Positions 1 through 37,208 of a stretch of DNA of 37,208 nt are shown here, in pieces. The position numbers were made by a program, and so were the translations under genes. How positions within the stretch are numbered: position 1 is the stretch's first letter; each line of letters opens with the position of its first letter. The stretch is from a virus: the IMG/VR virus record IMGVR_UViG_3300047462_000372, positions 1-37,208 of that record; one strand, written 5' to 3'. The notes under the pieces are model-generated. The model saw only the letters and a program-made list of their open reading frames with translations. It was not told the DNA's origin and made no database searches.

Positions 1-510
1 CCAGGTACGCCGATGACGAACAAGTCATTGAGCTTCTCCGGTGTTGAGCGATCACTGCTGAATCCGACCGAGACCGATCCGTTGATTCAGGGCGGTGTGT
101 TGTGCATCGAATCCACCAGCAACGGCTTCAAGGTGGTGCAATCGATTTCTACCTGGTTGAACGACAACCGTTACGACAAAGTCGAGCAGTCCGTCGGTTG
201 GGCGTTGGACTTCGTCGCACAGAACGTGCGCAACGCGCTTGATGTACTGCGTGGCGCGAAAAATACGCCGATCACGATGGGGCGTGCGATCAGTATCACG
301 GAGTCGCAACTGCGACTGCTGGCGACCCCTGAACCGCAAGGGCCGGGCGTGTTGACTGGCGATGCAGACAATCCGGCTTATACCGGCATTACCGCGACAT
401 CAATCGGCAATGTACTGGCTGTGTCGTTCCAATGTTCACCCGTGCTTGGCGTCGATTTCATTCCAATCACGATTTTTGCAGTGCCGTTTACCGGCTCGGC
501 CAGCGCATAA
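1..510 (+). CDS. Contractile tail sheath protein, C-terminal part (partial)
   Basis: The frame is open from the first base of the window and ends with TAA at 510, so the gene starts upstream; the ATG at 13 is probably internal. The roughly 169 visible residues have the look of a sheath C-terminal domain: a LIQGGVLCIE segment, a W-L-N-DNRYDKVE segment, and a final beta-rich part ending in PITIFAVPF. Sheath subunits polymerise around the tail tube and contract to drive it through the host envelope. The next gene, 13 bases downstream, looks like a tail tube, which is the usual order. The family call rests on recalled motifs plus context. Another contractile-tail structural protein is the main alternative. 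Confidence 0.7.
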   Translation, partial: PGTPMTNKSLSFSGVERSLLNPTETDPLIQGGVLCIESTSNGFKVVQSISTWLNDNRYDKVEQSVGWALDFVAQNVRNALDVLRGAKNTPITMGRAISITESQLRLLATPEPQGPGVLTGDADNPAYTGITATSIGNVLAVSFQCSPVLGVDFIPITIFAVPFTGSASA

Positions 511-523
511 GGGAGGCCGCTAA

Positions 524-958
524 ATGGCAATTCAACAGAGCGTTAATCTCAAAACGCGCACCGGCAATCTGATCGTTGCCACCTTCGGCGGCGTGCAGAT
601 CGGCCTGCTGCAATCTGTGAGGCTCAATGACGACTACGCGCCAGAGCCTGCTTCTGGCATTGGCGATATCCACGTGCAAGAGTACGTGCCGACGATGGCC
701 CGCCACTCGCTCTCCGTGCAGGTGATGGCGTTGAACACAGGTGCCATGATTGCGAGTGGTGCCGCTGCCGAAAACGGAGACGCAATGCTGCGAGGGTTGG
801 TATTCGATATCGAGGTGTACTCGAAAACAGATGGCACGTTACTGCGTAAATATGTTGGTTGTTCGTATGCGTCGGGCGACGTCGAAATCTCCAAGCATGC
901 GATTGTGATGCAATCCGGACAATTCTATGCGCTGGATGTGCAAGGCACTGCGTTATAA
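524..958 (+). CDS. Phage tail tube protein
   Basis: A 144-residue protein starting at an ATG behind a good ribosome binding site (GGGAGG, about 510-515). The size, beta-rich sequence and position directly after the sheath fit the tail tube of a contractile phage, whose hexamers stack into the inner tube. The N-terminal segment (QSVNLKTRTGNLIVATFGG) and the central GIGDIHVQEYVPTMARH stretch suggest the antiparallel beta fold shared by tube and spike-type proteins. No single catalytic motif is expected. The gene is cut off from the next tail genes by a reverse-facing gene (1005-1472). Function is assigned from gene order and general sequence character. Confidence 0.65.
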   Translation: MAIQQSVNLKTRTGNLIVATFGGVQIGLLQSVRLNDDYAPEPASGIGDIHVQEYVPTMARHSLSVQVMALNTGAMIASGAAAENGDAMLRGLVFDIEVYSKTDGTLLRKYVGCSYASGDVEISKHAIVMQSGQFYALDVQGTAL

Positions 959-1004
959 CGCAATGCCATCCTTGATAAAAATTGTCGAAGGGCAATGCCT
1001 GATG

Positions 1005-1472
1005 TTACTTGTAAATCCCTGAGCCTACGATCAGGTCGCCGCCGACCTTTTCGATATAGGCGGACTTTTCTTCGACAGCTTTTGTCATGGGATTGGGCCA
1101 TTTATAGTCCCACCAGCCCTTGCCCTTGGATTGCACGACGTCGATAAATCCCTTGATGATCGGTTTGCCGTCACCATCCTTCAGGTCGATCAGGTTTTTG
1201 CCGACCATTCGGGGATTATTGCCGTGGGCAAGGACGACGCCATTCATATCGTAGACAAACACATACAAATCGTGGTCATGAAATTGCTTGTTGCCGGTGT
1301 CGGCGATGTCAGCAAAAGCCTTATCCCGGCCATTTTTATTGATGTCATCGATTGCTCTATGCACCATCGCCATGGCTTCGTCGGCGGTGCCTCTCTCTCC
1401 CGCCGCGATTGCGCCTGGTAGCATTGCGGAAAAGCATAAACTCAAAACAATCCAGCGCAGAATGTTTTTCAT
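1005..1472 (-). CDS. Exported single-Cache-domain protein (moron)
   Basis: A 155-residue protein with a clear signal peptide (positive MKNILRW start, hydrophobic core, likely cleavage after AIAA, residue 24). The mature part carries hallmarks of an sCache_2 small-ligand sensor: DLYVFVYDMNGVVLAHG (68-84), GKNLIDLKD (91-99), GWWDYKWPNP (119-128) and DLIVGSGIY near the end. Such domains usually sit in chemoreceptors or histidine kinases. Here it stands alone as a predicted soluble periplasmic protein, with no membrane anchor or output domain. It faces against the tail operon and has its own strong ribosome binding site (AGGAG, 7 nt spacing) and a plausible promoter, so it may be expressed in the lysogen. 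Domain call is fairly firm; the role is unknown. Confidence 0.8.
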   Translation of the reverse strand: MKNILRWIVLSLCFSAMLPGAIAAGERGTADEAMAMVHRAIDDINKNGRDKAFADIADTGNKQFHDHDLYVFVYDMNGVVLAHGNNPRMVGKNLIDLKDGDGKPIIKGFIDVVQSKGKGWWDYKWPNPMTKAVEEKSAYIEKVGGDLIVGSGIYK

Positions 1473-1495
1473 AAAATGTCTCCTTGTCTGGATAA

Positions 1496-1524
1496 ACGAT
1501 AGCGCTCAGGCAATCCAAATGCAA
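1496..1524 (-). promoter_or_regulatory. Putative sigma70 promoter of the Cache-protein gene
   Basis: On the minus strand, TTGCAT (1519-1524) and TATCGT (1496-1501) are separated by exactly 17 bases, placing transcription start near 1489. That is just upstream of the AGGAG ribosome binding site (about 1480-1485) and the ATG at 1472. Matches to consensus are 3/6 and 4/6, so it is plausible but unproven. Confidence 0.45.
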
Positions 1525-1648
1525 GCGCTTTGCGGAAGCCGGTCAGCGGTATACCAATTTTGACACGTTAGGCGGTTGCCGATAACGCATAGTCGTGATG
1601 CCAGTCTTACGGTGTCACGAATTTTGAGGGTTCAATCCCTGTCAACCG

Positions 1649-2038
1649 ATGCGCCGTTCTTCTCATACTACCGATTTTGCAGTCGATGTCGACCGTCTTG
1701 GCCGTTTTATGTTTGCCCGTCGCACCGTCGGAGACCAGTTCCGGATTCGCGGTCGCTACAATCAAATCACCGATGGTTTTTACGACGCCGACGGCAATAT
1801 GGCCGATATGTCGGCACTCGCTTATGTGACGATCCAGACATTGCTGGTATCCGCTCCGTCGGGTTTCGATCTGGATGCGCTCGACCCGCTCATTGACGAC
1901 GAGTTCGAGAACAAAATCCTGTCGATCTGGCGCGCGCTACGTCAAAAGGAGCTCTCCTTTCGACCGCAACCGAACCAAATCAGCGAAGCAGCAGGGGCGA
2001 CTGCTGGCAAACACCTATCACCTGTGGTTCCGGGATAA
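1649..2038 (+). CDS. Tail assembly chaperone, upstream frame (gpG-like)
   Basis: A 129-residue protein lying between the tail tube and the tape measure gene, where tail assembly chaperones are found in nearly all long-tailed phages. An in-frame stop at 1625 leaves the ATG at 1649 as the first usable start; the ribosome binding site is weak (GAGGG, rather far). The protein has a beta-rich N-terminus and an acidic LDALDPLIDDEFE stretch near residues 75-88, with no enzymatic motif. Chaperones of this class coat the tape measure protein before tube assembly. The end of this frame overlaps a second frame (to 2303) that is open well before this stop and probably reached by frameshifting. Confidence 0.6.
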   Translation: MRRSSHTTDFAVDVDRLGRFMFARRTVGDQFRIRGRYNQITDGFYDADGNMADMSALAYVTIQTLLVSAPSGFDLDALDPLIDDEFENKILSIWRALRQKELSFRPQPNQISEAAGATAGKHLSPVVPG

Positions 2039-2303
2039 ATACCGACTCGCGCCAACCGACCCGCGCTTTCTGGCAGCGACTGACGAGCAGATCGAGGCCG
2101 AATTCTGGGCCTACCAGTATCAGTCCAATAAAGCCAAGGAAGAAGTCGAAGACGACGACTTCGATCTTTCCGACGTGCTTGCCGGTTTCGAGCGCAATGC
2201 CACCACTTTGCCTATGCAGCAAGCATCCCAATCCGTAAAGCCGAATCAGGCAACGACGCCGGTCGACGCCGTCTCCGACTGGGAGGAGGTCGACCTTGGC
2301 TGA
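1649..2303 (+). CDS. Predicted frameshift fusion of the tail assembly chaperone (gpGT-like)
   Basis: The second frame is open from before 1875 to TGA at 2303. It has no good start of its own, and its translation before about 1990 is Ser/Arg-rich and looks non-coding, whereas after 1998 it reads as a normal acidic protein (RLLANTYHLWFRDKY to DWEEVDLG). Moving from the first frame to the second needs a +1 (or -2) shift. The run GGGG at 1994-1997 lets a glycine tRNA re-pair perfectly after a +1 slip (GGG at 1994 to GGG at 1995, then CGA). The fusion would be about 217 residues. In lambda and many other phages the extended T domain of such a fusion recruits the tape measure protein. Confidence 0.55.
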
Positions 2304-5286
2304 CGTAAAAATTGGCGTCAACGCCGATGGCAGCAATGTCTCGAAAGCGATTGATCAGATCACGCATTCCGTGAACGATCTGGCGCGTGCTGTCGCCTCG
2401 GCCGGGAAGGTCAAATTCCAGCCGGTCGATGTGAAGACCGCTGAACGCGACCTGCAAATTCTGAATAAGCAATTCGACCAGGCCGTCGCCAGATCGCGGT
2501 CATTGCGCGATGCGTTGAAGACCACGGGCCAGACCGGCAGGGCGATCCACGATGTCGATTTCTCGCAGTTGTCTGTCGATCCGCAAGCGGCGCAGCGCAT
2601 GCGCAATAAGGCGTTCGGCTATTCAGCGCGTGGCACGGCATGGGATATGGGTATGTTCCCGCCACTCCCCGCCGTACCGCCAGCGCCGCCGCCTCCGGCC
2701 AATCCACCCCCACCCAATCCAAAAAACAAGCCCCGGCGTCGCGAGCATTTCTTCGCACGCGCCGGCAGGGCATTTTCCGGCGGGGTGGGTGGCGGCGTCA
2801 GCCAGATCGTGCATGGCGCGATCAACGGTGCCGAAGACACTGGCGGTGGTGGTGGTGCAATGGGCCTGCTGCGCGGCGGCCTGATCGGCGCGGCGATGTT
2901 TGGCTTGTTCAAGGCCGGGCAGACGGTGTCCGAGGGCTACAGCATGGCGAAGGATCGCGATATCGGCCTCGACAACCTGAAGCGGCAGATGGGCGATCTC
3001 GGCGTCAGTTTTACGGGCCTCAAAGCCATGAGTGATGCTGCCAGCGCTGGTCTGGGTATCAATTCTAAGGAATTTACGCAACTGGCCGAGCAGTACCAGG
3101 GCGCGGCGCATGGCCCGTTTGGGCAATCGCCGCAATCCCTGATGGGCGATGTGCAGAGCTCTGCCGGGTTTGCACGTGCCTACGGCATCGATCCCGCCAA
3201 ATCGGTGAGCTTTTACGGGAACCTTAAGAACATCGATCCGCGTCAGAACAACCGCGAGTTGGCCTTGCAGATCGCGGAGGCGATCAACCACTCCGGTGGC
3301 AGGGCGATGGCGGGTGACGTGATGCAGTTCGTGCAGACCATGGCCAGCAGCGTTGCCCGTCTGTCGCTCTCGAATCCAGACACGGGAGCCTATGCGACCG
3401 CGTTCGGTTCGATGTTACACGGCAAGTCGGCAGGGATGACGGCCGACAATGCGCAAATCATCCTCGGTCAAGCCAATAGCGCCGTGACCAACATGGGCAA
3501 TGCCGGAGAGGCGGGACAAAATTTTACGCTCGCATCCTTCAACCGCAACGGTTATCTGAATCCGTTTCTCGCCAGTTCACTGGCCTCTGGTGGCCTGTTT
3601 GCCTCGCGTGGATCGATCTTCAATAGTCAAACTGAAATCGGCAAGTACCTGCGCCACAACGGCATTGATCCGGACGTCGATGGCACAGTTACTGGCACCA
3701 ATCGCGACGTCACCAATTTCGAGTCGTTGCGCACCAATCTGGATCGCCAGTACCGCGACCCGCTCCTGAAACTCGACGCAGCCAAGAATTATTTCGGTTT
3801 GCAATCGAACCAGCAGGCAGCAGCCTTGTTGAATCTCGACCCGCACCAGGCGAGTGGCTTGGGCAATGCGATCAAGCGCGCAGGGATCGACATCAACCAG
3901 GTCAACGCTGGCGGTATGGCGACCCTCGCCGCCATTGGCGGGGCAGGAAATCATACGGATCTGGATGCGGTCTACGCCGACATCTTGAAGCGCACCGGCA
4001 AGGATGCGCTGACGCGCGACGAGAAGACGACGCTCGATGGCGCCAAGTCGGGCGATACCGAAGACTTCCGCGCCGCCCTGATAAAAATCATGGCCTCCAA
4101 GGATCAACAGGAAACCGAAGGATCAAAGCTGCGCGCGACGATCAAGGATCTAGAGAGCGTGCAGACGACTATCGGCGACAAGATGATCGGCCCGATGAAC
4201 ACGATGCGCGACGCGCTGCTCAAAATCGCGGGAAAGGACGGCAAGTCTGCCACGGCGGCGAGCCTGCGCAAATCGGCCTACGACGCCGAACGATCAGATG
4301 TCGATGCTGGCTATGACGAGCAGATCGGGCAAGTCAAAGCGAAGGCGCTGGGTCAATACAACGACCTGGAAGCCAAACGCGCCACGCTGATTAATCCGAT
4401 GACGCATACGCCTTATTTGCGCGGCCAGAGCAGGGAAGCGGTGATGAAGCGGGTGGGCGATATCGATGCGCGCATGAAAGCGATCAACGGCCAGCGCGAC
4501 ACCGATATCGCGGCGCTCGATAAACAGCGCGCAATCGATAAGGCAGCAGTCAATGTACGCGAGCAGCAGGAGAAGACTGCCTACGATCAAGCCGCCAAGT
4601 CCACGAATATCCAGCAGGGCGGGAACACCGCCAATTTAGCCGTCGACAATGTCACTGCAACTCCGGCAAACGATTCTGTGTCGGCAGGCGTGCAGGGCAA
4701 TCCCAACGGCGCAATCGGCGAGCGCAACAACAATCCGTTTGATCTGCGTCCATGGTCGAAGTCGCAGACCAATGTCGCCGGTGGGTTTCTGAAATTCGCC
4801 GATCTGCAAACCGGTGTGAACGCCGGATTCAGGAACCTGCTGGTCGCGCAGGACGTCCACCATCGCAACACGATCTCGCAGATCCTGTCGCCCTATGCGC
4901 CTAAAAAGGACAAGAACGACACCAAAGGCTATATCGATCAGGTCGCGAAGATGACCGGCTTCGGCAAAGACGAAGCCTTGAACCTGCACGACCCCAAGGT
5001 ATTGAAATCCTTGGGCAAGGCGATCCTCCAACGCGAAAACGTCAACAACACAGTCACCGACAGCCAGATCGACCAGGGCGTGCTGTCCGCGCTGGGCGGC
5101 AATCCGGCCAAGATCGCCGATACGCAGCAGGCAAGCGGTGCGCAGTCCAGCGTGCAGGATACCTTGAACGTCAATGTGAACGTGAACACGATTGGCAAAT
5201 CCGCGCAAGGTGCAACTGTCCAGCACAACCTGCAAACCTCGGTCGCAGTTCCGCGTGGCTCGGGAACACAGACGGTGTCGCTATGA
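2296..5286 (+). CDS. Tail tape measure protein with C-terminal muramidase-like domain
   Basis: At 996 residues this is one of the two longest proteins of the tail operon, and it follows the chaperone frames, as tape measure proteins do. It starts with TTG at 2296 behind a near-perfect GGAGGAGGT (2282-2290) and overlaps the chaperone stop. In order: helical N-terminus, a proline-rich linker (about 124-142), a Gly/Ala-rich hydrophobic patch (about 185-210) that could cross a membrane, a long central region, and a charged coiled-coil stretch (about 650-770). From about 808 to 950 there is a compact domain beginning NNNPFDLRPW and containing TISQILSPYAP and GYIDQVAKMTGF. I recognise this as the muramidase-like domain of phage 'structural protein P5' type, which would open peptidoglycan during DNA entry. 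The protein sets tail length. Confidence 0.85.
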   Translation: MADVKIGVNADGSNVSKAIDQITHSVNDLARAVASAGKVKFQPVDVKTAERDLQILNKQFDQAVARSRSLRDALKTTGQTGRAIHDVDFSQLSVDPQAAQRMRNKAFGYSARGTAWDMGMFPPLPAVPPAPPPPANPPPPNPKNKPRRREHFFARAGRAFSGGVGGGVSQIVHGAINGAEDTGGGGGAMGLLRGGLIGAAMFGLFKAGQTVSEGYSMAKDRDIGLDNLKRQMGDLGVSFTGLKAMSDAASAGLGINSKEFTQLAEQYQGAAHGPFGQSPQSLMGDVQSSAGFARAYGIDPAKSVSFYGNLKNIDPRQNNRELALQIAEAINHSGGRAMAGDVMQFVQTMASSVARLSLSNPDTGAYATAFGSMLHGKSAGMTADNAQIILGQANSAVTNMGNAGEAGQNFTLASFNRNGYLNPFLASSLASGGLFASRGSIFNSQTEIGKYLRHNGIDPDVDGTVTGTNRDVTNFESLRTNLDRQYRDPLLKLDAAKNYFGLQSNQQAAALLNLDPHQASGLGNAIKRAGIDINQVNAGGMATLAAIGGAGNHTDLDAVYADILKRTGKDALTRDEKTTLDGAKSGDTEDFRAALIKIMASKDQQETEGSKLRATIKDLESVQTTIGDKMIGPMNTMRDALLKIAGKDGKSATAASLRKSAYDAERSDVDAGYDEQIGQVKAKALGQYNDLEAKRATLINPMTHTPYLRGQSREAVMKRVGDIDARMKAINGQRDTDIAALDKQRAIDKAAVNVREQQEKTAYDQAAKSTNIQQGGNTANLAVDNVTATPANDSVSAGVQGNPNGAIGERNNNPFDLRPWSKSQTNVAGGFLKFADLQTGVNAGFRNLLVAQDVHHRNTISQILSPYAPKKDKNDTKGYIDQVAKMTGFGKDEALNLHDPKVLKSLGKAILQRENVNNTVTDSQIDQGVLSALGGNPAKIADTQQASGAQSSVQDTLNVNVNVNTIGKSAQGATVQHNLQTSVAVPRGSGTQTVSL

Positions 5287-6806
5287 AGGTCGATACCCGC
5301 ATACCCGGCCTGCTGGTGACGTTAAAAAAGAACGTCGCCAGAACCACGCTCGATGGAAAAACGCCGGTTTCCACCCGCTTCGCAGGCCGGTACCCGGTCG
5401 TGGATCTGACACCGTATATCGGCGAGAACAATGGCGTGCGTGTATCGAAGTCGGTACGGGAAGCTGCCGGATCGTTCTCCATTACCCTGACCGACCAACT
5501 CTACTACCAGGGTGAAAGCTGCTATGGCGATTCGCTCTACGGGTTGATAGAACCTATGGATTCCATCGAGATTCGCATGACCGGCAATGCATATCAATCG
5601 GCGGCTGGCCCTGGTGCGCAACCGCCGATGATGATGCGTGGGTTTGTGTCGCGGATCGAGCTGTCGGAAGCGATGAGCGCCGACGGCAAGCCGCAGCGCC
5701 AGATTGCGGTCAGCGGGCAGGATTACGGCAAGATTTTACAGATGATGCAGGTGTTTCATATGCCGGGTATCCCGAACAGTGACGCCAGTTACATCACAGC
5801 GTTTCCCTTTTTTGCGCAGTTCGGCGTCGGTGACAACATCATGCCTGCTGACAAATTCGTCTCGCAACTGTTCAGCGAAGTCATCAACCCGTATATCGCC
5901 AAGATGCGCGGTGACGTCAGTCCGGCAGCATGCAGCGCTCCGTTGCAATCGATTACGCCGGATATCCAGATCACAGGAGGTCAGGTATCCCCTTACGGCA
6001 ACGGCGGTTGGATGGGCGGAACGATCTATAGCTTGATTCAGTCCTTGGGTGACATCGGGCCGTGGAACGAGTTTTTTATCGAGGACAGGGAAGACGCGCC
6101 CTATGCCGTCTATCGTCCTAACCCGTTTCTCGCCGTTGACGGGACGCCGATATTCGCGGGCAGCAGATCGCCCGCTACAACCGTGATTGAGCGGTCCGAC
6201 GTGGTCAGCATCTCAGCGGTCAGAACCGATGCGCATGTCGCCAATTACTTCTGGGTGGAAGGCCCACGCTACAACCTCAATTACGAACCAACGCTACGCA
6301 TGGTGGCAGTGCAGGCGAATCAGGCAAATCCAGTCGATGCGACGACTCAGGGACCGTATCTGACCGGCTACGCAAACGTCGATCCGGCCTTGTACGGTCA
6401 GCGCAAGATGACTGAGCAGACCCATCAAGGCGGCAGTGGCGAAACCGATAACGGCAATGGCACTCCAAGAAGTGCGCAGCGGATCAACAACAAGACTTCA
6501 CTAGGGAACTGGATCACGCAGCGGCGTATCGATCTCATTGCGCAGAACCGGGACAACATCGTATTCGAGTCCGGCTCGATGCGCTTGAAGGGCAACGAGG
6601 CGATCAAGGCTGGCACCTACATTCAATACCAGCCGGGCAATGTGGCGGGTATGTACTACGTGGTGGCAGTCGAGCATGACTACACCCCTTTCGGCTCTTA
6701 CTTTACGACCGTCCAGTTTGAACGTGGCACGGGTTTTATTGGGCGCATACAGCAGGAAGCGGGCAGTGCGTCTCCCTATCTGGCAGAAATGGCGATGAAT
6801 AGATGA
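5283..6806 (+). CDS. Baseplate hub protein (gp27/gpD-like)
   Basis: A 507-residue protein whose ATG overlaps the tape measure stop (ATGA), implying translational coupling. The N-terminal part (RYPVVDLTPYIGENNGVRVSKSVREAAGSF) reads like the tube-like beta domain of baseplate hub proteins such as T4 gp27, Mu gp44 and P2 gpD. These form a trimer that joins the tube to the central spike. The middle contains repeated aromatic-rich segments and the C-terminal part has a further beta domain (YIQYQPGNVAGMYYVVAVEHDY) typical of hubs. It lies directly upstream of the spike gene, as expected. The specific family is inferred from size, motif style and order. Confidence 0.65.
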   Translation: MKVDTRIPGLLVTLKKNVARTTLDGKTPVSTRFAGRYPVVDLTPYIGENNGVRVSKSVREAAGSFSITLTDQLYYQGESCYGDSLYGLIEPMDSIEIRMTGNAYQSAAGPGAQPPMMMRGFVSRIELSEAMSADGKPQRQIAVSGQDYGKILQMMQVFHMPGIPNSDASYITAFPFFAQFGVGDNIMPADKFVSQLFSEVINPYIAKMRGDVSPAACSAPLQSITPDIQITGGQVSPYGNGGWMGGTIYSLIQSLGDIGPWNEFFIEDREDAPYAVYRPNPFLAVDGTPIFAGSRSPATTVIERSDVVSISAVRTDAHVANYFWVEGPRYNLNYEPTLRMVAVQANQANPVDATTQGPYLTGYANVDPALYGQRKMTEQTHQGGSGETDNGNGTPRSAQRINNKTSLGNWITQRRIDLIAQNRDNIVFESGSMRLKGNEAIKAGTYIQYQPGNVAGMYYVVAVEHDYTPFGSYFTTVQFERGTGFIGRIQQEAGSASPYLAEMAMNR

Positions 6807-6816
6807 AGAAGCAGGG

Positions 6817-7599
6817 ATGATGACTGGCGCAGAACTCGGCATTGTGGTGGCAACCTATCCGGAGGGCAGTTCGATCGATTTGGTAATGATCAAGGATGGC
6901 AGCCGTCTATCGAATGTGCAGGTGGCGACAACCTCTGCCAGTTCGAACTCCGGGATTGCTGACTTGCCAGATATTGGCGCTCCCTCCGGCGATGCGCGTT
7001 GGGATATCACGCAGCCGGTCGAGCGCCTAGTGCGAGGCATCATCATGTTTGTGCAGGGCGTGCCGATCTGCACCGGGTTTCTGTTTCCGCAGGTCGGTGA
7101 GATGACCTTCCAGCGCAAGAATTTTAAAGTGGAACGCCACGCGAGCGATGTCTACTCGACCATCAAAGCCAATGGGGATATGGAAACCTATCACCCGAGT
7201 GGCACGTATTTCCGCATTGGCGCGTCCCCCGCACACGAGGATTTGACCGGACAGGACTATGACCAGCAATGGAAGATTGTGAATAACACCGGTTCGGCAG
7301 TGCATGCGCATCTTGCTGTCGCCAATGCTGGATCGATAGTTGCGACTGTCAATATCGACCCCCAAGGCAATGTTACGCTGACGCATAGCGGGAATTTGAC
7401 GACTACGACGACAGGCAATGCGACGCTGAACGTATCTGGCACGACGACGATCAATTCGACCGGCAATCTGTCGATTGCGTCACAGGGAAGCGTGATCGTC
7501 AATACCTCATCGACTGCCAATGTCACTGCAAACGGAGGTGTAACAATCTCGGGTGGCGGTGCGGTGGTGATCTCCGGAGCGCCTGTGAGCTTGAACTAA
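6817..7599 (+). CDS. Baseplate central spike protein (gpV-like)
   Basis: A 260-residue protein. The N-terminal part (about 1-95) is compatible with an OB-fold: MTGAELGIVVATYPEGSSIDLVMIKDG is typical of the first strands of spike proteins. Next comes a middle region with HPSGTYFRIG, then a C-terminal region (about 180-255) built almost wholly of Thr, Ser, Asn, Val and Gly in short alternating strands, as in the trimeric beta-helical needle of phage spikes. It likely forms the membrane-puncturing device with the PAAR protein at 20495. Two ATGs in tandem (6817 and 6820) follow a GCAGGG sequence, so the exact start is uncertain by one codon. The assignment is supported by the preceding hub gene. 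Confidence 0.75.
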   Translation: MMTGAELGIVVATYPEGSSIDLVMIKDGSRLSNVQVATTSASSNSGIADLPDIGAPSGDARWDITQPVERLVRGIIMFVQGVPICTGFLFPQVGEMTFQRKNFKVERHASDVYSTIKANGDMETYHPSGTYFRIGASPAHEDLTGQDYDQQWKIVNNTGSAVHAHLAVANAGSIVATVNIDPQGNVTLTHSGNLTTTTTGNATLNVSGTTTINSTGNLSIASQGSVIVNTSSTANVTANGGVTISGGGAVVISGAPVSLN

Positions 7600-7645
7600 T
7601 CGGTCCGGTCAGTGCGTTCGATATATGGCTTACCTTGAAAAAAGC

Positions 7646-8824
7646 TTATTTGCATACCAATGTCGTTTCGCCTTGTTTTGCCCATGCGCAGTGTGCTTGA
7701 TACCAGTTTTCAGCAAACGTCCATATGTTTTCACCGGGCGGGATGTCAGGCAGGTTTGTACCTGAAATATCTTTCACGCTGCCGTCTTCCAGTGCAATAA
7801 GGCCGAATCCCGCGAAAGTGGGCTTGCCGCCGCGATTGGAACTGTCTTCTATATAAAAATAAGTTGCCAGGTATTTTCCGTCACTGCTTTCGCTCATGAT
7901 CTTTTCCGTGGTGTCAGTAAGAAAAGGCAACATGTAAAACGTCCCGGTTTGGGAATCCAGTACAGATTTATTCCCCAAAAGAATATGCGTATTGCTCAGA
8001 ACCTTTTCGTCGCCTTCACCACCACCGAGAACCCGGCTGCTCCAGCTCTTTTCGTCACCAAGTACGACGAAGTAGCCAGCTCGGGGCGAGGCGATAAGTA
8101 ATGCTGCTTCGTTTCCGATGGGACGGATGGAATTGAATTCGTCCTGATAGTCTGGCCCACCGCGGAACGCATCGCCCAAACGAAACTTGACCTGTCCCGT
8201 TGTATGCCACAGGTGCTGGTAGGTCAGCGACGACAAACCGCTGTTATCGACCTGACTCCAACTGTGCGTCACACTATCCTGTTTGAAGCCCTTGAGAGAT
8301 TGCGGAACAAGGTCGGGTAAGGTCGTTGGTTGGACGCAGGAGAGTTCTGAACGGTCAGAATTGACGCGCGCCAATGCTGCCTCGTCACCTTTCCGGTAAG
8401 TCTCGTGACTCTCATCGACCAAGCTTGCGCATACGAACTGGTCCGGTCGCATATAGATTTCGATCGTTTCACCTTTGGCCTGTTCAATTTTGACAGGCAA
8501 ACGTGCTTCCATCCAATGCACCCGTCCGGGACCTGCTATCCATTGGATCACCAAACTATAAGCGTCACTTTTCGGTAGATGTGCTTGGCCGAAAAATGAA
8601 ACATAGTTGTTGTAGAGATCTTCAGAACCTCCTTGTCCGCCAGCGCTATCCTGGATGTCAATGGACATGATTGCTTTGCCGGAGTAGTTAAAGAGTGAAT
8701 AAAGATGTCGGTCTTCGATTGCCGATGCCTGGCGATCAGTGCACATGGTCAACAGGGCCAAGAGAGGGAATAGAAAGAATCTGGTCGTACGAGAAAATCT
8801 CTGTGAGAAGTACGTGATCGTCAT
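7646..8824 (-). CDS. Exported protein of unknown function inside the baseplate operon (moron)
   Basis: A 392-residue protein facing against all neighbours, between the spike and the next baseplate gene. It begins with a basic segment followed by a hydrophobic stretch (RFFLFPLLALLTMC), so it is probably secreted; the Cys is not in a good lipobox. Residues about 40-155 have the order NYSGKAI, SIDIQD, GG, then a beta-rich ending ARLPVKIEQ...IYMRPDQFVCA. This reminds me of DUF3304-type proteins that occur with type VI secretion genes, but the resemblance is weak and from memory. The C-terminal half contains strands reminiscent of WD/propeller blades (SSDGKYLATYFY). No ribosome binding site is obvious. 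It could act in exclusion, immunity or host fitness; I do not assign a function. Confidence 0.6.
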   Translation of the reverse strand: MTITYFSQRFSRTTRFFLFPLLALLTMCTDRQASAIEDRHLYSLFNYSGKAIMSIDIQDSAGGQGGSEDLYNNYVSFFGQAHLPKSDAYSLVIQWIAGPGRVHWMEARLPVKIEQAKGETIEIYMRPDQFVCASLVDESHETYRKGDEAALARVNSDRSELSCVQPTTLPDLVPQSLKGFKQDSVTHSWSQVDNSGLSSLTYQHLWHTTGQVKFRLGDAFRGGPDYQDEFNSIRPIGNEAALLIASPRAGYFVVLGDEKSWSSRVLGGGEGDEKVLSNTHILLGNKSVLDSQTGTFYMLPFLTDTTEKIMSESSDGKYLATYFYIEDSSNRGGKPTFAGFGLIALEDGSVKDISGTNLPDIPPGENIWTFAENWYQAHCAWAKQGETTLVCK

Positions 8825-8860
8825 TTTTGCAGCGTGTATGAATTGAATGGAGTAGTTGGA

Positions 8861-8874
8861 ATAGGATTTCCTAT
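8861..8874. repeat. Short inverted repeat upstream of the 392-aa exported protein
   Basis: ATAGGA and TCCTAT arms flank a 2-base spacer, 37 bases upstream of the start of the reverse-facing gene at 8824. The position would suit an operator, but a 6-bp arm can arise by chance. Confidence 0.25.
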
Positions 8875-8985
8875 CGAGACCAAGTCAGTCTAGCCGTGAA
8901 TCTTGAATGGTACCATTTTTGCAATGCAATCCACCGCTTTTCACCGATGGTGCATGGGGCGATGTCGTGACAGCACAATCGGCGC

Positions 8986-10224
8986 ATGTTACTCTCGTCC
9001 GTCGCGTCGTCGTTATCAAGTGCTGTGGCCGCTGTCTCGCAGTTCGGCCCACAAGCACCAAGCAGCCAGAAGTCCGGCGACAGACCGATCAGTTTTGTCC
9101 TGACCGATATGACGCAATCCACCGTCACGCCGGTCAAATTCACAATGATCATCCGGCCCGAGGAGTTGACCCGCACCGACGTTTCGCGCGCAACCGTGCA
9201 GCAAACTTTGGGTGGCGCTTGGTCTGATGACTTCGGCCCCGGTATTGCCTCGATCAATATCAGCGGCACGACAGGTTGGCGCGGTAATGCCCAAGGCGAC
9301 GGCATGGCGCAATTCACGACCCTCAAAAATCAGGTATTTACCAACTGGCACGCAAAACGTACTGCGGCAGTTAAAGCCGGTCTCGACCCGCGTGGCGTCG
9401 AGTTGCGCTTTGTCGACGCGCTCGATTCCACCGTGGATCTGGTGCAGCCGATGAATTTTACACTGCGACGCTCGAAGTCGCGACCACTCCTGATGCAATT
9501 CAGTATCGCGATGCTGGTCTTGAACATCGGTAGCTATACGGCCCCACCGAGCCAGTCGGCAAATGGTTTGACCAGCATGCTGCAATCGATTCAGCGTCTG
9601 ATCGCTGGTGCTCGCAATGCGGTTAATTTCGTCAATGGTGTTGTCGGCCAGGTCACGTCATTCATGCAAACTGCGACCGGCATTTTCCAGTCGGTCAGCA
9701 ATCTGGTTCAAGCTGCTGAAGCCGTCCCGCAAAGCCTTATCGGTTCCGCGCAGGCGATGGCGCAAGCTGGTACGACCATGTTCGCCACAATCGCCTCGAT
9801 TCCAACCAATACCACCGCGCAAATGGCTGCTGCCATGTCGATCTCGTCCGAGTTCTCGAACGTCCTTTGTCTGCTCGGTAACGTCGTCAGTGCGCAGCAA
9901 ACCTATCCGGACTATACCCCGCTCTACGGTGCATCAAATTGCAGTTCGACCAATGGCGGCAGCCCCGTCAGCGCCTATGCTGACACCAATCCGTTTTATG
10001 CGGTCGCAGGCAGTCCGCAAAACGCGCCAGCGCCTGCTGCATCTGCGTCGGCAGCACCGGCGATCTCTGTGCCGACCGTGCCAGTGCCCACGGTGACGAT
10101 CACACCTGCTGCCCGGCAATCCATCGCACTGGTCAACAGTTCCGATCCGGTTCTCGCACCGATGTCGATTGCCACACTCGGCGTGGCCGCAGCCAACATC
10201 GCCGCCGGAGTCTCCGTGCGATGA
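8986..10224 (+). CDS. Baseplate/tail protein preceding the LysM-gp25 gene
   Basis: A 412-residue protein. Residues about 40-175 form a compact alpha/beta region (VKFTMIIRPEELTR, then LRFVDALDSTVDLVQPMNFTLRRSKSRPLL, then QFSIAMLVLNIGSY) that reads like a baseplate protein connecting tube and wedges, as XkdP-type proteins do. Residues about 185-290 are Ala/Gln/Ser-rich amphipathic helix. The end (about 335-375) is a low-complexity Ala-Pro-Val-Thr linker. An in-frame stop at 8968 makes the ATG at 8986 the first start, without a clear ribosome binding site. It overlaps the next gene by 4 bases, so the two are probably coupled. The role is inferred from position before LysM/gp25 and gpJ homologues. 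Confidence 0.55.
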   Translation: MLLSSVASSLSSAVAAVSQFGPQAPSSQKSGDRPISFVLTDMTQSTVTPVKFTMIIRPEELTRTDVSRATVQQTLGGAWSDDFGPGIASINISGTTGWRGNAQGDGMAQFTTLKNQVFTNWHAKRTAAVKAGLDPRGVELRFVDALDSTVDLVQPMNFTLRRSKSRPLLMQFSIAMLVLNIGSYTAPPSQSANGLTSMLQSIQRLIAGARNAVNFVNGVVGQVTSFMQTATGIFQSVSNLVQAAEAVPQSLIGSAQAMAQAGTTMFATIASIPTNTTAQMAAAMSISSEFSNVLCLLGNVVSAQQTYPDYTPLYGASNCSSTNGGSPVSAYADTNPFYAVAGSPQNAPAPAASASAAPAISVPTVPVPTVTITPAARQSIALVNSSDPVLAPMSIATLGVAAANIAAGVSVR

Positions 10225-10835
10225 CGACGCCTTTTGACCGTCCGTTAAACGGCTATCGCTTCGTGCAGACGCAGTACGGCGATACGCTGCCGACGATCGC
10301 GGCACGCGAGTTGGGCGATGCCGGACGCTGGGCAGAGCTGATTGTCTTGAACGGCATGAGCTATCCCTACCTGACGGACGATCCCGCCAAGGTTGCATCG
10401 GGCGTCTTCCTTACCGGCGGCTTGATCACTGTTCCAGCGGCAACGCCGGGTGCTGCCACCAACGATCCCGATGCGGTGTTCGGGCAGGACATCCTGCTCA
10501 CGAATGGTGGATTCTCTTTTGAGAATGGCGACTTCGCCGTTGTCAGCGGTCTGGATAATCTGAATCAGGCATTGACCAATGCGCTCGATACCGATCAGGG
10601 CGAACTGATCTATCACACCAGCTACGGCAGCCTGGTGCGCCTGGTCGTGGGCGGCAAGAACGATCCGACCGATATATTACTGGCGGCGGACTACGCCAAA
10701 TCGACGGTAATGGCTGACCCGCGCATCTCCAGTGTCGCCAGTTCTACCGGCACAGCGCTTGGTAATGCGGTCAGCGTTGCCGTCGACGCCGTCACGATTG
10801 AAGGTTCGACGTCTTTGACCGGCACGACGTATTAG
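10221..10835 (+). CDS. Baseplate wedge protein: LysM-like domain fused to gp25/gpW-like domain
   Basis: A 204-residue protein whose start overlaps the previous stop (ATGA). Residues about 10-75 follow a LysM-like pattern (YRFVQTQYGDTLPTIAARELGD, WAELIVLNGMSYPY, LITVPA), as in tail proteins of the T4 gp53 and XkdP type. Residues about 85-200 fit the gp25-like lysozyme-fold wedge protein (DILLTNGGFSFENGDFAVVSGLDNLNQAL, then TDQGELIYHTSYGS). In many phages these are two genes or are linked to other partners; here they form one chain. Proteins of this class start sheath assembly and link the hub to the wedges. The following gpJ-like gene supports the call. Confidence 0.7.
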   Translation: MTTPFDRPLNGYRFVQTQYGDTLPTIAARELGDAGRWAELIVLNGMSYPYLTDDPAKVASGVFLTGGLITVPAATPGAATNDPDAVFGQDILLTNGGFSFENGDFAVVSGLDNLNQALTNALDTDQGELIYHTSYGSLVRLVVGGKNDPTDILLAADYAKSTVMADPRISSVASSTGTALGNAVSVAVDAVTIEGSTSLTGTTY

Positions 10836-10844
10836 AGGATCAGT

Positions 10845-11990
10845 TTGGCTTTTCAGATCAAGAATTTCGTTTCGATCGTCGCGTCGATGATCAACCGGAT
10901 GAAAGTCACCCAGACCAAGCTGACCGATTTTAATGTCGGCGCGGTTGCCAGAACACTGGTTGAAGCGCCAGCCGCAGAGATCGATCAACTGTATCAACAG
11001 ATGTTCAATGGTCTGCGCGAGGCGATTCCGGTGTCGGTGTACCAGTCGTTCTCGTTCGCGCCACTGGCGGCTACCGCAGCCACGGGCTCGATCCAGTTGA
11101 CGATTGCCCCACAGACGACGCCAATATCCATTGCGGCCGGAACGTTATTTTCGACTGCCGTCAGTGCAAATCAGTATGCGGCAATTGCTGCGGTCATCGT
11201 TCCGGCCGGAGCCACCACAGCTTCAATTGCGGTTGTTGCGACGACGACCGGGGCGGCGACCAATCTCGTCGCCAATTGCCTATTTACGATGACGCCGTCG
11301 CCAGCGGGTTTCGTGTCGGCCGCTAACCTTGCGCCCTTTGTGAGTGGGCAGGATACCGAGACGCCAGCCCAGCAGCAACTGCGTTTCAATGCCTTCATTG
11401 CCTCATTGCCTCGTGGAACCGTTCGAGCTCTGTACTACGGGATGAGTCTGGCCGCCGTGCTGGATGCCAACGGCAACGTAATTGAGCGTCCGATATTCAC
11501 ATCCGTCGTGGAGCCGTATCTGACCGACCCCACGAAGCCCGTCGCGCTTGTGAACTGCTATGTGCATAACGGTGTCGGCAATACCTCGGCAGCGCTGGTT
11601 GCACAGGTGACGGCGTCGCTCTATGGCTACTACACGCCCCAAGCCGTCCCTGTTCCGGGATACAAGGCGGCAGGGGTCAAGGTCGTCGTTGCTGCCGCAA
11701 CCGAAATTCCCGTCAACGTCGCGGCGCTCATTACTGCTGCGACCGGATATTCCAAGGCGGATACCGTTGTCAATGGCGTCACTATTTCGGGCTTGATTAC
11801 GCTGGCCACCGCAGCGATTGCCTCTTACCTGCAAAGCATTCCGATTGGTGGCTCGGCGCTGGTCGCAAAGATTGACGCCCTGGTAATGGCGATTCCCGGC
11901 ATCGTTAACTACACGCCGACGCTGCCTGCCGGCGACACCGCGTCGACCATGGCGCAAAAGATCATGCCGGGAACGATTGCGCTGTCATGA
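10845..11990 (+). CDS. Baseplate J-like protein (gpJ/gp47/XkdT family)
   Basis: A 381-residue protein starting with TTG at 10845 behind AGAGGA (10834-10839). The N-terminus (FVSIVASMINRMKVTQTKLTDFNVGAVARTL then EIDQLYQQMFNGLREAIPVS) is the classic Baseplate_J opening. It continues with a beta domain carrying TTGAATNLVA (LVANCLFTM) and a QDTETPAQQQLRFNAFIASLPRGTVRAL segment, where family members show E-S/T-D-E-x-RxR. Here the usual arginines are partly replaced. J proteins form the wedge scaffold around the hub. It overlaps the next gene by 4 bases (ATGA), which encodes a gpI-like protein, the standard partner. Confidence 0.85.
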   Translation: MAFQIKNFVSIVASMINRMKVTQTKLTDFNVGAVARTLVEAPAAEIDQLYQQMFNGLREAIPVSVYQSFSFAPLAATAATGSIQLTIAPQTTPISIAAGTLFSTAVSANQYAAIAAVIVPAGATTASIAVVATTTGAATNLVANCLFTMTPSPAGFVSAANLAPFVSGQDTETPAQQQLRFNAFIASLPRGTVRALYYGMSLAAVLDANGNVIERPIFTSVVEPYLTDPTKPVALVNCYVHNGVGNTSAALVAQVTASLYGYYTPQAVPVPGYKAAGVKVVVAAATEIPVNVAALITAATGYSKADTVVNGVTISGLITLATAAIASYLQSIPIGGSALVAKIDALVMAIPGIVNYTPTLPAGDTASTMAQKIMPGTIALS

Positions 11991-12865
11991 AGCTCACGCA
12001 GCGTCTGATCAATTACCTGCATCGCGTATTCGATCGCAGTCCGCAGCAATTCATCGCGCTGCGCCTCCAGTGCAATGGCACCGGCCTTACCTGGACGATC
12101 CGCGATGCCATCCTCACGGTCACACCGGCAGGCGGCACGGCGTCTCCATTGGCGATCGACCTTACAGCCTATACGGTCGCTTCGTTGGCAGCCTATATTG
12201 CCGCGCAACCCGGTTATAGCGTTCCCTACGTAGACAGTTCCGCACTCTCTGTACTCAGTTCGCAGGTACTGATCGACGGTAAGGGTGATGTGTCGCAGAC
12301 CAACGGCGACCACCTATATGGCTACACCAGCGTCGTTTGGTCTTACATGGACGCGTGCGCCGCTGAACTTGATGCAGCCGGAGTTCAGATCGGCCAGATG
12401 CTGCTGCAAATGAATACCGTCACAGCATCCGGGACATGGCTGGATCTGCAAGGAGCCTATTACGGCGTACCGCGCAATATCGGCGAAGCAGATACCCAAT
12501 ATGGGCCACGCATCATCGCGACCGTCATCCGGCCCTTGGGCAACAATGTCGCCATCGAATCCGCGCTGCGCGTGTTGAACGGCGGACTTGCCGTTTCCGT
12601 GGTCGATTACCCCGAGCTGGTCAACAACGGCTATGGCCTTTTCGATGTCGATTTCGCCGTCAGCCTGGCGATGCTGCAAGTCGAGTCGATTGCGAGCTGG
12701 CAGGCGGCGATCAGCACGATCGTCAATGGCATGCGCGACGCCGGTACGCATGTCAGGACGATCAATATTCAGGCACCTATCGAAGCAACGTTGAATCTGG
12801 GCGCGTTGGTCATTTCTGGACAAATCATTCGCGTCTATCCTCAATCCCCATCCGTGCCGACGTGA
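11987..12865 (+). CDS. Baseplate/tail protein gpI-like
   Basis: A 292-residue protein translated from an ATG overlapping the gpJ-like stop. Residues about 1-95 are a beta-rich extra domain (FIALRLQCNGTGLTWTIRD and TVASLAAYIAAQPGYS). Residues about 110-200 contain the helical part seen in gpI-type baseplate proteins (MDACAAELDAAGVQIGQMLLQM, TWLDLQGAYYGVPR). The C-terminal part carries NNVAIESALRVLNGG and a MRDAGTHVRTIN segment typical of the family. gpI proteins join the baseplate wedge to the tail fibres, and the fibre gene follows. The N-terminal extension is unusual relative to the short P2 gpI (about 176 residues). Confidence 0.65.
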   Translation: MKLTQRLINYLHRVFDRSPQQFIALRLQCNGTGLTWTIRDAILTVTPAGGTASPLAIDLTAYTVASLAAYIAAQPGYSVPYVDSSALSVLSSQVLIDGKGDVSQTNGDHLYGYTSVVWSYMDACAAELDAAGVQIGQMLLQMNTVTASGTWLDLQGAYYGVPRNIGEADTQYGPRIIATVIRPLGNNVAIESALRVLNGGLAVSVVDYPELVNNGYGLFDVDFAVSLAMLQVESIASWQAAISTIVNGMRDAGTHVRTINIQAPIEATLNLGALVISGQIIRVYPQSPSVPT

Positions 12866-12880
12866 CGACATCATCGTCGC

Positions 12881-14260
12881 ATGACGACTTATTCTGCGAC
12901 TTTGACCAATGCCGGTGCTGCGCTTTATGCGCGGGCGCTCGCAACGAATACGCCGATTGTGCTGGCCACCGCCGCCGTCGGCGATGGCGGTGGCGGCGAT
13001 ATTGCCACGCCCGACCCGACGCGCAGCGCACTCGTGAATCAGGTTTATTCCGGGCCGATCACGTCGCTGTCTGTCGATCCAGGTAATCCAAGTTTGATGT
13101 GGGCAGAGCTCGATATTCCGCCCAATATCGGCGGGTTTACGGTACGCGAAGTGGGGCTGTTCACATCCTCCGGCGTGCTGTTTGCCATCAGTAATTTCCC
13201 GGACACGTATAAACCTCTGGTTGCCAATGGTAGCTCTGCCGATCTCGTCATCAACTTCGGCCTGCTGGCATCGAACACGTCGCTAATCACGATCACCATC
13301 GATCCTTCGGTTGTGCAAGCCACGCGTGCGTGGGTATTGGCAACCATTACGCCAGCCTATCTGCTGCCCGGTGGCACGCAGTACCAGGTGCTGCAAAAGA
13401 ATTCCAGCAGCAATGGCGACGTCAGTTGGCAAGATCCGAATAACCCGTGGGAGGCGACATTTACTACGACGGGCGGGGTAGTGCCGGTGTCGGCATTGCA
13501 GGCATATAACAAGCTGATCAAGGTAACCGGAAATCTGACCAGTCCGGCGACGCTCACCTTCCCGGCGGCGTTCGGCAAATGGGTAGTGATTAACATGACG
13601 ACGGGGAATTTTACGCTGACGGCGATTGCTGTGGGCGGCACCGGTGTGCCGATCCTGCAAGGGCATGCCGACACCGTCCATTGCGATGGCGCCAATGTCT
13701 ACTATTCGACTGCGAGCGCAGGTAATCGTCCGGCACTCGATGCCTCACAGGCGATCGCCAATACCTTGTATGTCGATTCGGCAGTCGGGCAGGCTACGCC
13801 ATTCCGCTACGTGGTGCCGGTCTTCCGCAAGTATGGCTCTGCCCCCGCTCAGATGGTTCTTGTCGGGGACACGCGCGCCGCGCAGTTTCAAAGTGGCGCT
13901 GCAACGTCAATCACATGGAGCATGCCTGTGCTCTCGACGTTCAACCAGGCGAAGCCGCTGATGCTCCGGATGCATTACACAGGCGACGTGGCTGGGAATT
14001 CCTATTTTCTTCAGCTTGGTTACCAGGCGATCTTGAATGGCCCGCTCAAACCAGCGAGCTACACAAATTTGACCGAACAGATTGCAGCACCGACGGTAGC
14101 CGGGGATCTGGCGATTTACCTGACAACGAGCCTGGTTATTCCTGCCAACACCCTGACGACCCAGCAATGGGTGAATTTTGTGCTGACGCGCGTGGGTGGA
14201 AACGCCAGCGATACGAACACCGGGAATTTTCAACTGATCAATATTACGATGGAGCAATAA
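12881..14260 (+). CDS. Tail fibre protein with tail-collar N-terminal domain
   Basis: A 459-residue protein. Residues 1-150 match the phage tail-collar fibre N-terminal domain (gpH-type): start MTTYSATLTNAGAALYARAL, AAVGDGGGG, NIGGFTVREVGLF, then VQATRAW. This domain attaches the fibre to the baseplate. Residues about 185-280 form a short beta domain (LIKVTGNLTSPATLTFPAAFGKWVVINM), and the C-terminal 170 residues are a beta-sandwich-like tip beginning near RYVVPVFRKYG. The ribosome binding site is poor. Termination at 14260 directly abuts the next start. The N-terminal domain makes this the most certain fibre gene in the cassette. Confidence 0.8.
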   Translation: MTTYSATLTNAGAALYARALATNTPIVLATAAVGDGGGGDIATPDPTRSALVNQVYSGPITSLSVDPGNPSLMWAELDIPPNIGGFTVREVGLFTSSGVLFAISNFPDTYKPLVANGSSADLVINFGLLASNTSLITITIDPSVVQATRAWVLATITPAYLLPGGTQYQVLQKNSSSNGDVSWQDPNNPWEATFTTTGGVVPVSALQAYNKLIKVTGNLTSPATLTFPAAFGKWVVINMTTGNFTLTAIAVGGTGVPILQGHADTVHCDGANVYYSTASAGNRPALDASQAIANTLYVDSAVGQATPFRYVVPVFRKYGSAPAQMVLVGDTRAAQFQSGAATSITWSMPVLSTFNQAKPLMLRMHYTGDVAGNSYFLQLGYQAILNGPLKPASYTNLTEQIAAPTVAGDLAIYLTTSLVIPANTLTTQQWVNFVLTRVGGNASDTNTGNFQLINITMEQ

Positions 14261-15718
14261 ATGAGCGAATTGCTCGATGATGGCGAACTGCCATCTGGTT
14301 ATTTTTTTGCTGGCCCGACCGCGACGCCGGTTGGTGGCAACACCGGGATTTTGCCTGCCAACGGTGAAGTCGTTTCGCTGGCGACCTACCCAGGCCTCAC
14401 CTGGATGAACACGAACATCGGATTCCTGCCTGGCCCGGTTTTCACGACCCTGTTCGGGGCACCCGGCTTCAATGTGCTGCAAAGTTCCGGGCCGGGCGGC
14501 GAGATGCTTTACAACTATTCGTCGGTGATCGGTCCGTATTACATACTTTGCGGTTCCAACAACGTCCCGAACTCGACGATAGGAATCGGCGCCTCCGTCT
14601 GCATTTCTTCGGATTTGCAAAACTGGTCTATCTCGCAAATCAATACCGTGGTCGGCTCCATTTGCGTTGGCATCGTCAAGGCAGGCGCAACGTATTATGC
14701 AACGGTACAAGGTACAAATGCGCAGAGCTACATCTACAGCAGCACGAACCTGACGTCATGGGCCATCGCATTTACCTTTACTGGCGGGACGGCCGTCTAC
14801 GGTGTCAGCCAGATGATCGCGACGGGATCGATTGTCGCTTCTCTGCAAGGTGGAACTACCAATATCTCCTTCTACAATGGGGTAACCTGGTACACCGATA
14901 CGAACAATATTGGTGCGAACAATTATCTATCCAACTTCAATACCTTGTCGACTGGCGAGATCGGTGGCATCGCGCTGACCTCGTCCGGCAGCAATGGGAT
15001 TTACTCGTTTTCCGCTTGGAAATTTGGCGTCGGCGCCACCGTCACCACGATCAGTCAGGTCGATCCCGGCTTCACCGGCAGCGTGCTTTGCCCCTCGGCT
15101 AACGGCCTGTTTTCATCTTCTCCGGCTAATCCGTTTAACGCGAAGCTCTCTTACGTTGGCGGCAACTACGTCGCTACTATTGGTGGCGTCATCTACACCT
15201 CGCCGGATTTCGCACATTGGACGAAGCAGGGGGACAAGCAGTTCATCGCCATCGAAAATGTTGGCGGCACGATGTACGCTATTTCGGTCAATAGCAATAA
15301 CCTGAACCAGTATTTCTCGTCGCAGGACGGAATCAACTGGACTCTCTACTACACAAGCCCGATGAACCAGGGCTATCTTGCGGGTAATTGCGGCGCGCGA
15401 ATCCTGCCAATGTCAGGCAATGCGTGGGCGGTATGCTCCAGTGTATTCGACCAATACATGTTCCACCTCGGCGGGGTCTATGGACAGCAGGGTTCTTGGG
15501 TGTCGTTCGTCTTTAATCCGACTGGCACGCCCCTGGTCATGCAAAGCACGGACGGCGCGGCATCGAGCGTTTGTACCTTCAGCGTCGATCCGGCCGGCAC
15601 CGGCATCTTCGCAGGAAATTGCAGCCTCGTTCCTGCATACAATCCGACCCTATCCGCATTGATGCCGAACCTCACATCGCCGTATGGAGCGGGTACAGAA
15701 ATGTTCATGAAAATCTAA
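14261..15718 (+). CDS. Beta-propeller-like tail fibre/appendage protein 1
   Basis: A 485-residue protein starting on the base after the previous stop, with GGAG six bases upstream. The first 60 residues (DDGELPSGYFFAGPTATPVGG then SLATYPGLTWM) look like an attachment segment. The rest contains repeating units of the type 'ssDlqnWs', 'SSTNLTSWAI', 'TSPDFAHWTK' and 'SSQDGINWTL', each after a hydrophobic strand. This is the pattern of sialidase-type (Asp-box-like) or Kelch-like beta-propeller blades. Such proteins may recognise surface glycans. There is no transmembrane segment or signal peptide. The propeller call rests on repeat spacing seen by eye; enzymatic activity is not claimed. Confidence 0.6.
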   Translation: MSELLDDGELPSGYFFAGPTATPVGGNTGILPANGEVVSLATYPGLTWMNTNIGFLPGPVFTTLFGAPGFNVLQSSGPGGEMLYNYSSVIGPYYILCGSNNVPNSTIGIGASVCISSDLQNWSISQINTVVGSICVGIVKAGATYYATVQGTNAQSYIYSSTNLTSWAIAFTFTGGTAVYGVSQMIATGSIVASLQGGTTNISFYNGVTWYTDTNNIGANNYLSNFNTLSTGEIGGIALTSSGSNGIYSFSAWKFGVGATVTTISQVDPGFTGSVLCPSANGLFSSSPANPFNAKLSYVGGNYVATIGGVIYTSPDFAHWTKQGDKQFIAIENVGGTMYAISVNSNNLNQYFSSQDGINWTLYYTSPMNQGYLAGNCGARILPMSGNAWAVCSSVFDQYMFHLGGVYGQQGSWVSFVFNPTGTPLVMQSTDGAASSVCTFSVDPAGTGIFAGNCSLVPAYNPTLSALMPNLTSPYGAGTEMFMKI

Positions 15719-15730
15719 CCGGGCGCATCG

Positions 15731-16342
15731 ATGGCATTCCACGATCTCGCCAAAGTCACCACACAGACGCAGGGAACCGGCACGATCACTCTCGGCCTAG
15801 CTGTCTCCGGCTTTCTGACGTTTGCGCAAGCGGGCGTCATCGACCAAGAGACGGTGTCCTATGGCATCTTCGACCCGCAGTCATTGGCTTCCGAGGCGGG
15901 GCATGGCGTTTATTCGGTAGCCAACGGCACGCTGACCCGTGGCCCGATAGCATCATCCAATGGCGGGGCTGCGATCAACCTGTCGGGTTCTGCGATTGTC
16001 GTCCTAACCGTGCTCGCGGAGGATTTGACGCCGCGTCCCATCTGGCAAGTCAAGACGGCGAGCAGCAGCAACGCCAGCTATACGGCGTCGAACAACGACT
16101 GCCTGCAAATCAATACGACAAATGCCGCGTTTTCTGTCGTGCTGCCCGCCAATCCGCAACCGGGCTGGACGGTGCGCATCGCCGATTACGCAGTCACGTT
16201 CGCCACTAACAACGTCACCGTCGTTTATAGCGGAGCCGGGATTATGGGCCTCGCGCAGAACATGACCATCTCGCAAAACATCACCGTCGGCAGCATCGAT
16301 CTCGTCTATATCGATGCCGTCATGGGATGGAAGATATTATGA
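15731..16342 (+). CDS. Tail fibre-associated connector/appendage protein
   Basis: A 203-residue protein beginning MAFHDLAKVTTQTQGTGTITL, an opening I recognise in phage minor tail proteins located beside fibres. Residues about 1-100 form a beta domain with QETVSYGIFDPQSLASEAGHGVY and LTRGPIASSNGG. Residues about 115-203 form a second beta domain (CLQINTTNAAFSVVLPA, then GWTVRIADYAVTFATNNVTV, ending GWKIL), a layout common in trimeric fibre tips. The stop overlaps the start of the next gene (ATGA). It probably joins a propeller protein to the virion; the exact role is not known. Confidence 0.55.
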   Translation: MAFHDLAKVTTQTQGTGTITLGLAVSGFLTFAQAGVIDQETVSYGIFDPQSLASEAGHGVYSVANGTLTRGPIASSNGGAAINLSGSAIVVLTVLAEDLTPRPIWQVKTASSSNASYTASNNDCLQINTTNAAFSVVLPANPQPGWTVRIADYAVTFATNNVTVVYSGAGIMGLAQNMTISQNITVGSIDLVYIDAVMGWKIL

Positions 16343-18933
16343 GTAACCTGAGCCAATTTCTACAAAATAGCGGTGTTCCGGTCGGGCAGTCCGTGCAGAT
16401 GCCTGCGCTTGCCAATGCAGGCACGAACCAGTTTGTCACCGCTGCCAACGAGCTGTACGTCAATACCGCAACCGCTTCGGTCGTGCCGCAATCAAGCTGC
16501 AGCCCCTTGCTGCCTGCTGCATTGGGAGCGGTAAACGACGTGATCCTGCCGACATCGCAGGTGAGCCTTGCATCGTTCCAGATGGCGTCGAATGTTCCTG
16601 CTTCGGGTTTCTATGCCGGTCTGATTACGTCGGCGGCGATGCAATCGACCAAAGGATTCTATGTCAATGGGGTGTACTACCTGTTCAGCCCGAACGACAC
16701 CAGCAATACGATAGGCTGGATCAGCACGACCGATACCGTCAATTACACGGGGTTTGTTCCGATTACGCCCCTGGCTGGCCTCATGATCGTGGACGTGTTT
16801 TATAACGCGGCGAATGCAACGTGGTATTTCCTTGAGGCAAATGGGACGATATTTGCTACGTCGAATCTTACTACCTTTGCGAATGCGACCTTCTATAGCT
16901 TGCCCGCGCTTGCCACGGCAAACGGTTATGTGCGACTGACGAACATCAACGGCACCTGGTATGCCATCGGCGGTAGCACAACTGGTGGCGGCTACCGGGT
17001 GTCGTCGTCCGCAAATTTGACCGCATGGACTGTCGTCATCGAGAACACAGCAGGAGGCGCTCCCGCATTCAATATTGTGCAAGGCGCGGGGGCAGGGGCG
17101 GCCACCGAGATTCTTGTGATCTGCAATAACAACACGATCCTCAAAAGCGTCAACAATGGTGCGAGTTTTATCGCTGTCACCAGCGCCATCGCCATCTCGG
17201 GGCAGACGGTTGCGGGCTTGAATAACGCCTTTTACTCGTCGCGCACGGGCTTGTATTACCTCGCAGTCACCACATCGAACTATACCTATGTCGCCGTGTC
17301 AACGACCGGCACGCTGGGGACCGCTGCATGGACTTCCTACAGCACCGGATATCTGGCAGTTGGCAATTCGGTAACGGCAAACATCAATTTCATCGATACC
17401 GGCACATGGGTCGGCCCCGTCTTTTCTACTGCCGTATATGGGACATACTTCTTCTACGGAGCGTCTTATAACACCTTGAGCAGCCCGATCCTGACGGCAG
17501 CGCAGCAGATGACGCTGGAGACTGCTGCTTCGGTCTACTATCAGGGCTGCAAGGCGATGTGGCTGAACAATGCCCTGATCGTGGCATACTCCGGCCAGCC
17601 AGATCCGACCTACGCATACCAGCGCCCGAATGCATTGCTTGCCGTGGCGAGCGGCGCGACTTGCAGCAGCGGGATTGCGATCAATCTATGGTTCCCCGTG
17701 TCCAGCACTGGTGGTTCCCCGCCGCAATGGGGATCGTGGTCGGGTGTCGCCTGGTTCAATGGCGCTTACTATGCCGCAGCAGGTGCGTTCAGCGCGCAGG
17801 GAGCGACCTACTTTTATTATTACGCGCTGTTCCTGTTCAAGATTGCATCGAATCTGACGACTTTCTCTTGTCCACTGGCGCCGGTATCCGGGGTTTTCGG
17901 TGTGGCGCTGGAAAGCTGCACGCAAATGACTTTATCCTGTCCGATGCCGACTCCGAACGGCATCGGCCTGTATTGGACCGCGTCGCAGAATTCCAATGCG
18001 TACCCGCAGCAGGCTGTTTCCACCATCGTTGTGTTCAGCTTTAATGGCTCGGCGCTCACGGCCTGTTCGCTATCGCCGTCCAGCTCCAGTCTGACAGGAA
18101 CGAATACAAGCAGCATCAATGGTTATTCCATTGCGGGGCAGCCCAACGGCAGCGTGTCGGTGCCAAAGTGGAGCAGTCTGTTGAATGCCTACGTTCTCGC
18201 ATTGCCTGCCGCGGCATCCTATTCCGGCACCGGCTCGACCGCTGCTGTGGCGGTTGGGACGGTTCCCTCATTGTCCAGCTCGTCACTGTCAAACCTGATT
18301 ACCTCTGCGCCATGGTCGTCTGCGCAATGGACTAACGTATTCGGCCTGGATGTGTTGAGTTCCGGTGGCGTGGTGATGGTGATCCAGAGTTCGACGTCAT
18401 TGACCCTGTCGGTCTGCTTCGGGGCTGGTGTCATCAATGTGTTTTCCAGCACCTACAACAACAATGTTGGTAACAACACGCCAAATAGCTACGCGATGTG
18501 GGAGATCGTCTCGAATGGCGTGTCCTACCTTGCGTATGCATACGTCAACACGAACACCTATCTGAACGTCTACAAGTTGAGTGCGACGGGCGGCCCTACC
18601 CTGGTGGTGAATGCTTGCCCGATTCCTAACCTGAACCTCGCAGCGACGGTGACGAATAACCTGCGTCGGGTATTCAACCTCAACGGCTCGTTCTATTTGG
18701 GCGACACCGCAGCCGCGTCGAGCACGATGCGTAATTCGCTGATGTTGACCCCTAACGGTCTGGGATCGTTCTCGATTGCGCCTGAATGGTTGCAGGTGGC
18801 AGGCGATGCGACGCCGGCAGGCAAGGCTTCCACTTATACGACGCAGAACACGATTACTACGGTAAGTACCAGTGGCGTGCCTGCTGTCTTTATTCCTGCC
18901 GGTGCAGCAGGTTCATTTCTGAAAGTTAAATAA
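16339..18933 (+). CDS. Large beta-propeller-like tail fibre/appendage protein 2
   Basis: The best start is the ATG at 16339, which overlaps the previous stop (ATGA) and follows GGAAG at a good distance; an earlier in-frame ATG lies at 16327. The product is about 864 residues. After an N-terminal segment (SNLSQFLQNSGVPVGQSVQMPALANAGTN split by a short linker) it is made of many hydrophobic-strand repeats rich in Asn, Ser, Thr, Tyr and Trp, with blade-like endings such as TSNLTTFAN, SSANLTAWTV and SVNNGASF. This resembles the smaller propeller-like protein encoded at 14261. The two may be alternative or co-assembled receptor-binding proteins. Size and composition indicate a surface adhesin. Confidence 0.6.
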   Translation: MSNLSQFLQNSGVPVGQSVQMPALANAGTNQFVTAANELYVNTATASVVPQSSCSPLLPAALGAVNDVILPTSQVSLASFQMASNVPASGFYAGLITSAAMQSTKGFYVNGVYYLFSPNDTSNTIGWISTTDTVNYTGFVPITPLAGLMIVDVFYNAANATWYFLEANGTIFATSNLTTFANATFYSLPALATANGYVRLTNINGTWYAIGGSTTGGGYRVSSSANLTAWTVVIENTAGGAPAFNIVQGAGAGAATEILVICNNNTILKSVNNGASFIAVTSAIAISGQTVAGLNNAFYSSRTGLYYLAVTTSNYTYVAVSTTGTLGTAAWTSYSTGYLAVGNSVTANINFIDTGTWVGPVFSTAVYGTYFFYGASYNTLSSPILTAAQQMTLETAASVYYQGCKAMWLNNALIVAYSGQPDPTYAYQRPNALLAVASGATCSSGIAINLWFPVSSTGGSPPQWGSWSGVAWFNGAYYAAAGAFSAQGATYFYYYALFLFKIASNLTTFSCPLAPVSGVFGVALESCTQMTLSCPMPTPNGIGLYWTASQNSNAYPQQAVSTIVVFSFNGSALTACSLSPSSSSLTGTNTSSINGYSIAGQPNGSVSVPKWSSLLNAYVLALPAAASYSGTGSTAAVAVGTVPSLSSSSLSNLITSAPWSSAQWTNVFGLDVLSSGGVVMVIQSSTSLTLSVCFGAGVINVFSSTYNNNVGNNTPNSYAMWEIVSNGVSYLAYAYVNTNTYLNVYKLSATGGPTLVVNACPIPNLNLAATVTNNLRRVFNLNGSFYLGDTAAASSTMRNSLMLTPNGLGSFSIAPEWLQVAGDATPAGKASTYTTQNTITTVSTSGVPAVFIPAGAAGSFLKVK

Positions 18934-19286
18934 TGGACGACATCGTTTTTATTGCCCCGACGCCACAAGCGCCGCCGGTCTATACCTGGTACGTCGATAC
19001 TGGCGCATTCCTTGATCGCTTCGACACTTGCATGATGGCGGTGCTGCTCTCGACCGATGCGGTGGTGCAAGCTCTGTTAAAAAGCCTGTTGGCACGCAAA
19101 TGGGTTGATTTGCAGCGTCAGGATGTGATCGATGCCGTCAAATACATTGCGGGAGAAACCGTGCAAGGTTTGGGTACGATCTCGATGCCGATCACTGGGA
19201 TGACGGCGGAACTGGCTACCGCTATTTTGACGACGGTGCCGTTGCCGGAAGAACAGATGACGACGGTAAAACTGTATTTCTCTTAG
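18933..19286 (+). CDS. Small conserved phage protein downstream of fibre genes
   Basis: A 117-residue protein whose ATG overlaps the previous stop (TAATG). It contains VYTWYVDTGAFLDRFDTCMM and an ARKWVDLQRQDV motif, a pattern I recall from small proteins that follow tail fibre genes in phages of this group; their function is not known to me. It is mixed alpha/beta, without signal peptide or membrane segments. Likely co-translated with the fibre genes and possibly a fibre assembly factor or minor appendage, which is inference from position only. Confidence 0.5.
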   Translation: MDDIVFIAPTPQAPPVYTWYVDTGAFLDRFDTCMMAVLLSTDAVVQALLKSLLARKWVDLQRQDVIDAVKYIAGETVQGLGTISMPITGMTAELATAILTTVPLPEEQMTTVKLYFS

Positions 19287-19299
19287 GGCTTGGTAAACC

Positions 19300-20493
19300 G
19301 TGCTGGGGTTTTACGCGCTCGCGACCGCTGCGCTCGGCACGGATGGCGCTGCCTACCTAGATGCAACACTGTCCGGGGCGACTGCGACCGGAGCCATCGG
19401 CACGCTCTCTGGGGACGCCACGTCGGTTCAACTCGCGTCTACTCTGGGTGCTGGTGCGGTTGCCACTCTCGTCGCGTCTGAATCGCTTGCCTCCTTTGGC
19501 GTTTCTGCAGCCGGCGCCACAGGCGTCTCTGTGGCAAATCCAGAAGTGCTGGATTCTTCGACGTCCGCATCAGGTGTTGTCGCCCCATTCGCACTATCGC
19601 TATTGGCGCAGTCCTCCGGCGCGGTTGGCATTGGCGCGGTTGCGCAGCTCGCTGATTACCTGACCACCTGGTTTGTCGGTGTCGATAGCGCTGCTGCCAT
19701 CGCTACGCTAATGCCGGATGTCGGCGTAGCGTTTGGCGCGTTCCCGATCACGAGCGACGGTGTTCTGGGTTTATGGACGCTCGGCGATGCCGCTCTGGGA
19801 ATAGACGCGCCGTCGGAGACATTGTTCTCTGGTGTGGCAGGCAACGGGCGGTGCAGTTCCATGGCGACGTTTGTCGACAATAGCGTTGTGGCGGTTACGG
19901 TCGCCGCTCCGGTGATAGCAAATCCGGGCGTCGATGTGCCGGGCGTTGCCGCAATCGGGCAGGTTGGCCAGCTCGCAATCTATTCGACGTTGCCATTGGC
20001 GGGTGTTGTTGCGACAGCTTTTGCGGGGACGACGGCGACGGATCTGTTTGTGTCGTTTGGTCAGGCAACTGCAACTGCTTACGCTGGATTTCTTGGCGGC
20101 GACATGGGTTTGCCGATGACCGGAATGTGGGCTGTGACTGCATGTGGCTCCGGCAGTGTCGACGATCCAGGTGTGCGCCTGTCGGGTTGCGTCGCGACGG
20201 CGGCACTAGGGACGTTCCTGTCGCATACCCCGTCGTCGGCCTTTGCGCTGTGGGGCGCACCTGTTCCCGGTGGTGCAGCGTCGGTCGCATTTGCCGGGTT
20301 GCCGACGATTTCGTTGTCCATCGGTACCGGCCAGACCGCCGCGCAGGTTGCCGGTGGGCTCGCTGCGCTGATCAATGCGAATGCAGCGCTGGTTACCGCT
20401 GGCGTCACCGCAAGGGTGGTCGATAACCTCGTGGAGCTTCACCAGCCGCAACCGGCATTGATCGCTTCCACTCTTTTCTTTACAGGAACATGA
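19300..20493 (+). CDS. Low-complexity Ala/Gly/Val-rich virion protein
   Basis: A 397-residue protein starting with GTG at 19300 (TAGGG a little upstream). It is dominated by Ala, Gly, Val, Ser and Thr, with short repeats such as 'GAVATLVAS', 'AAIATLMPDVGVA' and 'GVAAIGQVGQLA'. It has almost no lysine and few charged residues. The last 65 residues differ and resemble the 'IN' motif module of flagellar and phage adhesins (TGQTAAQVAGGLAALINANAA cut by one residue, then GVTARVVDNLVELH). It sits between the fibre cassette and the PAAR gene. A structural appendage is likely; no family is recognised. Confidence 0.5.
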   Translation: MLGFYALATAALGTDGAAYLDATLSGATATGAIGTLSGDATSVQLASTLGAGAVATLVASESLASFGVSAAGATGVSVANPEVLDSSTSASGVVAPFALSLLAQSSGAVGIGAVAQLADYLTTWFVGVDSAAAIATLMPDVGVAFGAFPITSDGVLGLWTLGDAALGIDAPSETLFSGVAGNGRCSSMATFVDNSVVAVTVAAPVIANPGVDVPGVAAIGQVGQLAIYSTLPLAGVVATAFAGTTATDLFVSFGQATATAYAGFLGGDMGLPMTGMWAVTACGSGSVDDPGVRLSGCVATAALGTFLSHTPSSAFALWGAPVPGGAASVAFAGLPTISLSIGTGQTAAQVAGGLAALINANAALVTAGVTARVVDNLVELHQPQPALIASTLFFTGT

Positions 20494-20494
20494 T

Positions 20495-20773
20495 ATGGGC
20501 ATGACGGCCAGCATCAGTCTCGCACGCTTGAATGAGCAAAGCTCGCACGGTGGCACGATTATCACGGCCTCGGGCAACAATATTCTCGCCAACGGTATCG
20601 CCGTTGCCGTCGATGGCGATCTGCACAGTTGCCCGATTCCCGGTCACGGCATTACACCCATCACGTCGTCATCGAAGAATACCAGCGGTGGAAAGGGCTT
20701 GATCAAGGCCGGAGATGTCGCCGGATGCGGCGCGGTCGTCACCACCGGCAGTATGGATGTGCTGACGGTGTGA
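20495..20773 (+). CDS. PAAR-type spike tip protein
   Basis: A 92-residue protein behind AGGA at 20483-20486. It has the size and motif layout of PAAR proteins: an N-terminal hydrophobic start, SSHGGTIITASGN, a central ANGIAVAVDGDLHSCPIPGHG, then GDVAGCGAVVTTGS near the end. PAAR proteins bind a metal ion and cap the central spike as a sharp tip. The conserved His and Cys (SCPIPGHG, GCG) fit the metal site. The spike protein at 6817 lacks its own tip domain, so the two proteins plausibly work together although their genes are 13 kb apart. Confidence 0.8.
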   Translation: MGMTASISLARLNEQSSHGGTIITASGNNILANGIAVAVDGDLHSCPIPGHGITPITSSSKNTSGGKGLIKAGDVAGCGAVVTTGSMDVLTV

Positions 20774-20835
20774 GTTTGTCCTATAGGTCGTGACTGCAAC
20801 ATGCGCCCATCGATTGCGTGCTGATGGGGAAATGG

Positions 20836-21306
20836 ATGTCTACCGGGATATTAGTGACGAATGGCGGGCCACATAGCGCCGATAAATGGGCGGAAGCGAC
20901 CGCGTCGCACATTGTTGATATTGCAGACCATATCGCAGGAGAGAAGCGCGGAGCGGCAATCCGGCTGCAAGCTGCAGTCATCGATATCCTGACCGCGCAT
21001 CACACAACGGTGCAAGTTGGCGAGCGCAATGCCTTGCAGAATGTCGGTCATTCCCGCTTGTGCGCGCCGTTGAATCCAATCGACCATGTCGCCATCGATC
21101 AGGTCGCCTCGGAAATCATCGCCGCAGCCAACGGTACGCCATGGGCCGCCGAATTCAACGACCCCGAAGCGGCTATTCATTTGCAGGCAGTGCTTCGCCA
21201 GCATTTTGCGACCTCCATGCATATCGAGCGTAGTTGGCACGCCGACCGCAATCCGAATGTTCCAGAAGCGATGCAGTTTCGGGCTACTCACAATCTAGGG
21301 GGCTGA
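20836..21306 (+). CDS. Conserved phage protein of unknown function
   Basis: The start at 20836 is chosen because GGGGA lies five bases upstream; earlier in-frame starts exist at 20818 (GTG) and 20824. The 156-residue product begins STGILVTNGGPHSADKWAEA and has a helical middle with EKRGAAIRLQAAVIDIL. It ends with HADRNPNVPEAMQFRATHN. I recall similar proteins (starting 'V-NGGPH-A-KWAE') in contractile phages, always without assigned function. No signal peptide or membrane segment is visible. It follows the PAAR gene and precedes another small virion-like protein. Confidence 0.55.
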   Translation: MSTGILVTNGGPHSADKWAEATASHIVDIADHIAGEKRGAAIRLQAAVIDILTAHHTTVQVGERNALQNVGHSRLCAPLNPIDHVAIDQVASEIIAAANGTPWAAEFNDPEAAIHLQAVLRQHFATSMHIERSWHADRNPNVPEAMQFRATHNLGG

Positions 21307-21307
21307 T

Positions 21308-21793
21308 ATGGCGGGGTTTACGACAGCCATGCCGACCTCCTTCAAGTGCGAACTGTTGCAGGGTTTGCACAACTTCGTCACGGGTTCCGGTAACGATTAT
21401 CGCGTCGCGTTGGGAGTCGCGAATCCATCAGGCACCTACGGGCCAGCGACCACAAACTATGGCTCAGGATCTGGCACGCCGACTACCACCAATATGGGAA
21501 CGGATGAGTTGCCGACAGCAAACGGTTATACACAGGGTGGATTCGATATTACGGCGGCGAACAACACCACGCCGATCATCAGCGGCACGATTGCTTTTAC
21601 CACGCCTGCCGTCAATCCGAGCTGGACCTCTGCGTCGTTCTCAACCTCGGGATGCGTTATGTACAACAACTCCAATGGCACGCGTGCCGCCTATGTCGGT
21701 TCCTTCGGAGGTATGCAGACCGTGACAGCCGGGACTTTCACGATTTTGATGCCCGTGAATTCCTCATCGACCGCTCTGCTGCGCTTGCAGTGA
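21308..21793 (+). CDS. Probable minor virion protein
   Basis: A 161-residue protein starting two bases after the previous stop, so probably co-translated. It is rich in Ser, Thr, Gly and Asn with alternating hydrophobics. It opens with AGFTTAMPTSFKCELLQGLHNF, contains YRVALGVANPSGTYG and ends TILMPVNSSSTALLRLQ. This style is common to small phage structural proteins found between fibre and lysis genes. No catalytic motif is seen. The function is unknown; a decoration or appendage role is a guess from composition. Confidence 0.5.
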   Translation: MAGFTTAMPTSFKCELLQGLHNFVTGSGNDYRVALGVANPSGTYGPATTNYGSGSGTPTTTNMGTDELPTANGYTQGGFDITAANNTTPIISGTIAFTTPAVNPSWTSASFSTSGCVMYNNSNGTRAAYVGSFGGMQTVTAGTFTILMPVNSSSTALLRLQ

Positions 21794-21850
21794 TTTGATT
21801 CGCTCGGTCGTGACATCAAGATCGAGTCAAACCAAAACCCATTCAACACT

Positions 21851-22174
21851 ATGGCTGACAACCTGGATATTGCCGTCGCAAGGCTTGACGAGCGCGTAAA
21901 GAACCACGACAGCTTCATCGAGCAGATCGCGAAGGATCTTGAGCGCATGGCTGCGGCATACGAAGAACTGGTGCGCAGCAATCAGCGTATCAGCCTGCTT
22001 GAACAGGATCTGGTCAACATGAAGGATGCGCAAAGGAAGCTTTCCGAGAGGGCCGATGCCCGCGAGCTTGCGCAAAACCGTATCACCGGACTGGCGCTGT
22101 ACGACGTCGTCAAGCTGCTGCTGGCAGTCGGCATGGGTATCGCTCTCGACCACTACGGCATCCGTTTGCCGTAA
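21851..22174 (+). CDS. Coiled-coil protein with C-terminal membrane anchor (holin-associated, XhlA-like)
   Basis: A 107-residue protein. Residues 1-80 are a charged heptad-like coiled coil (LDERVKNHDSFIEQIAKDLER, then RISLLEQDLVNMKDAQRKL in a second block). Residues about 84-103 form one transmembrane helix (VVKLLLAVGMGIAL). This plan resembles hemolysin XhlA-type proteins that assist holins. It lies directly upstream of the endolysin, which supports a role in lysis. No ribosome binding site is obvious at the ATG. A tail-associated membrane protein is the alternative. Confidence 0.6.
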   Translation: MADNLDIAVARLDERVKNHDSFIEQIAKDLERMAAAYEELVRSNQRISLLEQDLVNMKDAQRKLSERADARELAQNRITGLALYDVVKLLLAVGMGIALDHYGIRLP

Positions 22175-22218
22175 TTCCAAAAATCAGCCATCAACCTACA
22201 TGCAAGGATACAGAGTCC

Positions 22219-22713
22219 ATGACTCCGCAAAGTTTTATTGAAGTTGTCGCTCCGGCCGCTGTCGCTTCACAAAAGATCACTGGCATTGCTGCTGCTTTCG
22301 TGATCGCGCAAGGCGCATTGGAGTCCGGTTGGGACAAGTCCGGGCTGGCCATCTCCGCGAACAACCTGTTCGGGGTGAAGGCCGATCCAAGTTGGCACGG
22401 CGAGACGATTACGTTGCCGACCGAGGAATATCTCAATGGCGAAATGGTTCAGGTCGAGGCTACATGGCGCAAGTATCCGACATGGCAAGCCGCATTTGAT
22501 GACCATGCACAGTTCTTCTATGACAACCCGCGCTATGCGGATGCGCTGAAGGTCAAAGACGACCCGATTGCGTTTGCACGCGCCATCGAGGCAGCGAAGT
22601 ACGCAACCGATCCCGGCTACGCCGACAAGATTATTGCGCTGATCGACGAATTCCAATTGACGCAGTACGACCTACCTTCGCCGGGCGAGGCAATGCCCGG
22701 AAACCCTGCTTGA
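22219..22713 (+). CDS. Endolysin, GH73-type N-acetylglucosaminidase
   Basis: A 164-residue protein with AAGGA ten bases upstream. It matches the flagellar-FlgJ/GH73 glucosaminidase pattern: SFIEVVAPAAVASQKITGI, then AQGALESGWDKSG with the likely catalytic Glu35, NNLFGVKADPSW (47-58), WRKYPTWQAAFDDHAQFF (about 82-99) and a Tyr-rich C-terminus (KYATDPGYADKI). It cleaves the glycan strands of peptidoglycan at lysis. There is no signal peptide, so it needs a holin to reach the wall. A terminator-like hairpin follows directly after the stop. The enzyme class is well supported by motif order. Confidence 0.88.
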   Translation: MTPQSFIEVVAPAAVASQKITGIAAAFVIAQGALESGWDKSGLAISANNLFGVKADPSWHGETITLPTEEYLNGEMVQVEATWRKYPTWQAAFDDHAQFFYDNPRYADALKVKDDPIAFARAIEAAKYATDPGYADKIIALIDEFQLTQYDLPSPGEAMPGNPA

Positions 22714-22723
22714 TGCCAGGTTG

Positions 22724-22746
22724 GCCGCCTGACGGATGGCTTTTTT
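22724..22746 (+). terminator. Probable rho-independent terminator after the endolysin gene
   Basis: An imperfect hairpin (GCC at 22724-22726 with GGC at 22738-22740, extended by a G-T pair and an inner C-G pair) is followed at once by six T residues (22741-22746). A further perfect hairpin, CCGGGC-N8-GCCCGG, lies at 22681-22700 inside the end of the gene. Confidence 0.55.
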
Positions 22747-22777
22747 CACTTTAGTAACACCTTTTGAAAGACAAGAC

Positions 22778-23071
22778 ATGAGTACAGTAGTAGCAACCAT
22801 TACCAGCGTTACCTCGCAGAACTTCCCGGCGGGCACCAAGCCTGCGGGTATCTCGATCGGCATTACCGGCATTGCGCCGCAACTGATCGCCGCCGCTCCC
22901 TATTCGGCGACTTTCACGAACGTACCGGACGGCTCCTATACCGCGACTGCCCAGGCCGTCGATGCAAGCGGCAATCCGTTGGGTGCGCCATTCACGTCTG
23001 CAACCTTCACTGTGGCTTCCGGCACGGTGGCGGTCGATATTCCGGGCGCAATCTCGGTATCGGTGCAGTAA
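22778..23071 (+). CDS. Small Ig-like-fold phage protein
   Basis: The start at 22778 (MSTVVATITSVTSQNF) is preferred because the upstream ATG at 22736 lies inside the terminator. The 97-residue product is beta-rich, with YSATFTNVPDGSYTATAQAV and a SATFTVASGTVAVDIP end, a pattern of fibronectin-III/Ig-like domains often appended to phage structural proteins. No signal peptide is seen. Standing between the endolysin and the membrane/lipoprotein gene, it may be a decoration protein that moved into the lysis region; function is not known. Confidence 0.5.
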   Translation: MSTVVATITSVTSQNFPAGTKPAGISIGITGIAPQLIAAAPYSATFTNVPDGSYTATAQAVDASGNPLGAPFTSATFTVASGTVAVDIPGAISVSVQ

Positions 23072-23166
23072 TGAAGAGGGCATGGAGATGGCTGCTGGCG
23101 CGTTGTTTGCGCTGTAAGCCGGTATCCGTTGACGTGCCAGCGGGGATTGGCGTGAACCTGAAATAG
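23071..23166 (+). CDS. Possible 31-residue coupled small protein
   Basis: The ATG shares a base with the stop of the preceding gene (TAATG), an arrangement that favours re-initiation. The 31-residue product is basic and Cys/Trp-containing (MKRAWRWLLARCLRCK, ending GVNLK), compatible with a small membrane-active or metal-binding peptide. It is too short for family recognition, and the evidence is position only. Confidence 0.3.
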   Translation: MKRAWRWLLARCLRCKPVSVDVPAGIGVNLK

Positions 23167-23204
23167 CGCACGCCAATCCATCACAAACATTCACCTTCCC
23201 TATG

Positions 23205-23233
23205 AACAAGGCAATGCATCGCATTGCCTTGTT
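23205..23233. terminator. Perfect 13-bp hairpin, probable terminator
   Basis: AACAAGGCAATGC (23205-23217) and its exact complement (23221-23233) flank a 3-base loop, just before the next gene at 23264. Only a weak T run follows on either strand, so it may be a terminator or an mRNA-stabilising structure. Confidence 0.5.
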
Positions 23234-23263
23234 TGCTATGGGGGCTCAATCGACACGAATTCA

Positions 23264-23956
23264 ATGGAAAAAATTAACTGGAGTGACATTCTCAAATTCA
23301 GCGCATATGCGCTGGTGCTGGCGATCTACGGTGCATTCGCATGGACGGGTAAAGCGGCCGTCGAGGGATATCTGAACGTCCTGACTGCTGTGATCACTGC
23401 GCATGGTGCGACGCATATTGCGAGGGCGGTGCGCGACGGCAGCGGCAAACCCAAATCTACCAATGCTGGCGAGACTGCAAATAGTCCGCTCACCAATACC
23501 GCACAGGCGGGTTTTGCCAACCCGGTTTTGCTGGCAGTGATTGCCGTATTCGCTTCTGTCTTCCTGCTGTGTGGTTGCGCGACACCAGGTCAAGCGCCGA
23601 TAGCCTTGCAGACACCGGCGCAAGTGGCGGCGCAAGCCTGTCCGCAGGTACAAGTGGCGCTCGATGCGTTGCAGGGCTTGCCCGATCTGCCGCAGCAGAC
23701 GCAGACCGATCTGGCGCTGGCAGTGACGTTGACTGGCGCGGTCTGTGCAATTGGTGCGATCCCGACACAGGCTAATTTGCAGTCACTCGCAAAGGATGCG
23801 CTGCCAGCTATCGCAAATATCGTCAAGGCGTCATCGCTGGCGATTACCGACCAGAACCGGATCAAACTGGGACTGGACGCTGCACAGATCGTGTTGGTGG
23901 CAGCGGCCAACGCCACCAGCCCGCAAACCTCGACGGCTGCGACGGTTTCCCCATGA
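23264..23956 (+). CDS. Two-part membrane protein: holin-like N-terminus fused to a lipoprotein-type domain
   Basis: A 230-residue protein. Residues about 8-30 are a transmembrane helix (ILKFSAYALVLAIYGAFAW), followed by a helical segment typical of small phage holins (NVLTAVITAHGATHIARAV). Residues about 87-102 are a second hydrophobic stretch running into LLCGC, a lipobox-like sequence with Cys105. The rest (TPAQVAAQACPQVQVALDAL, then LQSLAKDALPAIANIVKASS) resembles a phage lipoprotein that I know as a separate gene in related phages. So two lysis-region genes appear to be joined. Internal TTG and GTG codons (23527, 23536) could still give a separate lipoprotein. Confidence 0.55.
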   Translation: MEKINWSDILKFSAYALVLAIYGAFAWTGKAAVEGYLNVLTAVITAHGATHIARAVRDGSGKPKSTNAGETANSPLTNTAQAGFANPVLLAVIAVFASVFLLCGCATPGQAPIALQTPAQVAAQACPQVQVALDALQGLPDLPQQTQTDLALAVTLTGAVCAIGAIPTQANLQSLAKDALPAIANIVKASSLAITDQNRIKLGLDAAQIVLVAAANATSPQTSTAATVSP

Positions 23957-24573
23957 CGCCGTATTCCGCTTTTCTATACGCGGCGGCGATTTACGATCCC
24001 ATCAAACCCGGCCTGTTCGACCGGGTTTTTACCATTGGTGGGATCGTGGTCGGCATTGCGAATGTCGACGGCGTCACTGTCATTGCATTTCGGGGTTCCG
24101 AGTGCGCGATGGATTTTGTGAGGGACGCAGAGGCATTGCCCATTGATGCCGGGCCATTGGGGATGGTGCATGCGGGAGCGTATCGTGGCTTGCCGGAGGT
24201 GTTGGCGATGCTGCGGCCATTCATCCGGTTTCCGGTCGTCGTCACCGGGCATAGTTTGGGTGCCATGCGCGCGGCGCAGTTTGCCGGGTTATGCGTGGTG
24301 CATGGTGTTTCGGTTTCTGAACTTTATATGTTTGAACCGGCAAGGCCGGGATTCTCAACGTTGGCCGATGTGGTTTGCGCGCATGTTCCCGTTATTATCG
24401 GGACGCGGAATGGAAGGGATTTTGTGCCGGATCTGCCGCCACCATTCCCATTGCCATACCGGCATATTGTCGATCTGGTGGATCTGAAGAATCCTGCCAA
24501 TAGCCTAGACCCAGCGGACGATCATTTGCTGGTTCAAATTGGACCAGGCGTATTACGCTACTCGCAAGAGTAA
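23953..24573 (+). CDS. Class-3-type lipase (alpha/beta hydrolase)
   Basis: A 206-residue protein overlapping the previous stop by four bases (ATGA). It contains IAFRGS (45-50, oxyanion-type loop of class 3 lipases), VVVTGHSLGAMRAAQFAG (96-113) with nucleophile Ser101 in GHSLG, and NGRDFVPDLPP (153-163) with probable catalytic Asp156. The His is probably 171 (RHIVD) or 191 (DDHLL). There is no signal peptide. Lipases are uncommon at the end of a phage lysis cassette; it could help break the membranes, or act as a moron or effector. Catalytic class is well supported, the biological role is not. Confidence 0.8.
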   Translation: MTPYSAFLYAAAIYDPIKPGLFDRVFTIGGIVVGIANVDGVTVIAFRGSECAMDFVRDAEALPIDAGPLGMVHAGAYRGLPEVLAMLRPFIRFPVVVTGHSLGAMRAAQFAGLCVVHGVSVSELYMFEPARPGFSTLADVVCAHVPVIIGTRNGRDFVPDLPPPFPLPYRHIVDLVDLKNPANSLDPADDHLLVQIGPGVLRYSQE

Positions 24574-24772
24574 ATTGCCTGCTGGGGACTACGTCATTGA
24601 TTCAACGCGTCTTGAAAATGTAGATCAGGAGGTGGATCAATCAGGTTGATAAGTAACTAAATTGCAATGCGAAAAAGCAACATTTACTTGCATTTATGCA
24701 ATCGAATTTTGCTGCTTCGGAATTTTTAAATCGATTTTTTGAAGCGCGCCTGCCGAATGCGTTGGCATTTCA

Positions 24773-24801
24773 CGTGTCGATCGCGTGTCGTTTACGTGTC
24801 G
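24773..24801 (+). repeat. Three CGTGTCG iterons with 11-bp period
   Basis: CGTGTCG occurs at 24773, 24784 and 24795, exactly one helical turn apart. Short phased direct repeats at a prophage end are typical of integrase arm-type binding sites, though regulator binding is also possible. Confidence 0.55.
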
Positions 24802-25098
24802 TATTGTGAACCATCCGGGACAATCTGAGACAACTTCACCACTTGGTTACTAGGTTAAAAATCCCTTTAAATTCATGGCCTTACGTTGTCTTTGGTTGTC
24901 GTTGATGGTTTGATGAAATGGTGGTGGGATCGCCCCTTGTGTCCGCCAGTGTCAGAAGTGCGTGATATCGCATTCTATTGTTTACCCAGGTCGCTGAGGA
25001 AGATTGCGGAAATCTTGGATTGACAGTGCCCGGTTCTCTCATTTTTCGGCCATGCCAATCGACCAAACCGACGCTCAAAAAATCGTCATCGGGTCTTC

Positions 25099-25127
25099 GG
25101 TTCGATTCCCAAACCCGCAATCGAACC
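25099..25127. repeat. Inverted repeat resembling a tRNA T-arm; candidate attachment site
   Basis: GGTTCGATT (25099-25107) and its exact complement (25119-25127) flank 11 bases. The left arm with the next bases (GGTTCGATTCCC) is the classic T-loop sequence of tRNA genes, which are frequent prophage targets. No complete tRNA can be folded here: the matching 5' acceptor strand is absent. It may be a residual attachment site. Confidence 0.35.
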
Positions 25128-25135
25128 CGTTTCCG

Positions 25136-26500
25136 TCAATGCCCGTGCGCCGCTTTCCATGCGGCGTATTCAGAGGGGCGCAAACCGTAGCGCGCCAGCA
25201 CCCCCTCGTGCAGCCGCCTAAGTTCTTCGACGATCAGTGCCTGCACGTCGGGCTGCTCTTGCTCTGGAACACGCTCGGCCACGGAGCGCCGAATGTTGGA
25301 GAGCGGATCAAGTTCCGGATGCGTGACGACCGCACGAATGGTCTGTTTGATGAAATCACGCCAAGCCAAGCGAAGAGGGTCCGGTTCCGCCAAGTCTTGC
25401 TTGATGGCCAGATATTCCTGCGTCGAGCGTTCGTAGGCCCAAACGTAAAGGTCGCGCAGCAACTCCACTCTGGTCATTTCGTACACGCCGAGCGTGGCGC
25501 GGCTGTAGGCCTGCTCCGGTATATCCAGAAAGGTCAGCGGACACAAATTGGCGCGGAACAGCGGCAGATTTGCGGCCAATCGGGAGGTGCGTTTATTGAT
25601 GTCGGCAAAGGGTTGTAGGTAGGGCAAATGCACCATCATGAAAAAGGACTGTTCGAAAGGGTCACGAATCTGGTTGGCCTTGTTGAGTAGTGCATTCAGC
25701 GCGTCTTCGATTTGCTGTGGCGTGGACAGTGGACGGTAGACGCTTTTTCCGATATCGACGGCGTGCTGACGAATTCGCCCCTCATCTGCAGGATTGGGCA
25801 GCAAGTTTTCCGCCAGGGCACTGTGCAGGTTCATCAATGTGTAGCGGTTGAACTCGGCACTATCAATGCCTTCGACCAGCAGTTCTATCGCCGTTTTATG
25901 GTTCAGAATCATTTGTGTTTCGACGGCAGCCTTGCCGCGCGCGGCCTTGCCGTGCTCGATGAGTTCGCGCGTATCGAGCCGCGAGTAGGTGTTGCCTTCC
26001 AGGTGGCTCGATGCCCATGACAAATCGATCAGCAGCCGGTTCAGAATGGCGCGGCTGTATGTGCCGGCAGGCTCATCAACGTCAGCGGTTCTGCCCATCT
26101 TGTGCAATTGTCGGCGCAACGCCTCCGACAAATACCAGGTTTCGTTGGGGCGGTAGGCATCCAGAAAATCACGTTGGTAGCCGACAGGTTTGCGTTCTTC
26201 CGGCAGCTGGTCGATATAGGCAAGGATGTCCTGACTGTCGGCAGACAAGGGTATAAAGTGGGGAAAGCGATCGGCTCTGGCGGCCAGTGTGTCGGGGCCA
26301 GTTTGGGTGCCGGCTCCAAAAAAATAGCGGCGGGCTCTGCCTTCACCCAGTGCTGTGACTTGGCCGATCTCAATCAGCTTTGCGATCAGGCGCTGTGCCG
26401 TTCGCCTGGCGATGTCAGGGTGTTGAGTCAGGAGTTCAGCCAGGGTCAATCCGTTCCCGGATGCCTGAATGCTGTTCAGTAAGTCTGTAGTGGATGACAT
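25136..26500 (-). CDS. Fic-family protein with N-terminal winged helix and altered Fic motif
   Basis: The start is placed at 26500 (MSSTTDLLNS), because the upstream extension to 26758 runs through the operator repeats and has no protein character. The 454-residue product has an HTH/winged-helix-like N-terminus (LTLAELLTQHPDIARRTAQRL, residues 18-38). It carries an inhibitory-helix motif SSHLEGN (164-170, S-xxx-E-G) and a Fic core at 296-307, QPFADINKRTSR. The canonical core is HPFxDGNxR, so the catalytic His is Gln296 and the Gly is Ile301. Fic enzymes normally transfer AMP to proteins; this variant may be inactive, changed in chemistry, or mainly a regulator. The C-terminus is helical. It stands alone with a palindrome-rich promoter region. 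Confidence 0.85.
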   Translation of the reverse strand: MSSTTDLLNSIQASGNGLTLAELLTQHPDIARRTAQRLIAKLIEIGQVTALGEGRARRYFFGAGTQTGPDTLAARADRFPHFIPLSADSQDILAYIDQLPEERKPVGYQRDFLDAYRPNETWYLSEALRRQLHKMGRTADVDEPAGTYSRAILNRLLIDLSWASSHLEGNTYSRLDTRELIEHGKAARGKAAVETQMILNHKTAIELLVEGIDSAEFNRYTLMNLHSALAENLLPNPADEGRIRQHAVDIGKSVYRPLSTPQQIEDALNALLNKANQIRDPFEQSFFMMVHLPYLQPFADINKRTSRLAANLPLFRANLCPLTFLDIPEQAYSRATLGVYEMTRVELLRDLYVWAYERSTQEYLAIKQDLAEPDPLRLAWRDFIKQTIRAVVTHPELDPLSNIRRSVAERVPEQEQPDVQALIVEELRRLHEGVLARYGLRPSEYAAWKAAHGH

Positions 26501-26536
26501 TGCAATGTTGGCGCTGTTTGAGATTTTCGTGGCACA

Positions 26537-26565
26537 ATTATGGCGCAGTTTATTGAACTGCGCCA
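26537..26565 (-). promoter_or_regulatory. Fic gene promoter -10 overlapped by a perfect palindromic operator
   Basis: A 10-bp perfect inverted repeat, TGGCGCAGTT (26541-26550) and AACTGCGCCA (26556-26565), overlaps a CATAAT -10-like element (26537-26542, minus strand) upstream of the Fic start. A repressor bound here would block transcription; the Fic protein's own N-terminal HTH is one candidate. Confidence 0.6.
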
Positions 26566-26579
26566 GTTTTGCCTTTAGA

Positions 26580-26610
26580 AGTGGCGCAGTTTTGCGTAAT
26601 CTGCGCCACT
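26580..26610. repeat. Second TGGCGCAG palindrome
   Basis: AGTGGCGCAG (26580-26589) and CTGCGCCACT (26601-26610) form a perfect 10-bp inverted repeat with an 11-base spacer. It repeats the half-site of the operator at 26541. A third, weaker pair (TGGCGC at 26676 with GCGCCA ending 26700) follows. Confidence 0.6.
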
Positions 26611-26675
26611 GGAAGTGAGATTGGAGGTTGTCGGTTCGCGACGGAAACCAAGAGCACGCCCAATTACACCCAATC

Positions 26676-26700
26676 TGGCGCGATTCGCAAAACTGCGCCA
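26676..26700. repeat. Third, degenerate TGGCGC palindrome
   Basis: TGGCGC (26676-26681) faces GCGCCA (26695-26700); the right half extends to AACTGCGCCA, identical to the right arm of the first operator. The array suggests cooperative binding by one regulator. Confidence 0.45.
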
Positions 26701-26728
26701 ACCGCCATGCGGTGGATATGGCATCTAA

Positions 26729-26783
26729 TCTCCGCGCAATTTGCGGAGAATACGGCACTTAATCTCCGCACAATATGCGGTGA
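26729..26783. repeat. Two tandem TCTCCGC-N7-GCGG palindromes
   Basis: TCTCCGC (26729-26735) with GCGGAGA (26743-26749) is perfect. The copy at 26763-26783 (TCTCCGC with GCGGTGA) has one mismatch. The start-to-start distance is 34 bases, about three helical turns. They lie on the side of the HTH gene at 26878 and form a second operator class distinct from the TGGCGCAG set. Confidence 0.55.
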
Positions 26784-26877
26784 ATGATGTCCGCAGCTCG
26801 AGCGCCCCTACAACTTGACTCGTGGGCGAAACAACGCGTTCATGGGCTCCTGCCAACCCATTTGCAAGGAGACCAAG

Positions 26878-27264
26878 ATGGAAGTCGCTCACGTCAACCA
26901 GAAACAACTCGCCGCCCGCTGGCGTGTCAGCGAGGCAACCCTCGAACGCTGGCGGAGCGAGGGGCTTGGGCCAAAATTTCTGAAGCTCTGCGGCCGGGTG
27001 CTTTACCGGCAAGTCGACATCGAAGCATACGAGGAGTCGTGCCTGATGACGTCAACCTCATCAGGCGTTGCGCGTGCCACACCCGCTGAACGTCCCCACA
27101 ATGCACTTCTGCAACCTCTCGATCGGAATTGGCGTCAGCGCGTCAGATCGTTAATCAATGGCGTTGAAGAAAATCAGGGCGCAATATCCGGCGAACAAAC
27201 AGCAACTGATCTTGCCGGGACCAAGTCGGAACCAAGTGCGACTCCTGCACCAATCCACGATTGA
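26878..27264 (+). CDS. Small HTH (excisionase/AlpA-like) DNA-binding protein
   Basis: The start at 26878 follows AAGGAGA with good spacing. The 128-residue product has an N-terminal MerR-like/HTH_17-type helix-turn-helix: QLAARWRVSEATLERWRSEG (about residues 9-28), then KFLKLCGRVLYRQVDIEAYE. This is the fold of excisionase-like and AlpA-type regulators. The C-terminal half is low complexity and probably unstructured. It is clearly related to the HTH protein at 32975 (shared W-VS-TL-RWRSEG-GP-LKL-RV-Y). It may control the divergent Fic gene through the palindromes between them, which is inference. Confidence 0.7.
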   Translation: MEVAHVNQKQLAARWRVSEATLERWRSEGLGPKFLKLCGRVLYRQVDIEAYEESCLMTSTSSGVARATPAERPHNALLQPLDRNWRQRVRSLINGVEENQGAISGEQTATDLAGTKSEPSATPAPIHD

Positions 27265-27306
27265 GTGACAAACGCATGCGCGCCCACCGACCGCGCCTGC
27301 GCGTCT

Positions 27307-27915
27307 TTACCCCAAGCTTTCCAGATAGGGGCGCATCACGTTGGTTACACGGCAAACCTTGGCGTAGCGCCAGATGTCGTCACTGGTTATTCGCTTTCCG
27401 TGCCAGGCTTCGCGTAGCGCTTCCATGGCAACGTCGAGCCCAATTTTGTTGCGATATTTGAAGCAGTCGGCGACGGTTTTTGCGATGTTCGTTACGCGGA
27501 CAGTCACGCCATCCACAATGTGCTCCTCGACACCCTCGGTAAGAGCCACTCCGGAAAAACGTACGATCCGCAGTGCCGGGTAGTCAAGTTTCGGTGTGCT
27601 GGCCTTGTTATCGATAGCCAGCCACACCTGGAAAGGGGACTGGGTCGTCAGGTCGTGAAAACGCAGCGCAGTGAGCAGGCAGACGACGCCCTTCGGCACC
27701 CTGCGCGCCACTTCAGCCAGCGTTCCGTGAGCCGAAATGTCGCGATTCGGCAGTCCGTAGAGCCCGCGCCCGACGCGTTCGAGTTGCCCGCGCCGGACGG
27801 CACGGGACAGGTAAATCCGGGGAATTCCGTGCGGCGCCAGATCACGCGGGCGAATCAATCCTTGGGACCGAGCCAGGTCGATCAATTTCTCGGTTGAGTT
27901 GTCCATGTTGCGCAT
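27307..27915 (-). CDS. AbiEi-family antitoxin/regulator without an adjacent toxin
   Basis: A 202-residue protein with the AbiEi layout: an N-terminal winged HTH (RSQGLIRPRDLAPHGIPRIY, then LSRAVRRGQLERVGRGLYGLP) and a C-terminal domain (VVCLLTALRFHDLTTQSPF, ITNIAKTVADCFKYRNKIGLD with one change, ALREAW). Type IV antitoxins of this family repress their own promoter and normally precede an AbiEii nucleotidyltransferase toxin. Here the downstream gene is convergent and unrelated, so the toxin is missing from this locus. The start is 27915 or 27906 (MDNSTEK); the ribosome binding site is not clear. Long inverted repeats lie directly upstream. Family call is firm. Confidence 0.8.
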   Translation of the reverse strand: MRNMDNSTEKLIDLARSQGLIRPRDLAPHGIPRIYLSRAVRRGQLERVGRGLYGLPNRDISAHGTLAEVARRVPKGVVCLLTALRFHDLTTQSPFQVWLAIDNKASTPKLDYPALRIVRFSGVALTEGVEEHIVDGVTVRVTNIAKTVADCFKYRNKIGLDVAMEALREAWHGKRITSDDIWRYAKVCRVTNVMRPYLESLG

Positions 27916-27917
27916 GC

Positions 27918-27965
27918 TGTTCCAATATGTCGGTATTTGTCAATAATTACCGATATAACGGAACA
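27918..27965. promoter_or_regulatory. Long imperfect inverted repeat, probable AbiEi operator 1
   Basis: An 18-bp arm at 27918-27935 pairs with 27948-27965 at 15 of 18 positions (outer TGTTCC/GGAACA, inner TCGGTA/TACCGA) across a 12-base spacer. It abuts the start of the AbiEi-like gene, where autoregulatory operators of this family are expected. Confidence 0.6.
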
Positions 27966-27997
27966 ATGCGCCGGGATACGCGACGCCCGGTCAACAT

Positions 27998-28025
27998 GTC
28001 CGAAATTTGTACACAATTATCGGAC
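27998..28025. promoter_or_regulatory. Inverted repeat GTCCGA-N16-TCGGAC, probable AbiEi operator 2
   Basis: The 13-bp arms (27998-28010 and 28013-28025) match at 11 of 13 positions around a 2-base centre. The 28-base site agrees at 23 positions with the site at 32103-32130 near the other AbiEi-like gene. Confidence 0.6.
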
Positions 28026-28160
28026 GCATTCACCGACCGGGGTTTCTTCCGCAGTCATTCAGAATGTGGTTTATTTTAATATTGATTTGTGAAATAAATT
28101 TGAATTTTGCGTTTTTATGGCAAAATACGAATTTATTAAACGACTAAATGGATAAATACG

Positions 28161-29441
28161 ATGCTGCTAGATTTCCACGCACGTAACTTCCGTTCCCTGC
28201 GTGACGAGCAGGTTTTGAGCCTCGTTGCCGCCAAAGATAAAGCGCTGTCGGACAGCAACACCATGCTGTCGGGTATTAAAGCTGCGCCTGTCCTGCTGCG
28301 TAGCGCTGTGATCTATGGCCCCAACGCCGGTGGGAAATCCAACGTCATCAAGGCATTGCAGTATATGCGGGCCGTAGTGCTGGACTCTGCATCAGTAATG
28401 CAACCCGGTCAGACTTTCAGCGTGCAGCCGTTTCGCCTCGACGCCAATTCCGGTGATCAACCTACGGAATTTGAAGCCACATTCATCCTGGATGGCGTGC
28501 GATACCAATACGGGTTCACACTCACCGCGCAGCGGATAACCAGTGAGCACCTGCTCGTCTATAAAGCATTCAAGCCGCAGCAGTGGTTCGATCGCCAGTA
28601 CGATCCGGAAACCGGCAAAGACCACTATGAATTCGGCCCTGGCCTGAAAGGCCCGAAGAGCGTATGGGAGGGAGCTACCCGACCCAATGCGCTCTTCCTA
28701 TCAATGGCAGTCCAACTCAATAGCGAGCAATTGCGACCGATTTTCGATTGGTTCGTCAGCAAGTTAGCCATTTTCAACGACATCACGGCCTTGAACCCTC
28801 AATTTTCTGTGGATATGTTGCGGCAGCCGGCCGGCAAGAAAGCCATCTGTAACTTCCTCTCCGGCGCCGATATCAGCATAGCTGACATCGATGTAATCAC
28901 GCGTAAAGCGGCCGGGCAATCCGTTCACTTTGATATCGCCGCCGGCAAGACTGAGGTACGAAACGAGGAACTGGATGTCAATGAGTTGCGGTTCCACCAT
29001 GTGACGGCCAAGGGCAAGGCGGTGTTCGATCTTGCCGATGAATCCATGGGGACCCAGCGTTTGCTTTTCCTCACTGGTCCCATACTCGATATCCTGGAGA
29101 AGGGTCTCGTCCTTGTTGTCGACGAACTGGACAACAGTTTGCATCCGCTATTGGTGAGGCGGTTGGTGGAGTTGTTTCACACGCCATCGCTAAATACCAA
29201 GGGCGCGCAGTTGATCTTTAGCACACACGACACGTCGTTGCTCGATCCAGATTTGTTCCGGCGTGATCAAGTCTGGTTTGTCGAGAAGGATCGTGATCAA
29301 GCGTCCAGGCTCTACCCGCTGTCGGACTTCAGTCCGCGCAAGAATGAAGCCATGGAACGCGGGTACCTGATCGGGCGCTATGGCGCGCTGCCGTTTTTCG
29401 ATAACTGGCCAGGAGAGGAGGCGACGGTTGGCGCGCGATAA
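28161..29441 (+). CDS. AbiLi/RloA-like AAA ATPase of a defence system
   Basis: A 426-residue ABC/SMC-type ATPase. It opens MLLDFHARNFRSLRDEQVLSL, then Walker A GPNAGGKS (53-60), an ABC-signature-like DESMGTQRLL (293-302), Walker B LVLVVDELDNSLHP (316-329) and a switch STHDTSLLDP (354-363). This order is that of the AAA_15/AAA_21 ATPases of RloA, AbiLi and related OLD-like defence proteins. The next gene overlaps by 14 bases and encodes a TOPRIM RloB-like protein, which makes the pair an AbiL/RloAB-type system. Such ATPases sense infection and control the nuclease-type partner. Upstream DNA is AT-rich. Confidence 0.85.
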   Translation: MLLDFHARNFRSLRDEQVLSLVAAKDKALSDSNTMLSGIKAAPVLLRSAVIYGPNAGGKSNVIKALQYMRAVVLDSASVMQPGQTFSVQPFRLDANSGDQPTEFEATFILDGVRYQYGFTLTAQRITSEHLLVYKAFKPQQWFDRQYDPETGKDHYEFGPGLKGPKSVWEGATRPNALFLSMAVQLNSEQLRPIFDWFVSKLAIFNDITALNPQFSVDMLRQPAGKKAICNFLSGADISIADIDVITRKAAGQSVHFDIAAGKTEVRNEELDVNELRFHHVTAKGKAVFDLADESMGTQRLLFLTGPILDILEKGLVLVVDELDNSLHPLLVRRLVELFHTPSLNTKGAQLIFSTHDTSLLDPDLFRRDQVWFVEKDRDQASRLYPLSDFSPRKNEAMERGYLIGRYGALPFFDNWPGEEATVGAR

Positions 29442-30102
29442 CTCCCCAAAAATCCGGCAACGTGCCCAACTCGAGCGCAAGATAAACCAGCGCGCAAGTT
29501 ACGATCGTATCTTGATCGTTTCTGAAGGGAGCAAGACCGAGCCGCTGTATTTCAAGGAAATACGGGCGGTGCATCGACTGCACACAGCCAACGTCGAAGT
29601 GCAGCCTGGCGAACTTGGTACCGAACCGATTCAGGTCGTGCAATACGCGCGCGATTTGTTCGAGCACGGCGACATTCACAAAGCCATTCGCCGGCGCGCG
29701 TTCGAGCAGGTCTACGCGGTATTTGACCGCGATGAGCATCGAACCTACTTTAATGCTCTCACGATGGCGTCGTCGTTAGATGGAAAATTGCGAAACGATG
29801 CCAAGCAGCCTGTGGTCTTCCGCGCCATCGCGTCGGTGCCCAGTTTCGAGTTGTGGCTCCTATTGCATTACGAGGACGTTCAGCACCCGTTGCACCGCGA
29901 TGAGGTGATGCGTCGCTTGAAGCAATACATTCCCGGTTACGACAAGGGTGCGGGAGGGAGTTTCGCCACAACCTCTGATCTGTGCACGATTGCTGACGTG
30001 CGAGCCCGGCGACTGGCCGCGCGTAGCAACGCCTTCAATGGCGCTGAACCCTATACCGATATCTTTACACTGGTGGCCTTGCTGCAATCCTTGGGCCGTT
30101 AG
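29428..30102 (+). CDS. RloB/AbiLii-like TOPRIM protein, partner of the ATPase
   Basis: The best start is TTG at 29428, eight bases after GGAGAGGAGG; an ATG at 29380 would need translation deep inside the ATPase gene. The 224-residue product shows the RloB plan: ILIVSEGSKTEPLYFKEI (28-45) with the TOPRIM Glu33, VYAVFDRDEH (95-104) with the acidic DxD pair Asp100/Asp102, and VPSFELWLLLHYEDV (137-151). TOPRIM domains with these residues are metal-dependent nucleases or nucleotidyl-transfer enzymes. The overlap with the ATPase gene implies coupled synthesis. Probably the effector of an abortive-infection system. Confidence 0.85.
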   Translation: MARDNSPKIRQRAQLERKINQRASYDRILIVSEGSKTEPLYFKEIRAVHRLHTANVEVQPGELGTEPIQVVQYARDLFEHGDIHKAIRRRAFEQVYAVFDRDEHRTYFNALTMASSLDGKLRNDAKQPVVFRAIASVPSFELWLLLHYEDVQHPLHRDEVMRRLKQYIPGYDKGAGGSFATTSDLCTIADVRARRLAARSNAFNGAEPYTDIFTLVALLQSLGR

Positions 30103-30170
30103 CCACTTGTCTGCCAGCGCGGATGCGCAACACCGAAAGTGCCGATTAGGTCTCGCTCGAGATATTGGCG

Positions 30171-31262
30171 TCACTGCTCGGTAGCTGCATCCGGCGGAGC
30201 CAACTGGCGCTTCCTGTGAAAATGCATCATCGGGAGACCAAGTAGTTCAGCGGCCTTGGATTCGGAGATGTATTGTCCGGCCAAAGCACGGAAAACCAGC
30301 TGTTCAAATAGCTGTGGATGCTCCTGGGAAACCGGATCGCCTGGTTCGGCTTTTCTCCAACCTTTCGCAGAAAAGCGTTTCCACATAACAAGATAATCGG
30401 CATCGGAAACCAAATCGCACTGTTTGGCGCGCTCGAGGCAGGCCGCCATACTCATGCCGAATTCGTGCTTGAGCCCGTAGAGCTCCGGCCACTCCACTTC
30501 ACGGCGATGTCGTCCGAGCAGTGAGGTGACCGCAACCTTGGGCACCAGAAAGGTGCCTGCGAAGCGATGACACGCATTTTCTTCATTTACGTTTGCAGCA
30601 AGACGTCCTGATAAGAGGAGATGGCCGAGCTCATGCGCCAACGTGAAGCGCTGTCGATCGCCGGGCCAGCGTGAGGAGACCGCGACGACGGGATATGAGC
30701 GGCCATCACCGGTGCGGGCGGTTGCGGTCAGACCAGAGAATCCGGGATTTTCTTCATCGACGACGATCACCAGCAGCCCCAGCCGTTCCAAGGTGCCGGT
30801 CAGGTTGGCGATCGGACTCATCCCCATCGTCCATACATCACGCGCCTGATTCGAGAACGCTTCGATCTCATCAAGTGCCTCGATATTCCGCGGCAGGCCG
30901 GCTGGTGGCACGAATGCAGGGATCGGCGACTCCGGGAAAAAACCTAACAACTCCACTCGCTTTTCGACCAGATCCAGTACCTTGATCTTGAGCGCCTCCT
31001 GCGCAGTCTTGCCAAAGGAAGCAAGTTTGTGAAACTCAGGATCCAGCAGCTCGACCTGATGCGTACGGAAAAAATATTCTACCCGGATACCGCACGCACG
31101 AGCCAGCTTGAGCAATTGGGAAGAGGACGGCGTCATCGCGCCCTTTTCGTATTTCTGGATGGCGGTATGGGTGACGCCAATCTGCTTTCCTAGTGCATCC
31201 AGAGTCAGGCCGGCAGCAAGCCGAGCCTGCCGAATGCGGTTTCCGATCATATTGGCCATCAT
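30171..31262 (-). CDS. XRE-family regulator fused to ImmA/IrrE metallopeptidase
   Basis: A 363-residue protein. Residues about 5-60 are a Cro/C1-type HTH (NRIRQARLAAGLTLDALGKQ, TAIQKYEKG). The middle contains the ImmA/IrrE (COG2856) zinc-peptidase motif HELGH (210-214) in RFTLAHELGHLLLSGR, with VNEENACHRFAGTFLVP following, where family members supply the third metal ligand. The C-terminus (SESKAAELLGLP) may hold another small helical domain. Such proteins cleave or antagonise a repressor and often regulate mobile elements or toxins. It converges on the AbiL-like pair. A perfect 12-bp inverted repeat sits just upstream of its start, probably its operator. Starts at 31262, 31259 or 31250 are all possible. 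Confidence 0.85.
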   Translation of the reverse strand: MMANMIGNRIRQARLAAGLTLDALGKQIGVTHTAIQKYEKGAMTPSSSQLLKLARACGIRVEYFFRTHQVELLDPEFHKLASFGKTAQEALKIKVLDLVEKRVELLGFFPESPIPAFVPPAGLPRNIEALDEIEAFSNQARDVWTMGMSPIANLTGTLERLGLLVIVVDEENPGFSGLTATARTGDGRSYPVVAVSSRWPGDRQRFTLAHELGHLLLSGRLAANVNEENACHRFAGTFLVPKVAVTSLLGRHRREVEWPELYGLKHEFGMSMAACLERAKQCDLVSDADYLVMWKRFSAKGWRKAEPGDPVSQEHPQLFEQLVFRALAGQYISESKAAELLGLPMMHFHRKRQLAPPDAATEQ

Positions 31263-31267
31263 GGATA

Positions 31268-31309
31268 TTGGTTTAAAAACATACTGATATTACTTAATTT
31301 TTAAACCAA
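31268..31309. promoter_or_regulatory. Perfect 12-bp inverted repeat, probable XRE operator
   Basis: TTGGTTTAAAAA (31268-31279) and TTTTTAAACCAA (31298-31309) are exact complements with an 18-base spacer, six bases upstream of the XRE-ImmA/IrrE start. HTH_XRE proteins commonly bind such sites to repress themselves. Confidence 0.6.
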
Positions 31310-31335
31310 ACGGTAGTTGCCTGCAGTTCGGTGGC

Positions 31336-31357
31336 CATATTGATCTCACTCAATATG
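31336..31357. repeat. CATATTGA inverted repeat between divergent genes
   Basis: CATATTGA (31336-31343) and TCAATATG (31350-31357) are perfect complements with a 6-base spacer, in the middle of the 180-base divergent control region. It may be a further operator. Confidence 0.4.
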
Positions 31358-31396
31358 ACGGCCTTTACGTGCGTACCTGTGGAGGTGTTCATTGCA

Positions 31397-31430
31397 ATAT
31401 GTCAGAAACTAATTTAAGTTTCCGATAAAT
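31397..31430. promoter_or_regulatory. Inverted repeat upstream of the DUF6088-type gene
   Basis: The 14-bp arms (31397-31410 and 31417-31430) match at 11 positions, with TCAGAAACT facing AGTTTCCGA. It ends 12 bases before the ATG at 31443. The half-sites resemble the TGTCCGAAA half-sites at 27998 and 32103. Confidence 0.5.
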
Positions 31431-31442
31431 GGAAAAAAATGC

Positions 31443-32039
31443 ATGAGCACCCTGACACAAACCATTTTCGCTGCAGTGCAATCCCTGCCCGAGGGGGGCA
31501 TCCTGTCGCCCAAAGAATTCCTGCACCTAGGATCGCGGGCTGCGGTAGTTCGGACCCTGACCCTACTGACCCGAGAAGGCAAACTTCTGCGCGTGGGTCG
31601 GGACGCCTATGTGGTTCCTGTCAGCGGACGATTCGGCTCGCGGGCGTCGTCCACCGAATCGGTTGTGCAAGCGATCGAGGCGCAAAGCGGGGAAACCATT
31701 GTTGTCAGCGGTGCAGCGGAGGCCAATGCGCTGGGGCTGACCACGCAGGTGCCCATACGGGAGGTTTTCATTACATCCGGTGCCTCGCGTACCCTGCAAT
31801 TGGGCAACCGGGCCGTCGAACTCAAACACGGCGCCCGTTGGCAACTGGTCCTCGGCAAACGGCCCGCTGGCACCGCTATTCGCGCCTTGTCGTGGCTCGG
31901 TCCGGAGCACGCGCACGCTGCGCTCAGGATTTTGCGGACAAAATTGTCGGCGGCGGAATGGAATGCGTTGTGCGCCGCACGTGTTGTATTGCCCAGTTGG
32001 ATAGCGCGCGCCGTGGGTGAAGTAAATGCGGATGGCTGA
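31443..32039 (+). CDS. DUF6088/AbiEi-like antitoxin-type protein without a toxin
   Basis: A 198-residue protein with a winged-helix start (VQSLPEGGILSPKEFLHLGS, then AAVVRTLTLLTREGKLLRVG and RDAYVVP) and a C-terminal part with VSGAAEANALGLTTQVP and EVFITSGASRTLQLGN. This is the layout of DUF6088 proteins, which are type IV AbiEi-like antitoxins and usually precede an AbiEii nucleotidyltransferase. No such gene follows; the next 430 bases are gene-free and lead into a decayed recombinase module. It is flanked by inverted repeats similar to those of the AbiEi-like gene at 27.3-27.9 kb. Family call is fairly firm, orphan status is by inspection. Confidence 0.75.
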   Translation: MSTLTQTIFAAVQSLPEGGILSPKEFLHLGSRAAVVRTLTLLTREGKLLRVGRDAYVVPVSGRFGSRASSTESVVQAIEAQSGETIVVSGAAEANALGLTTQVPIREVFITSGASRTLQLGNRAVELKHGARWQLVLGKRPAGTAIRALSWLGPEHAHAALRILRTKLSAAEWNALCAARVVLPSWIARAVGEVNADG

Positions 32040-32102
32040 ACCTTGGTTCACTATTGACCGCGTTGGTCTCACGGTCTGACGAGTCACACCTGACCTTGTT
32101 TT

Positions 32103-32130
32103 GTCCGAAATGTATATGCATTTATCGGAC
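32103..32130. promoter_or_regulatory. GTCCGA-N16-TCGGAC operator-like palindrome
   Basis: This 28-base site agrees with the site at 27998-28025 at 23 positions and extends outward as TTGTCC...GGACAA. It lies 63 bases downstream of the DUF6088-type gene. It has no obvious gene to control now. Confidence 0.6.
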
Positions 32131-32199
32131 AAGGCGCTGATCACGCTCTGGCCAGTCAAGGTGTCAACAGAATGGTTGATTGGCCGCATCAAGGAGCGG

Positions 32200-32257
32200 T
32201 TTTGTCAATAGATCTGCGTATATAACGCATTTTTGTTAACAAGTCTGCGTATTAACG
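32200..32257 (+). repeat. Two tandem degenerate repeats of about 28 bases (31-bp period)
   Basis: A unit starting TTTTGTCAATAG and containing TCTGCGTATATAACG (32200-32227) recurs at 32231-32257 (TTTTGTTAACAAG, then TCTGCGTATTAACG). Inside are TGCGT-N5-ACGCA and the palindrome TTGTTAACAA (32233-32242). Such spaced repeats are typical of transposon or recombinase-binding ends. Confidence 0.45.
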
Positions 32258-32275
32258 AATAGTACAAAAAAAGTA

Positions 32276-32313
32276 ACCCGCCAGGGTGCGCATCGTTGAG
32301 AGGCGTGGCGGGT
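32276..32313. repeat. ACCCGCCA inverted repeat
   Basis: ACCCGCCA (32276-32283) and TGGCGGGT (32306-32313) are exact complements with a 22-base spacer. It could fold as an RNA hairpin; no strong T run follows, so terminator function is doubtful. Confidence 0.35.
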
Positions 32314-32478
32314 GTTGTTACCGTTCATGATAGCGTAAATTCTCTTATTGCGGATATTGGAAAAGCCGGCGCTAAATCCTGGAGGATTTCGATTTACGTG
32401 GAACGACAGTGATCCGGATTACCTTTAGCGACCCGTCATGCACGCTCGATACACATTTTTGTGTGTATGGAGAATTAC

Positions 32479-32863
32479 ATGAACAACAAGTGTTGCGCGG
32501 CGTGCGGTCAGCCTTTCCGACCGTGTCATCAGGTCCCCCAACAATGTTACTGTTCGGCGCCTGCCTGCCTGCCAGAGCGAGCGACGGCGGCGTTGGCAGC
32601 GCGACAAGCTGAAGCACGATCCGGTTTATCAAGACAACCAGGCGCGAGCGCAGAAGGACTGGAGCAAGCGCAATCCAGACTATTGGCGCGGATACCGCGA
32701 AACGCATCCAGAATATACCGAACGCAATCGCACACAGCAACGCGAGCGCAACAGCCGGACGCAAAATCGCGCAATTGCAAAGATGGACGCGTCAATTCCA
32801 GAATTGCCCCTGCCGGCAAGATCCGCGAATACGCAGTCCATCGCGGCATTGAGATCGTTGCCT
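32479..32863 (+). pseudogene. Decayed zinc-finger protein / serine recombinase module
   Basis: From the ATG at 32479 (GGAGA five bases upstream) the first frame reads MNNKCCAACGQPF...CYCSAPAC, close to the intact protein at 36120. Three tandem CCTG copies at 32560-32571 (the other locus has one fewer) cause a frameshift, after which the protein continues in another frame (QRDKLKHDPVYQDN, WSKRNPDYWRGYRETHP). Near 32817 the sequence jumps into a recombinase fragment (KIREYAVHRGIEIV), matching the recombinase at about 36888-36930, then leaves it again. So the copy has a 4-base duplication and a deletion joining two genes. It is a relic of the same mobile module. Confidence 0.7.
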
Positions 32864-32974
32864 TGGTTTTTAGGGCGTTAAATCGAAGACGTGAGCAATT
32901 TCCGCTCCATCAACTTGCTTGATCGACCCGACGGAGAATCAATATATGGCTCCATCAACCAAAGGAGTTATATT

Positions 32975-33373
32975 ATGGAAAAAATTGTCCTGTCCGAAAG
33001 CGAATTGGCTAAACACTGGGGCGTGAGTCCCAAAACATTGCAGCGTTGGCGCAGCGAAGGCCGTGGCCCTCGTTACCTCAAATTATCCAAGAGGGTGGTG
33101 TACCCAATGGTGGAAATTCGAGCATTCGAGTCCAACGCGCTATACGCTTCAACGTCGGAAAGAGCAAGCGATGTCACGACACGATCCAGCGCAAGCCTAC
33201 TGACAGCAAAGGAAGCGGCTGCCGCGACTAGTCTTCCCGCTTACATGTTCAGCAGCAAACGGATTCGCGAGGCGGTAGGTCTGCCTTGTGTGCACATCAA
33301 CTCATCCGTGCGATTCAATCTGGAAGAAATCATGAACTGGGCTCGTCGCAATACTAATCAGCTGGACGAATAG
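32975..33373 (+). CDS. HTH DNA-binding protein, paralogue of the one at 26878
   Basis: The start at 32975 follows AAAGGAG with 7-base spacing. The 132-residue product has an HTH_17-like domain: ELAKHWGVSPKTLQRWRSEG (about 9-28), then GPRYLKLSKRVVYPMVEIRAFE. The second half contains a further helical segment (SLLTAKEAAAATSLPAYMF, RIREAVGLPCVHINSSVRFN, LEEIMNWARR) that looks like a second, swapped excisionase-like DNA-binding domain. So it may bind two half-sites. It lies between the recombinase relic and the PIN/ImmA operon. A regulator or recombination directionality factor is plausible; no target is known. Confidence 0.7.
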   Translation: MEKIVLSESELAKHWGVSPKTLQRWRSEGRGPRYLKLSKRVVYPMVEIRAFESNALYASTSERASDVTTRSSASLLTAKEAAAATSLPAYMFSSKRIREAVGLPCVHINSSVRFNLEEIMNWARRNTNQLDE

Positions 33374-33657
33374 GAACCACAAGTGGGTGCCGGTCAGGAA
33401 AGACAGTGCCTGCGATGAGTCCCGTTCTGGCTGTGTCACCCACCAGTGCGCCAATTTTTATGGCGCAATTCGCTTAATCAGGCCGGCGCGTCGTCGAATT
33501 TTCGCACCAAGTCACGATATGCTCTCCCTGCGTAAAGCTGGTAGGCAGGGAGCAGATGCAATCGATTCGTTGGTGCAGTCAGACAAACTATCGAACTGCG
33601 CTGTCACTTTACCGAGGGCTTCCACGCAAACCCGCGCAAGTGTGCGGCGCTAGCCTA
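33374..33657. other. Intergenic region without a convincing gene
   Basis: A frame at 33387-33653 is basic and without domain pattern or ribosome binding site, so it is not called. A GCGCCA-N7-TGGCGC hairpin lies at about 33451-33469 and may end transcription of the HTH gene or of the convergent PIN operon. Confidence 0.4.
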
Positions 33658-34137
33658 CTAACCGAATACTGTTTTTGATTGCTTCACGAATTCGACGAAA
33701 TTGATGCAGTCCACATTGACCGTTGCCATTGCGCACACAGTGGGAATTTTGTAATTGTGCATGGCTTTGGGCGGCACGGCTTGAAAGCTCTCACTTGAGA
33801 TGAGTCGCGCGCTGACAGATCGGGCCGTGGCGATGATAAATAAGTCGTTCTCATCCACGCCCCCACCGTATTTATCACCGACGATCCCCAGTAAATTTTT
33901 GATGCGTAGCGCATCCTGCAGAATTGCATTGCTCATTGGAATCTGGTTAAGGTCGTTTTCCCCGAGCCATTTGGCACATTCCGGCGCTACATGCACAACT
34001 TCCGTAACCGCTACGCTTGGCATCACAATATCATGGTTGTCCATTTGAGCAGCCATCCATCGCCACATTCCAGGAAACTGAACAACCGGATAGTTGTCCC
34101 AAGCAAATATGATGGACGACGCGTCAAAGACCTGCAT
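33658..34137 (-). CDS. DUF4411 family PIN-like toxin
   Basis: A 159-residue protein of the DUF4411 type: MQVFDASSIIFAWDNYP (PIN-like first strand with Asp5), FPGMWRWMAAQ, IVMPSVAVTEVVH, CAKWLGEN, then GGGVDENDLFIIATARSVSARLIS with the acidic pair of the PIN active site, and IPTVCAMATVNVDCINFVEF. PIN domains are metal-dependent RNases. The gene overlaps the end of the upstream XRE-ImmA/IrrE gene by 14 bases, an arrangement known for TA-like pairs in which the XRE protein controls the PIN toxin. It is the last gene of a three-gene minus-strand operon. Confidence 0.78.
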   Translation of the reverse strand: MQVFDASSIIFAWDNYPVVQFPGMWRWMAAQMDNHDIVMPSVAVTEVVHVAPECAKWLGENDLNQIPMSNAILQDALRIKNLLGIVGDKYGGGVDENDLFIIATARSVSARLISSESFQAVPPKAMHNYKIPTVCAMATVNVDCINFVEFVKQSKTVFG

Positions 34138-35272
34138 AGTGGCGTTCTAATTGGTGCAGATCGTTGAGCTTCAGTCCGTCTAGATAACTGCTGGCTTTGG
34201 CAAGAGTGATATAGCGTCCGCTGAGCGCATCGAGTACAGTGCGCACAAACGTGTCACCGAAAATATGCTTGGGCTCACGATGGCGATAGGCGCGCGAACC
34301 GCTTTCCCCTGCTTGGAATACCAATGTCGCTCGCCATTCACGGTAGGCCGCATATTTCCGTTGCGATAATCGCCCGCTGTCGAGCAGCCTGCGTAAAATT
34401 ACCTCACAGCTGACGCCCCACGCTTTGCGCTGGCGATCTAGCCATGCATCGTATGCATCAACTTCGTCGGGGCGATCCGAGTCATCGATTCTCGTCAAAA
34501 ATGCATCGGGCACCAACACTTGCCCTGCAAACGCGTTGGCATCGCGTTCGTGACCGCGATGCGATTGCATATCTTGTTCGTCATCGATCGAGCTGGTCCT
34601 ATGTAGCAATAGATGACCTAGTTCATGCATCAACGTGAACGATTGCTGGGCGTCCGATTGCAGCTTCTTGACAACGATCACCGGACAGATCGGGTCATAG
34701 AGAGTGAAGCCCAGAATGGGGTTTTCTTTCGCAATCTGCCACTTCCCGTTATAACCGTTGCTACGAAATACGAGAATACCCTTCGCTTCAACAGCAGCAC
34801 GATAGCTATCAAAAGTGTTTTCGTCGCCCAAATTTAGCCAGTCACGAGCAATACGCGCGGCGTCGAGCGGATTGCTGCGAGGTAGCTCAGGCGGGGCAAA
34901 ATGGGGAATATCTGGATTGCTCAACTCATCGCGCAGGGTCAGGAAAACTGATCGCTGCCTCTCGACGCGTTCAATAAAATTCTTAACCTTTGCCGACAGT
35001 TCTGGTTTTTGGTTTGCAAGCGTCCGAAAAGCAAGAGTGTGAACGCTATCCTCGTTGACAGGTTCGGGCTCCAAGAAGAACAGTACTCCACGGCAGAAAT
35101 ACTCGGCAAGTTTGTTGAGCTGGTTGAAGGTCATGTCACCTTCGCCGTCCATGACACGTTCAATGCTGATCGGCGCAATGCCAATTTCAGCCGCAAGCTC
35201 CCCCGGTGTAATGCCGTGGTCGGCACAACACCAAGCTATGCGCTCCGGATTTATCGAGTGAATTCGTTCCAT
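34124..35272 (-). CDS. XRE-ImmA/IrrE regulator, probable antitoxin of the DUF4411 protein
   Basis: The start is placed at 35272 (MERIHSINPERIAWCC), though ATGs at 35290 and 35323 are in frame; the last overlaps the stop of the upstream gene. The 382-residue product has an N-terminal XRE-like HTH (about 8-62, GITPGELAAEIGI, LNKLAEYF) and an ImmA/IrrE domain with HELGH at 216-220 (FTLMHELGHLLLHR), HERDANAFAGQVLVP after it, and a C-terminal extension. It is a COG2856-type protein. Gene order with DUF4411 is that of a TA pair: this protein would bind DNA and restrain the toxin. A TATAAT with no ribosome binding site before 35272 raises the chance of a leaderless internal transcript. Confidence 0.82.
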   Translation of the reverse strand: MERIHSINPERIAWCCADHGITPGELAAEIGIAPISIERVMDGEGDMTFNQLNKLAEYFCRGVLFFLEPEPVNEDSVHTLAFRTLANQKPELSAKVKNFIERVERQRSVFLTLRDELSNPDIPHFAPPELPRSNPLDAARIARDWLNLGDENTFDSYRAAVEAKGILVFRSNGYNGKWQIAKENPILGFTLYDPICPVIVVKKLQSDAQQSFTLMHELGHLLLHRTSSIDDEQDMQSHRGHERDANAFAGQVLVPDAFLTRIDDSDRPDEVDAYDAWLDRQRKAWGVSCEVILRRLLDSGRLSQRKYAAYREWRATLVFQAGESGSRAYRHREPKHIFGDTFVRTVLDALSGRYITLAKASSYLDGLKLNDLHQLERHYAGL

Positions 35273-35312
35273 TGAAATTAAATTATACATGCCCAAGTCA
35301 AGTTGCACGCAT

Positions 35313-35666
35313 TCAAGTTTCATTCATGTTCGGCATGGATGCTCCACGTAATCTCATCAATGCAGACTGGTTGTAAGCCCCATAAATCATCGAAAAAGCA
35401 CAGGCGATGGCGTTTGATTCTCCGAAGTTAACTGGATCATCGTTGTCTGGGTAGCAAAAAACCGGTGACGCACGCAACATATTGATGTAGCCGGGCATGA
35501 GATCGCCCGATTTTTCCAATTGCCCCAATGCCTCAGTTTCAATCGCGTGCAACAGTCGCCACGTCAGCGTGTGTCCCGCAGTTCGATGCGATTCCACCAA
35601 TGTGGCGACAACCGGCTTTAGCCCTCCGATCACCGCGTTGAACTTAGTTACATCCACCATAGACAT
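35313..35666 (-). CDS. Unknown 117-residue protein heading the SOS-controlled TA operon
   Basis: A 117-residue protein starting at 35666 with GGAG five bases upstream. It is mostly helical, with VDVTKFNAVIGGLKPVV, TLTWRLLHAIETEALGQL and CAFSMIYGAYNQSALMRL. I recognise no family. Its stop (ATGAAACTTGA) overlaps the first in-frame ATG of the XRE-ImmA/IrrE gene, so the three genes probably form one operon. The LexA box and promoter lie directly upstream. It may be a third component of the toxin-antitoxin unit, which is inference from coupling. Confidence 0.6.
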   Translation of the reverse strand: MSMVDVTKFNAVIGGLKPVVATLVESHRTAGHTLTWRLLHAIETEALGQLEKSGDLMPGYINMLRASPVFCYPDNDDPVNFGESNAIACAFSMIYGAYNQSALMRLRGASMPNMNET

Positions 35667-35681
35667 AGCAACTCCGCAATA

Positions 35682-35701
35682 TGCTGTACAAAAAAACAGT
35701 A
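35682..35701 (-). promoter_or_regulatory. LexA (SOS) box upstream of the TA operon
   Basis: The 20-base site contains CTGT-N8-ACAG (35684-35699) and matches the E. coli-type LexA consensus at about 16 of 20 positions. It overlaps a -10-like TATACT (35698-35703, minus strand), so bound LexA would block the promoter 16 bases before the start codon at 35666. Confidence 0.7.
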
Positions 35702-35727
35702 TATTACGGCAATCACGAAAAATACAA
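35698..35727 (-). promoter_or_regulatory. Putative sigma70 promoter of the TA operon
   Basis: On the minus strand, TTGTAT (35722-35727) and TATACT (35698-35703) are 18 bases apart. The -10 matches consensus at 5 of 6 positions. Transcription would start inside the LexA box. Confidence 0.5.
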
Positions 35728-35811
35728 CCCTTTGCGCGGGCGATTGCCGGGTGCGGGAAATGGCTTCGGCATCAGCACACGTTTCCGACCCACCGCCGTC
35801 CAACCGACGGC

Positions 35812-36051
35812 TCAACGCCCAAAAATGAACCCCAGCACGGCGCGAAAAATAGCTCCCACACCACGCCGCGCAGTTTGCCGCCGCCGGTAAGACATGCCGG
35901 TTCGCGGAATACCGGCATTGCCGGTGACCTTGTCGCCGCGCACGTTGACCGATGCGCCTTTGCCGCCGACCGTCAGCGACGCTCCCGACTTGCTCAAATT
36001 GAGAGCGAGGTCCTTGAATAGGCGGATGCGTTTTTCGAAGCGGAAACCCAT
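35812..36051 (-). CDS. DUF4236 domain protein
   Basis: The start at 36051 (MGFRFEKRIRLFKDLALNLS) follows GAGGA with suitable spacing; an ATG at 36069 lies further up. The 79-residue product carries the DUF4236 pattern: LNLSKSGASLTVGGKGASVN and NAGIPRTGMSYRRR. DUF4236 proteins are short beta-rich proteins of unknown function, often with C-terminal membrane or low-complexity parts. Here the end (GAIFRAVLGFIFGR) is short and hydrophobic. It shares orientation with the TA operon but is separated by 145 bases and the SOS-controlled promoter. Confidence 0.75.
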   Translation of the reverse strand: MGFRFEKRIRLFKDLALNLSKSGASLTVGGKGASVNVRGDKVTGNAGIPRTGMSYRRRQTARRGVGAIFRAVLGFIFGR

Positions 36052-36119
36052 GCAATTTTTCCTCGGCAAATCGATTTGTCACGCACGCTCGATACTTGTC
36101 TTTGTGTATGGAGAGTTTC

Positions 36120-36596
36120 ATGCAGAACAAGCATTGCGCAGCGTGCGGCCAGCTTTTTCAAATACGTCCTCAAGTCCCGCAGCAATTGTATTGCTCGGCA
36201 CCTGCTTGCCAGCGCACACGTCGCCAACGATGGCAGCGCCTCAAGCTGCAGACTGATCCGGATTACCGGGACAATCAGACCCGGGCACACCAGTCCTGGA
36301 GTCAGCGCAATCCAGACTACTCGCGCAAATACCGCCAGTCCCACCCAAAGTATGTCGAAAGCAATCGATCTCTGCAACACAAACGCAACGCCAAAGCCAA
36401 GGCCGGGCCAATTGCAAAGATGGACGCGTCAATTCCGGCAATTCCCCCGCCGTCCGGGATTTATCGCCTCAGTTTGGTCACCGCCGACGGAATTGCAAAG
36501 ATGGACGTCTGGACCGTCGAAATCACTGCGCACGCCTGCCAATGCTGCCAATGCGTGCCACGCGTCAAAATTGCAAAGAGAGGACGTGTTCGGTGA
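36120..36596 (+). CDS. Zinc-finger-like protein of a recombinase module
   Basis: The start at 36120 (MQNKHCAACGQLF) follows GGAGAG by five bases. The 158-residue product has an N-terminal Cys-rich part (HCAACG at 5-10, then YCSAPACQRTRRQRW at about 29-43), compatible with one zinc knuckle. A basic, Tyr-rich repeat region follows (DPDYRDNQTRAHQSW, RNPDYSRKYRQSHPKYVESN). I recall such proteins next to serine recombinases in Burkholderiales. Its second half contains three IAKMD or IAKR repeats. It precedes the truncated recombinase, and a frameshifted copy lies at 32479. Probably an accessory DNA-binding factor. Confidence 0.6.
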   Translation: MQNKHCAACGQLFQIRPQVPQQLYCSAPACQRTRRQRWQRLKLQTDPDYRDNQTRAHQSWSQRNPDYSRKYRQSHPKYVESNRSLQHKRNAKAKAGPIAKMDASIPAIPPPSGIYRLSLVTADGIAKMDVWTVEITAHACQCCQCVPRVKIAKRGRVR

Positions 36597-36764
36597 TTCG
36601 TTGCGCAAATGTTACTGTATTGCACAGATGCACTCTCGACCCACCATCCACGACCTCAGATCGCAGCCTTCCTGGCTCATCGCCAGGAGTTTGCTTTGAC
36701 GACCATCGCGACATACAGGTGATTTCCTGAGAGAAATTCCAAATGACTGGAGCGATCGGGAATC

Positions 36765-37169
36765 ATGCGACAAGGCAAACCAAGCGATGTTGTTGACGAG
36801 CAGCCACCTCTGCTGCGGGCGGCCGAATATGTGCGGATGTCGACCGAGCACCAGCAATACTCCACCGAAAATCAAGCCGACAAGATCCGCGAATACGCTG
36901 CCCACCGCGGCATCGAGATCGTCCGCACCTACACCGACGCCGGAAAGAGTGGCCTCAACATCAGTGGACGCGCATCGCTTCAGCAGCTTATCAATGATGT
37001 CGAGAGCGGTACGGCAGACTTCACAATTATTCTGGTCTACGACGTCAGTCGTTGGGGGCGATTCCAGGATTCAGATGAGAGCGCATATTATGTTGCGCCC
37101 GGAATTATGTTGCGGCTGCAGGCCCAGTGGCCAAAACATCTGGGCTTGCCGAAACCTGGCCGCACATAA
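36765..37169 (+). pseudogene. Serine recombinase cut after the catalytic domain
   Basis: The frame starts at ATG 36765 and shows a resolvase/invertase catalytic domain: AAEYVRMSTEHQQYS with nucleophile Ser26, QADKIREYAAHRGIEIV, TYTDAGKSGLNISGR and LVYDVSRWGRFQDSDESAYY. Large serine recombinases continue for several hundred residues. Here the protein changes abruptly after DESAYY (near 37088) into unrelated sequence and stops at 37169. The breakpoint carries two 10-base direct repeats, as if another element inserted. It cannot perform recombination without its DNA-binding part and is called a pseudogene. Confidence 0.75.
37088..37114 (+). repeat. Two TTATGTTGCG direct repeats at the recombinase breakpoint
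   Basis: TTATGTTGCG occurs at 37088-37097 and 37105-37114, 17 bases apart, exactly where homology to the recombinase ends. It may be the end of an inserted transposable element reaching beyond the window. Confidence 0.5.
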
Positions 37170-37208
37170 GTCCGGGGATCGCTGGCTACAAGCCGCGCAT
37201 GAACTCCA

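Follow-up and report, generated by a model that had tools for sequence, protein, structure and literature searches.

The region between a Fic gene and a helix-turn-helix gene in a 37.2-kb virus record holds several palindromes close together, and it raises the question of which proteins these sites serve. The window, by which we mean the whole stretch of 37,208 nucleotides that was analysed, has the Fic gene (fic1) on the left and an HTH_17 gene on the right of the palindrome region. To our knowledge, the target or the control has been worked out for few Fic proteins. We consider it probable that the region is a patchwork of operators in which every class would be dedicated to one self-regulating Fic family, the two palindrome classes being most likely docking sites for two such families. 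The features on which this view is built are the following; op1, op2 and op3 stand for the TGGCGCA class, the TCTCCGC class and a third class of sites, respectively.

25136..26500, minus strand: fic1, encoding a 454-aa Fic protein with an N-terminal winged helix (aa 1-65) and a FIC domain with the degenerate motif QPFADINKRTSR
26509..26515, minus strand: op1 half-site AGCGCCA near the fic1 start (about -15), kept in most homologues
26530..26536, minus strand: op1 half-site TGTGCCA, degenerate in the window; most homologues have TGCGCCA at -36/-35, 11 bp from the O1 half-site
26537..26542, minus strand: likely fic1 -10 box CATAAT, from the alignment of homologous promoters
26541..26565, no strand: op1 palindrome O1, TGGCGCAGTT-N5-AACTGCGCCA, with perfect 10-nt arms, overlapping the fic1 -10 box
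26582..26608, no strand: op1 palindrome O2, TGGCGCAGTTTTGCGTAATCTGCGCCA, with 20-bp half-site spacing; the R-108/F-88 pair is kept in homologues
26656..26672, minus strand: op3 site TGGGTGTAATTGGGCGT, matching the operator class of a third Fic family (Fic3)
26676..26700, no strand: op1 palindrome O3, TGGCGCGATTCGCAAAACTGCGCCA, imperfect; the order op3-op1-op2-HTH is found elsewhere
26708..26785, no strand: op2 array with half-sites at 26708 (degenerate), 26728, 26742, 26762 and 26776, spaced 20/14/20/14
26728-26751, no strand: TCTCCGC palindrome, perfect in the window
26762-26785, no strand: TCTCCGC palindrome with one arm base changed in the window
26878..27264, plus strand: HTH_17 gene of 128 aa, counted from an ATG preceded by AAGGAG; an alternative TTG start lies at 26815

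A first, sequence-only reading of this DNA had counted three TGGCGCA and two TCTCCGC palindromes. All five were located where it had placed them, and shuffle controls indicate that they did not arise by chance. The pattern TGGCGCAGTT-N5-AACTGCGCCA, with up to three mismatches allowed, matched the window at 26541 and 26676 only and gave no match in 100 shuffles, while ATCTCCGC-N6-TGCGGWGAAT gave two exact sites (shuffle mean 0.15, never four matches). The middle palindrome, O2, is weak on its own under a looser pattern (0.52 matches expected) and is supported by its conservation in relatives. The TCTCCGC array is composed of five half-sites, the first of them degenerate, and corresponds to an exact 34-bp repeat present roughly two and a half times. 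The two recognition classes proposed by that reading are both supported, and to them we add isolated TGGCGC-type half-sites, the degenerate TCTCCGC-class half-site at 26708 and the third class, TGGGTGTAATTGGGCGT at 26656-26672, which had been overlooked.

The op1 class was surveyed in 86 upstream regions, namely those of 85 Fic1 relatives and of the window. Loss of the sites upstream of homologous Fic genes had been named as the observation that would speak against their being operators; GCGCCA half-sites occur at set positions in 82 of the 86 regions and are absent only upstream of L050 and the divergent L084-L086. Across homologues, the stretch from about -65 to -41 is taken up by one palindrome and that from about -108 to -82 by another, with further half-sites near -36 and -15. 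Altogether 314 forward and 141 reverse half-sites were found in these regions, against 21 and 14 in the reversed-sequence control, and 77 pairs of half-sites are exactly 18 bp apart. Half-sites tend to be spaced by about 11, 21, 32, 42, 52 and 73 bp, with a mean resultant length of 0.83 at 10.5 bp, a value that is descriptive and carries no p-value since the loci share kinship. Judged by this phasing, the op1 half-sites sit on one face of the helix.

Palindrome O1 overlaps a conserved hexamer; among 37 aligned homologous promoters, 20 have CATAAT and 11 have CACAAT at this place. The assignment of the fic1 promoter rests on this conservation, because a scan of the region with the sigma-70 consensus gave no promoter match. 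The suggestion that the first palindrome lies over the likely Fic promoter is borne out in that O1 spans this -10 hexamer. As in autorepressing Fic regulators, fic1 therefore presents an inverted repeat over its own promoter that is kept along with the gene.

The op1 palindrome was present in 35 of 40 genomes, mostly as one copy and nearly always at fic1 only. In 79 fic1 neighbourhoods no protein family was common to more than six loci, so that Fic1 itself is the sole common candidate for binding op1. Moreover, divergent Fic1 proteins (31-49% identity) have other operators of similar plan, such as TTGCGCCTA in alphaproteobacteria and GCGACA/TGTCG in L084 and L441. From these associations we infer that the TGGCGCA class serves the neighbouring fic1 as an operator of its own, and in the simplest reading Fic1 would bind its own promoter.

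The protein is suited to such a role. Fic1 has a FIC domain (Pfam Fic, 4.7e-12), and its AF2 model, which is modest overall (mean pLDDT 64), shows the Fic fold at aa 73-372 (Z 16.8) and a winged helix at aa 1-65 (Z about 10; pLDDT about 80-89 there) whose matches include bacterial repressors. In the FIC motif, QPFADINKRTSR, Gln replaces the catalytic His in every homologue with a readable motif, that is, in all 83 such sequences among the 86 Fic1 proteins and in ten of twelve plasmid relatives; the motif could not be read by the search pattern in two full-length and one truncated reading and in the two other plasmid relatives. Fic1 thus lacks the catalytic His of HxFx(D/E)GNGRxxR that marks an AMPylating Fic enzyme, and it retains within itself an inhibitory motif of class II type, SxxxEGN. 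Given the winged helix and the Gln in place of the catalytic His, a role as a repressor is likelier than AMPylation, and with that His gone what remains for Fic1 is probably, in the main, a regulatory role through DNA binding. The view that the N-terminal domain of the Fic protein is the likely binder of the TGGCGCA sites gains support in this way. A two-gene toxin-antitoxin arrangement of the FicTA or Phd-Doc kind was not recognised: among families of at least 80 codons in the 79 neighbourhoods there was no separate antitoxin family beside fic1, a length limit that a very short antitoxin would escape.

The sequence, its conservation and covariation, and the positions and gene associations of the sites were established directly, and it is from these that binding, repression, oligomer state and deletion history are inferred. 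The winged-helix N-terminus of Fic1 would bind O1, O2 and the isolated half-sites; the protein probably does so as a dimer, or as a larger oligomer, that contacts half-sites along one face of the helix. The bound protein would cover the -10 box of fic1 and so repress its own gene. The three TGGCGCA palindromes had been taken as one set; O1 and O2 would belong with fic1, and O3 (26676-26700) may be part of the cluster on the HTH side.

The TCTCCGC class leads to another Fic family. In locus L005, op2-type sites are followed by a second fic gene (fic2), whose product has a DUF4172 domain and an intact HPFDDGNGR motif, and then by the same HTH gene as in the window. The upstream regions of 47 DUF4172-Fic genes (46 viral loci and L005) contain 80 reverse and 36 forward op2 half-sites, and the reversed control contains none. 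The window array has the pattern of the Fic2 operator, with TGCGGHGAW/WTCDCCGCA half-sites and the R-20-F and F-14-R spacing seen at Fic2 promoters. Among 47 whole genomes, exact op2 sites were found in 13, in nine of them beside fic2 (the match in G022 being only partial) and in six of those ending precisely at the fic2 start codon; the remaining four are the window-like L004, L455, and two genomes in which fic2 had no match. The divergent Fic2 genes of L363, L366 and L368-L370 show changed op2 arms. Going by these associations, the TCTCCGC array is most likely an operator of DUF4172-type Fic genes. No Fic2 gene was detected by tblastn in the window, where the HTH gene stands directly downstream of the array instead.

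At some fic2 genes the sites reach the coding sequence. In L443, L448 and L449 the last base of the operator is the A of the fic2 start codon ATG, and likewise in L005, where the last half-site is changed; this placement suggests a leaderless transcript at these four genes. A further op2 half-site lies within the first fic2 codons (CCGCATGAAATGCGGAGATT in L443).

The third class belongs to Fic3, a family with an intact HPFQDGNGR motif. Tandem sites of the TGGGTGTA type were recognised by eye upstream of the Fic3 genes of nearly all 19 viral loci (within the series L397-L416) and of L388, and L411-L413 have a changed form of the site. The window site TGGGTGTAATTGGGCGT at 26656-26672 matches this operator class, and so one site of the Fic3 class would stand between the op1 and op2 sets. 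Its position between cassettes had led us to consider op3 as the core of an integrase attachment site, an idea that was dropped as the same repeats are found upstream of Fic3 genes.

Further copies of the HTH gene were located in genomes by means of its conserved leader. The product of the gene matches Pfam HTH_17 (8.8e-7), with no other protein family recognised beyond a weak mad1/excisionase similarity. Two arrangements were found. In ten loci fic2 is directly followed by the HTH gene; in others the HTH gene lies behind a cluster of operators in the order HipB-type TTCCCGATCGGGAA, op3, op1 and op2, of which members are sometimes missing. The order op3-op1-op2-HTH is found in the window, L459, L461 and L466, and in L004 with a partial op1 site. 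At these operator-cluster loci fic1 is divergent in the window and L004, fic3 is divergent in L388 and L473, and a HipB-like gene lies beside L461. Ahead of the HTH leader in L459, L460, L461 and L466, sites of the TTCCCGATCGGGAA type recur at intervals of 49-50 bp.

The simplest course of events would be that an ancestral op2-fic2-HTH unit lost fic2 by deletion, so that op2 now fronts the HTH gene. This model is drawn from L005, which has op2-fic2-HTH, from the ten loci with fic2-HTH, and from ten further loci with op2-HTH and no fic2 between. We favour this loss of fic2, with its own operator left behind, at about even odds. The orphan array could be a leftover, or it could be a site at which Fic2 made elsewhere in the cell controls the HTH gene.

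The second possibility extends to a working hub, in which the HTH gene would be under the joint control of several Fic-family and HipB-type autorepressors acting in trans at op3, at O3 of op1 and at op2, and would thereby sense which modules the cell carries. The recurrent operator order, in some loci with the HipB-type sites in front, is what one would expect of it; op2 lies at -88/-89 of the conserved leader position in eight of the ten op2-HTH loci, and G183 carries both a hub-like HTH copy and a fic2-HTH locus. In addition, the mean pairwise difference across these ten loci is 0.11 for op2 half-sites versus 0.55-0.68 for spacers and flanks; the first two half-sites had been used for finding the loci, and the third, which had not, is about equally conserved. 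By this comparison the half-sites have been under constraint until recently, a result compatible both with a functioning site and with one lost not long ago. Against the hub, Fic2 is encoded in only four of the 14 genomes with an HTH-leader locus (ten have none, and many of the 14 may be incomplete) and many are without Fic1, a scarcity of Fic2 that fits remnants better. Only 13-30 codons of the HTH gene are left in several of these loci (L457, L460 and L461), and in L455 op2 is followed by a recognisable fic2 5' remnant, as when a gene is lost and its operator stays. We therefore hold the hub to be unlikely. The stronger proposal, that the HTH promoter is a composite hub for Fic and HipB autorepressors acting in trans and that Fic1 proteins are catalytically dead, pure transcription repressors, is distinctly doubtful. 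As a separate observation, in L457, L460 and L461 the HTH leader and the first 13-30 codons recur while the rest of the gene is replaced, like a recombination junction.

It had also been proposed that the HTH protein regulates its own gene by binding to the TCTCCGC array, with Fic1 on the TGGCGCA sites. The array does lie just upstream of the HTH gene, at the same place in ten loci. However, the same sites are found at Fic2 promoters in viral contigs without a close copy of the window HTH gene, the operator varies along with the Fic2 protein, and the HTH loci L015, L457 and L471 have no op2 array. Since sites and HTH gene occur apart, ownership by the HTH protein was rejected on gene associations, and its autoregulation through this array is very improbable. 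That the palindromes are RNA hairpins of a terminator or attenuator is scarcely credible, for although a terminator-like hairpin with a T-rich tail was scored at 26541-26565, the conserved place spans the -10 box of fic1 and so precedes the presumed start of the transcript, and isolated half-sites with no partner are kept in helical phase.

Other features of the window deserve mention. A cluster of defence-like genes lies at 27307-31262 and includes AbiEi, an AAA_21/AbiLi-AriA-like gene with RloB, and an HTH-ImmA (RmrA-like) protein. An abiF RNA (Rfam RF03085, 53 bits) was found at 32276-32312 on the minus strand, and no AbiF protein was recognised among the ORFs scanned nearby. A second HTH_17 gene at 32891-33373 is about 51% identical over 61 aa to the HTH gene at 26878.

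If each Fic family has a dedicated promoter operator, the regulation of Fic proteins becomes testable from sequence, and an orphan site could be traced through its operator class to the regulator that is missing. A widespread family of Fic proteins in which the catalytic His is invariably lost and the DNA-binding domain and operator are kept would be an enzyme fold turned transcription factor, and the orphan operators by the HTH gene would be a record of past turnover of mobile fic genes. Our literature searches, in a library that includes a minority of subscription journals and preprints, turned up no account of these operators. The degenerate-FIC variant and the composite operator cluster appear to be new; an autorepressing Fic protein has already been described.

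This protein is CccR of Yersinia pseudotuberculosis, shown experimentally to repress its own gene through inverted repeats near -35/-10, for which it must dimerise to bind (PMC9755527). CccR, whose catalytic His (H192) is intact, AMPylates FtsZ; it carries a C-terminal HTH and recognises the site AGATAATCAT-N26-ATGATAATCT (PMC9755527). Fic1 resembles it in combining a FIC domain and a DNA-binding domain in one protein and in having an inverted repeat over its own promoter, and differs from it in the N-terminal position of the winged helix, in the Gln for His and in short palindromes set in arrays. In Campylobacter fetus several Fic proteins act in concert, one of them with a degenerate FIC motif (PMC5651007). 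That degenerate protein, also named Fic2, retains the His needed for toxicity, whereas Fic1 of the window has Gln instead, and the network is one of toxin-antitoxin neutralisation and not of operators (PMC5651007). CbFic2 of Coxiella burnetii, which has DUF4172 and Fic domains, binds DNA; random DNA was used and a specific site was not identified (PMC10628234). CbFic2, like SoFic of the DUF4172-Fic-wHTH type, is a close known counterpart for the TCTCCGC class, as it has the domains of the Fic2 family to which this operator would belong. Unlike that study (PMC10628234), the present analysis points, from sequence, to a dedicated operator at the promoters of the Fic2 family, the gene itself being one that was not found in the window record.
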